A stretch of DNA of 51,770 bases from Bacteroidota bacterium (GTDB taxonomy: Bacteria; Bacteroidota; Bacteroidia; UBA8524), in NCBI GenBank assembly GCA_016124735.1, contig WGMZ01000014.1, positions 1 through 51,770 on the forward strand, in the 5' to 3' direction. Below, one piece after another: positions 1-51,770 of this stretch. Made by a program: the position numbers and the translations under genes. How positions within the stretch are numbered: position 1 is the first letter of the stretch; the number at the start of each line of letters is the position of its first letter. Below the pieces are notes generated by a model. That model worked only from the letters and a program-made list of their open reading frames with translations, was not told the origin of the DNA and searched no databases.

Positions 1-45
1 AAAGCAAACCGTGTTGATTTGCAAGGAGAATCCTTGAGAAAATAA
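1..45 (+). CDS. istB: IstB-like IS21 helper ATPase, C-terminal tail (partial)
   Basis: Frame 1 from the first base reads KANRVDLQGESLRK and stops at TAA 43-45. This resembles the basic C-terminal tail of IS21-family IstB helper ATPases, which commonly end in an IeLkGeSmRk-type sequence. IstB assists the IstA transposase in target selection. Only 14 codons are inside the window, so the assignment leans on the tail motif and on the IS21-style terminal repeats that follow at 93-135. The remainder of the element, including istA, should lie to the left of the window. No catalytic motif is visible. Confidence 0.6.
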   Translation, partial: KANRVDLQGESLRK

Positions 46-139
46 ATCTAATTTTACACCCGCTCTTTAAAAAACGACTCCCATAAACCAGAGGGGTCAA
101 TTTGCCCGGAATAGGGGGTCAATATCGCCGGAATACACA
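1..139 (+). mobile_element. Right end of an IS21-family insertion sequence
   Basis: After the istB tail there are two tandem imperfect 21-bp repeats, 93-113 and 115-135, both of the form GGGGTCAAT-n5-CCGGAATA and spaced 22 bp apart. Multiple terminal repeats of this kind at the istB side are characteristic of IS21 elements, which end in CA. The most likely outer boundary is the CA at 138-139 (136-137 is possible). Sequence beyond it reads as the interior of a T9SS protein gene, so the element appears to have landed inside that gene. The target duplication cannot be checked because the left end is outside the window. Confidence 0.7.
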
Positions 140-908
140 ATGTGCCTATTGTGAGGTGATTTGTGACTCGTCTAAATATAAAATTGATGCCATTCCAATA
201 ACAATACTTCCTGATTCGATCGGTTCCTGTATCCCGAACTTGAACCTATGTATGCAAATAAAGGGTAAATACACTTCCATACGTTGGCAGGATGATTATA
301 AACAGAGTTGTAGGATGGCTACGCATTTTGGTCCGTACCAGGTTTATGTGAAAAACGGAGCATGTCTTGTAAAAGACTCCATTTTATTTTATAAATATCC
401 CTTCCCCGCTTTTCAGTTTATTCAATTGGATACTCCTTGTATTAGCAGAGACCAACCTGCTCACATATTGCTTTTCCATCAGCAACCTCTAATTGCAAGC
501 TGGAATGGAACAGAAGAGACAGATACGGTTGTATTAAATAACAAGCGGCAAAATCACGTGAGAATAAAAAGCATTTATGGCTGTATTGAAGAGCATTATT
601 TTACTCCTTTGGACTCCTGCAGCATTATGCCATATATCCCCAATGCATTTAGCCCGAATGGAGATGCACTGAACGATATCTTTTTCATTCAGGGAGAAGG
701 AATACAACGTGGAGAATATTGGATCTACAATCGTTGGGGCGAGCTGGTATTTCATTCGTTGATATCAGAACCTTGGGATGGAACACAAAACGGTTTACCA
801 GTGCCTGATGGTGTTTATCTGGTAAAAGTAAAATTGGAGTCCTATACCTATTCAGATGGAAGCCGGAATAGAAATGAAAATAAAAGTACCCTTCACTTAA
901 TGAGATGA
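102..908 (+). pseudogene. T9SS type B sorting-domain protein, 5'-truncated by IS21 insertion
   Basis: The C-terminal ~90 residues form a gliding-motility-associated (CHU_C, T9SS type B) sorting domain: YIPNAFSPNGDALNDIF, then YNRWGELVF, WDGTQNG and PDGVYLVKV. Such domains direct export through the type IX system and attachment or release at the cell surface. The upstream part is Cys-containing and adhesin-like, but no signal peptide is present. The only available start, TTG at 102, lies inside the IS21 terminal repeat, and native coding seems to begin near 140. I therefore read this as the 3' fragment of a larger secreted protein. It converges with and overlaps the broken SDR gene by 12 bases. 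Confidence 0.75.
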
Positions 909-1772
909 ATCATCCAGATATTTCTTTATTACCATTTCTGTTTGCTTCAACCCATTCGGATCTGCTTCCGTTTTAAATTGACAAAATTCCTCTGCCCAGG
1001 CAGAAGTTCTTTTTCGAATGGGTGGGTTTTCCGCTTCAATGACTTCCAAAATAACCTGTGCGACTTCAGCCGGTGTTTGATAAGAAGAGGTGTCGCCGCT
1101 GGCGGCTCTTCGTTGCATTCCCGAGAGGTATTTCTGCAGGATAGGTAAATATTCGTCCTGCACTGGCCCATCAGCGCCCATGGATTTTTGTGTCGCAGAC
1201 TGAATAAACGCGGTGCGTATTCCTCCCGGCTCAATCGCTGTGAATTGAATGCCAAATGGCCGGGTTAAATAAGTGGCCAGTGCCTCTGTGTATCCTTCAA
1301 CCGCAAATTTGGCGGCGCAATACAGTTCGTTGAATGGTTATCCAACCAGGCCTCCTACGGATGAAATATTGATAATTCTTCCGCTTTTTTGTGACCTCAT
1401 TTGCGGCAGCACGGCTTTGGTGCAGCGAACCACACTCATCAGATTCGTATCCATTACCCATTGGATTTCTTCGTCGCTTGCCTGCTCGGTGGTCTTGGCA
1501 AACCCAGCTCCGGCATTGTTGATCAGGATATCAATCTTTTGCTCAAGGTCTAATACATTTTGAATGGCATTTTCAATCGAATCAACATTGCACACATCGA
1601 GTTCGATGATTGAAAGTTCCAGCTTTCTTTTGTGAGCTTCTTTCTGAAGGGTACCTTTTTTGGACAGGTTACGCATGCTGGCATAAACACTGTAGCCTTT
1701 TTCAGCTAAGAGAAGGGCTGTTTCAAAACCGACGCCTGTTGATGTTCCGGTGATCAATACTGATTTTTTCAT
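897..1772 (-). pseudogene. Short-chain dehydrogenase/reductase with premature in-frame stop
   Basis: Reading from ATG at 1772, the N-terminal half has the classical SDR features: the cofactor motif TGTSTGVGFETA, the LDV acidic loop, NNAG, and the NISS catalytic serine strand. A TAA at 1340-1338 stops this at 144 residues. Translation continues in the same frame without another stop until 897-899, giving PFNELYCAAKFAVEG, which carries the YxxxK catalytic pair, followed by PGGIRTAF. The intact protein would be about 290 residues, normal for a classical SDR. One C-to-T change (CAA to TAA) explains the break. Because the Tyr/Lys pair is downstream of the stop, the short product should be inactive. 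A sequencing error is possible. Confidence 0.85.
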
Positions 1773-2044
1773 AGTGAAAAATTAAAAGGTCGAGATCAGA
1801 AGTTAGACAAGAATAATAAGTTCCGGGCGTCTAAAGAGCGGATTTTTGAGAGTATTCATGCTGTACTCTGCTGGAATTGTGGTGTGTTCTTCTTCATGGG
1901 TCCCGCGAGCATGATAAAATAGTCTGATAATAAAGCGCTTAGATACAAAGTTGCCGATTTAAAAAATATTTGAAACTTTTCTCGATTCCCTGTTTTATAA
2001 GTCATTGAAAAAGTTATTTTCGCGAATCAAAGAGGATTACCACT

Positions 2045-2266
2045 ATGTATTGGACACTAGAACTTGCTTCCTATTTGGATGATGCTCCATGGCCAGCTAC
2101 CAAAGACGAGTTGATCGATTATGGCATTCGCTCGGGTGCGCCCCTTGAAGTGATAGAAAACCTGCAAGAGTTGGAAGACGATGGCGAGCCCTTCGAGAGC
2201 ATCGAAGAAGTATGGCCGGATTATCCGACCGATGAAGACTATTTCTTCAATGAAGATGAGCTCTAA
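2045..2266 (+). CDS. DUF2795 domain small acidic protein
   Basis: A 73-residue, strongly acidic protein beginning MYWTLELASYLDDAPWPAT and continuing with KDELIDYGIRSGAP and an LEVIENLQELEDDGE core. This matches the DUF2795 family, short proteins that are very well conserved across Bacteroidota; no biochemical role is established. Start and length are typical for the family. It stands alone, with 272 bases to the broken SDR gene upstream and a strong rho-independent hairpin just past its stop. Identification rests on recognising the N-terminal sequence, and I am confident in the family but not in any function. Confidence 0.88.
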   Translation: MYWTLELASYLDDAPWPATKDELIDYGIRSGAPLEVIENLQELEDDGEPFESIEEVWPDYPTDEDYFFNEDEL

Positions 2267-2284
2267 GATTGGAAGACAGAAAAC

Positions 2285-3502
2285 TTAAAACAGACCCCGA
2301 TTGCTTGCTGTCGGGGTTTTTTTATGCACCCCTGTATCTCCAAAAAGACTGATTTGCACGGGAACTTCTCCGAGGCGCAAGTTTTGCAGGCGCTCGAGTG
2401 GGTTGTAAGGCCGGTCTTTGATGGTCACTGTATAGCGCAAAGCTGCTCCATTTCCCATTTGTCGCACCATGCCCATATCGAGTAATTCGGTAAAATCGCG
2501 CTGTATAGTTTTCCGGTTGCAACGGAATATCAAACTCAAATCTTTGGTGCTGGAGAAGTGGTTTTCAAAAATCAAATCGATAATCTTCTGCTGGCGCTCA
2601 TTCAGATGTGAAGTGTCGGGTTTTTGAATCCGAAGGCCCTGGTCAAAGAAGAAATTGACCATGTTCCGTTGACGGGGGGTATAATCTTCGTATTCAATCT
2701 GGTCCTGATAAATCTCGCGGAGCAGAAGATTGGCATCGGTGATAGCATTCCAATGAATATCCATGCCAAAGTTAATCAGATTGCTTAAATCGGATTTTAG
2801 CAAATCATTCACATCCTTGAATTTGAACTGGTCACAAGCTCTTTTGTACACTGCTTGTTTAGGTAAAATGGAAAGGTTTAACGCAAGCAGTCCGCAGGCA
2901 TCCATATGATGGCTGCGTAGGAACAGTAATTGGGTCAGTCTGGCGAAGACAGTATGACGTTTGAGAGAGGGTAAGCTTCCGAGGATGGCAAAATGGATAA
3001 ACCACGAGGCCAGAATAATTTCTTCTTTGGTAAAATCGTGAGATTCGGCAGATAATTCACGCATCCAGTCGCGCAGAGGCGCCTCCAGATTTCTTGAAAA
3101 TTCCTGGGTCTCAAAGAAGCGCATAAGCTCTTCCTGTTCATCGAAATGCCGAAAGAGAAAATATGCCCGTTCCAAAGAGGCATAAAAACCATCCTGTACA
3201 GAGATGTGATCGAGGAAGAACTTGAGCTGGCCAATATCTCCGGCGTATTTATCTTCCAAACGCGATGCGTATGCAAAAAGCTCATCTGCATGCATGTTTC
3301 GGAAATTCTCCTGTTCCAGGCTCGTGTTTATGGCACAATCCAGAATCTGATGCCTGGATCGAACATCCTCCAGGTGTTTTCCTTCCAATCCAAAATGCTT
3401 TTGCTTTTGTGGAAGCGCGACGGACAAATTGGAAACTTTTTTCAAAAGTTCCTGATTCATCCCTGGATGATTCATCCATCGTTGAAAGACGTCGCGCAGC
3501 AT
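2285..3502 (-). CDS. Winged-helix (DeoR-like) protein with C-terminal clamp-like motif, function unknown
   Basis: About 405 residues from ATG 3502; a GTG at 3508 is possible, but the promoter-like element at 3513-3520 favours 3502. The first ~300 residues look all-helical and are not recognised. Residues ~305-370 form a helix-turn-helix (LNERQQKIIDLIF, then DLSLIFRCNRKTIQRDFTELLDMG and a basic wing), similar to DeoR or Fic-associated winged helices that bind DNA. Near the C-terminus is QISLF (residues ~383-387), which fits the QxxLF-type beta sliding-clamp-binding pentapeptide. The final residues are encoded by the terminator hairpin. A DnaA-box pair sits 68 bases upstream. No function is assigned. 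Confidence 0.75.
   Translation of the reverse strand: MLRDVFQRWMNHPGMNQELLKKVSNLSVALPQKQKHFGLEGKHLEDVRSRHQILDCAINTSLEQENFRNMHADELFAYASRLEDKYAGDIGQLKFFLDHISVQDGFYASLERAYFLFRHFDEQEELMRFFETQEFSRNLEAPLRDWMRELSAESHDFTKEEIILASWFIHFAILGSLPSLKRHTVFARLTQLLFLRSHHMDACGLLALNLSILPKQAVYKRACDQFKFKDVNDLLKSDLSNLINFGMDIHWNAITDANLLLREIYQDQIEYEDYTPRQRNMVNFFFDQGLRIQKPDTSHLNERQQKIIDLIFENHFSSTKDLSLIFRCNRKTIQRDFTELLDMGMVRQMGNGAALRYTVTIKDRPYNPLERLQNLRLGEVPVQISLFGDTGVHKKTPTASNRGLF
2294..2323. terminator. Bidirectional intrinsic terminator
   Basis: ACCCCGA (2294-2300) pairs with TCGGGGT (2311-2317) around a 10-base loop, followed by a run of T on the plus strand (2317-2323), with AAAA on the other side at 2287-2290. 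It serves the DUF2795 gene. It lies inside the last codons of the convergent minus-strand gene ending at 2285. Confidence 0.8.
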
Positions 3503-3512
3503 ATTCACTACA

Positions 3513-3520
3513 CAAATCTA
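3513..3520 (-). promoter_or_regulatory. -7 element (TAGATTTG) for the winged-helix gene
   Basis: The plus strand reads CAAATCTA, i.e. TAGATTTG on the minus strand, an exact match to the Bacteroidota -7 consensus TAnnTTTG. Transcription would start a few bases before ATG 3502. No well-spaced -33 TTG is visible. Confidence 0.45.
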
Positions 3521-3569
3521 AATGATTCAAGTCCCTATGAATAAAGGGCTGAACTGCCGCTTTGTGAGG

Positions 3570-3591
3570 TTATCCACATTCCTGTGGATTT
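3570..3591. promoter_or_regulatory. Inverted pair of DnaA-box-like 9-mers
   Basis: TTATCCACA (3570-3578) equals the canonical DnaA box. Facing it after four bases is TGTGGATTT (3583-3591), whose complement AAATCCACA matches 7 of 9 positions. The core ATCCACA-TTCC-TGTGGAT is a perfect inverted repeat, so it could also be an operator for another dimeric protein. No further boxes or unwinding region are seen nearby, so an origin is not claimed. Confidence 0.4.
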
Positions 3592-3711
3592 TGCAAGCTT
3601 CAGGTAAGTCTAATATTGGGAAGTGCCTCAATTGGCGCGCAGTATCCTAAATTAGACAGTGTAAAGATTCTGTAAATAAGTAGCTGGGACAAATTCCCTT
3701 TTTGAGCCGGT

Positions 3712-4911
3712 TTAGGCGTTGTCCAATGCATTTAATTCATACAAAGAGGCCACGGTTCGGGTAATTTTGTCCCGTAATTCCTCAATGTTTTGCTTTTTCT
3801 GCGCGGAAATGAAAACAACGGGGGTGTTTTCTCGCGACATCCAGCTCTTTTTTAGATGTTCGAGATTTTCTTCCACTGTCATCTCAGGCAATTCTTCTTC
3901 AAGGATGTCATCAATTCCTCTGGCCTGAGGATGATAAAGGTCTATTTTATTAAAGACCATAATGACTGGTTTGTGGTCGGCGTGAATATCCTTGAGTGTT
4001 TCATTGACAACCTGAATATGCTCCATGAAGTTGGGGTGAGAGATGTCTACAACATGCAGCAATAGATCAGCCTCTCTCACTTCATCGAGGGTGGATTTAA
4101 AGCACTCAATTAACTGGTGTGGTAATTTGCGAATAAATCCAACAGTGTCGGAGAGCAGGAAAGGAGTGTTTTCAAAAACTACCTTGCGAACGGTTGAATC
4201 CAGGGTTGCGAATAGTTTGTTTTCTGCCAGCACATCCGACTTACTCATCAAATTCATTATGGTCGACTTTCCTACATTGGTATATCCAACCAATGCCACC
4301 CGGACTTTATTATCCCGGTTACTGCGTCGCGTCAGATTTTGCTTGTCTATGGTATCCAGCCGTTTTTTAAGCAAACTTATTTTGTCGAGGATAATTCGTC
4401 GGTCGGTTTCAATCTGTGTTTCACCGGGCCCTTTCATCCCAATACCTCCCTGCTGTTTGCTTAAGTGTGTCCACATCCGGGTCAGTCTTGGAAGGAGGTA
4501 CTGCATTTGAGCGAGCTCGACCTGGGTTTTTGCCTGGGCCGACTTGGCTCTGGATGCAAAAATGTCAAGAATCAGATTGCTCCGATCGAGGATCTTTCCG
4601 TTTAAGGTTTTCTCAAGATTACGAATCTGGCTGGGAGAAAGCTCATCATCAAATATGACCATATTCGGCTCATGTTCCTCAACATAAAGCCGGATCTCTT
4701 CCAGTTTTCCCTCGCCAACAAAAGTTCTGGAGTGCGGATGGTCTAACTTTTGTGTAAATTTCCGCAGGGTTTTGGCTCCTGCTGTTTCGGTTAGAAATTC
4801 CAATTCATCCAGGTATTCGTCTATTTGTCCCTTCAGACCTGATTTGTAGTCGATACCAACCAAGACTGCAGTTTCCTGCTCCTTATGCGTGTCGTATATT
4901 TTACCTTTCAA
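3712..4911 (-). CDS. hflX: GTPase HflX
   Basis: HflX is a ribosome-associated GTPase that splits stalled or stress-inactivated 70S ribosomes. The N-terminal HflX domain contains HPHSRTFVGEGK and FDDELSPSQIRNLE, then the conserved linker GGIGMKGPGETQIETDRR. The G domain follows with GYTNVGKST (G1), DTVGFIRKLP (G3) and NKID (G4), and the C-terminal extension has FISAQKKQNIEELR. Start choice is uncertain. No ATG precedes the conserved ETAVLVGID segment; TTG 4911 gives 399 residues and TTG 4947 gives 411. The 5' end nearly touches or overlaps that of the divergent secreted-protein gene. Confidence 0.93.
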   Translation of the reverse strand: MKGKIYDTHKEQETAVLVGIDYKSGLKGQIDEYLDELEFLTETAGAKTLRKFTQKLDHPHSRTFVGEGKLEEIRLYVEEHEPNMVIFDDELSPSQIRNLEKTLNGKILDRSNLILDIFASRAKSAQAKTQVELAQMQYLLPRLTRMWTHLSKQQGGIGMKGPGETQIETDRRIILDKISLLKKRLDTIDKQNLTRRSNRDNKVRVALVGYTNVGKSTIMNLMSKSDVLAENKLFATLDSTVRKVVFENTPFLLSDTVGFIRKLPHQLIECFKSTLDEVREADLLLHVVDISHPNFMEHIQVVNETLKDIHADHKPVIMVFNKIDLYHPQARGIDDILEEELPEMTVEENLEHLKKSWMSRENTPVVFISAQKKQNIEELRDKITRTVASLYELNALDNA

Positions 4912-4918
4912 TAGATTG

Positions 4919-6406
4919 ATGCTGAACTGCAAAAATACATCCTTCAAAGCTGCCTTGCTAATACTCTTCCTTGGAATGATTCCCCAATGGACTGAAGCTC
5001 AGCAATTCGAATGGTCCAATTTGGAACGCTTTCGGAATAAGACGTCTTATAACCGAATTATTGGGGCCAATCAATACGGATACTATATGCTGCGAAGCGG
5101 CAATTTCGACATTCGGAGGCGGGTATATATCGAACGTTACCGGGAAACGCTTGGGAAGGATTTTACAAAAAAAATTCAACAAAAGAGGGGAGTTAATTTG
5201 GTCAATGCCTTTGTCAACGATCTCGGCATTAGCTTGTGGAGCAGCGCTTACAATGACCGCACAGGTAATATTGATTTGTATGTGGATCATCTGGATGAAG
5301 ACGCAGAGCCTGTTGGACAAAGGACAATAATTGCAAGCGCGAATCCCAGAAATTACAGCGATCAGGGCGACTTTGTAATTATCGGTAATAACTTCGGAAC
5401 ACATTATGTCGTGGTATTTACGGAATTGGCGCCTCAGGGGAAAAGCTACCTGAACGTCAGGGTGTATGATCAGCACCTTGAATTGCTCGCGAATAGAAAG
5501 GAAAAATTGGACTTTAATGAACTGGAGTTCGAAGTCAACCAAATTATAGTGGATACAGCGGGAAATGCTTTTGTTCTGATCAGCGGTATCAATCACGAGA
5601 TGGAGAAAAGAAGCCCTGAAAGGGTGGGTGTTCACTTGTTCGCGCTTTCGAATCGAAGTGATTGGTATGACTTCTATTTGAATACAAACACATATTTTCT
5701 GAATAGTCCCATCATGGAATTAGATGATGTAAATAAGCGGCTGATTGTTAGTGGGCTGTATTCTGAGAAGTCGCGTGAATTGAGCAAAGGAATACTTGAC
5801 TTTGCTATTGATCGAAGCACATTTCATCAGGAACATCATCGATTTATCCCTTTTGATAAGGAGCTTATTCAGGGTATTGCCGGGAAAAAGGCGGCTGAGG
5901 CAGGTGAGGAACTCGCAGAATTTGTGATCAGGTACATGGTTACCCGAAGTGATGGTGGGTTTATGGTTTTTGGAGAAGAGTTCTCGGTATCGCAGCAGTC
6001 GTATACATATTATGCCAATGGCATGGCCCAGGTGAGTACAAGAAGTGTCTATGTTTATGGAAAAATTTTCATGTTGGCCAACGACCGATCGGGCAATAAT
6101 CAGTGGTCAAAGATTATAAGCAAAACACAGAGTTCGGTGAATGATTTTGGCTACTATTCATCATTTGCTCTTTGTAAGAAGAAAGATCAGATTCACATTT
6201 TGTTCAACGATAAATTGAAGACAAATGGGGGGGTATTGAATTTTGTGCTTTATAACGACAATAGTCTGGATCATGGAATGTTGTTCGGTAACCAGGGATC
6301 TTTTATTTCCATCGTGCCGGGAGAGACGCGGCAATTGGATGCCAATACCCTATTGATTCCTACTTCAAAAGATCGCAAGTTTGCGTTGGTAAAAATCATT
6401 TTTTGA
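4919..6406 (+). CDS. Secreted protein of unknown function
   Basis: ATG 4919 is preferred over GTG 4889 because it directly starts a signal peptide: NCKNTSFKAALLILFLGMIP, with likely cleavage after TEAQ. The mature ~470 residues are rich in aromatic and beta-strand-like segments (YNRIIGANQYGYYMLRSG, SLWSSAYNDRTGNIDLYVD), suggesting a repeat or propeller-like beta structure, but no family is recognised and no T9SS tail is present. The stop overlaps the start of the next membrane-protein gene (TTGA), so the two are probably translated together as an envelope pair. The 5' end is almost back-to-back with hflX. Confidence 0.75.
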   Translation: MLNCKNTSFKAALLILFLGMIPQWTEAQQFEWSNLERFRNKTSYNRIIGANQYGYYMLRSGNFDIRRRVYIERYRETLGKDFTKKIQQKRGVNLVNAFVNDLGISLWSSAYNDRTGNIDLYVDHLDEDAEPVGQRTIIASANPRNYSDQGDFVIIGNNFGTHYVVVFTELAPQGKSYLNVRVYDQHLELLANRKEKLDFNELEFEVNQIIVDTAGNAFVLISGINHEMEKRSPERVGVHLFALSNRSDWYDFYLNTNTYFLNSPIMELDDVNKRLIVSGLYSEKSRELSKGILDFAIDRSTFHQEHHRFIPFDKELIQGIAGKKAAEAGEELAEFVIRYMVTRSDGGFMVFGEEFSVSQQSYTYYANGMAQVSTRSVYVYGKIFMLANDRSGNNQWSKIISKTQSSVNDFGYYSSFALCKKKDQIHILFNDKLKTNGGVLNFVLYNDNSLDHGMLFGNQGSFISIVPGETRQLDANTLLIPTSKDRKFALVKIIF

Positions 6407-7395
6407 TCCGCTTATTAAAAAATTATCAGTTCATCAGCCTCTTGCTGTCTGTGGCGACTCTGTTTGCCATCGGGACCTTCCTGTGGCTGCTACATGCGCC
6501 TGTAGAACCCGACAAAGGAGAAAGCCCGTTTTCTCTTTGGATGAATGAAGGTATACTGCAGCTATTTGGTCCCGATAGCTTTTCCGGCTTTGTAGTTTTG
6601 CTTGTACTGGTTATCATCCAAAGCATCTTATTTGGCGCCTTGGCAGAAAGAACTCAGCTGCTGTACAAAAATACCTGGTTGCCAATCCTGTTTTTTGGTT
6701 TGTTTAATCTGGTATTTCCGGAGCAATTGCGTTTCAATCCCGAATTATTGGCCAATGTATTTCTTGTTTTGGCCGTTGTTTCTATGTTTCAGGCACAAGG
6801 CAAAGAAAGGGCTTTGCCGGCACTCTTGAATTCGGGCATTTTATGTGGAGTTTCATTTCTTTTTGCGCCCAGTACGTTTCTGTTTATTCCCGTTTTCGTT
6901 ATTGGTATTGTGATGTTCAAGCAAGTCAGAGCCTTGGATATTTTCCAATACCTGTTTGGTTACTTTTTGGTTCTTTTCACCGGAGTAACTGTCACGTATT
7001 TGTTGGGTATGCAAGAAGTTCCTGCTGCGTATTTGAGGCTCCCATACTTGCACACAGGAACTTTTAAAATTTGGAAGAACCCCAATTTTGCCGGGATGAT
7101 GGCCTTGATGGCGCTCGTCCTGATTCCGACCCTTCTGCGCTTGCAGCAGAATTTTTATAAAAACACCATACGGGTTCGAAAACTGCAACAATTTATCCTA
7201 TTGTATTTCATTTTTTCCCTCGGATATGTCGTATTTGGAGCCCAACATATACAGACGGCGATAGGAATTACAGCCCTTCCTCTATCGGTTTACTTTACTT
7301 ATTACTTTTTGTCTGATAAACGGAAGTGGTTAAGAGAACTGGTATTTTTAGTCTTATTGATGCTGGTAATTCTGCAGCATTGGAAACCATTTTAA
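6403..7395 (+). CDS. Polytopic inner-membrane protein (possibly DUF6427)
   Basis: A 330-residue protein with about eight to ten hydrophobic segments, for example FISLLLSVATLFAIGTFLW, FVVLLVLVIIQSILFGAL, WLPILFFGLFNLVF and VFLVLAVVSMFQA. Size and layout resemble the DUF6427 membrane proteins of Bacteroidota, but this is a tentative match. It starts at TTG 6403 inside the stop codon of the preceding secreted-protein gene, indicating translational coupling. The 3' end overlaps polA by four bases in convergent orientation. No catalytic motif is seen, and the role is unknown. Confidence 0.7.
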   Translation: MIRLLKNYQFISLLLSVATLFAIGTFLWLLHAPVEPDKGESPFSLWMNEGILQLFGPDSFSGFVVLLVLVIIQSILFGALAERTQLLYKNTWLPILFFGLFNLVFPEQLRFNPELLANVFLVLAVVSMFQAQGKERALPALLNSGILCGVSFLFAPSTFLFIPVFVIGIVMFKQVRALDIFQYLFGYFLVLFTGVTVTYLLGMQEVPAAYLRLPYLHTGTFKIWKNPNFAGMMALMALVLIPTLLRLQQNFYKNTIRVRKLQQFILLYFIFSLGYVVFGAQHIQTAIGITALPLSVYFTYYFLSDKRKWLRELVFLVLLMLVILQHWKPF

Positions 7396-10199
7396 TGGGC
7401 TTCGAGCCAGTTGGCACCCAATCCTACTTCTACCTCAATCGGAACATCAAGATGAATCGCGTCCCGCATATTGGAAATTACCATTTCCCTCAGCCGGTCC
7501 AATTCAGTATGATGTGCTTCAAACAGCAATTCATCATGAACCTGCAAAATCATCTTACTTTTTAATTGTTCCTTTTGAATGGCATTGTCGACCCGTATCA
7601 TCGCAATTTTAATCATGTCGGCTGCCGATCCCTGAATGGGAGCATTGATGGCATTTCGCTCAGCAAAACCGCGCACCGTTTGGTTTCTTGAATTGATATC
7701 CCGGATATACCTACGGCGTCCTTTTATGGTTTGTACATAGCCTTTTTCGCGGGCGCCGTCGATGGTGTCATTCATGTACTTTTTAATATTAGGGTATTGA
7801 ACGAAATAAGCTTCGATTATATCGGCTGCTTCTTTTCTCGGAATCTCAAGTCGCTGGGCAAGTCCAAAGGCTGAGATGCCGTAGATGATACCAAAATTCA
7901 CCATTTTCGCTTTTCTCCGCATTTCTTTGTCTACCTCGGAAAGCGAAACACCAAAAACCTTGGCTGCAGTTGCAGCGTGAATGTCATGACCTTGAACGAA
8001 ATCTGCTATCATTCCGGCATCTTTGGCCAGTGCTGCGATAATTCTGAGTTCAATTTGAGAGTAATCTGCGGCCATGATTTGAAAATCATCGCTTCCAGGG
8101 ATAAACGCTTTTCTAACTTCCCTTCCGAGCTCTGTGCGGATTGGGATGTTTTGCAAATTGGGGTTTTGAGAACTTAATCTTCCAGTAGCAGCAACAGCTT
8201 GATTAAAAGAGGTATGTACTCTTCCACTTTCAGTATGAATCAAATTAGGAAGTGCGTCCACGTAGGTGGATTTCAATTTCGCAATTTGACGGTATTGAAG
8301 AATCTCTTTCACAATCTGGTGCTCGGGCGCCAATTTGCTTAATACTTCTTCATTTGTTTGATACTGACCTGTTTTTGTTTTTTTAGCTTTTGGATCCAGC
8401 TGCAATTTGTCGAATAGGACTTCTCCCATTTGGCGCGGTGAAGCAATATTGAATTTCACAGCTGCCAATTCATAAATTTTATTCTCGCAGAGCTTGGATT
8501 CCTTGTCCAGTTCTATTGAGTATTCATGAAGAAAATCTTTATCAATCTTAACACCGATTCGCTCCATCCGAGCTAACACGGGCACTAATGGCATTTCAAT
8601 TTCGTTGAAAACCGGAAGCGCTTCTTTGCTTTTGAGTTCGGGAGAAAATACTTCATATAGTTGCAGGGTGATATCTGCATCTTCGGTGGCGTATTCTTTA
8701 ATTTTTTCCAATTCCACATCTCGCATGCTCAGTTGTTTATTCCCTTTTTTACCAATGAGTTCGCTGATGGATACCGGACGGTATGCGAGATATGTTTCTG
8801 CCATGACGTCCATATTATGGCGGGAATCTGCTTCCAGAAGATAATGAGCAAGCATGGTGTCAAATAGCTTCCCTTGTAAGTTGACCTCATAATTTTGCAT
8901 CACCATGAGATCGTACTTAATATTCTGAGCAATTAGCGTTTTGGACGGGTCTTCTAAAATTCCACGAAATTGATCGACGAGTTGCTGTGCTGATTTTTTG
9001 TCGGCCGGAAAGGGGACATAATATCCATAATGTGGTTTAAGAGAAAAGGAAAAACCGACCAATTCGGCACTCAATGCATCAAGTGAAGTCGTTTCGGTAT
9101 CGAAGCAATAAAAATTGGCTTTCTTCAGCGCAGAAATAAGTGCTTCAATTTTTTCCTGTGTATCGACCAATTCGTAATGATGTTCCACATCATGAATGGT
9201 GTGTATTTCCACCAATTCCTCTTCTTCTGTAACCTCATGTGTTTGTGTTTGAGCTGCGTCAGGGCCGGGCTGGTTAAAGAGGTCCACCTGAACAGAAGCA
9301 GCGGGAACTTTAGGCAGAGATTGATCGTCTGGAAATACGCGTTTGGCAAGTGTTCGGAATTCGAGCTCTCCGAAGAGAGTTTTTATCGCATCTTTATCGG
9401 GCTCATCCACCCGAAGACTTTTCTCATCCAATTGAATAGGCGCATCGACAATGATTGTAGCCAAACGTTTGGATAATAATGCTTTATCTTTATTTTCTTC
9501 TACTTTCTCTTTAAGTTTGCCTTTGAGTTTATCTGTATTCGCCAAGAGGTTTTCTACATTGTCGAATTCGGCCACCAGTTTAATGGCGGTTTTTTCTCCA
9601 ACGCCCGGGATTCCGGGAATATTATCTACTGCGTCGCCCATGAGTCCGAGGATGTCAATTACCTGGTCGATGCGCTTGATATTCCATCTTTGCAGTACTT
9701 CGTCAACTCCCATTATTTCTGCACCATTGCCCATTCGTGCAGGTTTGTAAATCTTGATATGGTCGCTCACCAATTGACCAAAATCTTTGTCAGGTGTCAT
9801 CATGTAGGTGGTAAATCCATTTTTTTCGGCTTGTTTAGCCAGGGTGCCTATCAAATCATCTGCTTCGTAACCATCTTTAGTAATTAGCGGAATATTGAAG
9901 GCTTCGACGATGCGAAAGATATAGGGGAGAGATTTCGCCAAATCTTCCGGCATGGCTTCGCGGTTGGCCTTGTAGGCCTCATATTCGATATGTCTCTCGG
10001 TGGGCGCTGCCGTATCAAATACCACGGCGATATGGCTTGGTTTTTCTTTTTGAAGAACCTCTAGTAACGTGTTTACAAATCCAAACATAGCCGAGGTGTT
10101 CAGGCCTGTGCTACTGATTCGCGGGTTTTGGCTAAAGGCGAAAAAAGCCCGGTATATCAGGGCCATTCCATCCAGTAAAAAAAGGCGTTTCTGCTCCAT
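7392..10199 (-). CDS. polA: DNA polymerase I
   Basis: A 935-residue PolA for Okazaki-fragment processing and repair. Residues 1-290 are the 5' nuclease (LLDGMALIYRAFFAF, DGYEADDLIGTLA, GDAVDNIPGIPGVGEKTA). Residues ~345-535 are the 3'-5' exonuclease with its metal ligands present (FDTET, D367 and E369), so proofreading is likely active. Residues ~550-935 are the polymerase, with motif A AADYSQIELR, the O-helix region MRRKAKMVNFGIIYG, and motif C QVHDELLFEA. The nuclease-exonuclease linker contains QVDLF (304-308), a sliding-clamp-binding-like pentapeptide. Length is normal. ATG 10199 has a TATGTTTG element 14-21 bases upstream. Confidence 0.97.
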   Translation of the reverse strand: MEQKRLFLLDGMALIYRAFFAFSQNPRISSTGLNTSAMFGFVNTLLEVLQKEKPSHIAVVFDTAAPTERHIEYEAYKANREAMPEDLAKSLPYIFRIVEAFNIPLITKDGYEADDLIGTLAKQAEKNGFTTYMMTPDKDFGQLVSDHIKIYKPARMGNGAEIMGVDEVLQRWNIKRIDQVIDILGLMGDAVDNIPGIPGVGEKTAIKLVAEFDNVENLLANTDKLKGKLKEKVEENKDKALLSKRLATIIVDAPIQLDEKSLRVDEPDKDAIKTLFGELEFRTLAKRVFPDDQSLPKVPAASVQVDLFNQPGPDAAQTQTHEVTEEEELVEIHTIHDVEHHYELVDTQEKIEALISALKKANFYCFDTETTSLDALSAELVGFSFSLKPHYGYYVPFPADKKSAQQLVDQFRGILEDPSKTLIAQNIKYDLMVMQNYEVNLQGKLFDTMLAHYLLEADSRHNMDVMAETYLAYRPVSISELIGKKGNKQLSMRDVELEKIKEYATEDADITLQLYEVFSPELKSKEALPVFNEIEMPLVPVLARMERIGVKIDKDFLHEYSIELDKESKLCENKIYELAAVKFNIASPRQMGEVLFDKLQLDPKAKKTKTGQYQTNEEVLSKLAPEHQIVKEILQYRQIAKLKSTYVDALPNLIHTESGRVHTSFNQAVAATGRLSSQNPNLQNIPIRTELGREVRKAFIPGSDDFQIMAADYSQIELRIIAALAKDAGMIADFVQGHDIHAATAAKVFGVSLSEVDKEMRRKAKMVNFGIIYGISAFGLAQRLEIPRKEAADIIEAYFVQYPNIKKYMNDTIDGAREKGYVQTIKGRRRYIRDINSRNQTVRGFAERNAINAPIQGSAADMIKIAMIRVDNAIQKEQLKSKMILQVHDELLFEAHHTELDRLREMVISNMRDAIHLDVPIEVEVGLGANWLEAH

Positions 10200-10212
10200 A
10201 ATTCTCAGATAT

Positions 10213-10220
10213 CAAACATA
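10213..10220 (-). promoter_or_regulatory. -7 element (TATGTTTG) for polA
   Basis: Plus-strand CAAACATA is TATGTTTG on the minus strand, an exact TAnnTTTG match that would place the start site about nine bases before the polA ATG. A -33 TTG at proper distance is not evident. Confidence 0.45.
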
Positions 10221-10285
10221 CTATTTTATAGAATAGGAGTCGGGGTTAAGTCAAGTTTCCTTTTCTTTGCAGAAATTTCGAAGTT

Positions 10286-11002
10286 TTGCTAAAGAAGTTA
10301 TCCATTGTTATTCCTGCCTATAATGAAGGCAAAACCATTCATTTTATTCTTGATAAAATCAAGGATGTGGAATTGATTGGTGACATTGAGAAGGAGCTGA
10401 TCATTGTCAATGATTGCTCGAAAGATAACACGGTGGAAGCCGTAGAAAATTACATGAAGACCAACCCTGACCTGCCGATTAGTTTCTATTCGCATGAAGT
10501 GAATAAAGGCAAAGGGGCAGCCTTGCATACGGGAATAGAGAAAGCTACCGGTGATGTGGTGATCATTCAGGATGCGGATTTGGAATACGATCCCCGCGAA
10601 TACAATGACGTGCTTAAACCGTTCAGAGAAGGTGTGGCAGACGTGGTTTATGGTTCCCGTTTTATGGGTGGCAACCCACATCGTATTCTTTTCTTTTGGC
10701 ACACGCTCGGCAATAAATTCCTGACCTTTCTTTCTAATATGTTCACTAACCTGAATTTGTCGGATATGGAAACCTGTTATAAGGCTTTCAATCGGGAATT
10801 GATTCAGGGCATTCAGTTGAATGAAAAACGTTTTGGATTTGAGCCCGAGGTTACTGCGAAAATCGCGCGTATCGACAAAATCAGAATCTATGAGGTAGGA
10901 ATTTCCTACTACGGCAGAACCTACGAAGAAGGGAAAAAGATAGGCTGGAGAGATGGCTTCAGGGCAATCTGGTGCATTCTGAAATACAACCTTTTCCGTT
11001 AG
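10286..11002 (+). CDS. Family 2 glycosyltransferase (dolichyl-phosphate-mannose-synthase-like)
   Basis: A 238-residue GT-A enzyme that transfers a sugar from a nucleotide-sugar, in this subfamily often to a polyprenyl phosphate. Motifs in order: [13 protein letters not shown] at the N-terminus, [42 protein letters not shown] (with the DAD metal-binding motif), [10 protein letters not shown], and the [10 protein letters not shown] acceptor region. There are no membrane spans, so it is a cytosolic or peripheral catalytic subunit. The start is TTG 10286, directly before the conserved first strand. It is divergent from polA and converges on the receiver gene ending at 10999, overlapping it by four bases. 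Confidence 0.88.
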
Positions 11003-11376
11003 GAAAGGTGTGACTTTAATTCTTTCACATTGAGCGGTTTCTTGATAAATTCTGTGACCAAAGGGTTTGCTTTGGCTTTTGAGATATCACTGAAATCAAG
11101 AGAAGAGGATACCATGAAGATTTGGGTGATATCGAAATTCAGGTTTGTAATCTGTTCGTAGGCTTTTAAAAAGTCAAAACCGTCCATCTCAGGCATTTGA
11201 ATATCCAGGAGGATGATATCCGGTTGAGTATTGTTTTTTTCTAAATAAGAGAGTGCTTCTCTTGCCGTGGTAAACGAAATGACCGAATCACTGATCCCAC
11301 TCAGTCGAATCAGTTTCTCATGGAGAAACAAATCAATCTCATTGTCGTCTACGAGCATGATTTGAAGTGAATTCAT
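10999..11376 (-). CDS. Single-domain response regulator (CheY-like receiver)
   Basis: 125 residues, receiver domain only. The acidic pair DD (10-11), phosphoacceptor D58 in [12 protein letters not shown], the switch serine region FMVSSS and the conserved Lys in FIKKPL are all visible. There is no output domain, so it would act by phosphotransfer or protein contact. It is the last gene of the overlapping operon running from 17604; its ATG overlaps the stop of the receiver-kinase gene by four bases. Its natural partners are the two kinases encoded immediately upstream. The receiver family is certain, the partner assignment is inferred from position. Confidence 0.92.
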
Positions 11377-12470
11377 GATTTATTAAGATTAGGCAGGTTC
11401 AATTCAAATGTGGTTCCTTCTCCGAACACAGAGTTTACTTTTATTTCTCCATCTATTTTAGAAAGGGCCTCTTTTACAATATAGAGCCCTATTCCGGTGC
11501 CAGGGGCGCGGTTATCTGTTTTGGTGCGGAAAAACATTTTAAAGATGCTTTCCAGGTGTTCTTGCAGAATTCCAACTCCATTGTCGCGGATGAGAATATG
11601 GGCTTTGTCACTGTCGGCTTTTACACTAATAGTGACTTCAGGGTTGGCATTGTCGTTCTTTTGATATTTGATTGCGTTCGAAACCAGGTTGTTCAGAATG
11701 ACATGGATACGAAATTCATCGCTAAACATTTCACCTTCTTGTTGAATGTCAATATTAAACTTGACATTGGGGTCGGTGTTTTTCAGTGTTTCAACTACTT
11801 CGTTGACCAAATAAGAAAAATGAATGCTTTCGTAATTGGATTCGGCCCGCGCATTTTGATAATATTCAATAATATTTTGAATAAAGCTATCCAATTTTGT
11901 AACACTCCGCTCAATCATGTCGAGGTAAACATAGGGGTCTCCGCCGCTGTTTTTTTCAAGCCGGCTTAACTCTACCAATCCCAGGATCGACATTAAAGGT
12001 GCCCGTAGATCATGGGAAGCACTGTAAACAAAGCGATTTAACTCATCGTTGGTTTTGCTAAGTTCATCGTTCTTAAACTTCAATTCTTTGCGGGCGCTGT
12101 GCACATCATAGGAAGAGTCGATGATATTTTTTAAGCTGGTAGGATCCCAGGGTTTTACCACATATTGATTAATCTTACCCTTGTTAACTGCATCAATAAT
12201 AGTTTGAGAGTTGGTATAGGCGGTAATCAATATGCTTACAACGTCGGGGTGTTTTTCCTGTATTTTTTCAAAGAAGTCTACACCAGACACTCGGGGCATT
12301 CTTTGGTCAGCAAGGGCTACGTGAATATCAATCTCATCTAAAATTCGGTAGGCTTCATTTGGATCAGTAACAGTGTAGATCTCAAAATCCCGTCGAAAAC
12401 TGGCTTTGAAAGCTTTCAGGTTATTTTCCTCGTCGTCGATATAGAGAACACGAACACGTTCTTTATTCAT
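11373..12470 (-). CDS. Receiver-histidine kinase hybrid (REC-HisKA-HATPase)
   Basis: 365 residues, cytosolic. Residues 5-125 are a receiver with D12/D13, phosphoacceptor D55 in ADQRMP and K106 in VVKPWD, a receiver type usually seen with RpfG-like or kinase outputs. A short helix leads to a HisKA domain with FVYSASHDLRAPLMSIL (H153), followed by an ATPase with N-box LVSNAIKYQ, DNGVGI and GTGIGLYIV. With the receiver at the N-terminus, the kinase is probably gated by phosphorylation from another kinase, most likely the 7TMR-DISM kinase encoded 30 bases upstream. Its receiver closely resembles that of the divergent gene at 17730 (NNLKAFKASFRRDF versus NNLLSFKAAFRRDF). Confidence 0.92.
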   Translation of the reverse strand: MNKERVRVLYIDDEENNLKAFKASFRRDFEIYTVTDPNEAYRILDEIDIHVALADQRMPRVSGVDFFEKIQEKHPDVVSILITAYTNSQTIIDAVNKGKINQYVVKPWDPTSLKNIIDSSYDVHSARKELKFKNDELSKTNDELNRFVYSASHDLRAPLMSILGLVELSRLEKNSGGDPYVYLDMIERSVTKLDSFIQNIIEYYQNARAESNYESIHFSYLVNEVVETLKNTDPNVKFNIDIQQEGEMFSDEFRIHVILNNLVSNAIKYQKNDNANPEVTISVKADSDKAHILIRDNGVGILQEHLESIFKMFFRTKTDNRAPGTGIGLYIVKEALSKIDGEIKVNSVFGEGTTFELNLPNLNKS

Positions 12471-12500
12471 GATTGGGATATTTGGTTCAGATTAGTTGAA

Positions 12501-14651
12501 TTAATTGGTGTTTAATTTTGCCTCTATCGGTAAAGTTATTATGAATTCAGTTCCTTTTCCTAATTCTGTATTTACCGCAATATTTCCTCCGTGCGTTTCA
12601 ATGATTTTAAAAACAATCGACAAGCCAAGTCCGGTTCCTTCTCCCACATCTTTGGTGGTGAAAAAGGGTTCAAATATTCTTGCTTTCACATCGTCGGTCA
12701 TTCCGGGACCGGAGTCCTTAATATGGAAATACACGTTCTTATCATCGAATTCTGAGGTGACTTTAAGGGTATGTTTTTCTTCCTGATCAACAGTCTTCAT
12801 GGCCTGCAACGCATTGGACAAGATATTCATAAATACCTGGTTGATTTTTCCAGGGAAGCATTCCACTGGAGGCAGATCGCCCAACTCAGTTTCCACCAAT
12901 ACGTTATCTGGTATACTGTTTCTTAGCAAAATCAGAGTGGAATTCAACCCTTCATTCAGATCGGCAGGTTTCAGATCAGATTCATCCAGACGGCTGAAAG
13001 TTTTAAGTCCTTTTACAATTTCTGAGGTACGTATGGCTCCATCTTCAATTCCGGTAAGTAATTCGGTTACCTCATTTCGGATATAATCGAAGTCGATCTC
13101 TTTCATGAAATCTTCAACGGATTTCACTTTTTCTTTTGGATCATCAGCCTTGTATGCTTCACCGTATTGATCGATGATGCTTAAAATATCCTGAATATCC
13201 AGCCGTAATGGCTGAACATTGGCACTCACAAAATTTATGGGGTTATTAATTTCGTGTGCAATTCCTGCAGTGAGCTGACCGAGAGAGGCCATTTTTTCTG
13301 CGTCAACCAACTGAGCCTGTGTTTCTTTCAAATGGTTCAACGTTACTACTAACTCCTCGTTTGTTTCTTGCAACTCAATGGTTCTCTCTTGTACCTTTTG
13401 TTCCAGGTATGCGTTCTGTTCGCGTATAATGCGCTCATTTTCTTTTGAAACACGCAGTGCTTCTTCCTGCGAGGCTTCTTTTTCTTTCTTTAGAATATTG
13501 ATGCGATCGGCCAATGCAAAGGAGAGCAGCATAACTTCAATTGCTGAGCCAACCGGCATCATATAATAAGTGAAATTGTTGTAAGGAAGTATGCCAAAAT
13601 CTTTCATCACATACATGGATACTCCCACCAGAAATACAGCCCAGGCAATGGCAAAGAAGAAGGCCGGTCTGTCGCCGGTTCTGGCTCTTCGAATGGCTAC
13701 TGTCATCATCGCTGCCGAAGCAACCACCGCGCAGGTTTCTATTAGGTAGAAGCTTGCACTGTAGCTTCCCATAAAGGACAGGGCGGTACCAAGCGCATAG
13801 AAGGAAGTGACAACATAAAAAATGTACTTAAAATACTTGGAGTGTTCGTCCGTGTGCAGGAATACCCGCATAAACTGCATGCCCGTTATGCCCACCAAAG
13901 AAGGGAATAAGAAGCTGTTGTACCGCGCTAACCAGGGAATATTCGGCCAGAAATATTGGAAGCTATAACCCTGAATACTCGATTGAGTGAGGATGACAAA
14001 GAATAGATAGAGTACATAATAGAAATAGGATTTATCCCGGGTACTGATCCAAATGAATCCGTTGTAAAGCAACATTACAAACATGATTCCCAGATATATT
14101 CCGGAATAAACATCTTTTTTCTTGGCAAGTTCAAGCATTGCCTGCCGGGAGCCTATGGACATAGGAACCTGAACATTTTCTTTTGCTTTGACTTTTAAAT
14201 AGATTGTTGAGCTAGATCCATTTTGCATTTCAAATGGTAACATGTAACTGGGGTCATAATACCAGCGATCACTGAATACCTTGTATTCTCCCAGCGTCAG
14301 ATTGATTACACTGTCTCCCCGCTCATAATAGAAAGAAACATAATCTAAAATGGGCTGGGAAACCTGAAGGACAAAGTCACTTAATTTGGTTTCGTTTTTT
14401 ACTTCAACCTTTAGCCAAAAAGTGGAAGTACTAATTCCAAAGTTTGGAACATCATGCTTCACCGGTGCGAAAGGAAGTTTTTTAACCTGTTGAAAATTGA
14501 GGGTGTCTTCCTTCAGCTCAAAAAAGGAGCAATTGTTTTTTATTTGAATGACCTCGTCGGGTTTGCTGATGGTAACCTCTGGTTGTTGTGCCCATAGCGA
14601 TTGCGTACCCAACAATACACTAAAAATACAAGCTATAAATCCCTTGGTCAT
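12501..14651 (-). CDS. 7TMR-DISM sensor histidine kinase
   Basis: 716 residues. A signal peptide (cleavage near AQ, 21-22) is followed by a periplasmic 7TMR-DISMED2-type beta domain (~25-170; FELKEDTLNFQQV, STFWLKVEVKN), a module thought to bind carbohydrate-like or small ligands. Seven hydrophobic segments follow (~183-380), then a coiled coil (~385-450) and a HisKA with MASLGQLTAGIAHEINNPINF (phosphoacceptor H466). The ATPase has NILSNALQAM, DSGPGM and GTGLGLSIV. This architecture detects an extracytoplasmic signal. Its ATG overlaps the end of the acyltransferase gene (ATGA), linking sensing to the two biosynthetic-looking genes upstream. Confidence 0.93.
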   Translation of the reverse strand: MTKGFIACIFSVLLGTQSLWAQQPEVTISKPDEVIQIKNNCSFFELKEDTLNFQQVKKLPFAPVKHDVPNFGISTSTFWLKVEVKNETKLSDFVLQVSQPILDYVSFYYERGDSVINLTLGEYKVFSDRWYYDPSYMLPFEMQNGSSSTIYLKVKAKENVQVPMSIGSRQAMLELAKKKDVYSGIYLGIMFVMLLYNGFIWISTRDKSYFYYVLYLFFVILTQSSIQGYSFQYFWPNIPWLARYNSFLFPSLVGITGMQFMRVFLHTDEHSKYFKYIFYVVTSFYALGTALSFMGSYSASFYLIETCAVVASAAMMTVAIRRARTGDRPAFFFAIAWAVFLVGVSMYVMKDFGILPYNNFTYYMMPVGSAIEVMLLSFALADRINILKKEKEASQEEALRVSKENERIIREQNAYLEQKVQERTIELQETNEELVVTLNHLKETQAQLVDAEKMASLGQLTAGIAHEINNPINFVSANVQPLRLDIQDILSIIDQYGEAYKADDPKEKVKSVEDFMKEIDFDYIRNEVTELLTGIEDGAIRTSEIVKGLKTFSRLDESDLKPADLNEGLNSTLILLRNSIPDNVLVETELGDLPPVECFPGKINQVFMNILSNALQAMKTVDQEEKHTLKVTSEFDDKNVYFHIKDSGPGMTDDVKARIFEPFFTTKDVGEGTGLGLSIVFKIIETHGGNIAVNTELGKGTEFIITLPIEAKLNTN

Positions 14652-15334
14652 TTACTATTTAATTTGAGATTATACTCTATTTCAAGATCTTTTATTCCAG
14701 GATATTCTATGGTCTTCTGTTCTGGATTTGAGCGGAGGGAAAGCATTCGCAGGCGATCTTCCTCTTCTGCAGTTTCCAGATTTCGGGCGTTCAAGATACC
14801 CAAAACTCTTGCAATATAGTTTTCATTTGGGTAAACAAATTCGCCCCCTTCGCCCAGTGTTTCGTCTACCACAAACCCTACTTTTCTGAACATTTTCAGG
14901 GTATAATCGGCGCATATACCCACCATGGTAGATATACCCACCTGGCTGCAAATTGAAATTCCGGCCCTTGACAGTAATAAACTTAATCCTTTACCTGCCA
15001 CGGATTTAGCGTTCCACAAGGCACACAATTCACCAACCCCCTCGGGAATATAGGAAGCCACAATTTTGTAAATACTCGGATCCCGATATCCAATTGCCTT
15101 TTCTACAGGTAATTTGTGCACGCCATCGGCTTTCTGCATACGAATTCCTCCCACCATTTCGCCCGCCTCATTGTAAACTACAACACAGTAAACACAATCC
15201 AGAGACGCCCATTCGTTGTTATTTGACGTGATGTTTGTAATACCATAATCCTTTAACACACGGACATGTCCTTCTGTGTATTCACGACAGTATTCTGGTT
15301 CGTCGATGGCCCGGAAAGCTTTAAACTGGAACAT
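14648..15334 (-). CDS. Putative N-acyltransferase (GNAT fold, LuxI/FeeM-like)
   Basis: 228 residues. The order of elements resembles autoinducer-synthase and N-acyl-amino-acid-synthase folds: an N-terminal R/W-rich region, then VVYNEAGEMVGGIRMQKAD (strand pair like the LuxI GclRLlP segment), GVGELCALWNAKSVAGKGLS with E102 (where LuxI has its WElsR strand and GNATs their acyl-CoA loop), an amphipathic helix, and GISTMVGICADYTLKMFRKVGF, the typical late strand-helix-strand of this fold. Such enzymes move an acyl chain from ACP or CoA to an amine. Family membership is my inference from pattern and the substrate is unknown. It overlaps both operon neighbours. Confidence 0.65.
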   Translation of the reverse strand: MFQFKAFRAIDEPEYCREYTEGHVRVLKDYGITNITSNNNEWASLDCVYCVVVYNEAGEMVGGIRMQKADGVHKLPVEKAIGYRDPSIYKIVASYIPEGVGELCALWNAKSVAGKGLSLLLSRAGISICSQVGISTMVGICADYTLKMFRKVGFVVDETLGEGGEFVYPNENYIARVLGILNARNLETAEEEDRLRMLSLRSNPEQKTIEYPGIKDLEIEYNLKLNSK

Positions 15335-17604
15335 TATGCTTTTATTAAAATATCTTCGACCGCCAGTCTGAGGGCTCGTTTGCTTGGGTTGCCTCCCTGA
15401 CTGATTCGGAATAAGAAGATTCCCCTATTTTCCTGCAATATGGGAGATGTTTTATCAATTTCCGCCTTAAAGAGCTGAATTTCTTTTATTAAATCATTGT
15501 TTAGTAAGTTGTTTTGCTTCTGCAAGCGGTTGATGAAAAACAGTGGTGCCGAAACTGGATGCACAGACCAGCCTCCCGTGTTTGCAGTAATCCAGGCTCT
15601 TTGTACTGCCTTTCCGGGCAATAAGGATTTTTGAGGAATTTCAGGAATGCTTGTCAGTAAACAGAGCCCGGAAGAAGACCGCACTGAATCTGCGCTTAGT
15701 TTTGCTAATCCGTCACCTTTGTCCCATTGACGAATTATTGTCATCACTTCCTGATCACTGGCAACTTCCATCCCCGAAGTTTGAGATGCAGTAAGCTCGA
15801 GTGTTTCAATATCCAATCCATCCCGCGTCCGTTCCACTTCCTCCGGTGTCCATCTGATTTCATCGTGGAAGAATTCGAAATGCGCCTGAGGATCCAGAAA
15901 CCGCAGACGCTCTGCTCGGCCAACAATTTTTGCCCAAGCCTCTTTTTCTTCTGCTTTATAGATGAAGGTTGCTGCCATTCCAGGTATTTTAGCTACTTCA
16001 TCCTGAATGGATTGCATGATGGCATCTGATATAGGTTCTTCGTGCCCTTTTTTTCTGTTAGAGCAGCGGATTTCGATACCCTTGGCCAATTCGTCTTCCG
16101 GAGCATTTTGATCTGCTTCGAAGGAATACGCTGCAATCAATTGGTCTTTAAAGAGTGGCTTTTCTGAGCAGCGTAATTTATTTCTTCCCGCCGCAAGCTC
16201 CATGTTTTCGGAGGCCGCACCCAGTCCAATCATCGCCAGGCTGTCATCGTAATCAGTCCAGCCGTAACTTCTGGATTTTTCGTGGAATAAAAAAAGATGG
16301 CCTTTGTGAAACAGCCACTTCCAGGGTTGATTATTTCCGGCTGAAGGCGCCATTCCCGCAAGTTCTACCAGTTGAGTCGCAGTGTGTTCTTTGAGAATTC
16401 CCTGATCCCAGTTCAAGTCTTTCATGGCATTATCCGCGGCGGAAATCATCTGGGCTTTTTCAAGTTTTGAATAGGTCCAATGTTCCGGCACAAATGGTTT
16501 CTTTTGAAAATCTTTGTCACGAATAAGCTCGTCCAGATCGATAAAATACCTGCCGGAATCGTGAAACTGATCCAAAAAGATTCTTCTCACCGTATCTGCA
16601 GCCAGGGCTCCGCCCATGGCAACGGAAGTGGCTAGCTGGGGCCAGGTGTGAATGCTTTCACCCACTTCAATCATGGAAGCTTTGAGTCGTTTGCTAATGG
16701 TATCCATTCCGAAAATGGGGAGCATGAATGGAATCTTTTCTTCATTGGTCATACCGCCCATTTGAGTATAATCGAGATGATCAATCCAGCCGTGGAGAAT
16801 GGGTCGATCAGGCTCGAGATCAAAACGCTCCACATCAATGGTGCCCCGATCGCTCATGTCCATAACCACCGGTATTTTCATTTTCCGGGCCTCTACTCGG
16901 AGCAATATTTTTATGTCGATGCTATCGCATTCATCCACTACTAAATCCAGGTCGCCATGTTCATGAAAGAAGGGGTGGAGATTTTCCTGGGTAAGGCCAT
17001 CGGTGAAGACCCGAATGGTGAAATAGGGATCGATCTCTTTGATTTCGCGTGCAACCATGACAGACTTATTGACTCCCATGCTGTGCACTCCTGCCCTGAT
17101 CCGATTGAGATTTGCAAGTTCCAGTACGTCGTAGTCGGCAATGCGAATTTCACCACAGATTCTCTCCATGGTACTAACAAGGGAAATAGATTGACCCACA
17201 GACAAACCAACCACGCCAATTTTTTTTTCCCGAAGGATGGCCTGCTCATCGCGTGTTATTTTTGGGTTGTTCGGGCTCATCCGGGTGAAGATGAAATCCT
17301 CTTCATCTAAGAGATGAACCAAACGACGACTCCATGGATAATAAACCCACACCCCGAAGCTAAAACGGTCTCTGTTTTCAAAGAAAGCTTCAATTTCTTT
17401 TTTCAGACTTTCCCCTTTTAATTTTTTTTTCGGAAACCGGGCCCGAAGCATTTCGCCAACTTGAGAGTCGATTTCATCGTATGAAAATATCTGAGGGTCC
17501 TCCCGGAGACAATGAATAAGATCTGCATCTTCTTTTTTTGAAGGGTAAAGAAATCGCGGTTCCCAGTCGCTTGAGAGGCAATTTTTTATTTCTTGCAGGG
17601 TCAT
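15334..17604 (-). CDS. ThiF/E1-like and nitroreductase fusion (Rv1355c-like)
   Basis: 756 residues in two enzyme domains. Residues ~127-345 are a ThiF/MoeB/E1-type adenylating domain: IGVVGLSVGQS, IADYDVLELANLNRIRAG (R169 at the Arg-finger position), NKSVMV, and LVVDECDSIDIKILL. No E1-type zinc CxxC pair or obvious catalytic Cys is seen. Residues ~405-730 are nitroreductase-like (AGMAPSAGNNQPWKW, then DSLAMIGLGAASENMELAA), expected to bind FMN. The fusion corresponds to the Rv1355c-type family, whose reaction is not known. E1-like plus nitroreductase-like activities also occur together in azole-peptide (TOMM) biosynthesis, an analogy only. It heads the overlapping operon ending at 10999. Confidence 0.85.
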   Translation of the reverse strand: MTLQEIKNCLSSDWEPRFLYPSKKEDADLIHCLREDPQIFSYDEIDSQVGEMLRARFPKKKLKGESLKKEIEAFFENRDRFSFGVWVYYPWSRRLVHLLDEEDFIFTRMSPNNPKITRDEQAILREKKIGVVGLSVGQSISLVSTMERICGEIRIADYDVLELANLNRIRAGVHSMGVNKSVMVAREIKEIDPYFTIRVFTDGLTQENLHPFFHEHGDLDLVVDECDSIDIKILLRVEARKMKIPVVMDMSDRGTIDVERFDLEPDRPILHGWIDHLDYTQMGGMTNEEKIPFMLPIFGMDTISKRLKASMIEVGESIHTWPQLATSVAMGGALAADTVRRIFLDQFHDSGRYFIDLDELIRDKDFQKKPFVPEHWTYSKLEKAQMISAADNAMKDLNWDQGILKEHTATQLVELAGMAPSAGNNQPWKWLFHKGHLFLFHEKSRSYGWTDYDDSLAMIGLGAASENMELAAGRNKLRCSEKPLFKDQLIAAYSFEADQNAPEDELAKGIEIRCSNRKKGHEEPISDAIMQSIQDEVAKIPGMAATFIYKAEEKEAWAKIVGRAERLRFLDPQAHFEFFHDEIRWTPEEVERTRDGLDIETLELTASQTSGMEVASDQEVMTIIRQWDKGDGLAKLSADSVRSSSGLCLLTSIPEIPQKSLLPGKAVQRAWITANTGGWSVHPVSAPLFFINRLQKQNNLLNNDLIKEIQLFKAEIDKTSPILQENRGIFLFRISQGGNPSKRALRLAVEDILIKA

Positions 17605-17684
17605 GTCGTTTGGATTTACGTAATTATTCGATTAACATTCGCAAATAATGTTCAATTGAGCAATAATTCAACTCTAATTACGAA

Positions 17685-17714
17685 TTGTTTGAGTGAATTG
17701 AATTTATAAATTTG
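17685..17714 (+). promoter_or_regulatory. Promoter (TTG-N19-TAAATTTG) for the divergent receiver gene
   Basis: A -33 TTG at 17685-17687 and a perfect -7 TAAATTTG at 17707-17714, spaced 19 bases, in agreement with the Bacteroidota consensus. The start site would fall just before ATG 17730. For the opposite operon only a weak near-match is seen around 17642. Confidence 0.65.
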
Positions 17715-17729
17715 TAGGGGAGAGAATTT

Positions 17730-18191
17730 ATGACACAGGCAATCAACGTACTTTATGTCGATGACGAGCAAAACAATTTGCTTTCGTTCAAGGCGGCATT
17801 TCGTCGCGATTTTAATGTACACACGGCTATTTCCGGTTCGGAAGCTTTGGAAATCGTGAAGAACGAGGATATTAACATCATCATTACGGACCAGCGAATG
17901 CCGAACATGACTGGCGTGGAGTTTTTGCAAAGAGTCATTCCAATTGCACCAAATCCAATCCGAATTTTACTTACGGGCTACAGCGATATCAATGCAGTAG
18001 TGGATGCAATCAACAAAGGGGAAGTGTATCGTTATCTTACAAAGCCGTGGGATAATGAATTCCTGAAAACAACGATCCGTCAGGCACATGAAGTTTTTAA
18101 CCTCAGACAGGAAAACCTTCGTCTGATTGACGAACTGAGTCGTGCCAACGAACAACTTGAGTTTTATCTTCGTCAAAAATTACTTTCCTAA
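17730..18191 (+). CDS. Response regulator receiver with C-terminal coiled coil
   Basis: 153 residues. The receiver has DD (11-12), phosphoacceptor D54 in IITDQRMPNMTG, the switch Thr in LLTGYS and Lys in YLTKPWD, as in receivers found on RpfG-type HD-GYP proteins. After residue ~120 only a helical heptad-like tail remains (FNLRQENLRLIDELSRANEQLEF), so there is no output enzyme or DNA-binding domain. It may be a truncated or stand-alone adaptor. The receiver is a close paralog of the one in the hybrid kinase at 11373, and the gene is divergent from that kinase's operon, suggesting a shared pathway. It ends seven bases from the convergent phosphohexomutase gene. Confidence 0.9.
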   Translation: MTQAINVLYVDDEQNNLLSFKAAFRRDFNVHTAISGSEALEIVKNEDINIIITDQRMPNMTGVEFLQRVIPIAPNPIRILLTGYSDINAVVDAINKGEVYRYLTKPWDNEFLKTTIRQAHEVFNLRQENLRLIDELSRANEQLEFYLRQKLLS

Positions 18192-18198
18192 ACGCGTT

Positions 18199-19920
18199 TT
18201 ATTCCAAGCCCAAAGCGTATTTCACCCCTATAATTTTTTCCTGAAGCTTTACCCGATCAACTTCATATGTATCATCGCGCATTACTTTATCGCGAGCGCT
18301 GATATAGAATTTTATTTTAGGTTCGGTTCCTGATGGACGAGCTGTAATAATGGTTCGGTCCTGAAGAATAAACTGGAATACATTGGATGTAGGCAGTCCC
18401 AAAGGACGGTCCTCGCCGTTCCTTAAATCCCGTTCATACCCGCTCAGATAATCCCGTGTAATAATCACGGGGTAGCCGTTAATGGATTGAATTGGGTTGT
18501 TGCGGAAGTCCTGCATCATCTGCTTGATTTCTTCCGCACCTGATTTTCCTTTTTTGGTTAGGGATATCAACACCTCTTCGTAAACGTCGAATTCACGATG
18601 AATTTTTTCGAGATAATCCAGGAGACTCATTCCCTGGCTTTTTGCCCAGGCTGCGGCTTCGCAAATCATGGCCGCCGAACTCACCGCGTCTTTATCTCGA
18701 ACGAAATCTCCCACCAGGTAGCCATAGCTCTCTTCTCCTCCTACGAGGTATTTTTCTCTGCCTTCTTTGCTGCGTATTAAGTCTGCAATGTATTTGAACC
18801 CTGTGAGGCATTCGTATACACGCACACCAAAACTGGCGGCAATTTCTGTGATCAGATCAGTGGTAACAATGGTCTTGGCAACGAATTCATTTCCTTTCAG
18901 CCAACCCTTTTGACGGTATTGAGAGAGGATATAGTGCACTAAAATACAAGCGGTCTCATTCCCGTTCATTAAGATCATTTCGCCATTGGAATGACGCACG
19001 GCAATGCCAACACGATCGGAGTCCGGATCGGTTCCTAACACTAAATCGGCATCAATTTCATTTGCTCTTTCGATGGCTAGATTCAAGGCGGCTGCTTCTT
19101 CCGGATTGGGAGATTGAACGGTAGGGAAGTTGCCGTCAGGATGTGCCTGACTTCTCAATACTTCAACCTGAGTGAAACCCATTTTGTTTAGCACTTGAGG
19201 GACTCCGTTGAAACCGGTACCATGAATGGGGGTATAAACAATTTTAATCCGGTCTTTGCCGGCATTATTTAGTCCAAGTTCAGTTATCCGGTTCCAGTAT
19301 TTCTCGTCCATTTCCTGGCCAATGGTATGGATGTGAGATGGCTTTGCTTTAAAGTTCACCATTTCCGGGCCGGTAATTTTGCGGACTTCCTCTATTGTTC
19401 TCTTGTCGTGTGGAGGTACCAGTTGTCCTCCATCCGACCAATAAACCTTGTATCCGTTATATTCTTTGGGATTATGAGAAGCAGTGACAACCACACCTGC
19501 CTGGGCCTTTAGTTCACGCAGGGTAAATGACAATTCGGGAGTGGGCCTCAGGTCTTCAAAAAGGAAAACTTGTATGCCGTTGGCTGAAAATACAGCGGCG
19601 GTGGTTTCTGCAAACAAGCGGCTGTTGTTTCTTGAATCATGAGCGACCACTACCTGAATGGGATTTTTTCCATACACTTCATTGAGGTAGTTCGAAAGTC
19701 CCTGAGTTGCCATTCCAATAGTGTAGATATTGATTCTGTTCGTGCCGGCTCCCATCACGCCGCGAAGTCCTCCAGTGCCAAATTCCAGGTCTTTATAGAA
19801 GGCATCTGTTAATGCCGAGCCATTCTCGTCTATCAGCTCCTGTACTTCATTTCTCGTGGCTTCATCATAGGCTTCGCCCAGCCATTTTCTTGCTCTTTCG
19901 AGCACCATCATTTCACCCAT
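18199..19920 (-). CDS. Phospho-sugar mutase (phosphoglucomutase/phosphomannomutase)
   Basis: 573 residues, an alpha-D-phosphohexomutase that interconverts hexose 1- and 6-phosphates, feeding nucleotide-sugar and envelope polysaccharide synthesis. Motifs in order: GTGGLRGVMGAG near the N-terminus, the phosphoserine loop VVTASHNPKEYNGYK, the metal loop GTDPDSDRVGI, the sugar-specificity loop GGEESYGYL, and the C-terminal phosphate-binding RPSGTEPKIKFY. The length of about 570 is typical of the Bacteroidota/Firmicutes PGM/PMM group. Specificity between glucose and mannose cannot be told from motifs. It lies 51 bases after the DUF2461 gene and may be cotranscribed with it. Confidence 0.93.
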   Translation of the reverse strand: MGEMMVLERARKWLGEAYDEATRNEVQELIDENGSALTDAFYKDLEFGTGGLRGVMGAGTNRINIYTIGMATQGLSNYLNEVYGKNPIQVVVAHDSRNNSRLFAETTAAVFSANGIQVFLFEDLRPTPELSFTLRELKAQAGVVVTASHNPKEYNGYKVYWSDGGQLVPPHDKRTIEEVRKITGPEMVNFKAKPSHIHTIGQEMDEKYWNRITELGLNNAGKDRIKIVYTPIHGTGFNGVPQVLNKMGFTQVEVLRSQAHPDGNFPTVQSPNPEEAAALNLAIERANEIDADLVLGTDPDSDRVGIAVRHSNGEMILMNGNETACILVHYILSQYRQKGWLKGNEFVAKTIVTTDLITEIAASFGVRVYECLTGFKYIADLIRSKEGREKYLVGGEESYGYLVGDFVRDKDAVSSAAMICEAAAWAKSQGMSLLDYLEKIHREFDVYEEVLISLTKKGKSGAEEIKQMMQDFRNNPIQSINGYPVIITRDYLSGYERDLRNGEDRPLGLPTSNVFQFILQDRTIITARPSGTEPKIKFYISARDKVMRDDTYEVDRVKLQEKIIGVKYALGLE

Positions 19921-19971
19921 TCAATCAATAAATTTTGTGCTAATCGGTGGGAAATTTACAATTATTCAGAC

Positions 19972-20631
19972 TTAAGACAAGTCGGTTGCACGATTTAAAA
20001 AATCATTCAATGGCTTCATTTTGCCGTACACTTTCAAACAAAATTTTTGAAAAGACTCTGACTCAATTTCCTGCACATCAAATGGGTATGACACAATAAA
20101 ACTTTTGTTCTTCAGATAATCTATAGCAGGGCTGTCCGGGTCGTATCCTTTAGGTGCGTTTTTAAGCCGATCTCTTTGATCCAATCCGGAGAAGAATTTT
20201 TTAAATTCCGGGTCTTCGAGGATTGCATTGAATTCGTCCAGGTTGTAATCAATTTCCTGTCGAATCATATTTAATTTTTTAGATTCAGGCTTGTAACTGC
20301 CACCGGCCAAAAAGCATCCATCAGGATCGATATGAAAGTAGTACAATGCTTTTTCGGATTTTCTGCCCCCGGGAGCGATTACCGCACCCATATTGGTTTT
20401 ATAGGGGTCTTTGTTTTTGCTGAATCGCGTATCGCGAAAGATTCGAAACATACAATCTTTCGCTTGAAGTCCATTCAGTTCGGGATCTGTTTTTTGGAGT
20501 TCTTCAATGAGTCCATCCAGGAAAGTGCTGAGTTCCTGTTTGGCTGATTCGTAATCCTTTTTATTGGCCTGAAACCATTCTCTCTGGTTGTTCTTTTTGA
20601 GTTTTCTTAGAAAGGGGATGACAGATTTCAT
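19972..20631 (-). CDS. DUF2461 family protein
   Basis: 219 residues with the family's typical pattern: FLRKLKKNNQREWFQANKKDYE at the N-terminus, MFRIFRDTRFSKNKDPYKTNMGA, the YYFHIDPDGCFLAGGSYKPE segment, and a C-terminal region with PKGYDPDSPAIDYLKNKSF. These soluble proteins occur in many bacteria and fungi with no settled biochemical role. The gene precedes the phosphohexomutase gene in the same direction, without evident functional connection. ATG 20631 fits the family start. Family assignment is firm and function unknown. Confidence 0.88.
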   Translation of the reverse strand: MKSVIPFLRKLKKNNQREWFQANKKDYESAKQELSTFLDGLIEELQKTDPELNGLQAKDCMFRIFRDTRFSKNKDPYKTNMGAVIAPGGRKSEKALYYFHIDPDGCFLAGGSYKPESKKLNMIRQEIDYNLDEFNAILEDPEFKKFFSGLDQRDRLKNAPKGYDPDSPAIDYLKNKSFIVSYPFDVQEIESESFQKFCLKVYGKMKPLNDFLNRATDLS

Positions 20632-20691
20632 ACAGTAGCATTTGAGGCGTCTAAATTATTCATTTTGGAAGACGAATCCGGGAGTAGACAT

Positions 20692-20721
20692 AAAAAAAGG
20701 CCGTCCTTTTGAGACGGCCTT
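20692..20721 (-). terminator. Intrinsic terminator of gdh
   Basis: AAGGCCGTC (20697-20705) pairs perfectly with GACGGCCTT (20713-20721). On the minus strand the stem is followed by seven T. It lies 22 bases after the glutamate dehydrogenase stop, so it ends that transcript and isolates it from DUF2461. Confidence 0.88.
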
Positions 20722-20742
20722 GAAGTAATTATTATATGCAGA

Positions 20743-22014
20743 CTAGAATACACCGCGGAAAGCCAATGCTTTCGATACTTTGTCGATTGCCACAATATAA
20801 GCAGCAATACGCAAGCTGGTTCCGTATTTCTGTGAAGCGGCATACACCTCTTCAAAAGCCTGTTTCATGGTGCGGTCGGCACGGCGGTGAACCCTTTCCT
20901 CTGTCCAATAATATCCAAGACGGTTTTGAACCCACTCAAAATAAGAAACAGTTACCCCTCCGGCATTGGCCAGAATATCGGGCACAACCATGATATTTTT
21001 TTCATTCAGAATAATATCAGCATTTGCGGATGTTGGTCCATTCGCACCTTCCACAATCAATTTAGCCTTGATATTGGCTGCGTTATGTTTGGTGATTTGA
21101 TCTTCCATAGCAGCTGGTACCAAAACATCTACATCCAGTTCGAGTATTTCTTCATTGGTGATGCGTTCAGCTTTGAAGCCTTCCAATGTTCCGCCATTGC
21201 TGTTGCGATAAGCAATAGCTGTTTCGATATCAATACCATTTGGGTCGTAATAACCACCAGTCACATCAGAAATTGCAACAATTTTTAAGCCTTGCAATTG
21301 GATGAGTTTTGCAGAGATAGACCCCACATTCCCAAATCCCTGCACCGCGCAGGTAGCTTCAATCGGATTGATACCTAATTTACCCATGGCTGCACGTGCT
21401 GCAACCATGACACCCCGGCCGGTTGCTTCAACGCGACCTGAAGAACCTCCTAATACCAGCGGCTTACCTGTGGTAACGGCTGGAGAATATTGGCCTTTGA
21501 TTTTAGAATATTCATCCATCAACCAAGCCATTTCCTGCGGTCCCGTATTCATATCCGGGGCAGGAATATCGTTTTCTGGTCCGAATACATCACGCATAGA
21601 ACCGGTATAAGCACGGGTCAAACGCTCGAGTTCTCCTTTTGACATTTTGCGGGGATCGCACTTGATTCCGCCTTTGCCACCACCATAGGGTATTCCGACA
21701 ACGGCACATTTCCACGTCATCCATGCAGCCAAAGCCTTTACTTCGTCCAAATTGACATCCATTGAATAACGAACACCACCTTTGGAGGGTCCCATTGCCT
21801 GGGAATGCACGACGCGGTATCCTTCAAAAACCTGAACGGTACCGTCGTCCATAATTACAGGAAGATTTACAAGCACCGCTTTCGCTGGTGACTTGAGCAC
21901 ATTGTAACTGTTTTGATCCAGTCCTAAAATTCTAGCCGCCTCATCGAATCGGGACATCATCGATTCAAATGGATTCTCCTGATTCTTAATAGGAGCGGGT
22001 TCTTTGTAACTCAT
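20743..22014 (-). CDS. gdhA: Glu/Leu/Phe/Val family glutamate dehydrogenase
   Basis: 423 residues, an ELFV dehydrogenase that converts glutamate to 2-oxoglutarate and ammonium reversibly. The dimerisation and substrate domain has GYRVVHSQAMGPSKGGVRY, the catalytic-lysine loop PYGGGKGGIKCDPR, and DIPAPDMNTGPQEMAWLMDEY. The nucleotide domain has AVQGFGNVGSISAKL, IVEGANGPT and PDILANAGGVTVSYFEW. The length of about 420 fits the short hexameric, often NAD-linked class. It is a single-gene unit with its own promoter (22039-22068) and terminator. A second, leucine-dehydrogenase-like ELFV enzyme is encoded at 43656. Confidence 0.94.
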   Translation of the reverse strand: MSYKEPAPIKNQENPFESMMSRFDEAARILGLDQNSYNVLKSPAKAVLVNLPVIMDDGTVQVFEGYRVVHSQAMGPSKGGVRYSMDVNLDEVKALAAWMTWKCAVVGIPYGGGKGGIKCDPRKMSKGELERLTRAYTGSMRDVFGPENDIPAPDMNTGPQEMAWLMDEYSKIKGQYSPAVTTGKPLVLGGSSGRVEATGRGVMVAARAAMGKLGINPIEATCAVQGFGNVGSISAKLIQLQGLKIVAISDVTGGYYDPNGIDIETAIAYRNSNGGTLEGFKAERITNEEILELDVDVLVPAAMEDQITKHNAANIKAKLIVEGANGPTSANADIILNEKNIMVVPDILANAGGVTVSYFEWVQNRLGYYWTEERVHRRADRTMKQAFEEVYAASQKYGTSLRIAAYIVAIDKVSKALAFRGVF

Positions 22015-22038
22015 AATGTTGGCTTAACAAACTGCCTG

Positions 22039-22068
22039 CAAAGTTATTTTTATTCGCACATTTAGCAA
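22039..22068 (-). promoter_or_regulatory. Promoter (TTG-N19-TAACTTTG) for gdh
   Basis: On the minus strand TTG (22068-22066) is followed after 19 bases by TAACTTTG (22046-22039), an exact -7 match. The start site would be about 20 bases before ATG 22014. Confidence 0.7.
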
Positions 22069-22094
22069 GAGACTTCGGCCCCTTGAATTTTTTT

Positions 22095-22916
22095 TTACAG
22101 CTTCAGAAAATATAGGTATAAATGTATAGCAGGAAGTGCGATCAAAAAACCATCAAAGCGGTCTAACAGACCTCCGTGACCAGGCATGATCGATCCACTG
22201 TCTTTGATGCCTGCCCTGCGTTTCCACATGGATTCTATCAGATCTCCCAGTGTGCCAAATACAGCTACCAATGCAGCTATGATCATCCATTGTAAGAATG
22301 AGAAGCTGAATGCATAAAGTGACAAAATATAAGCGGTTACCAAGCAAAGGATGATTCCACCTATAAGCCCTTCGATGGTTTTTTTCGGAGAAACTTCTGG
22401 AAAAAGAGGGTGTTTCCCCAAAGCTCTCCCACTTAAGTAAGCACCGGTATCATTGGTCCAAAATAAAATGAAAATACCAATTAAAGGAGATAGTCCCGAA
22501 CCTCCGATATGCCAGCGCTGAATTGCAGTCAAAAGAATAAATGGCAGTACGATATAAAACAGGCCCATTAAGAGCGAGCCGATGGCTCTGAAATTATCGG
22601 CTTTTGGGTTGAATAAGCTCAATATGAGGACTAAAAATGGCAGAAATAAAACATAGGGCAGATATATCAGGAGCTTTGTCATCCCCATCAATGCATACGC
22701 GGAAATGACATAAAGCAAAGTTCCACCAATAATGCCCAGTATTTTAGCGGGCCCATTGTCCTGAATTTCCACATTTAAAAATTCCCAAAGGCACACAGCG
22801 GTAACAAAGGCAAAAAGCGGGATGAAATATTTCAATCCCAACAAAAGGGAGGCAATAACCAGTCCGGTATAAACAGCCCCGGAAAGGGTGCGAGTCCAAA
22901 AATTATTCATCTTCAC
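22095..22916 (-). CDS. cdsA: Phosphatidate cytidylyltransferase
   Basis: 273 residues with about eight membrane spans. CdsA makes CDP-diacylglycerol from phosphatidic acid and CTP, the branch point of bacterial phospholipid synthesis. The C-terminal signature is complete: SPKKTIEGLIGG, then GDLIESMWKRRAGIKDSG and MPGHGGLLDRFDG. Its start overlaps the end of the DUF2007 gene by 14 bases, placing it last in a CPBP protease-DUF2007-cdsA operon. The product feeds the PssA encoded at 31186. Length and motif spacing are normal. Confidence 0.95.
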   Translation of the reverse strand: MKMNNFWTRTLSGAVYTGLVIASLLLGLKYFIPLFAFVTAVCLWEFLNVEIQDNGPAKILGIIGGTLLYVISAYALMGMTKLLIYLPYVLFLPFLVLILSLFNPKADNFRAIGSLLMGLFYIVLPFILLTAIQRWHIGGSGLSPLIGIFILFWTNDTGAYLSGRALGKHPLFPEVSPKKTIEGLIGGIILCLVTAYILSLYAFSFSFLQWMIIAALVAVFGTLGDLIESMWKRRAGIKDSGSIMPGHGGLLDRFDGFLIALPAIHLYLYFLKL

Positions 22917-23115
22917 TTGATTCGATTAAGTCCATGGCCTGATGGGCCTGATTTACATGACAGTATAATTCAATTAACCCAAAAACACCATAAGACGAAT
23001 CGCGCTTATTGAGTGAAACGACGCGAATGCCATTCTCCTCCAGCATAGACATGACTACATGGGCATCATTGGGGTTGACATAAGTATTCAGTAGAATCCA
23101 GTCCTGTTCCATCAA
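22903..23115 (-). CDS. DUF2007 small protein (putative signal-transducing)
   Basis: 70 residues. WILLNTYVNPNDAHVVMSMLEENGIRVVSLNKRDS matches DUF2007, small alpha-beta proteins with an ACT/PII-like layout, named as putative signal transducers without demonstrated function. It overlaps the CPBP protease gene upstream (ATGA-type, four bases) and cdsA downstream, so it is translated within the same membrane-related operon. The acidic C-terminus (ESSEDE) is typical. The family call is good, the function unknown. Confidence 0.85.
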   Translation of the reverse strand: MMEQDWILLNTYVNPNDAHVVMSMLEENGIRVVSLNKRDSSYGVFGLIELYCHVNQAHQAMDLIESSEDE

Positions 23116-24038
23116 TCTTGTATTTGTCTTTTTTTCAATTGAAGCAAGATGAAATTGCTAAGACTGATCGAAAGTAACATAATTAGAAATGGGCTTCCCA
23201 GGTCCATCTCGTCGGCATTGGGGTCATTGCTAAAATACGTTAAAGTAACGGTTAAGGCATTGTTTACAAAATGAGCCAGAACAGGCAGCCACAGACTTCT
23301 GCTCCACAATGCCAGGTAGCCTAAGACAATTCCAAAGAGAAACAAGGGGACAAGGTAGAAAAACTGGCCATGAATCAAGGCAAAGAGCAATGCGGAAATG
23401 ACAATGGAAACATGGGCATTACGGGTGAAAGAAAAGATAATTTGAATTCCAACCCGCCGGAAAAATAGCTCTTCAGCAAACGCGGGGAGAGCCGCCATAA
23501 ATAACAGGTTAAAAAGGAAATCGATAAATGTTTGATTCTTGACAAATTCAAATTGCGTTTTCACCGCTTGTTCATGCAAGGCACGCAGTGAGCTCTCCAA
23601 ATCGGCCATGGAGGCAGGCAGGTGCCAGCTCAAATTCCAGGTGGCAAAATAAGAGATGGCAGGCTGCATGATAAATACCAAAATGGCACCCAGCAGCAGC
23701 ATTCGTGCAGGTACTTTATTTTTTAGCCCCATCCCGTCCACAAGTGGTTCTCCCATGATGGCCAATTGAGCGACAGACGCAAAAACAAAAGCGCCAATAC
23801 TCGACAAAGCCTGTACATAGCGAGCAGCATACAGTTGATCCCTCGTACCAAACTCTTTAAGGGTTGCGACCTCCAGGCCATCAACCCCAAATAACCACTT
23901 GCAGGTATAAATGGCAATTACACCAAATATTCCTGAACCTACAATGGCCATTAGAATTAATGAGATGAATTGCAGGACGTACCAGATTCGTGGTTTGGGG
24001 GTTTCTTCAAATTCTTGGGGCACTTGATTCTCTGTCAT
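23112..24038 (-). CDS. CPBP family intramembrane glutamic endopeptidase
   Basis: 308 residues with roughly eight hydrophobic segments. The CPBP (Abi/Rce1-like) active-site motifs are present: EELFFRR (EExxxR), then FALIHGQFFY (FxxxH) and PVLAHFVNNAL (HxxxN) near the C-terminus. Rce1 homologs cleave within the membrane. Bacterial members serve in bacteriocin immunity, protein maturation or unknown processes, and the substrate here is unknown. It is the first gene of the operon with DUF2007 and cdsA. Its 5' end lies beside the dusB promoter on the opposite strand. Confidence 0.9.
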   Translation of the reverse strand: MTENQVPQEFEETPKPRIWYVLQFISLILMAIVGSGIFGVIAIYTCKWLFGVDGLEVATLKEFGTRDQLYAARYVQALSSIGAFVFASVAQLAIMGEPLVDGMGLKNKVPARMLLLGAILVFIMQPAISYFATWNLSWHLPASMADLESSLRALHEQAVKTQFEFVKNQTFIDFLFNLLFMAALPAFAEELFFRRVGIQIIFSFTRNAHVSIVISALLFALIHGQFFYLVPLFLFGIVLGYLALWSRSLWLPVLAHFVNNALTVTLTYFSNDPNADEMDLGSPFLIMLLSISLSNFILLQLKKRQIQD

Positions 24039-24050
24039 GTCGTATCTTTG
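24024..24050 (+). promoter_or_regulatory. Promoter (TTG-N16-TATCTTTG) for dusB
   Basis: TATCTTTG at 24043-24050 is an exact -7 match, with a -33 TTG at 24024-24026 (16-base spacing, slightly short). Its position rules out the longer upstream dusB start, because transcription would begin near 24055. The -33 lies inside the first codons of the divergent CPBP gene. Confidence 0.6.
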
Positions 24051-24068
24051 CGGTGCAATTTCGCAAAG

Positions 24069-25058
24069 TTGGTTAAAATCGGCGACATAGAGCTCGGAGA
24101 ATTTCCGATACTGCTGGCTCCCATGGAGGATGTCAGTGATCCTCCCTTCCGTTATGTATGTAAGCAGAATGGGGTGGATTTGATGTACACTGAGTTCATC
24201 AGCTCCGAAGGTCTTATTCGCGACGCGGCCAAGAGCACTCAGAAATTGGATATTTTCGAATACGAGCGCCCAATCGGAATTCAGTTGTTTGGAAGTGAGA
24301 TTGAATCCATGAAGGAGGCGGCAGAGATAGCGACTGCTGCCAAACCAAATTTAATTGATATCAACTACGGCTGTCCGGTGAAAGCAGTTGCCTGCAAAGG
24401 AGCTGGAGCGGCCCTGTTGCAGGACATTCCCAAGATGGTGGAGATGACCTCAGAAGTGGTGAAAAGCACGCATCTTCCCGTGACTGTTAAAACCCGTTTG
24501 GGTTGGGACGACAATACCAAAAATATTGTTGAGGTGGCTGAACGCCTCCAGGATATTGGGATCCAGGCACTTTCAATTCATGGAAGAACAAGAAAACAAA
24601 TGTATAAGGGAGAAGCCGACTGGACCCTGATTGCAGAAGTGAAAGACAATCCGCGCATCCATATTCCAATTTTTGGGAATGGAGATGTAGATTCTCCCCA
24701 GAAAGCGCTTGAAAACAAGAACCGCTTTGGAGTGGATGGTATTATGATTGGCCGGGCGTCTATTGGAAATCCCTGGATATTCAGAGAAATTAAACACTAT
24801 TTGAAAACGGGGGAGATTCTGGCTGGCCCAAGCATGGAAGAACGGATTGAATCATGTAGAAAACATTTTGATAAAAGTTTGGAGTGGAAAGGCCCTCGTG
24901 CCGGAGTATTTGAAATGCGCAGGCATTATTCCAATTATTTCAAAGGGCTGGACCATTTTAAAAATTTCCGTACCGCATTGGTTACCTCAGATACAGCAGA
25001 GGAAGTATATGAAGTGATGGAAAAAATAAATGAACATTATTTGCAGCTTGCAGATTAA
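24069..25058 (+). CDS. dusB: tRNA-dihydrouridine synthase (DusB type)
   Basis: About 329 residues from TTG 24069, immediately before VKIGDIELGEFPILLAPMED, where the family normally begins. The frame is open upstream to 23970, but that stretch precedes the promoter and overlaps the divergent gene. DusB is an FMN enzyme reducing uridine to dihydrouridine in tRNA D-loops. Visible: APMEDVSDPPFR, the catalytic Cys in DINYGCPVKAV, CKGAGAALL, SIHGRTRKQMYKG and the FMN-phosphate segment GVDGIMIGRASIGNPW. The C-terminal helical tRNA-binding domain carries EMRRHYSNYFKGL. Confidence 0.93.
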   Translation: MVKIGDIELGEFPILLAPMEDVSDPPFRYVCKQNGVDLMYTEFISSEGLIRDAAKSTQKLDIFEYERPIGIQLFGSEIESMKEAAEIATAAKPNLIDINYGCPVKAVACKGAGAALLQDIPKMVEMTSEVVKSTHLPVTVKTRLGWDDNTKNIVEVAERLQDIGIQALSIHGRTRKQMYKGEADWTLIAEVKDNPRIHIPIFGNGDVDSPQKALENKNRFGVDGIMIGRASIGNPWIFREIKHYLKTGEILAGPSMEERIESCRKHFDKSLEWKGPRAGVFEMRRHYSNYFKGLDHFKNFRTALVTSDTAEEVYEVMEKINEHYLQLAD

Positions 25059-25107
25059 ATAGGTTGTCAATGCTTTAGCGCTGCGATCAAACAAGATAAA
25101 TTCATCA

Positions 25108-27618
25108 ATGAAAAAAACGCTTTTGATTCTATTTCCGATGCTGGCCATCGGAATTTTTATTTCTTACCATTATAACCTTTCAATTTTTAATTCGGACAGT
25201 TTTGAATACGATGAATTTGAGGAAGAAGAGGAAGAGGGTCCGGGATACTTTGATTTTATCAGAGAAATCAAAGGAGTGGCTCCGGATAATATCGTAAATA
25301 TCTGGGCCAGTCAGGTTCGCGAAAATAAGAATGGCACACTGATGCTCGATTCGGTAAAAGAGTTGGGACCCTATAATGTTGGCGGTAGAATTCGGGCCCT
25401 GGTTTTGGACCAATCGAATCCCGATAGAATATTCGTTGGAGGAATTTCCGGTGGAGTATGGGTTTCAGAACAATCTGGCAAAGCCTGGACGAATCTTAAT
25501 GACCATGAGATTACTTTGAATGTTTCCTATTTGACACAAAGCCCCTTAAATCCGGATGTACTCTATTATTGTACAGGAGAATCTTCGGGTAACTCAAGTG
25601 CTGCCCCGGGTGCAGGAATTTTCAGGTCTGGCGACCATGGCAAAACCTTTTCACAATTGCCTTCAACGGCAAACGGAACATTTGATTATGCCTGGAGAAT
25701 TGCATGCAGTCCGGTCGATAGCCATACCGTGTATGTGGCTTTAAATTACGGCGGACTCTATCGATCTAAAGATGATGGAAAAACTTTTGAGAAGGTAGTG
25801 TTTACTTCGAATCCGGTTCAGGATCTGGAATTGTTTGATGATGGCAGCGTACTGATTAGCATCAAAAAACAAGGTGTTTATAAGAGCCCGAATGGCGATG
25901 ACGGAACCTGGACTCTTTTGAACAGCGGATTGCCATCAGGCTCTTCATACGGTCGCATTGAATTGGCCTACTGTGAGTCGCAGCCCAATATTATTTATGC
26001 AGCGGTGTCGAGCAGTTCGGATAATTCGCTGTATGGCTTATACCGCAGTAATAATGGAGGGACAAGTTGGACGGCAACTAGCAGCAACCCAGCTTCAAAA
26101 GGTGGACAATTTCCCTACACCTGGTATTGCCTTGCCATGGATGTCAATCAAAATAATCCCGATCAGGTAATTATCGGGGCGGTAAATTTGATTTATTCCA
26201 ATGATGGAGGAAGCACCTGGATCAAGGCAGGAAACTCGCATTCTGATTATCATGTGATGAAGGAACATCCATCCAAGCCGGGTAAAATTTACATAGGCAA
26301 TGATGGTGGATTTTATGAATACGATTGGTCCGGATTAAACAGTTTTGTTGATCTGAATTGGGGATTAAATATCACGCAATTTTATGCCGGAGCATATTCC
26401 CCAAGCGGCCTCACTGTAATGGCCGGGGCACAGGACAATGGTACCAAATATTCGCTGAATGGTAACGAAACCTTTTTGACCGCGTATGGGGCTGACGGTG
26501 CATATACGCAAATCAGCCAGCAGGACCCGAGTATTGCGTATGTTTCTTACCAGAATGGAATGATATACCGGGTAGATGAGTTTGGTACTGTCAATCAGAC
26601 TACTACAAAAATTACGAAGCAGATGGATGCCGATCAGAATAATAGCATCGATGATGGCGCCTGGTTTATCAATCCATTTGATATTAATATGCAGGATGGG
26701 GAAATGTTGTTTTTTCCAACGAAGAAGAAACTGTACAGGTCCATTAATGGCGGGGGCTCGTATGAACCCATCACCAACAATTTAGACCTTGGAGCAATAC
26801 AACCCTTTTGCGTGGGGGTAAGCAACCAAAAGAACCCTTCAGTTTATGTAGGCGGGGGGAACTCTTTGTTCTACCGTATACCGAATGCGGGAACAGTAAA
26901 TCCGGGTAAAGAGGTTAATCTGAGAACTTTTGTTCCGAGAACCTTGTACAGCAGTTTTCTTGGTTGCATTCGGGTGAGCCCGGTGAACCATAGCGTTTTG
27001 TATTTGGGTTATACGAATTATTCTGCTGTTTCCAGGATATGGAAAGTGACGGAAGCGGATTCTGATACTCCTGTTTTTGTAGATATCAGCGGGAACCTGC
27101 CAACAAATATGCCTGTGAATTGGGTGGAAGTGGATCCTGCCTCAAATGATTCTGTCTTGTTTGCCGGCACAGACCGGGGCCTGTTTTATACTTCCGACGG
27201 AGGGCAAACCTGGTATCAGGATGAACGTATCCCGAATGTGGTGGTCGATATGCTCCGGTTGAGAATGAGCGACCGGCGACTCTTTATTTATACCCACGGA
27301 AGAGGAATATTCACAGGTCTGGTGAAGCCTCGGAACAAATCGTTACCTCCTTATGATGTACTGGGAATTGCGCAAGTGCGGTCGGATGAGATAGTAATAT
27401 ATCCGAACCCGGCGCAAAACCAGGTTCATATCAAATGGACATCAAATAATGGGGATAGCCGAAAAGTTGAAATCTATTCCATGCAAGGCAAATTGGTTTA
27501 CAGTGGACACCTCAGCAACGATGGCCAGATTGAAACTGCCAATTGGAAGCCTGGAATTTATTTAATCAAGGCAGAAGGAATGGAAACCCGCAAACTGCAG
27601 GTACGGAATGCAAACTAG
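25108..27618 (+). CDS. Secreted BNR/sortilin-repeat protein with T9SS type A sorting domain
   Basis: 836 residues. An N-terminal hydrophobic signal or anchor (KTLLILFPMLAIGIFISY) is followed by an acidic stretch and then beta-propeller repeats of the BNR/VPS10 type: GGVWVSEQSGKAWTNL, GIFRSGDHGKTFSQL, GLYRSNNGGTSWTA, IYSNDGGSTWIKAG and LFYTSDGGQTWYQD. The last ~80 residues are a type A sorting domain (VIYPNPAQNQVHIKW, VEIYSMQGKLVY, WKPGIYLIKAEG). It should be exported by the T9SS and displayed or released. Ligand or substrate is unknown; such propellers occur in glycan-active and adhesive proteins. It overlaps the convergent response regulator gene by four bases. Confidence 0.92.
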   Translation: MKKTLLILFPMLAIGIFISYHYNLSIFNSDSFEYDEFEEEEEEGPGYFDFIREIKGVAPDNIVNIWASQVRENKNGTLMLDSVKELGPYNVGGRIRALVLDQSNPDRIFVGGISGGVWVSEQSGKAWTNLNDHEITLNVSYLTQSPLNPDVLYYCTGESSGNSSAAPGAGIFRSGDHGKTFSQLPSTANGTFDYAWRIACSPVDSHTVYVALNYGGLYRSKDDGKTFEKVVFTSNPVQDLELFDDGSVLISIKKQGVYKSPNGDDGTWTLLNSGLPSGSSYGRIELAYCESQPNIIYAAVSSSSDNSLYGLYRSNNGGTSWTATSSNPASKGGQFPYTWYCLAMDVNQNNPDQVIIGAVNLIYSNDGGSTWIKAGNSHSDYHVMKEHPSKPGKIYIGNDGGFYEYDWSGLNSFVDLNWGLNITQFYAGAYSPSGLTVMAGAQDNGTKYSLNGNETFLTAYGADGAYTQISQQDPSIAYVSYQNGMIYRVDEFGTVNQTTTKITKQMDADQNNSIDDGAWFINPFDINMQDGEMLFFPTKKKLYRSINGGGSYEPITNNLDLGAIQPFCVGVSNQKNPSVYVGGGNSLFYRIPNAGTVNPGKEVNLRTFVPRTLYSSFLGCIRVSPVNHSVLYLGYTNYSAVSRIWKVTEADSDTPVFVDISGNLPTNMPVNWVEVDPASNDSVLFAGTDRGLFYTSDGGQTWYQDERIPNVVVDMLRLRMSDRRLFIYTHGRGIFTGLVKPRNKSLPPYDVLGIAQVRSDEIVIYPNPAQNQVHIKWTSNNGDSRKVEIYSMQGKLVYSGHLSNDGQIETANWKPGIYLIKAEGMETRKLQVRNAN

Positions 27619-28358
27619 TGCATGTTCTTGATTTTGCTTGGCGGAACTCCGAAGTATTCCTTATAACTGTTACTGAAGTAGCTGAGGCTGTTAAAGCCAA
27701 CTGCAAGGGCAATTTCGCTGAGAAAGCCAGCGTCTTGCTGAATCAGTTGACGGGCTCTTTCCAGCCGGAATTCACGAATGAGCTGGGACGTTGTTTTGCC
27801 GGTCAAGACCTTTATTTTTTTCTGAATAGAAGACCGGCTGTAGCCTATTTCGCGCGCCAAATCGTCGATGGAAAAATTGAAGTTGTCGATGTTCTTTTCC
27901 ACTGCAGTAATCACTTTGCGTAGGAACACGTCATCTTTTGATTCCACATCTTTTTGGGTGGGAGCAATTTTAATCTTTTGAAGAATTCTTCTTCGGTTGG
28001 CTATGGCACTTTGAACACGAGCCAAAAGCTCTTCAAATTCGAAGGGTTTTGTTACATAGTCGTCTGCGCCAATTTTTAAACCTTTGATTTTACTTTCAAG
28101 CATGCTTTTCGCGGTCAGCATTATGACTGGAATATGCATGGTGCGCGCATCATTTTTGGCAGCTTCAAGAAATTCAAAGCCATCCATTACCGGCATAATG
28201 ACGTCAGAGATAATTACATCGGGAATGATTTCCCTTGCTTTTTCATATCCCACATTTCCATTTTCTGCCGTGAATACCGTGAAACTCCGGTTTTCGAACA
28301 GCTCAGAGAGATTCTCTCTGATGTCCAATTCATCTTCAATCAGTAATATGCGATCCAT
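27615..28358 (-). CDS. Response regulator, receiver plus AraC-type HTH
   Basis: 247 residues. The receiver (1-120) has E8-D9 and phosphoacceptor D52 in IISDVIMPVMDG, the switch Thr in MLTAKS and Lys in YVTKPFEF. After a linker, an AraC/XylS DNA-binding domain (~145-245) carries IDDLAREIGYSRSSIQKKIK and the second HTH SEIALAVGFNSLSYFSNSYKEYFGVPPSK. It is five bases downstream of the PAS/GAF kinase gene, so the two are a cognate pair. Target promoters are not identifiable here, though the neighbouring T9SS protein gene is one candidate. Confidence 0.94.
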   Translation of the reverse strand: MDRILLIEDELDIRENLSELFENRSFTVFTAENGNVGYEKAREIIPDVIISDVIMPVMDGFEFLEAAKNDARTMHIPVIMLTAKSMLESKIKGLKIGADDYVTKPFEFEELLARVQSAIANRRRILQKIKIAPTQKDVESKDDVFLRKVITAVEKNIDNFNFSIDDLAREIGYSRSSIQKKIKVLTGKTTSQLIREFRLERARQLIQQDAGFLSEIALAVGFNSLSYFSNSYKEYFGVPPSKIKNMH

Positions 28359-28363
28359 GGTAC

Positions 28364-31123
28364 TTAGTTTAGTGGAAGCCTCACAATAACTTCCGTTTTT
28401 TGGTTAAGTTGACTGTTGATTTGGATGGTTCCTTTATGCAATTCTACAAATTCTTTTGTAATCACAAGTCCTAATCCTGTTCCTGGCACCTCAATGGCGT
28501 TCTTTGCCCGGTAAAACGACTGGAAGATACGATTAATATCTTCTTGAGGTATTCCAATTCCAAAATCGCGTACCAACATAGAAACTTCCCTATCTTCGAA
28601 TTCAAGAATTAATTGTGGATTTGCTTTCCCCCTCGAATATTTAAATGCATTCGCGATCAGATTGATGACTACGTGGGCCAGTAGGTTTCCGTCGAAGAGA
28701 ACGGGAATTGATTTTCCAATCAACTGCATGTCAATTGTTCTTCCATCTTTTTCGGAGCCGAAATGTTCGGCTATGAGCTCTTCGCAGAATTTCACCAAAT
28801 CGTGAGGAATGGCGTGAAATGGCGTTTTCCCTGCATCGAATTTTCCAAGAATCAACACATCGTTCATCAATCGGGTTACCCTTTCTATTTGGTCTTTGGT
28901 CCGGCTGAAATGTTTATCCATCTTCTGCTTTTGCTCCGCAGGTGTTTCTTTGCTGTATTCCTCCAGAAGTTGAATACTGGAGCGAATTGTGGTGAGTGGC
29001 GTCCTGAACTCATGAGAAGCCATGCTGATAAAGTTCGACTTCAATTCATTCAATTCCTTTTGTTTGTCGAGGGAAGTTTTCAGGTTCTGTTCAGCTTCTT
29101 TAAAAGCCGAGATATCGCGTGTGGTGGACTGAATAATAAAACGGTCCTCATTTTCTGTATATACCAGAGAACGAACTGTTTCGAGCCAGACCTGTTCACC
29201 TTTCACCGTGTAAAATGGGTAGCTCATCCTGTTATTGGTAGACGCGTCGAACAAATCCCTTTCCCAGGCAGTTCCTTTCAAAGCTTTTTCATTCCAAATT
29301 TGTCTTGGCGTTTTGCCCAGCATGTCATCCTGAGTGAGTCCAAGGATGTTGTATGCCGAAGGAGAAACAAATATGAATTTTCCCTTTTCATCCTGAAGCG
29401 TCACCATGTCGGAGATATTTTCTGAAATGAGCCGGTAGCGTATCTCACTTTCTTTCAGCTTTTGCTCTGTAATTTGCCTTTGGCTGACGTCGATAATCGT
29501 TCCGAGTACATAAGTGGGAGAATCTTTTTTGGCAATGCTGCGTGCATAGATCTCAGCCCACTTAAGGGTTTTATTCTTATCTGGAATCCGTACCAAACAA
29601 TTCAGGTAGGTATTGGGGTTATCGAATAAATGGGTAAGCATTGCATCGAATTTGAATTGATCTGGTTGGAAGAGATGCTCCCTCAAAGTACTGCCCAAAG
29701 TTTTGTTTGCGTCGATTTTGCTGATCAGGTTCCAGCCCTGACTCAAAAATTCTATTTTACCTTTTTTATTTAGTTGAAAGACGACTTCCCTCAGGTTATC
29801 GACCAGTTCTTTGTATTTTTCTTTGCTCTCAGCTATTTGTTTTTCAAAGGTTTTTTCAAGCGTAATATTCGTGCTTGAGCCCGATATACGGATGGTATTT
29901 CCGCTCATATCAAAGGCTGGCCTCGCGCTCACTCTTATCCAAATGAGGTTCTTGTTTTTATGGAGCAGACGAAGTTCAAAGTCGCGGATAGCGTTTCCGG
30001 TGCTAATAATGTATTGCAGGCCTTTGAATATTTTGTAATAGTCTCTTGGATGAAGAAATAGCTTCAAATCATCAATGGAACCTTCGAACTCATCTTCCGA
30101 GAAACCTATCATCTCCATAAACTGAGGAGAATAGTAGATCTTCTCTTTGCGAACATCGTAATCCCATAAACTATCTTTTGAACCGCGTATCGCTGATTCA
30201 AGTTGAATATTTTTCTTTTCCAGTTCGCTGCTTAGTTGTTCATTGTTCAGAACAGATGATAAGCTGTTTGTGAGCAATCGCAGGCTGGCTATTTCCTGTT
30301 CATCCCATTCCCGTGGTTCGTCGCAGTCATCAAAGCCCATAAAACCCCAGAGCGTGCCGTCTTTAAAAATGGGCAGGCAAATAAACGACTGTATTTTTCG
30401 GCTTTCCAGATATTTTCTTGAGTTGTCTTTGAGGGTTTTTTGCGTTTTGGAGTAAGGCTTGTCTTGTAAAAGGGTCTCGTAAAATTCCGGGAATATTGTA
30501 TAGTTAATCATGCCAACCCGCTCCTCATCTTCTATCCCCTCGAACCGCGACCATTGGGCCACTAAAGATGCGTATACCTCATCGGAATCGGGTAGCTGTA
30601 TGCTTTCAAAAATATAGCAACGGTCGGCCTGAACAGCGTTGCCCAGAGTCATTGCAACACGCTCCATGCTTTGGGAAAAGTTTTTCCCGGATATTAACTC
30701 TGTAGTTGACTCACTGGAAGCTTTTAAAAGTTGACCCTGGCGAAAAATTCTTCTACGGGCTTCATTGGTTTCGGTAAAATAAAGGATAATCAGCTTTTCA
30801 CCAGCCGTTTGTATCATGCTGGCTTTTACTTTAAGAACGATCTCATCGCCTTTGTTGTTGTGTAAAATAGCATAGGAATCCCACTCACCTGATTTCTGAA
30901 TCGAATCAACTATTTGCTGCCAATTGTCCTCGCTGACAAAGCGTTGAGATAATTTTTCATTTCCTTTCCAGCCATCGCAAAAGTAATCGGTAAAAGCCGT
31001 GTTCAGGAATACACTTTCGCTATTGTATTGGCATAAGGCAATGGGCAGTGTAGATTGCTCAAGAACTTCCTGATAGGTCAGGGAAAAAGTTGCTTCACTG
31101 CTTTGTAGGGATTCCTTGGGCAT
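28364..31123 (-). CDS. Multi-PAS/GAF soluble sensor histidine kinase
   Basis: 919 residues without signal peptide or membrane spans, so a cytosolic sensor. Approximate order: PAS (10-125), GAF (140-295; QADRCYIFESIQ, SFICLPIFKDGTLWGFMGFDD), three further PAS/PAC units (305-430, 440-560, 565-690), HisKA with NFISMASHEFRTPLTT (H704), and a HATPase with NLIANAFKY, RDFGIGIP and GTGLGLVIT. The GAF and PAS units may bind small ligands, haem or flavin; no cofactor motif stands out. Its partner is the AraC-type regulator just downstream. A perfect minus-strand TAAATTTG (31135-31128) ends only four bases before ATG 31123, suggesting a very short or absent leader. Confidence 0.94.
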   Translation of the reverse strand: MPKESLQSSEATFSLTYQEVLEQSTLPIALCQYNSESVFLNTAFTDYFCDGWKGNEKLSQRFVSEDNWQQIVDSIQKSGEWDSYAILHNNKGDEIVLKVKASMIQTAGEKLIILYFTETNEARRRIFRQGQLLKASSESTTELISGKNFSQSMERVAMTLGNAVQADRCYIFESIQLPDSDEVYASLVAQWSRFEGIEDEERVGMINYTIFPEFYETLLQDKPYSKTQKTLKDNSRKYLESRKIQSFICLPIFKDGTLWGFMGFDDCDEPREWDEQEIASLRLLTNSLSSVLNNEQLSSELEKKNIQLESAIRGSKDSLWDYDVRKEKIYYSPQFMEMIGFSEDEFEGSIDDLKLFLHPRDYYKIFKGLQYIISTGNAIRDFELRLLHKNKNLIWIRVSARPAFDMSGNTIRISGSSTNITLEKTFEKQIAESKEKYKELVDNLREVVFQLNKKGKIEFLSQGWNLISKIDANKTLGSTLREHLFQPDQFKFDAMLTHLFDNPNTYLNCLVRIPDKNKTLKWAEIYARSIAKKDSPTYVLGTIIDVSQRQITEQKLKESEIRYRLISENISDMVTLQDEKGKFIFVSPSAYNILGLTQDDMLGKTPRQIWNEKALKGTAWERDLFDASTNNRMSYPFYTVKGEQVWLETVRSLVYTENEDRFIIQSTTRDISAFKEAEQNLKTSLDKQKELNELKSNFISMASHEFRTPLTTIRSSIQLLEEYSKETPAEQKQKMDKHFSRTKDQIERVTRLMNDVLILGKFDAGKTPFHAIPHDLVKFCEELIAEHFGSEKDGRTIDMQLIGKSIPVLFDGNLLAHVVINLIANAFKYSRGKANPQLILEFEDREVSMLVRDFGIGIPQEDINRIFQSFYRAKNAIEVPGTGLGLVITKEFVELHKGTIQINSQLNQKTEVIVRLPLN

Positions 31124-31127
31124 AATT

Positions 31128-31135
31128 CAAATTTA
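31128..31135 (-). promoter_or_regulatory. -7 element (TAAATTTG) for the PAS/GAF kinase gene
   Basis: Plus-strand CAAATTTA is TAAATTTG on the minus strand. It is so near ATG 31123 that the transcript would be close to leaderless. No -33 TTG is seen at the proper distance. Confidence 0.35.
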
Positions 31136-31170
31136 AGAAACGCATTGAAGTACGCAGCATGTTCCTTGCT

Positions 31171-31178
31171 TATATTTG
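31171..31178 (+). promoter_or_regulatory. -7 element (TATATTTG) for pssA
   Basis: An exact TAnnTTTG match eight bases before ATG 31186. It lies within the longer open frame from 31159 and therefore supports the 31186 start. A TTG at 31145-31147 is a poorly spaced -33 candidate. Confidence 0.5.
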
Positions 31179-31185
31179 CCAACGA

Positions 31186-31905
31186 ATGAAATTCCTCCCA
31201 CATATAATCACTTCGGGTAATTTGTTCTGTGGCGTGTTAGCTTTGGTATTGATTGCTGAGGACGCACTTATCGCCGCTACCTGGTGCATTTTTATTGCCG
31301 GGTTTCTGGATTTTCTGGATGGATTTGTTGCGCGGATGCTCAAGGTAAGTGGAGAATTTGGTAAACAGCTCGATTCGCTGGCAGATGTGGTAACTTTTGG
31401 TGTGGTTCCCGGATTTTTGCTGTTCCGTATTTCGGATCATCTGAACAAATGGCCTTTCGACATGCACGCACCTGTTTGGGTGGTATATGTCCCTCTGCTC
31501 ATTGCTGTATTTTCGGCACTCCGCTTGGCTAAATTCAATTTGGACATGCGCCAAAGCAATGGTTTCATTGGGGTGCCTACTCCGGCCAATGCATTTTGGT
31601 TGGCAGGCTTGCCTTACCTGATCGAAGACCATCAGGATTGGTTGCAGAAAGGATTTATTACCCCCTGGGTATTGGCTGGAATTGCGGTGCTGTCCTGTCT
31701 TTTATTGGTCTCTGAGCTGTCTCTTCTGTCTTTTAAAGTGAAGTCTTTCGCTTTTTCCCGAGCCTGGCCACAGTACTTATTGCTTACCAGTGTGGTATTC
31801 AGCCTGATTGTATTTAAATTTGCAGGATTAGTGGCACTTTTGCCGCTTTATTTATTTTTTTCATTGATTGATAAGAAACTGAATACGAATGAAATACCTG
31901 GTTGA
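31186..31905 (+). CDS. pssA: CDP-diacylglycerol-serine O-phosphatidyltransferase
   Basis: 239 residues from ATG 31186, which begins KFLPHIITSGNLFCG, the usual family N-terminus. The frame opens nine codons earlier, but the promoter element at 31171 argues against that. PssA condenses CDP-diacylglycerol with serine to phosphatidylserine, the precursor of phosphatidylethanolamine. The CDP-alcohol transferase signature DG(x2)AR(x8)G(x3)D(x3)D is visible in LDGFVARMLKV and GKQLDSLADVV. There are about seven membrane spans. The end overlaps purS by 17 bases. It uses the product of CdsA (22095). Confidence 0.94.
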   Translation: MKFLPHIITSGNLFCGVLALVLIAEDALIAATWCIFIAGFLDFLDGFVARMLKVSGEFGKQLDSLADVVTFGVVPGFLLFRISDHLNKWPFDMHAPVWVVYVPLLIAVFSALRLAKFNLDMRQSNGFIGVPTPANAFWLAGLPYLIEDHQDWLQKGFITPWVLAGIAVLSCLLLVSELSLLSFKVKSFAFSRAWPQYLLLTSVVFSLIVFKFAGLVALLPLYLFFSLIDKKLNTNEIPG

Positions 31906-32143
31906 AATTAATGTAATGCCTCATAAGGCACTCCTGGACCCTCAGGGTAAAGCTGTTACCAACGGTTTGAAAAGCATTGGCCTGACACAGATTGATCAGG
32001 TAAGAGTGGGCAAGCGGATCACACTGGAATTGGAAGCGGATACTGCTGCCGATGCAGAAGCAATGGCGGAGAATGCCTGCAAAAAATTACTCGCCAATCA
32101 GGTGATGGAATACTTTGAAATTCACGTAGCAGAACATGCTTAA
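31889..32143 (+). CDS. purS: Phosphoribosylformylglycinamidine synthase subunit PurS
   Basis: 84 residues. KYLVEINVMPHKALLDPQGKAV and the following VRVGKRITLELE match PurS, the small subunit that bridges PurL and PurQ in the multi-subunit FGAM synthase of purine synthesis. The C-terminus NACKKLLANQVMEYFEIHV is typical. purL and purQ are not in this window, so purS is detached here and sits between a phospholipid gene and a peptidase gene, overlapping both (17 and 8 bases). Family confidence is high. Confidence 0.9.
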   Translation: MKYLVEINVMPHKALLDPQGKAVTNGLKSIGLTQIDQVRVGKRITLELEADTAADAEAMAENACKKLLANQVMEYFEIHVAEHA

Positions 32144-33398
32144 AGGGGTCCTTTGGATTCTTATTTTTTTACCTATTGCCCTTGCTGCTCAAAATGAAGC
32201 AAGGGATTTGGCCGTATTATGTAGTCCGGATTTTGCCGGAAGAGGATATGTGGATGATGGGATGAAAAAGGCCTCTTCCTACATTGCCTCAGAATTCGAA
32301 AAAGCCGGACTGGATCAGCTTAATGGTTCCTGGTTTCAAAACTTTACCATGCGGGTCAATACCTTTCCAGGTGCCATGACGGTTAAGAGCGGAGAGCGAG
32401 TATTAATCCCCGGAGAGGATTACCTGGTGAAAGCATCGAGTGCAGGCATCCATGGAAGTTTTCCTTTGGTATTTGTCAGTCTTGATATGCTTCAAACTGA
32501 TTCGGCCTTCGACGCATTAAAAGCGATGAATTTGCGGCGGAGTCTGGTGGTACTGGATACCATGAGCTTTGACAAGGAGCATATTGACAAGCGGTATAAA
32601 TTTATTGAACACAATGGATTGAGATCGGCAGGTGTGGTGATTCAATCCAAACGACGTCTTATTTGGACGGTTGCCAGAAATCAGGCGACTTATTTTTCCC
32701 TGGAAATTAAACCGGGAGCACTGAGCCGAAAAGACTCCATTTTAAGTTTGGACGTGGATGCCAAATTTGTAAATCGCTTCAAAGCGCGTAATGTTTGGGG
32801 AATGGTTAAGGGCACTGAATTTCCTGATTCCTTTTTAGTGGTAACCGCGCATTACGATCATTTGGGAATGATGGGTGAAAATACCCGTTTCCCGGGAGCC
32901 AATGATAATGCAAGTGGCACCTCCATGATGTTGGATCTGGCGCGTTATTATGCGAATCATCCACAAAAGCTAAGCATGGTTTTTATTGCGTTTGCGGCAG
33001 AAGAGGCGGGTTTGGTTGGCTCTAAATACTATACCGAACACCCTGCCTTTACGCTGGATAATATTCGGTTTTTACTCAATCTGGATTTGTTGGGCACCGG
33101 TCAGGAAGGTATCACTGCTGTTAATGCCACGCTTTTTGAAAGCGAATTTGATTTGCTGAAAGAATTGAATGATAAAGGGGGCTATTTGCCAAAAGTGGTA
33201 AGAAGAGGAAAGGCAGCAAATAGCGATCATTATTGGTTCAGCGAAAAGGGTGTACACTGCTTTTTTATTTATCAAATGGGAAGTTATGATCACTACCATG
33301 ATACGGGCGATAAACCAGAGCTCCTGCCAATGGTTGGCTATCAAAATACCATAAAGCTCGTGGAGGATTTTTTCAGCGCATTACAAAAGTCGAACTGA
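32136..33398 (+). CDS. Secreted M28 family zinc aminopeptidase
   Basis: 420 residues with a signal peptide (GVLWILIFLPIALAAQ). The catalytic M28 domain occupies the second half and carries the di-zinc ligands: AHYDHLG (His), GANDNASG (bridging Asp), AAEEAGL (Glu base and Glu ligand), LNLDLLG (Asp) and GSYDHYHDTGD (last His). Between residues ~30 and 215 lies an N-terminal region with an apical-domain-like insertion. Expected activity is hydrolysis of peptides from the N-terminus in the periplasm or outside. It follows purS with an 8-base overlap. Confidence 0.9.
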   Translation: MLKGVLWILIFLPIALAAQNEARDLAVLCSPDFAGRGYVDDGMKKASSYIASEFEKAGLDQLNGSWFQNFTMRVNTFPGAMTVKSGERVLIPGEDYLVKASSAGIHGSFPLVFVSLDMLQTDSAFDALKAMNLRRSLVVLDTMSFDKEHIDKRYKFIEHNGLRSAGVVIQSKRRLIWTVARNQATYFSLEIKPGALSRKDSILSLDVDAKFVNRFKARNVWGMVKGTEFPDSFLVVTAHYDHLGMMGENTRFPGANDNASGTSMMLDLARYYANHPQKLSMVFIAFAAEEAGLVGSKYYTEHPAFTLDNIRFLLNLDLLGTGQEGITAVNATLFESEFDLLKELNDKGGYLPKVVRRGKAANSDHYWFSEKGVHCFFIYQMGSYDHYHDTGDKPELLPMVGYQNTIKLVEDFFSALQKSN

Positions 33399-33453
33399 AC
33401 CTTCTGACATTACTGTTTATAATAATTCATCAAATCACAGTACATTAGTAGCA

Positions 33454-34986
33454 ATGTCGCTAATGTCCTCACTTTTCTCCTGGTATTTCAGGAAACGCTG
33501 GACCGAGCTGGAGGCCCAGATTCGATTGGCAGATGATGTACAATTGAATACACTCCTGGAACTGGTATACGATGCGCGGCACACAGAATTTGGTAAGGCG
33601 AATCAGTTTTCCTCTATCAAAAGTTATGAGGATTTCAGAGAAAGGGTTCCCATTGTTGATTATGAGGGAATTAAGCCGCTAATCGAACGCACTATGCGGG
33701 GGGAGCAAAACCTGATTTGGCACTCGGATATTCGGTGGTTTGCAAAGTCGAGCGGGACAACTTCTGATAAAAGTAAATTCATTCCTGTCAGCTTCGAAGC
33801 CTTGGATAAATGCCATTATCAAGGTGGACGTGATGTACTCACCATGTACTGCAACTCTTTTCAGGAAACGGAGATATTTTCCGGAAAGGGTTTGGTTATC
33901 GGAGGCTCACACAAGGTCAATAGTTTCTCCGACAACAGCTTCTACGGCGATCTTTCTGCTGTTGTCTTGTCGAACACTCCTTTCTGGGTAGATTTTCTGC
34001 GCACACCGGATAAATCCATTGCTTTAATGGAGGAATGGGAGGAAAAACTGGAAAAGATGGCCATGGCAACCCTCGATGAGGATGTAACCAATATATCCGG
34101 GGTTCCTACCTGGACACTCGTTCTTATAGAACGATTGTTCGAAATGACTGGAAAACGCGACCTGCATGAAATATGGCCCAATCTTGAACTGTATATACAT
34201 GGTGGGGTGAGTTTTACTCCCTATCGGGGTCGTTTTCAAAGGCTCATGCCGGGCAAAGGAATCCGTTACATGGAAACATACAATGCTTCGGAAGGGTTCT
34301 TTGGAATACAGGGTGATTTCTCTGGTAATGACATGTTTCTCATGCCGGGCTATGGTATCTTTTTCGAGTTTGTGAAGGCGGAGGATATCTTTGATGAACA
34401 GCCACATGCTATTCCGCTTTGGGAAGTAAAGGAAGGTGTGAATTATGCGGTTGTTATCACTACAAATGCTGGTTTGTGGCGCTACATAGTTGGAGATACC
34501 GTGAAGTTCAACTCTTTGCAGCCCTACCGTTTTACTATTACTGGCAGAACCAAATTATATATCAATGCATTTGGTGAAGAGCTGGTTATTGAAAATGCCG
34601 AGCGAGCCATTGCCAGAGCCTGCGAGCTGACTCACGCCATCGTAACGGATTATACCGCAGCTCCTGTATTTATGGATGAAGGACAGGATGCCGGACATGA
34701 ATGGCTGATTGAATTCAAGCAAGAACCGGATAATCTCGAAGCCTTTGGAAGCATTCTGGATGATACGCTTAAAAGCGTCAATTCGGATTATGAAGCGAAG
34801 CGCCATAAAGACATTGCACTAAAGGCACCAAAGATTCAAAGGTTGGAACCCGGAAGTTTTAGAAGATGGTTGCAGTTCAAAGGTAAATTAGGCGGGCAGC
34901 ATAAAGTTCCGCGATTGTCGAATACCCGTGTCGTCATCGAAGAAATTCTTAACCTGAGTGGTCAACGCGAGATGAATATGGATTAA
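33454..34986 (+). CDS. GH3 family acyl-acid amido synthetase-like protein
   Basis: 510 residues, similar throughout to the GH3 family, known from plants as ATP-dependent ligases joining jasmonate or auxin to amino acids. Adenylation motifs visible: WFAKSSGTTSDKSKFIPVS (P-loop-like), YNASEGFFGIQGD, and VVITTNAGLWRYIVGDTVKF followed by ITGRTKLYINAFGEELVIENAE at the hinge. Bacterial members are common in Bacteroidota but their substrates are not established. It lies 55 bases after the M28 peptidase gene and could be cotranscribed with it. The 3' end overlaps the convergent membrane-protein gene by four bases. Confidence 0.9.
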   Translation: MSLMSSLFSWYFRKRWTELEAQIRLADDVQLNTLLELVYDARHTEFGKANQFSSIKSYEDFRERVPIVDYEGIKPLIERTMRGEQNLIWHSDIRWFAKSSGTTSDKSKFIPVSFEALDKCHYQGGRDVLTMYCNSFQETEIFSGKGLVIGGSHKVNSFSDNSFYGDLSAVVLSNTPFWVDFLRTPDKSIALMEEWEEKLEKMAMATLDEDVTNISGVPTWTLVLIERLFEMTGKRDLHEIWPNLELYIHGGVSFTPYRGRFQRLMPGKGIRYMETYNASEGFFGIQGDFSGNDMFLMPGYGIFFEFVKAEDIFDEQPHAIPLWEVKEGVNYAVVITTNAGLWRYIVGDTVKFNSLQPYRFTITGRTKLYINAFGEELVIENAERAIARACELTHAIVTDYTAAPVFMDEGQDAGHEWLIEFKQEPDNLEAFGSILDDTLKSVNSDYEAKRHKDIALKAPKIQRLEPGSFRRWLQFKGKLGGQHKVPRLSNTRVVIEEILNLSGQREMNMD

Positions 34987-36338
34987 ATGTCGCGTGTTCC
35001 TTTTTTCGCAGCTTCATAATCCGGATGCGACAATAGGTTTTCGTAATTGTCAGGCCAGGTGTTATTCAGGAAAATTTTAAAATACAATTCCCGCGTCATG
35101 CTGTCCCAATGTAATTCAGAAGATTGATACTGCCGTATTTGAAAAATATTCAGGTAACAGAATGCCAGTACTGTTAACACAGCATAATTGAACCCTCTGC
35201 GGTATCTGTTGGTCATAAACTGAAAAAAGTTGGCCAAAGGGAATGCCATCAATGGCAGCAGGTCAATCATTGGTCTCGAGCCGAAACTGCCCCCATACCA
35301 CCAGCACCACCAACTGAACACGACGTACCCATAGCAAGGAAGCAAAAGAAGAAAAACCAGCTTGAATTCTCCTAACCTTCGGCGTGACCATATCAATCCA
35401 AACAGGGAAAGAAACATAATCGGACTATAAATAAGCCAACCTTTTCTGAACCCCAACAATCCTTTCCAAATCATGGGTTGATTGAAAAAGAAGTGTTCGT
35501 CGCGGTAAGTATAAACGAACCAATTTCCGCTTAAATATTTCCAATAGGCCAGTTGTGGAAACACACAGGCCGCAATGATTAATGCCATCCAAATAATGTG
35601 GGTGCCGCGATTTCTCAGCTTCAGCCACTTTTCAACGGATCCCCCTTGATATAAAAGTGGGATAAGGAGGGCGAGAATATGGATAGGTCGAATCAGAATC
35701 AGGAGTCCGATGGCGAGTCCCATAGCAGCCGCATCTTTTGCATTGGGTTGCAGATGCCAATGGATGCACCGGTTAATTAGCCATGTATACAAAAAGAAGT
35801 TGAACACGTGCGACATAAGTGCTTCGCAAAAACTATAATAGTAGAGGTTGGTTCCAAAAACCAGGGCCAGGGTAGTCAGGGTGGCTACTTCAGATGAAAA
35901 GAAATATTTCAGGTTCTGAATGCAGAGTTTGACAGCGAGTGTCAGGTAAAATACTGCGCCGAGGTACATAAAGAAGAAAAACCAGGGACTATATGCCTTT
36001 CGTTCCAGACCAAAAAGTGAAGCACCGACGTCTGCGACCGCAAAGAACGGAGTCTCCATAACTGCCAGTCCCATGGTCATCCTCAAAATCTTGCCCTTTT
36101 CAGCCCCCACCACCCATGCATATTGTCCTTCATACTCTGGCTGATCTGAATAAGAAAGTGTCAGGTCGTGATTAATGAAAACAGCAGGCAAATAGCCATA
36201 ATAGCTGGTCATATCATGGCGAATCGCATCGGGTCTGTTCCATTGTTTTTCAGCCAGCATGATAAATAAAAACACAAAGCCGATTAACCCAACGGTCAAT
36301 CGGCTTCGGTTTGCCTTTATTTGCTTCAATAGCTGCAT
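34983..36338 (-). CDS. Polytopic membrane protein, possible GT-C-type glycosyltransferase
   Basis: 451 residues with about ten hydrophobic segments (LTVGLIGFVFLFIMLA near the N-terminus, then FFFFMYLGAVFYLTLAV, ALVFGTNLYYYSF, GLAIGLLILIRPIHILALLI, and more). An early luminal loop carries RHDMTSYYGYLPAVF, whose Asp could correspond to the catalytic acidic residue in the first loop of GT-C enzymes, but I cannot match a named family. It starts in the stop codon of the DUF2723 gene (TAATG, one-base overlap), so the two are cotranscribed, and both look like lipid-linked-sugar enzymes. Function is inferred only. Confidence 0.7.
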   Translation of the reverse strand: MQLLKQIKANRSRLTVGLIGFVFLFIMLAEKQWNRPDAIRHDMTSYYGYLPAVFINHDLTLSYSDQPEYEGQYAWVVGAEKGKILRMTMGLAVMETPFFAVADVGASLFGLERKAYSPWFFFFMYLGAVFYLTLAVKLCIQNLKYFFSSEVATLTTLALVFGTNLYYYSFCEALMSHVFNFFLYTWLINRCIHWHLQPNAKDAAAMGLAIGLLILIRPIHILALLIPLLYQGGSVEKWLKLRNRGTHIIWMALIIAACVFPQLAYWKYLSGNWFVYTYRDEHFFFNQPMIWKGLLGFRKGWLIYSPIMFLSLFGLIWSRRRLGEFKLVFLLLLPCYGYVVFSWWCWWYGGSFGSRPMIDLLPLMAFPLANFFQFMTNRYRRGFNYAVLTVLAFCYLNIFQIRQYQSSELHWDSMTRELYFKIFLNNTWPDNYENLLSHPDYEAAKKGTRDI

Positions 36339-39300
36339 TAATTCAACTCTGTGAGCATCGCTCCATATTCATTGGCATGCTCGTTATCCTGATAACGGTT
36401 GGCAATTTGCTGCGCTGCGTTAATTATCTGTCGTGCATAATCCAATTGCTGCGCTGCTTCCGGATATTCACTTGCACGGAATTGTTTCAGGTATATACCC
36501 TTATCGAGCTCTCTTTTGGTGATAATATCCAGAACGGAAGCACCTTTTTCTTTCGCTCCGGCGAGGTAATATGCTTCGGCAAATTCGATATTATACCCCT
36601 CAAATGGAAGGTTTTCGTCAGGAATATCTTTCATGCATTCATCCAGCAAGGCAATCGCTTTTTCGTCTTTGCCTTCTTCCATCAGAGCACGGGCAGTGCG
36701 AAGGAAGGTGCTGCGCATCACACGGGGAACCAAGCGCATTTTATCATCTACCCAAACACGTCCTTTTTCCATTCCTCCCCAGGTAAATTCATCTGCCAGT
36801 TGTGTGTACATTTTATCGGTGTCGATAAAGCCGTACTCTCTGGCTCTGAGTTTGCCTTCGCTTGGCACAGTTTTCACGGGAACCACCTTGTAAGTAAGGC
36901 CATCCAACTGGAAATAATCCTGAAGTCCGATGTAGGTCTCGCTACCAGTGGTGGTTGTGAAATAAACAGGCCTGTCCCAAAGATTATTAGCCATAACATC
37001 CAATAAAATGAGGCTGGAGCGGGTAATCGCATTTCCTGGTATTTCGAATCGAATCTCATCTACAATGGAATCGCGCATATATTCCGGAACAATGCCTTTT
37101 CGGATGATTTCATCTTTGTTTATGGTAATCTTTAATTTTCGGGTTGGAAGGAAGTTGGCAACCTGCCCACTTGGATCTCTCCTTTTCGCACGAGGATCCG
37201 TATCGTTCGCAATGAATTTGATGACATCTTTTAATTCATAGTACTGCGTTTTGTCGCCAATTTCCATTACAAATACGCGGTCTCGGCGACCTGTTCTGAT
37301 CTGATCCTGTGTAAATGTGAGCTTAAATGGTTTGGAGTCGTATTGGGTTTGTCTCAAACTTTCCACATAATCTGCCGCATTCAGCAAGCTTAAGTTGACT
37401 ACCCGCACGTCTGTGCGGAAACCTTCTACGTTTTGCACATACCACAGCGGGTAGGTGTCGTTGTCGCCGTTGGTAAAAAGGATACCATTCGGCGCACATG
37501 ATTTAAGGTAATTCTTGGCAAAATCAGAACTCATATAGCGTCCGGAACGATCGTGGTCGTTCCAGTTTTGAGCACCCATAAGTGCGGGACTTCCCAGCAA
37601 ACCTATGGCTGCAGAAATCACCAGAGCTGAATTGGCATTGAGGTATTTTTTAATCCAGAAATACAATCCCAGGACTCCCAATCCCACCCAGGTACAAAAT
37701 ACCTGAAATGACCCAACAAATACATAGTCGCGTTCACGTGGCTCGTAAGGAGGCGGGTTGAGGTAAATAATTAATAACGCACCAGTGGTGATAAACAACA
37801 CCGTATTGATCAGGCTGCTGTGTTTGTCTCTTTTGTATTGTGCTACTATACCCAGAATACCTAAAATGAAGGGAATCATGTAATAGGTGTTTCGGCTAGG
37901 ATTGTCTTTTATTTCTTCCGGAATATTGGATTGAGGACCCAGGCGCATAGCATCCAGGAATCCAATACCTGAAATCCAGTTACCTTCCAAAATATCGGTT
38001 GGTCGCATGCCCTGGTCGTCGTTCTGACGGCCGGCAAAATTCCACATGAAATAGCGGAAATACATATGTCCCATTTGGTACTTGCGGAAGAAGCGCAGGT
38101 TATGCGACATTTTTGGTGTTTGTCCCTCAGGGATTTCTGCCCAACGCTTGTATCCGTCGATATGTCCCTGATCCATATTGTCGTAAATGCGGGGGAATAC
38201 CATCATCTGGTTGGGGTCGTAAATCGTTTCGTAATCGTGGTTCGTGATTTCGTATTTATTGGCTCCGCGGATATAACGTGCTTTGCCCTTTTTATAGTCA
38301 ATCACTTTCGTCATATAATGCGGTCCTTTCAATAGAGGACGGTCGCCATATTGTTCCCGGTTCAGGTAATAAACGAGAGTAAGCGGATCATCCGGGTTGT
38401 TCATATCGATGGGGGTATTGGCATTGGAGCGAATTACCACCATAGCGTATGAAGAATAACCGATCAGAATAAATGCAAAAGACAGCAAAATGGTGTTCCA
38501 TAAGATGATGCCTTTGCGTTGTGTATACCAAATTCCGAATGTCAGGGAACCTAACAGGATGACAGCGAAAAAGATGACACCGCTATTGAAGCCCATGCCC
38601 AGGTTGTTCACAAATTTTAAATCGAACCAGGCGGCCAGGGAAGGGATGCCCGGGATAATGAACAACTGAACAGTGAAAAGAAGTACGAAGCCCGCACCAA
38701 GGGCCATCAGCAGTCCTTTGGAACTGTAACTGTATTTGCGGAAATAATAAACCAGTACAATTCCCGGAATAACCAATAAGTTCAAAAGATGGACACCAAT
38801 AGCCAGTCCAACGAGGTAGGCAATAAATACCAGCCAGCGGTTGGAGCCTTCTTCATCGGCAACCCGCTCCCATTTGAGGATACACCAAAATGTGAAGCTC
38901 ATGAAGAAAGAAGAGGCCGCATACACTTCCGCTTCTACTGCGGAAAACCAGAAGGTGTCAGTGAAAGTAAGCGTTCCTGCGGCAACAAGACCGGAAACAA
39001 TAACAGCGAACATATTGGCGCCTGATATTTCGGACTCCTTTTTCCCCATTGCTTTTCTGGCAAAATAGGTGGTGATCCAAAATGTAAACATCACGCACAA
39101 GGCGCTCACCATGCCAGAGAAGAAATTCACTGAAATTGCAACGTTTTCCGGAGAGCCAGCAAACAGCGAGAAGAATCTTCCCAAAAGCAAAAACAGCGGG
39201 GCTCCAGGTGGGTGAACAACCTGAAGTCGATACGCGGCAGAAATGAACTCGCCGCAATCCCAAAGACTTCCTGTAGGCTCCAGGGTAAGGCTGTAAACAA

Positions 39301-39361
39301 CCAATGCAAACAGAAAGCTTACCCAGCCAAAAATCGTATTGAGTTTATGGAATGTCATCAT
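36338..39361 (-). CDS. DUF2723 family membrane protein (TMEM260-like O-mannosyltransferase fold)
   Basis: 1007 residues. The N-terminal ~250 residues are the DUF2723 domain: TLEPTGSLWDCGEFISAAYRLQVVHPPGAP, with acidic D and E in the first external loop as in GT-C enzymes. About a dozen membrane spans follow, then a large soluble C-terminal part (~560-1007) that includes NGDNDTYPLWYVQN and a helical TPR-like end. The eukaryotic relative TMEM260 O-mannosylates receptor ectodomains, so a role in envelope protein or lipid glycosylation is plausible. The protein is very common in Bacteroidota at this length. It is translationally coupled to the membrane protein that follows. Confidence 0.88.
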   Translation of the reverse strand: MMTFHKLNTIFGWVSFLFALVVYSLTLEPTGSLWDCGEFISAAYRLQVVHPPGAPLFLLLGRFFSLFAGSPENVAISVNFFSGMVSALCVMFTFWITTYFARKAMGKKESEISGANMFAVIVSGLVAAGTLTFTDTFWFSAVEAEVYAASSFFMSFTFWCILKWERVADEEGSNRWLVFIAYLVGLAIGVHLLNLLVIPGIVLVYYFRKYSYSSKGLLMALGAGFVLLFTVQLFIIPGIPSLAAWFDLKFVNNLGMGFNSGVIFFAVILLGSLTFGIWYTQRKGIILWNTILLSFAFILIGYSSYAMVVIRSNANTPIDMNNPDDPLTLVYYLNREQYGDRPLLKGPHYMTKVIDYKKGKARYIRGANKYEITNHDYETIYDPNQMMVFPRIYDNMDQGHIDGYKRWAEIPEGQTPKMSHNLRFFRKYQMGHMYFRYFMWNFAGRQNDDQGMRPTDILEGNWISGIGFLDAMRLGPQSNIPEEIKDNPSRNTYYMIPFILGILGIVAQYKRDKHSSLINTVLFITTGALLIIYLNPPPYEPRERDYVFVGSFQVFCTWVGLGVLGLYFWIKKYLNANSALVISAAIGLLGSPALMGAQNWNDHDRSGRYMSSDFAKNYLKSCAPNGILFTNGDNDTYPLWYVQNVEGFRTDVRVVNLSLLNAADYVESLRQTQYDSKPFKLTFTQDQIRTGRRDRVFVMEIGDKTQYYELKDVIKFIANDTDPRAKRRDPSGQVANFLPTRKLKITINKDEIIRKGIVPEYMRDSIVDEIRFEIPGNAITRSSLILLDVMANNLWDRPVYFTTTTGSETYIGLQDYFQLDGLTYKVVPVKTVPSEGKLRAREYGFIDTDKMYTQLADEFTWGGMEKGRVWVDDKMRLVPRVMRSTFLRTARALMEEGKDEKAIALLDECMKDIPDENLPFEGYNIEFAEAYYLAGAKEKGASVLDIITKRELDKGIYLKQFRASEYPEAAQQLDYARQIINAAQQIANRYQDNEHANEYGAMLTELN

Positions 39362-39433
39362 TGTTTATTATAGAACGTCCGAAATTAGGATATTTTCCGT
39401 AAGAACCTCTTTAATTGATATTGGATTCATTAA

Positions 39434-40165
39434 CTAAGGTTCTTTTGGTGCATTGTACACTGCCAACCAACCTTTCATCTGCTGATTGGCTTGTTTGAAA
39501 TTGGCTTCTTCGAATAATTTATGATCCAGCTTTAAGGCTACATAACGAATTTTCTTTCCTTCGCTAATCCAGCGCAGTTCATAGGTGGTTCGAATGCTGA
39601 GCAAAGGATCATTGGGCTTTTCTTTGAGCACATCGTTTACATCCTCCAGAATTTCCATGCCAAGGAATTGTGCCCCCGCCTTGGTGAAATGATACAGCAT
39701 GTCATCGTCCGTTTTTAGATGGATGATACCTCCATCTTTCACGAATTGGGTATACTCTTTCAAGAAGCGGAGTGAGCTCAGTCGTTTTTTCGATTTGCCG
39801 GCAGGCGGATGCGGGTCGGGAAAAGTGATCCAGATTTCACTTACCTCACCCGGTTTAAAATAGGAAGCAATTCGTTCGATATAAGTCCGTAAAAAAGCTA
39901 CATTATCTAGGTTTTCCTCAATAGCTGTTTTCGCTCCTCTCCAAATCCGGGAGCCTTTGATGTCTACTCCGATTACATTGGTGTTCGGATTGTGTTTTGC
40001 CAGCCCTACAGAATACTCGCCTCTTCCGCAGGCCAGTTCAAGCAGAATGGGCTTGTTGTTTTTAAATACATCTGTATGCCAGGTGCCGGCGATGTTTTCG
40101 GGAAACTGATAGGTGTTGCCGAAATTTTCCATTTCGGCAAAGCGCTTTAATTTGTTTTTGCCCAT
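39434..40165 (-). CDS. trmB: tRNA (guanine-N7)-methyltransferase
   Basis: 243 residues. TrmB transfers a methyl group from S-adenosylmethionine to N7 of G46 in the tRNA variable loop. The SAM-binding motif LELACGRGEYSVGLA is followed by NVIGVDIKGSRIWRGAK and the conserved WITFPDPHPPAGKSKKRLSS catalytic and tRNA-binding segment, then LKTDDDMLYHFT. The length is typical. Its ATG overlaps the end of menE by 19 bases, making it the third gene of the aminotransferase-menE-trmB operon. Confidence 0.95.
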   Translation of the reverse strand: MGKNKLKRFAEMENFGNTYQFPENIAGTWHTDVFKNNKPILLELACGRGEYSVGLAKHNPNTNVIGVDIKGSRIWRGAKTAIEENLDNVAFLRTYIERIASYFKPGEVSEIWITFPDPHPPAGKSKKRLSSLRFLKEYTQFVKDGGIIHLKTDDDMLYHFTKAGAQFLGMEILEDVNDVLKEKPNDPLLSIRTTYELRWISEGKKIRYVALKLDHKLFEEANFKQANQQMKGWLAVYNAPKEP

Positions 40166-41205
40166 TGGAGGCTCGTCTTTATTCGGTCAATCTTTCCACT
40201 TTGAGTCCACTCAAAGTTGGGCGCAAATATAATGGCTTTAGGAGCTTTGTAAGGGGGTAATTCTGATTTCAGGCGCAGCAATAATTCTTTTGTTTCAAAG
40301 GGTTCCGATTCAAGAATTAATACCAGTTTTTGGCCAAGGCGGGAATCTTCTGTGGCATCGCAATAAAATGGAATCCCCTGCAGATGTGGTGCAATGAGGG
40401 CTTCCAGTTCTTCCAGCTGAATTTTTACCCCTCCAGAATTTATCGTTCGATCCAGTCGGCCGAGAATTTCAAAACTTCCATTAGCAAGAATTCGAGCCCT
40501 ATCATTGGTTTGAACAGGATGCGAATCGGATGTTGGAGTTTCAATCCACAAAGCTTCCCGCTCATTGATCCCAACCCGAACTCCTTGCAATGGATGAAAG
40601 AATTTTTGCGGCTGTTTACCATTTAATTGCCTTGCTGCGACATGACTGCATGTTTCGGTCATGCCGTAGGTCAGGAAGAACAGCGGATTCAATCCTTGAA
40701 GCTTTTCTTCCAGTATCGGGTCCAATGGAGCTCCTCCAATCAGAATTTTCTCGAATAGTGAAAGCTTTTTTAAGGAATTCTTATCTTTAAGTATTTCAGA
40801 TAATTGATAAGGAACAAGTGAAGTAATGGTGTAAGGGTGATTGTCGTTTAGGTCATTCAATGGATTTGATTGAGCTTCCACCACTTTAATAGCTAAATCC
40901 CATTCCATGGCCCGCACTAATATCATGCGGCCACCAATGGTGTCCGAATTTATCCCAAGAAAAAGGGAATCGGTGGTTTCAGGCTGCAAGAGTTCTTTTG
41001 TTAATTCAGCGCTGGCTGCCATGTGCTGACGCTTAAGTTCAATAGTTTTGGGAGTTCCTGTAGACCCCGATGTTTTCATGGAAAAGCTCTCTTGATTTTG
41101 TAACCACTCATGGCAAAATTCAAGAACACTTCCAGGGAAACGGGTGTTTCTAATCGTATTCCAGGTGTAAAAAGTCCCTTTCCATTCAATTCCCTTTTCC
41201 GGCAT
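40147..41205 (-). CDS. menE: o-Succinylbenzoate-CoA ligase (AMP-forming), short form
   Basis: 352 residues, the compact MenE common in Bacteroidota. MenE activates o-succinylbenzoate with ATP and CoA in menaquinone synthesis. Visible: the phosphate loop MKTSGSTGTPKTIEL, TYGMTETCSHVA, and the late motifs LGRLDRTINSGGVKIQLEELE and PPYKAPKAIIF with a terminal SGKIDR. No other men genes are in the window. It overlaps the aminotransferase gene upstream by 20 bases and trmB downstream by 19. Alternative acyl substrates cannot be excluded without the rest of the pathway nearby. Confidence 0.9.
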   Translation of the reverse strand: MPEKGIEWKGTFYTWNTIRNTRFPGSVLEFCHEWLQNQESFSMKTSGSTGTPKTIELKRQHMAASAELTKELLQPETTDSLFLGINSDTIGGRMILVRAMEWDLAIKVVEAQSNPLNDLNDNHPYTITSLVPYQLSEILKDKNSLKKLSLFEKILIGGAPLDPILEEKLQGLNPLFFLTYGMTETCSHVAARQLNGKQPQKFFHPLQGVRVGINEREALWIETPTSDSHPVQTNDRARILANGSFEILGRLDRTINSGGVKIQLEELEALIAPHLQGIPFYCDATEDSRLGQKLVLILESEPFETKELLLRLKSELPPYKAPKAIIFAPNFEWTQSGKIDRIKTSLQWAKTN

Positions 41206-42460
41206 ACAAATACTGCTGCAATGTTTTTACAAAGGTGTCGATTTCTTCGGTGCTATTGTAAATATGTGTGCTTACCCGAATGGCATTCACTTCATTTTCG
41301 GGAACACTCCGAACAATGATTTCTTTTTTCTGGCAAAAGTGATGGAATTCTATGTAATTTTTTTGGTCGAAGGTAAAGGAACAAATACCTGCCCGGGCAT
41401 TTTCCGGAGTGATCAATTGTATGCCTTTTAATTCTTTCAGTTGATGGTACAGATGATCATTGAGCTCGCGTATCCGGCCGGCGACCCCTTGTTTGCCGAT
41501 GGCGTCATGAAAAGCAACAGCTGCCGCTACCCCCTCGTAAAGAGATCGACTTTGCGTTCCGTTGGTATGACGGGAAGCTTTATCGCTCCATCCAAAAATC
41601 CGGGGATTCCCATGGATTAGATCCCAGCCGGTATCGCTGTAGGCACCAGTGAATATAGGTGTAATGTCCTTCAGTCCTTTTTTACGAATGAATAAGAAAC
41701 CAGTTCCTTTTGGTCCCAGCATCCATTTGTGCGTGCAGCTTGCATAATAATCGCATCGGAGCGTTTTGAAATCCAGATCAATCATGCCCGCGCCATGGGC
41801 TCCATCCAGGAAGAAGAAGAGATTATTTTCTTCCGCGATTTTACCGATTTCGTTGGCGGGAATCACACGGCCGTTGGTGCATGGAATGTGAGGCAAAGCG
41901 ATGACCCGTGTCTTAGGGCCTATCATTCTTTTCAACTCTGCCAGAACCCGCTCATCTGGTAAGCTCAGATCAAGCACCTTGACATTCAGCTTATCTCTCC
42001 GGGCACGCGTTAACCATGGTAAAGCATTTCCAACATGTTCCTGATTGCTGATTATCAATTCATCTCCTTCATTTAATGGAAGTCCTTGTGCAATAACATT
42101 GATTCCGTCGGTTACATTATGTGTCAAGGCAATTTCATCGGGATCGGCGCCGAAATAATGGGCCAGAGGTTCAACGGCAACTTCCCAGCCACCATAGCTC
42201 GCCATTGTATTCACACGATTCATGCTATCCCAAACGGCTTTCATTACCGAATGAGGAGAGGGACCCATGGTTCCATTATTCAGAAATATTCTGTTTTTAT
42301 CAAGTGGAAATTCTTTTCTGATTTTTTTCCAGTTGATCTCTCCATTGGCTTGTCGCAGCATTGGCTTTGCCTGACTCATTGCAGACACATCTTGCCATTT
42401 GAACAAAAGAGAGGAGGCGGCTAAACCGCCGATTCTTAAAAATTCTCTTCTTTTCGTCAT
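41186..42460 (-). CDS. Class V aminotransferase-like PLP enzyme with Tat-type signal (isopenicillin-N-epimerase-like)
   Basis: 424 residues from ATG 42460. The frame is open to 42874 but overlaps divergent anmK, and 42460 begins TKRREFLRIGGLAASSLLF, a twin-arginine-like signal. The class V PLP fold shows FLNNGTMGPSP, THNVTDGINVIAQG, D219 in FFFLDGAHGAG (pairs with the pyridine nitrogen) and the Schiff-base K245 in SCTHKWMLGPKGTGF. It is nearest to isopenicillin-N-epimerase-like or cysteine-desulfurase-like secreted proteins; the substrate is unknown. It is first in the operon with menE and trmB and overlaps menE by 20 bases. Confidence 0.88.
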   Translation of the reverse strand: MTKRREFLRIGGLAASSLLFKWQDVSAMSQAKPMLRQANGEINWKKIRKEFPLDKNRIFLNNGTMGPSPHSVMKAVWDSMNRVNTMASYGGWEVAVEPLAHYFGADPDEIALTHNVTDGINVIAQGLPLNEGDELIISNQEHVGNALPWLTRARRDKLNVKVLDLSLPDERVLAELKRMIGPKTRVIALPHIPCTNGRVIPANEIGKIAEENNLFFFLDGAHGAGMIDLDFKTLRCDYYASCTHKWMLGPKGTGFLFIRKKGLKDITPIFTGAYSDTGWDLIHGNPRIFGWSDKASRHTNGTQSRSLYEGVAAAVAFHDAIGKQGVAGRIRELNDHLYHQLKELKGIQLITPENARAGICSFTFDQKNYIEFHHFCQKKEIIVRSVPENEVNAIRVSTHIYNSTEEIDTFVKTLQQYLYAGKGN

Positions 42461-42544
42461 GTGACTAGCAAGATACAGCTTCTGCATTAAAGCATTTAAG
42501 TTAACTTCGCGGGCGTTTTTCAGGAAGAGGAACAGGAGCGATTT

Positions 42545-43648
42545 ATGAAGAACTATAGAATACTTGGAGTCATGTCGGGAACATCCATGGATGGTGTTGA
42601 TCTGGCCTACTGTAATATTTCTGAAGAAAACGGAAATTGGAATTACGAGATTCTCCAGACAGAAACTATTCCCTATGAAGAAAAGTGGCGGGTGCGTTTG
42701 TCGCAACTTCGCAAACAAAACGCTCTGGTTTATCTCAAAACCCATACTTTTTATGGCCATTATCTTGGTCAGATTTGCCGAGAATTCATTGAAAAACACA
42801 GCTTGGAAGTAGATTTCATCTCCTCGCACGGGCATACAATTTTTCATCAACCCGAAGCGGGCTATACCTCTCAAATTGGAGATGGATCGGCGATATCAGC
42901 GCTAACGGGCCTGCCGGTTATCAATGATTTCCGGGTGCTCGACGTGGCACTTTATGGACAAGGAGCCCCATTGGTCCCCATTGGCGATCAGTTGTTGTTT
43001 TCAGAATACGATTTCTGCCTGAATTTGGGTGGATTCGCGAATATTTCGACCCATTCAGAGGGGCAAAGAATTGCATTTGACATAGGCCCCTGCAATATTG
43101 TGTTGAATCGAATTGCTCGTAAACTTGGGGAGGCATATGATGAGGCGGGAAAAATTGCTGCTTCCGGCAGCATCAACTATGAGTTGCTAAAGGAGTTGGA
43201 TGCATTGTCTTATTACCAGGAATTCAAACCTAAATCGATTGGAAGAGAGTGGGTGAACAGCGAGTTCTGGCCTAAACTTCGTGAATATGAACACAATCAG
43301 GTGCCACCGGAAAATTTGATGAAGACCTTGGTAGACCATATTTCTGGTCAAATTGCGGATGCCATTGAACATTATTCCGGAGCGGATATCGCCAATAAGA
43401 AAGTCCTGATTACGGGTGGAGGAGCCTGGAATACTACCTTAATTGATCATCTGAAAAGCCAATGCGATGCGCAGATGATTGTTCCCGACAATGATAAATT
43501 AGTGGATTACAAAGAAGCGTTACTTTTTGCCTTTTTGGGTGTGTTGCGCTTACGCCAGGAAACAAATACCTTGGCTTCCGTAACCGGCGCTCAGCGCGAC
43601 AGTATAGGCGGTGCCATGTGGGGAGATTTTAACAGATTATTGAATTAG
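42545..43648 (+). CDS. anmK: Anhydro-N-acetylmuramic acid kinase
   Basis: 367 residues. AnmK opens and phosphorylates 1,6-anhydro-MurNAc to MurNAc-6-phosphate during cell-wall recycling. The hexokinase-like fold shows GVMSGTSMDGVDLAY at the N-terminus, the SSHGHTIFHQP substrate segment, VINDFRVLDVALYGQGAPLVPIGD, LNLGGFANIS, FDIGPCNIVLN and the late VLITGGGAWNTTL. The length is normal. It is divergent from the aminotransferase gene with an 84-base gap that holds only a near-match -7 (TAACTTCG, 42502-42509). The ELFV dehydrogenase gene follows after seven bases, so they probably share a transcript. Confidence 0.95.
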   Translation: MKNYRILGVMSGTSMDGVDLAYCNISEENGNWNYEILQTETIPYEEKWRVRLSQLRKQNALVYLKTHTFYGHYLGQICREFIEKHSLEVDFISSHGHTIFHQPEAGYTSQIGDGSAISALTGLPVINDFRVLDVALYGQGAPLVPIGDQLLFSEYDFCLNLGGFANISTHSEGQRIAFDIGPCNIVLNRIARKLGEAYDEAGKIAASGSINYELLKELDALSYYQEFKPKSIGREWVNSEFWPKLREYEHNQVPPENLMKTLVDHISGQIADAIEHYSGADIANKKVLITGGGAWNTTLIDHLKSQCDAQMIVPDNDKLVDYKEALLFAFLGVLRLRQETNTLASVTGAQRDSIGGAMWGDFNRLLN

Positions 43649-43655
43649 TAAATAT

Positions 43656-44903
43656 ATGCATCATCAATCCAATTTTGAAGCTTTGCTCGCAAAGTACGAG
43701 CACAAGAGTCCCGAAATAGTTTTTGAATGGCACGATTCTGAAACGGAAGCCGTGGGATGGGTCGTAATTAATTCTTTGCGCGGAGGTGCTGCCGGTGGCG
43801 GAACTCGCATGCGTAAGGGACTCGACAAGCACGAAGTGGAATCTCTGGCTAAAACTATGGAGATTAAATTTACCATTTGCGGACCAGCCATTGGCGGTGC
43901 GAAAAGTGGCATCAATTTCGATCCGAATGATCCCCGTAAAAAGGGGGTGTTGGAAAGATGGTATAAGGCAGTATATCCACTGCTGAAGAACTACTATGGT
44001 ACCGGTGGAGATTTGAATATAGATGAGATTCACGAAGTGATTCCGATTACCAGATCCTATGGCTTACTTCACCCACAGGAAGGGGTGGTGAATGGCCATA
44101 TGAAAGTAAGTCCTGAAGAGGTTTCTAAAAGGATCAAGCAGTTGCAGGATGGAGTTTTGTGGAAATTAACCGATGCACGTTTTACTCCCGACACTTCAGG
44201 AAAATATACGGTAGCCGACATGATAACCGGCTGGGGAGTAAGCGAAGCCATTCGTCATTATTACGATATTTATGGCGGACAAATTTCTGGTAAAAGAGCA
44301 ATCGTTCAGGGTTGGGGGAATGTGGCAGCGGCAGCAGCTTATTACCAGGCTCAATTGGGAGTGAAAGTGGTTGGAATTATTGACCGTGAAGGCGGCTTAA
44401 TCAATGAAAACGGATTTAGCTTCGAAGAGATTACCGAGCTATTTGTGAAAAAAGATGGCAATAAACTGGCGTCTGATAAGATGATGTCTTTTGAAGATGT
44501 CAACCAGAAAATCTGGGAGATTGGTGCTGAAATTATGATTCCGGCCGCTGCGAGTCGCCTATTGACGGAGGAACAAATAAGCAAGATGGCGGCCAACGAT
44601 TTGGAAGTGATTTCTTGTGGAGCGAATGTTCCATTTGCCGACCAGGAAATTTTTTATGGACCTATTGCTGCTCATGCCGATTCTTTGGTGAGTATCCTGC
44701 CTGACTTTATTGCGAATTGCGGAATGGCCCGTGTATTTGCCTATCTGATGGGAGAGAATACAGTAATTAGTGATGAGGCTATTTTTAATGATGCATCCAC
44801 AGTAATTGGCAAGGCAATGATGCGTCTGCATCAGTTCAATCCAAAGAAAACTGGCTTGGCTAAAAAAGGGCTGGAGCTTTCTTTGACCACCATTTTGAGC
44901 TAA
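43656..44903 (+). CDS. Leucine-dehydrogenase-like Glu/Leu/Phe/Val dehydrogenase
   Basis: 415 residues, an ELFV dehydrogenase of the branched-chain type. Visible: VVINSLRGGAAGGGTRMRKG (the GGGxRM typical of leucine dehydrogenases), ICGPAIGGAKSGINFDP with the catalytic Lys, TGGDLNIDEIHEV, and the nucleotide-binding AIVQGWGNVAAAAAYY, then ISCGANVPFAD and PDFIANCGMARVFAYL. Compared with classical ~365-residue leucine dehydrogenases it has an insertion around residues 130-185. Probable role: NAD-linked deamination of branched-chain amino acids. It follows anmK after seven bases. It differs clearly from the gdhA product at 20743. Confidence 0.88.
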   Translation: MHHQSNFEALLAKYEHKSPEIVFEWHDSETEAVGWVVINSLRGGAAGGGTRMRKGLDKHEVESLAKTMEIKFTICGPAIGGAKSGINFDPNDPRKKGVLERWYKAVYPLLKNYYGTGGDLNIDEIHEVIPITRSYGLLHPQEGVVNGHMKVSPEEVSKRIKQLQDGVLWKLTDARFTPDTSGKYTVADMITGWGVSEAIRHYYDIYGGQISGKRAIVQGWGNVAAAAAYYQAQLGVKVVGIIDREGGLINENGFSFEEITELFVKKDGNKLASDKMMSFEDVNQKIWEIGAEIMIPAAASRLLTEEQISKMAANDLEVISCGANVPFADQEIFYGPIAAHADSLVSILPDFIANCGMARVFAYLMGENTVISDEAIFNDASTVIGKAMMRLHQFNPKKTGLAKKGLELSLTTILS

Positions 44904-44913
44904 CTTTTAAACC

Positions 44914-46014
44914 ATGAACGGAATGAATGATTTCTTGAGCAGAGAACTGTTAAACAATAGCTACCAGGCCATTGGCACATCGCTTTTGATATTGCTGATT
45001 GGGTATGTTTTAAGGAAGTCAGCCTCCAGAAGTTTGTCGCACTTGTTGTTCCGTCTTTTTAAGAAGTTTTCAAAAGGCACGGGGCATGATCAATTTGTTT
45101 CCCTGCTTATTCGTCCGTTTCAGGGAATCATTCTGTTGGTGAGTTTATACCTCGCATTGGTCCCATTAAAATTTCCGGAACTCATGCATTTGGATGGGGA
45201 GGAGATTAAGACTGCACGGGATATTATGCACCGGGTATATGGAGCTGCAATAATTGGGGTAGTGACCTGGCTCGTTCTTCGCATGGTTGATTTTATCATC
45301 ATGGTGCTTTATGAACGGGCGCAGGAGACAGAAGATAAATCCGACGATCAGATTATCCTTTTCATGAAGGATTTGATCAAGGTCCTGGTGGTAATTTTTG
45401 CTTCCTTTTTCATTCTCAGTGCCATTTTCCATGTCAATATCACTTCCCTGATCGCAGGATTGGGAATTGGAGGATTGGCCGTTGCCTTGGCCGCTCAGGA
45501 TACCCTGAGTAATTTGCTGGCCTCATTTATCATCTTTCTTGACAAGCCTTTCAAAGCAGGAGACACCGTCAACTTTGATGATATTACCGGGACGATTGAG
45601 AAGGTTGGATTTCGAAGCACCAAAGTGAGGACATTAGAGAAAAGCTTATTGACTGTTCCGAACAAAAGCCTGACAGATGGACCTTTGAACAATATTACGG
45701 AAAGTCCGTTCAGAAGGGTGAAGTTCATAGTAGGGTTGACCTATGGAACCACTTCTGCTCAGATTCAGACTATTATTGATGAAATCAGTGCGGTCTTAAA
45801 AGAGCACGAAGAAACCAAAGATGATTTTACGGTGGCTTTTAGCGACTTTGGAGCCTATTCCATGGACATCATGGTACTATTCTTTGTATATTCTAACGAT
45901 TGGGAAAAAATGGTACGGGTAAAGGAAGAGATCAATTTCAAGATCATGCATATCGTAGAGAAAAACGGTTGCGACTTCGCCTTCCCAACACAGACGATTC
46001 ATGTGGAGAAATGA
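44914..46014 (+). CDS. MscS family mechanosensitive channel
   Basis: 366 residues. Several N-terminal membrane spans are followed by the pore helix region TSLIAGLGIGGLAVALAAQDTLSNLLASFIIF (split here only by reading) and DKPFKAGDTVNF, which begins the MscS beta domain. FRSTKVRTLEKSLLTVPNKSL is the classical following motif. The protein opens under membrane tension to release solutes after osmotic downshift. Its size is larger than the smallest MscS (~286), consistent with one or two extra spans. It starts 10 bases after the dehydrogenase gene and may be the last gene of an anmK operon. Confidence 0.93.
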   Translation: MNGMNDFLSRELLNNSYQAIGTSLLILLIGYVLRKSASRSLSHLLFRLFKKFSKGTGHDQFVSLLIRPFQGIILLVSLYLALVPLKFPELMHLDGEEIKTARDIMHRVYGAAIIGVVTWLVLRMVDFIIMVLYERAQETEDKSDDQIILFMKDLIKVLVVIFASFFILSAIFHVNITSLIAGLGIGGLAVALAAQDTLSNLLASFIIFLDKPFKAGDTVNFDDITGTIEKVGFRSTKVRTLEKSLLTVPNKSLTDGPLNNITESPFRRVKFIVGLTYGTTSAQIQTIIDEISAVLKEHEETKDDFTVAFSDFGAYSMDIMVLFFVYSNDWEKMVRVKEEINFKIMHIVEKNGCDFAFPTQTIHVEK

Positions 46015-46101
46015 AATTGAGCTTGAGGTTTAGTGTGGAGAAGGAATAATCCATAGGTTTAATTATTAATTCCCGAATTCAATTGTCCAGATTCTGGTTT
46101 C

Positions 46102-46127
46102 TTGTCTCTGGATTCTCCTTATATTTG
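46102..46127 (+). promoter_or_regulatory. Promoter for tRNA-Pro (TATATTTG)
   Basis: TATATTTG at 46120-46127 is an exact -7 match, eleven bases before the mature tRNA 5' end, with a TTG at 46102-46104 (15-base spacing, short). Confidence 0.6.
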
Positions 46128-46137
46128 CAACCTGTTT

Positions 46138-46211
46138 CGGAGTGTGGCGCAGTCCGGTAGCGTACTTGCATGGGGTGCAAGGGGTCGTGGGTTCAAATCC
46201 CGCCACTCCGA
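46138..46211 (+). tRNA. tRNA-Pro (anticodon GGG)
   Basis: A complete cloverleaf. The acceptor stem CGGAGTG (46138-46144) pairs with CACTCCG (46204-46210), with discriminator A 46211. The anticodon stem CTTGC/GCAAG (46165-46169 and 46177-46181) encloses loop ATGGGGT with anticodon GGG at 46172-46174. The T arm has GGTTCAAATCC. CCA is not encoded. C at position 1 is typical of tRNA-Pro. Confidence 0.95.
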
Positions 46212-46217
46212 CGAAAC

Positions 46218-46379
46218 AAAAAGCCGTTCCCAGAGGGACGGCTTTTCCATTTTATAAGGAGAAGTCGAGCTTGCTCGAGCTTCGAGGATAAAATGGAATG
46301 GCCGGGGCACGGAGTGCCAACGGCTTTTTAGTTTCAGTATCCCCCACTATGGGATCAGTGAGCGTAGCGAGCTAATCCC
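46218..46379. repeat. Nested palindromic repeat region downstream of tRNA-Pro
   Basis: Several inverted repeats are nested: AAAAAGCCGTT (46218-46228) with AACGGCTTTTT (46319-46329), perfect over 11 bp; TTCCATTTTAT (46245-46255) with ATAAAATGGAA (46288-46298), perfect over 11 bp; GGCAC-GGA-GTGCC inside the outer pair; and GGGAT (46351-46355), which can pair with ATCCC on either side (46339-46343 or 46375-46379). Tandem TCGAGCTT units and a GAGCGTAGCGAGC word also occur. It resembles interspersed REP-like palindromes of Bacteroidota. No protein is encoded here. Confidence 0.6.
46219..46246 (+). terminator. Terminator hairpin after tRNA-Pro
   Basis: AAAAGCCGTTCCC (46219-46231) pairs with GGGACGGCTTTT (46235-46246), one bulged T and a 3-base loop, ending in a T run. 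Its left arm can alternatively pair with 46319-46329 (see the repeat entry). Confidence 0.75.
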
Positions 46380-46465
46380 GATTCCGAGCTTATTCGAGAA
46401 CTTTGGATTATCTACCTATTTGTAAGTATTTCATCCAATTTGCTTTTTTCTAGTTTTGTCGAGTC

Positions 46466-47116
46466 ATGAAAACCCTGATTCTCGCACTGATACTGATTCC
46501 CTCTTTATTGTCAGCTCAAAAATATAAGGCGCACTATATTAATTACGCAGCAAACCTCAGTGCCACTTATCATTGGAATCAGTACCGATGGGGAGTTTCT
46601 TTTAACAGTAATTTCAACATCTCCAAAAGTGCCAAGTTCCCATTGTTTATAGGCTTCAATGTGGGCATGAGCGCCGTAAACTATCATGGTCAATTGTCTC
46701 AATCGAAGGTCAATTCCTATGCGATTGAAAACATGAAGGGCACACAGTTGGTTAGCGCAAAGGTGGATGCTGGGAGTAATAGTGGGATCTCGGGAGGAGT
46801 GAATATCGCGCAGTTCTTCTTTACTAATCACCGGGCAATTCCGTCGGTGGGTATTGGTGTCCGGGCAACGCGATTCCCCAAGGATGAAGCATCAATTACC
46901 TATGTAAGTCATGATTCGAAGTATACCTATCACGATGGAGGATACATGACTATAAGTCCGGCATTTTGGACTTGGGGAGTGCACGGTTATATGGCATTTG
47001 GCGACTCACCACTTGCTTTGCAGGTTGGCTATTATCCAAATAAGGGTAATGGGATTAAGTACGCGGGGATTGTTTGGCTGATTTGCGATGGGTATAATCA
47101 TATACATAAGAGATAA
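46466..47116 (+). CDS. Secreted or outer-membrane protein of unknown function
   Basis: 216 residues with a clear signal peptide (KTLILALILIPSLLSAQ). The mature part alternates aromatic and small residues (YHWNQYRWGVSFNSNF, FPLFIGFNVGMSAVNYHG, AFWTWGVHGYMAFGD, LALQVGYYPNKGNGIKYAGI), as in small outer-membrane beta-barrels, and I think a barrel of about eight to ten strands is likely. No family is recognised. It lies between the repeat region and the Crp/Fnr gene, alone in its orientation group. Confidence 0.7.
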   Translation: MKTLILALILIPSLLSAQKYKAHYINYAANLSATYHWNQYRWGVSFNSNFNISKSAKFPLFIGFNVGMSAVNYHGQLSQSKVNSYAIENMKGTQLVSAKVDAGSNSGISGGVNIAQFFFTNHRAIPSVGIGVRATRFPKDEASITYVSHDSKYTYHDGGYMTISPAFWTWGVHGYMAFGDSPLALQVGYYPNKGNGIKYAGIVWLICDGYNHIHKR

Positions 47117-47184
47117 GCTTTATTTCTTCAGGTAACCTTGATGTCAGTGGATAGAATAAACCCGGGTCGTTGTATCTTGCAACC

Positions 47185-47805
47185 ATGACCACGCAACTGC
47201 CCGAAGGTTTGAGTCGCATTTTTGAGCCCGAGTTGAAAAGCCTGCTCGAGGAACAAGCGCATTATATTGAGATGGAAAAGGGCGATGTGCTCCTGGACCA
47301 GGGCGCCTTTATTACCCACATTCCAATCGTAATTGATGGAAGATTGAAGGTTTCCCAATTAGATGAGGACGGGCGGGAGCTTTTCCTCTACTATATTGAT
47401 CCGCTGGAATCCTGTGTCATGACCTATACCTGCTGCGATGGAGAGGCTCGTTCTAAAATCCGGGCAATGGCGGAAATGCAATCCAGCGTCATGCTTTTGC
47501 CAAAAGAGAGTCTGGAAAGGTTGATGGCCTTTAAATCCTGGAGAAATTTTGTGATGAATGCTTTTCGTGATCGATTTTCCGAACTGATCGATGCATTGAA
47601 CAGTATTGCATTTACCCAACTGGATGAGCGTTTGCTGAAATACCTGAAAGAAAAGGCAGGCAATGGAACTCGAATTCAGACGACCCACCAGGAAATAGCA
47701 GAAGACTTGAATTCATCCCGGGAAGTAATTTCCAGACTTCTGAAACAGTTGGAGTCGCAGGGAAAAGTTTTACTCGGACGAAACCGAATTGATTTATTGT
47801 TCTAA
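47185..47805 (+). CDS. Crp/Fnr family transcriptional regulator
   Basis: 206 residues from ATG 47185; a TTG at 47170 is less likely. The N-terminal cyclic-nucleotide-binding-like beta barrel lacks the cAMP-binding RxS signature. Cysteines at 77, 83 and 84 (SCVMTYTCC) could sense redox or bind a metal. The C-terminal HTH has THQEIAEDLNSSREVISRLLKQLE, in which R179, E180 and R184 occupy the positions by which CRP reads GTGA half-sites. A perfect GTGAT-N4-ATCAC site lies immediately downstream, before the DUF2892 gene. It is probably an anaerobic, nitrosative or redox-stress regulator of that operon. Confidence 0.9.
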   Translation: MTTQLPEGLSRIFEPELKSLLEEQAHYIEMEKGDVLLDQGAFITHIPIVIDGRLKVSQLDEDGRELFLYYIDPLESCVMTYTCCDGEARSKIRAMAEMQSSVMLLPKESLERLMAFKSWRNFVMNAFRDRFSELIDALNSIAFTQLDERLLKYLKEKAGNGTRIQTTHQEIAEDLNSSREVISRLLKQLESQGKVLLGRNRIDLLF

Positions 47806-47809
47806 TAAT

Positions 47810-47823
47810 GTGATATAAATCAC
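47810..47823 (+). promoter_or_regulatory. Crp/Fnr-type operator
   Basis: GTGAT-ATAA-ATCAC is a perfect inverted repeat of the CRP/FNR class. It is centred near 47816.5, about 40-45 bases before a plausible start site (near-match -7 TTACTTTG at 47846-47853), the usual class II activator position. Confidence 0.6.
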
Positions 47824-47872
47824 TTTTATATTGATTTTCAAATTATTACTTTGAGTAATAAAATGTGAAGTC

Positions 47873-48085
47873 ATGAAAAAGAATGTTCACCTGATCGACC
47901 GTTATGTACGTTGGATTCTTGCCATCGTGTTAATTGCTCTTGGAATGATGGATATCATTACAGGGGTTTGGACTTGGGTAGCGTATGCAGGAGCCGCCAT
48001 ACTGCTGGTTACCGGATATGCCCAGGTTTGCCCGATATACATGGGGCTGGGCATCAGCACTCTGAAGAAAAAGGGTAAAGAATGA
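47873..48085 (+). CDS. DUF2892 (YgaP-TM-like) small membrane protein
   Basis: 70 residues. NVHLIDRYVRWILAIVLIALGMMDIITGVW, then AYAGAAILLVTGYAQVCPIYMGLGIST, gives two membrane spans and the CPxY...GI ending typical of DUF2892, the membrane domain also found fused to rhodanese in E. coli YgaP. Relatives are often linked with sulfur or redox handling. It lies downstream of a Crp/Fnr-type operator and overlaps the next small gene by an ATGA junction, so the two small membrane proteins are made together. Confidence 0.88.
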   Translation: MKKNVHLIDRYVRWILAIVLIALGMMDIITGVWTWVAYAGAAILLVTGYAQVCPIYMGLGISTLKKKGKE

Positions 48086-48255
48086 AAAACGGATTGAAAT
48101 GGACTCTGGCCTTGTCACTTGGGGGAGCGGCGGGTTATGCCTATTGGTACTTTTTCGGATGTACCAGTGGCTGCGCAATCACATCAAGTCCATTAAATAC
48201 GACCATGTACGGCATGGCCATGGCGGCTCTGCTAAAATGGGATCCTAAATTCTGA
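48082..48255 (+). CDS. DUF6132-like small membrane protein
   Basis: 57 residues: ATG 48082, overlapping the DUF2892 stop (ATGA), to TGA 48253-48255. One N-terminal span (WTLALSLGGAAGYAYWYFF) is followed by GCTSGCAITSSPLNTTMYG and a second hydrophobic stretch, the pattern of DUF6132-like proteins with a conserved GC-SG-C-ITS-P motif. The two cysteines could be redox-active or bind a metal. Function is unknown; cotranscription with DUF2892 under a Crp/Fnr site suggests a redox-related membrane role. Confidence 0.75.
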   Translation: MKNGLKWTLALSLGGAAGYAYWYFFGCTSGCAITSSPLNTTMYGMAMAALLKWDPKF

Positions 48256-48260
48256 CCTTT

Positions 48261-48282
48261 GGGAATATGATTCCCTAATTTT
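48261..48282 (+). terminator. Probable terminator of the DUF2892-DUF6132 operon
   Basis: GGGAAT (48261-48266), loop ATG, ATTCCC (48270-48275), then TAATTTT, five bases after the stop codon. The stem is short, so strength is uncertain. Confidence 0.5.
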
Positions 48283-48391
48283 CCTGCTTACTTCTGTTCA
48301 TCTTTTTGTAGAATTGTAGAATATATTTTCTCAATTGTGGACTTAGGCTGGCTGTTCATACGGATTTAATAAATTCTAAATCAGCCCTTGC

Positions 48392-48399
48392 TAAATTTG
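48392..48399 (+). promoter_or_regulatory. -7 element (TAAATTTG) for the PKD-repeat protein gene
   Basis: An exact TAnnTTTG match 40 bases before ATG 48440. No clear -33 TTG is present at the right distance. Confidence 0.45.
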
Positions 48400-48439
48400 A
48401 GAAACTATTCGACAGGTTTGACTATTCCCCTCAAGTGTC

Positions 48440-51400
48440 ATGACCAGGATGAACCAATGGAAGAAGACTATTCTTCGCGCGCTTGGCGTGCTTGTCTGCC
48501 TTCTGGCAGTTACTTTCGCTGATGCACAATGCAGCGGGGTGTCTGCCTCATTCAGCGTGAATGGAACTGGCTGTGGCATTCCACGAAATTATACATTCAC
48601 AAATAACAGCACGGGCTCCTATTCCTCCAGTGCCACATACATCTGGCGTAAAGGATCGACCGTGGAAGACACCACCACGGGAATTTCCAGCACTCCTACC
48701 ATTACTGTCAATACTCCCGGAAGTGATACGATTTGGATGGTGGCCATCGATTCCAATGGATGCCGCGATTCGGTATCGCAAATTGTCAGTACGACAACTT
48801 CTGCGAATGCCATTTATGATCCATCGACCAGTACATATGATTATTCGCCCTTGTGGGAGAATTGCATCTTGTTCCTGTCGTCTCCTGATTCGTTCCGGGT
48901 CTATATGCAATCCAATGGAACACTGAGCAATTACTATGTAAGCTGGGGAGATGGACAATCAGATACGGGGAGTAGTTTATCGGCATATACGGATATTTCG
49001 CATCTGTATAGCAACCTCGGAACCTATTCTGTGCGAATTGTTTCGCAAAATGGTTCCTGCTTTGATACCATTGTTGGGAGTGTAGTCAATGAACGTATTC
49101 CAACTGCAGGAATTATTGGCCCACCGGCCGGCGGAAATGTGGGCTGCGCACCCCATACGGTGAGATTCATTAATAACTCCTCTAACGTTTCTAACGGGAC
49201 TTCTTTTAACTGGACTTTCGGAGATGGATCATCTGCCACTTATGGGAGCTCTACCTCCAATGACACACTGTATCATACGTATACTGCAGGATTGTGCAAT
49301 GGTATTGTATCTGTAGCGGCCGTCAATGCCTGCGGTAGTTCTACAGCCACCTGGACACCAATTTATGTAAACGACAAAGACCAGGCAGATTGGACCATGA
49401 ATACGGTGAATTGCAATCCGACTTTGCCTTTTACCTTTAACAATACATCGACGAATAATTATTGTACTCCTACCACCCGCTATTTCTACTGGGATTTTGG
49501 AGATGGTACCACGAATGGATGGATTACGAACGCCACTTCGCAGAACCATACCTTTCCTCATTCAGGAAGGTATACGGTCACATTGTACGACAGCAATCAA
49601 TGCGGTGTAGATACCTTTACACAGCAAGTGATTATCAACTTTGCGCCAAATGCAGGATTCCTTCATAATAATCCAAACGGTTGCGGTCCCTTGCAGGTGA
49701 TTGTTACCGACACAACAGACGGATTGGGCAATGTGCGGATTTGGAATTTTGGAAATGGAACCAGCGGGAGCGATAGCACAGATACTGCAACCTATGTAAG
49801 TCCTGGAACCTACAACCTTAGTCTTTCCGTAGTGAACAGCTGCGGCTCAGATGCCGCGAATCTCACAGTAACCGTTTGGGCACCGCCTAATGCGAATTTT
49901 AGCACCATTTCCAGTGGCTGTACTCCGCTGACAGTCAACTTCAGTAATACCAGTACTTATTTCAATGATTCAACTGTAACCTGGTTCTGGGATTTTGGCG
50001 ATGGAACGGATACAAGTATCAAAGATCCGCCATCTAAGACCTATACAACACCGGGTACTTACACCGTGAAACTGTATGTATACGATACCTGCGGAATGGA
50101 TTCCATCATCCGCAATTTCACTGTTTATCCCAAGCCAGTAGCAGGGTTTTCCTCAGATACTGTTTGTTATGGAGTAGCCAATTCATTTACTGATACTTCT
50201 GCCGTCTCCAGTGGAAGCATTACTCAATATGCCTGGACTTTCGGGAGCCCTTCTCAGGGAAGCTCGAGCAATACGAATCCCACTTTTTCTTTCAACTCGG
50301 CAGATACTTTTGATGTTCAATTAGTTGTTACGACGGACCATAGTTGTTTCGATACCGCCACAAATCCCGCCATAGTTTGGAACATCCCTACCTTGTCCTG
50401 GGCAGTTACGCCAAATGATTCGGTCTGCATTGGCAGTAATCAGACTTTTAACGGAACAGCCAGTGCAGGTGCGGGCACAATCAGTAGTTACCATTGGAAT
50501 TTCGATGATGGGGGAAGTTCTTCTCTGGAAGATACCTCGTACACCTACATTGCTTCGGGCAATTATTCAGTAACTTATACGGTGGTTAATAGTTTTGGTT
50601 GTCAGGATTCCTCTACCGGGAATATTGTCGTTCTTCCGCTTCCAACTATTGCTTTTACTGCGGATACTGCGTGTGTGGGTAAAACCACTACTTTTCAGGA
50701 TCAATCGACAGTGAGCCCAGGAAGCATCGCATCCAGAAGATGGGATTTGAATGACGATGGCCTCTTCGACAGTACCGATGCCATTACTACTTATATCTAT
50801 TCCTCTCTCGGAAGCCGCTGGGTAACACTTGAGGCAACCACGGACTTTGGATGTGTGAATATGGATTCCAGCCTCATTACTGTCCATCCATTACCGGTGC
50901 CATCCTTGTCTGTTGATTCGAGTGTTATCTGCATGGGAGATTCCATCACGCTGCTTAACTCATCCACCGGCTCAGTAAGTTTTGTATATGATTTTGGCGA
51001 TGGAAACACGTTGAACACGGGTTCATCTTCTAATCAAAAACATGCCTACAGCGATTCCGGGACCTTTACCATTAAGTTGTATGCCTATTCAGATCATGGA
51101 TGTGCGGATTCGGTTTCATTATCCGTAAGCGTTCGTCCAACCCCACTGGCGCAGTTTACTATCAATCAACAAATTGCTTGTGCACCTGCCAGCTTTGTAT
51201 TTAACAATATCTCGCAGCGCAGTACCGATTACCAGTGGTTCAGCGATGGGAATTACAGTTCATCAGCGACGAACCGACCGGACACATTGGTTTCGGCAGA
51301 TTCTCAGGTGGTGACCATTCGTTTGATTGCGTTCAATACCAATTACAGCTGTCCTTACGATACCACCAATATGGTCATCGGCACGTCGCGAAACCCGATT

Positions 51401-51770
51401 GCTGGTTTTACCACTAATCCAGATTCTGGTTGCGGTCCTTTGACAGTTTCCTTTGGAAATACCAGTCAGTTTGCATCTTCCTTTTATTGGGACTTCAGAA
51501 ATGGAAACACCAGCACGGCGCAGGATACCAGCATGCTGTTTGCAGCAGCCTCGCAGGTTGATAGTACTTATGCCATTAAACTGTATGCCTATAATTGGCA
51601 GGGATGTCTGGATAGCGCCGAGAAGAATATTGTGGTTCATCCGCAACCTTCGGCAAGCTATTCCCAAACGAACACGGATAGCTGTGGGCCACTGACTGTT
51701 AGCTTTACCAATACTTCGACTCATTACCCGGGCGGAAGCATTGCCGATATGAGTTTCATCTGGGATTTTG
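48440..51770 (+). CDS. Giant secreted PKD-repeat protein (3' end beyond window)
   Basis: Open from ATG 48440 (or 48449) to the last base: at least 1110 codons with no stop, read through codon by codon. A signal peptide (TILRALGVLVCLLAVTFADAQ) is followed by at least twelve PKD-type domains, each with a WxFGDG-like strand, at about 48944, 49211, 49490, 49742, 49988, 50234, 50495, 50741, 50987, 51236, 51488 and 51761. Spacing is 246-279 bases (82-93 residues). Many units open with CGPLxVxFxNTS. Such proteins are T9SS-exported surface adhesins or matrix components, and a C-terminal sorting domain is expected past the window. Antisense frames here are by-products of composition. Confidence 0.93.
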   Translation, partial: MTRMNQWKKTILRALGVLVCLLAVTFADAQCSGVSASFSVNGTGCGIPRNYTFTNNSTGSYSSSATYIWRKGSTVEDTTTGISSTPTITVNTPGSDTIWMVAIDSNGCRDSVSQIVSTTTSANAIYDPSTSTYDYSPLWENCILFLSSPDSFRVYMQSNGTLSNYYVSWGDGQSDTGSSLSAYTDISHLYSNLGTYSVRIVSQNGSCFDTIVGSVVNERIPTAGIIGPPAGGNVGCAPHTVRFINNSSNVSNGTSFNWTFGDGSSATYGSSTSNDTLYHTYTAGLCNGIVSVAAVNACGSSTATWTPIYVNDKDQADWTMNTVNCNPTLPFTFNNTSTNNYCTPTTRYFYWDFGDGTTNGWITNATSQNHTFPHSGRYTVTLYDSNQCGVDTFTQQVIINFAPNAGFLHNNPNGCGPLQVIVTDTTDGLGNVRIWNFGNGTSGSDSTDTATYVSPGTYNLSLSVVNSCGSDAANLTVTVWAPPNANFSTISSGCTPLTVNFSNTSTYFNDSTVTWFWDFGDGTDTSIKDPPSKTYTTPGTYTVKLYVYDTCGMDSIIRNFTVYPKPVAGFSSDTVCYGVANSFTDTSAVSSGSITQYAWTFGSPSQGSSSNTNPTFSFNSADTFDVQLVVTTDHSCFDTATNPAIVWNIPTLSWAVTPNDSVCIGSNQTFNGTASAGAGTISSYHWNFDDGGSSSLEDTSYTYIASGNYSVTYTVVNSFGCQDSSTGNIVVLPLPTIAFTADTACVGKTTTFQDQSTVSPGSIASRRWDLNDDGLFDSTDAITTYIYSSLGSRWVTLEATTDFGCVNMDSSLITVHPLPVPSLSVDSSVICMGDSITLLNSSTGSVSFVYDFGDGNTLNTGSSSNQKHAYSDSGTFTIKLYAYSDHGCADSVSLSVSVRPTPLAQFTINQQIACAPASFVFNNISQRSTDYQWFSDGNYSSSATNRPDTLVSADSQVVTIRLIAFNTNYSCPYDTTNMVIGTSRNPIAGFTTNPDSGCGPLTVSFGNTSQFASSFYWDFRNGNTSTAQDTSMLFAAASQVDSTYAIKLYAYNWQGCLDSAEKNIVVHPQPSASYSQTNTDSCGPLTVSFTNTSTHYPGGSIADMSFIWDF

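What the first reader, a model, noticed from the sequence alone, without database searches (positions are those of the whole stretch)
15334..17604. E1-like adenylation domain fused to a nitroreductase domain, reaction unknown
The two domains are joined in one 756-residue chain (E1-like ~127-345, nitroreductase-like ~405-730). In azole-peptide biosynthesis an E1-like protein and an FMN dehydrogenase also cooperate, though with a YcaO enzyme and a precursor peptide, neither of which is visible here. A one-chain activate-then-reduce enzyme would be new chemistry.
Basis: partly seen in the sequence, partly recalled or inferred. Interest (0 to 1): 0.6.

Follow-up and report, generated by a model that had tools for sequence, protein, structure and literature searches.

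The report
Oxazolone synthase wired to sensor kinase
The fused enzyme is a relative of a recently described bacterial enzyme (TrzS/OxzB) that turns fatty-acyl amino acids into oxazolones, so its chemistry is known, but in Bacteroidota it sits almost always in one operon with a dedicated membrane sensor kinase, which suggests that the still purposeless oxazolones are chemical signals.

Summary
In detail: a 756-residue ORF on the MINUS strand joins an E1/ThiF domain to an Acg-type nitroreductase, with the ATP and FMN residues conserved. The 'unknown reaction' is not unknown. The protein belongs to the Rv1355c family (NF005901), now TrzS: ATP-dependent cyclisation, then FMN/O2 desaturation, of an N-acyl amino acid to an oxazolone (OxzB 2021; TyzBC 2023; TrzS 2025).

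New here is the context. In Bacteroidota 64 of 70 sampled trzS genes lie beside a 7TMR-DISM histidine kinase, the only one in the window's genome, usually followed by REC-kinase and REC genes. The cassette survives in unrelated surroundings, and its carboxylate-capping enzyme is swapped: ThiF plus oxidase, ThiF alone, a SAM methyltransferase or an ICMT. Layout matches Ralstonia phcBSRQ. Actinobacterial relatives sit beside GAF-GGDEF-EAL proteins instead. Most likely the product is a self-made signal read by the kinase. This is inferred; ligand, substrate and output are untested. I found no paper on this link. The enzyme is known; the synthase-sensor cassette is a new variant.

The parts
15334..17604 (-). 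trzS-like gene, 756 aa: ThiF-type cyclase fused to an FMN-dependent oxidase. D227 = Msmeg TrzS D217 (ATP), R568 = R540 and H682 = Q651 (FMN pocket).
   Evidence: PMC12856293
14648..15334 (-). trzA-like N-acyl amino acid synthase, 228 aa; start overlaps the trzS stop (TAATG); single copy in the genome
   Evidence: AF2 pLDDT 94; best PDB fold FeeM 2g0b, E 8e-8, then acyl-homoserine-lactone synthases BjaI, MesI; 23% identity, E 4e-11, to the TrzA-position protein of Rhodococcus koreensis
12501..14651 (-). sensor histidine kinase, 716 aa: extracellular 7TMR-DISMED2, 7TMR-DISM 7TM, HisKA (H466), HATPase; overlaps trzA by 4 bases; only 7TMR-DISM protein found in the genome
11373..12470 (-). soluble REC-histidine kinase, 365 aa (D55, H153), 30 bases after the sensor; same domains as PhcR
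10999..11376 (-). single-domain response regulator, 125 aa (D58); overlaps the previous gene by 4 bases; compare PhcQ
17730..18191 (+). divergent response regulator, 153 aa (REC, D54, helical tail, no DNA-binding domain found); conserved beside most Bacteroidota cassettes
17605..17729 (.). 125-base intergenic region between the divergent REC gene and trzS; presumed divergent promoter, not mapped

Best explanation
The window carries an oxazolone biosynthesis-and-sensing operon. The 228-aa acyltransferase (TrzA type) joins an acyl group to an amino acid. The ThiF domain of the 756-aa protein adenylates the carboxylate with ATP and closes it onto the amide to give an azlactone (oxazolone), and the FMN domain of the same chain then desaturates it with O2. 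The uncharged product is detected by the 7TMR-DISM histidine kinase made from the gene after the acyltransferase, which passes phosphate to the REC-kinase and REC proteins of the operon; the product is thus a self-made signal (quorum or diffusion sensing), laid out like Ralstonia phcB-S-R-Q. Shown here: domains, residues, fold, gene linkage and its conservation, swapping of the capping enzyme. Shown elsewhere for homologues: the acyltransferase, cyclase and oxidase reactions. Inferred: that this copy does the same chemistry (about 0.85), that the kinase senses the product (about 0.6), the amino acid and acyl chain (unknown), and the output genes (unknown).
For: Enzymology: NF005901 far above cut-off; catalytic columns D227 in 73/73, R168 73/73, R568 67/73 of fused homologues, and the spacings D-R (~323) and R-Q (111) of the published mutants D217/R540/Q651 are met; published reaction order and mutants; TrzA model nearest FeeM. 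Signalling: sensor beside trzS in 64 of 70 class-sample genomes by comparing coordinates, three further ones broken at contig ends (one checked); 39 of 41 fetched class loci and 29 of 29 named Bacteroidota loci; the window's genome has one 7TMR-DISM protein in 3.1 Mb, and it is this one. Linkage outlives its surroundings: the window's flanking genes recur only at the two nearest relatives' loci, apart from one gene at one other locus, while TrzA stands before or after ThiF in different genomes. The cassette sensors form one side of a branch apart from one paralogue. Where trzS is missing, the same TrzA-sensor-REC cassette holds a SAM methyltransferase (6 loci) or an isoprenylcysteine-type carboxyl methyltransferase (1) in its place: different ways to cap one carboxylate, one kind of sensor. 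Capping type needs at least 16 changes on the sensor tree. phc operon: methyltransferase, HK, REC+HK, REC. Actinobacteria: GAF-GGDEF-EAL proteins directly downstream.
Against: No ligand binding, phosphotransfer or metabolite was tested. Gene linkage also fits a kinase that merely regulates synthesis. Three trzS genes have no sensor beside them (G202, G197, G184), so the enzyme can work without it. The window's response regulators have no DNA-binding domain, so the output is unknown. Azlactones hydrolyse easily (PMC12856293), and tryptazolones stayed mostly in the cells there. TrzA here is only 23% identical to the actinobacterial one compared, so the substrate may differ. Methyl-ester formation by the swapped methyltransferases is assumed, not shown. 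Support for the sensor clade is 93 (SH-aLRT, quick tree).
Confidence: 0.6

Rival explanations
1. The oxazolone is an end product (stress metabolite, membrane lipid or antimicrobial) and the kinase is only the switch of its biosynthesis, sensing something else such as envelope or oxidative stress.
For: Oxazolone production in Proteobacteria is induced by sub-inhibitory antibiotics, and tyz genes are linked to oxidative stress (PMC12856293). Pathway-specific regulators commonly sit beside biosynthetic genes.
Against: The same sensor group stays when the capping chemistry changes to a methyltransferase or loses the oxidase, and with TrzA when trzS lies elsewhere (G202); the regulators lack DNA-binding domains in the window; relatives in another phylum pair the enzyme with a different signalling output.
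Confidence: 0.28
2. The protein makes a non-oxazolone product: E1-type activation of an N-acyl amino acid for another cyclisation or condensation, e.g. in ThiF-only relatives a saturated azlactone or a transferred acyl group.
For: 26 of 73 Bacteroidota-side ThiF sequences stand alone, and 16 of 16 such genomes tested have no Acg-type oxidase elsewhere, so desaturation is dispensable in the family; the substrate of the window's enzyme is unknown.
Against: The window's copy keeps both domains and the catalytic columns; the characterised fusions (OxzB, TrzS) make oxazolones.
Confidence: 0.1
3. Non-catalytic scaffold.
For: None found.
Against: ATP-site residues G130, G133, G137, D159, N165, N167, R168, K180 and D227 are invariant across fused homologues, and oxidase residues N424, Q426, W428, R513 and R517 are invariant or nearly so.
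Confidence: 0.01
4. RiPP azole-type machinery with a distant precursor and YcaO.
For: Shared E1-plus-FMN logic only.
Against: No YcaO in the genome, with positive controls; the partner is an N-acyltransferase.
Confidence: 0.01

Closest known systems
TrzAS (Rv1356c-Rv1355c), N-acyl tryptazolone biosynthesis, Mycobacteriaceae/Rhodococcus (PMC12856293, 2025)
   Same: ThiF-oxidase fusion above the NCBIfam cut-off for the Rv1355c family; neighbouring N-acyltransferase; D217/R540/Q651 columns.
   Different: 31-35% identity to plasmid-borne actinobacterial members; H instead of Q at the 651 column; TrzA only 23% identical to that of R. koreensis; two-component genes in the operon instead of c-di-GMP genes; substrate untested.
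OxzAB (Pseudoalteromonas rubra) and TyzACB (Mtb) (as described in PMC10404671)
   Same: Acyltransferase plus ThiF cyclase plus flavin-dependent oxidase making acyl-oxazolones; OxzB is a ThiF-NTR fusion too.
   Different: Published as different FDO and ThiF subclusters from Rv1355c; no sensor kinase cassette described.
Ralstonia phcBSRQ quorum sensing (PMC8578825, PMC11960443)
   Same: Synthase, membrane HK, REC+HK, REC in one operon; some Bacteroidota cassettes also carry a SAM methyltransferase.
   Different: Signal is a 3-hydroxy fatty acid methyl ester made by PhcB; here an acyltransferase supplies an N-acyl amino acid and the cap is an azlactone; sensor is 7TMR-DISM; homology of the sensors not tested; PhcA not sought.
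LuxI-type and FeeM synthases
   Same: TrzA fold: FeeM first, then BjaI, MesI, TofI, LasI.
   Different: No detectable sequence similarity to solved LuxI/FeeM chains; no LuxR-type AHL receptor in the cassette.

Membership tests
Rv1355c/TrzS oxazolone synthetases | Full-length match above the NF005901 cut-off | tested here: met
   710.7 bits against 476
Rv1355c/TrzS oxazolone synthetases | ATP-site Asp (D217) conserved | tested here: met
   D227, 73/73 fused homologues
Rv1355c/TrzS oxazolone synthetases | FMN-pocket Arg540 | tested here: met
   R568, 67/73
Rv1355c/TrzS oxazolone synthetases | FMN-pocket Gln651 (a mutated residue in M. smegmatis TrzS, not a stated family criterion) | tested here: inconclusive
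   H682 in the window; the column is Q in 46 and H in 26 of 73, H also in 18 Bacteroidota relatives: a natural variant rather than a loss
Rv1355c/TrzS oxazolone synthetases | Adjacent N-acyl amino acid synthase | tested here: met
   14648-15334, FeeM fold
Rv1355c/TrzS oxazolone synthetases | Makes an N-acyl oxazolone | not testable with these tools
   needs enzyme assay or metabolomics
Phc-type quorum-sensing operons | Synthase - HK - REC-HK - REC gene order | tested here: met
Phc-type quorum-sensing operons | Signal made by a PhcB-type methyltransferase | tested here: not met
   window has TrzA and ThiF-oxidase, no methyltransferase in the operon; only other cassettes have one
Phc-type quorum-sensing operons | Kinase senses the operon's product | not testable with these tools
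   no binding data
Azole-RiPP cyclodehydratase systems | YcaO protein | tested here: not met
   none in the genome

The most novel reading that the evidence does not exclude
Bacteroidota use a widespread cell-to-cell signalling system in which a FeeM/LuxI-fold synthase makes an N-acyl amino acid, an exchangeable enzyme caps its carboxylate (oxazolone by ThiF with or without oxidase, or methyl ester by a methyltransferase), and a dedicated 7TMR-DISM histidine kinase reads it; actinobacterial relatives feed the same kind of molecule into c-di-GMP control. This would give oxazolones their missing function.
Probability: 0.5. Interest if true: 0.85.

Novelty: new variant of a known kind. Interest (0 to 1): 0.6.

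Why it matters
The authors of the 2025 TrzAS paper call the physiological role of oxazolones a major unresolved question. A gene cassette in which the oxazolone-making enzymes travel with their own sensor kinase through many Bacteroidota makes that question directly testable by deleting synthase or sensor and comparing regulons. It would also point to an unrecognised class of signal in a phylum where, from my general knowledge, few small-molecule signal systems are defined, and to candidate ligands for 7TMR-DISM receptors.

Tried and rejected
RiPP azole reading: rejected (no YcaO). Scaffold reading: rejected. Reductase reading: homologous domains are O2-dependent oxidases. I first took the 2411-aa neighbour of trzS in L057 for an NRPS (an entry in the notebook still says so); Pfam shows SprA, so that idea was dropped. 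PDB sequence searches of TrzA gave nothing, only the fold search did. The 'of' option of the genome search takes only genome handles. The M. smegmatis TrzS sequence itself was not fetched; residue mapping rests on related mycobacterial sequences and on residue spacing. The Nature Chemical Biology 2021 OxzB paper is not held. Paper searches for oxazolone or N-acyl amino acid with histidine kinase or 7TMR-DISM found no description of the link; the library lacks most subscription journals, so this is not proof of novelty.

Full report
Observation. The ORF at 15334-17604 is real, on the minus strand, 756 aa. Residues 115-251 match ThiF and 411-689 the Acg/Rv3131 FMN oxidoreductases, and the whole chain passes the curated cut-off of NF005901, the Rv1355c family. 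A model from 23 homologues has two ordered domains (pLDDT 88) whose best PDB matches are the M. smegmatis Acg homologue 2ymv and AclA, ThiF, MoeB, MccB and TcdA.

The reaction is known. Rv1355c is TrzS: it cyclises N-acyl tryptophan with ATP and then desaturates it with FMN and O2 to a tryptazolone; TrzA (Rv1356c) supplies the N-acyl tryptophan. D217A abolishes both steps, R540A and Q651A damage the oxidase (PMC12856293). OxzAB and TyzACB do the like with tyrosine and phenylalanine (PMC10404671). In an alignment of 73 fused homologues the ATP-site Asp is D227 in the window (73/73), Arg540 is R568 (67/73) and Gln651 is H682 (Q in 46, H in 26); the spacings in mycobacterial homologues (about 323 and 111) match the published numbering. 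The order is cyclise then oxidise, not activate then reduce.

The missed partner. The next gene (14648-15334) shares one base with the trzS stop. It has only sub-threshold GNAT matches in Pfam, but its model (pLDDT 94) is nearest to FeeM, an N-acyl amino acid synthase, and then to acyl-homoserine-lactone synthases. It is 23% identical (E 4e-11) to the acyltransferase beside trzS in Rhodococcus koreensis. It occurs once in the genome. There is no YcaO.

The operon goes on. The acyltransferase gene overlaps by 4 bases a 716-aa histidine kinase with 7TMR-DISMED2 and 7TMR-DISM domains; then come a REC-kinase and a REC protein, and a divergent REC gene lies on the other side. Phosphorylation sites are intact.

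Is the linkage more than chance? In 396 genomes of the class, 70 have a trzS relative. Comparing coordinates with a search for the sensor, 64 have it within about 5 kb; in G054, G336 and G127 trzS lies at a contig end (G054 checked); G202, G197 and G184 are real exceptions. Of 41 fetched class loci 39 have it (L043 and L051 counted by eye, since an extra gene or spurious ORF intervenes; one search counts 37 within two genes), and all 29 named Bacteroidota loci with enough sequence do: Pedobacter, Algoriphagus, Belliella, Chitinophaga, Solitalea, Cryomorpha and others. The window's genome has one 7TMR-DISM protein (E <= 1e-10), and in most of the 14 genomes tested the best match is the cassette copy. 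Flanking genes outside the cassette are shared only with the two nearest relatives, apart from one gene at one further locus. Gene order inside varies. So the set is kept together against rearrangement.

A swapped middle. Genomes with a close sensor but no trzS match (L198-L204) have the same cassette with a class I SAM methyltransferase (six) or an ICMT-family carboxyl methyltransferase (one) in place of ThiF. About a third of the Bacteroidota-side ThiF proteins lack the oxidase (26 of 73) and ThiF-only proteins keep the ATP-site residues; in 16 of 16 such genomes no Acg-type oxidase was found elsewhere, while controls found theirs. In G202 trzS lies apart while TrzA-sensor-REC-kinase-REC stay together. 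The cassette sensors form one side of a branch (SH-aLRT 93) against 20 of 21 other 7TMR-DISM kinases; the exception, L158, is a second copy in G270. Capping type needs at least 16 changes on that tree. What stays constant is acyltransferase, sensor and phosphorelay; what varies is the enzyme that can cap the carboxylate. This is what one expects if the capped N-acyl amino acid is the ligand.

Comparison. Ralstonia phcBSRQ has a methyltransferase making the signal, a sensor HK, a REC+HK protein and a REC protein in one operon (PMC8578825). The Bacteroidota cassette works like it by layout; it is not claimed as a member, since the signal chemistry differs and homology was not tested. In Actinobacteria no 7TMR-DISM kinase is near; a GGDEF-EAL protein of the GAF-GGDEF-EAL kind lies within two genes downstream in 16 of 23 loci and within five genes either side in 19, extending the remark in PMC12856293 about rv1354c and rv1357c.

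What is shown and what is not. Shown: anatomy, residues, fold, linkage, swapping. Shown in homologues: the reactions. Not shown: substrate, product, ligand binding, output. The rival that the kinase merely controls synthesis remains open (about 0.28).

Noticed in passing
L098, L106, L109, L111, L115 and other actinobacterial loci, gene after trzS: GAF-GGDEF-EAL c-di-GMP proteins directly downstream of trzS in mycobacteria, Nocardia, Rhodococcus, Phytoactinopolyspora and Acidimicrobiaceae; the GAF domain is a candidate oxazolone receptor.
   Followed up: partly
L224:891-1955: In G054 an O-methyltransferase (Methyltransf_2) stands between TrzA and the sensor in a cassette that also has ThiF (on another contig): possibly a further decoration.
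   Followed up: partly
L043:11326-12776 and L094:6953-10930: Two trzA copies in one cassette, suggesting two signals or a mixed product.
   Followed up: no
L222:7421-9397: A second, solo 7TMR-DISM kinase of the cassette group in G270, with a REC gene but no synthase beside it: a possible listener.
   Followed up: partly
L199:12374-13015: The terminal REC of this cassette carries a LuxR-type HTH (GerE), so some cassettes have a direct transcriptional output.
   Followed up: no
L077:5125-8039: Streptomyces plasmid: ThiF protein of this family followed by a beta-ketoacyl-ACP synthase III gene, another acyl context.
   Followed up: no
residue H682 of the protein encoded at window 15334-17604: The FMN-pocket Gln651 column is Q or H across the family (46 against 26); the window has H. 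Could mark two oxidase subtypes.
   Followed up: partly
L057 (G202): A full ThiF-oxidase fusion away from any trzA, near SprA and ferredoxin-type genes, with the rest of the cassette on another contig (L211).
   Followed up: partly
L221 (G184): trzS fusion with no sensor and no trzA nearby; a close 7TMR-DISM hit was not found in that genome.
   Followed up: partly
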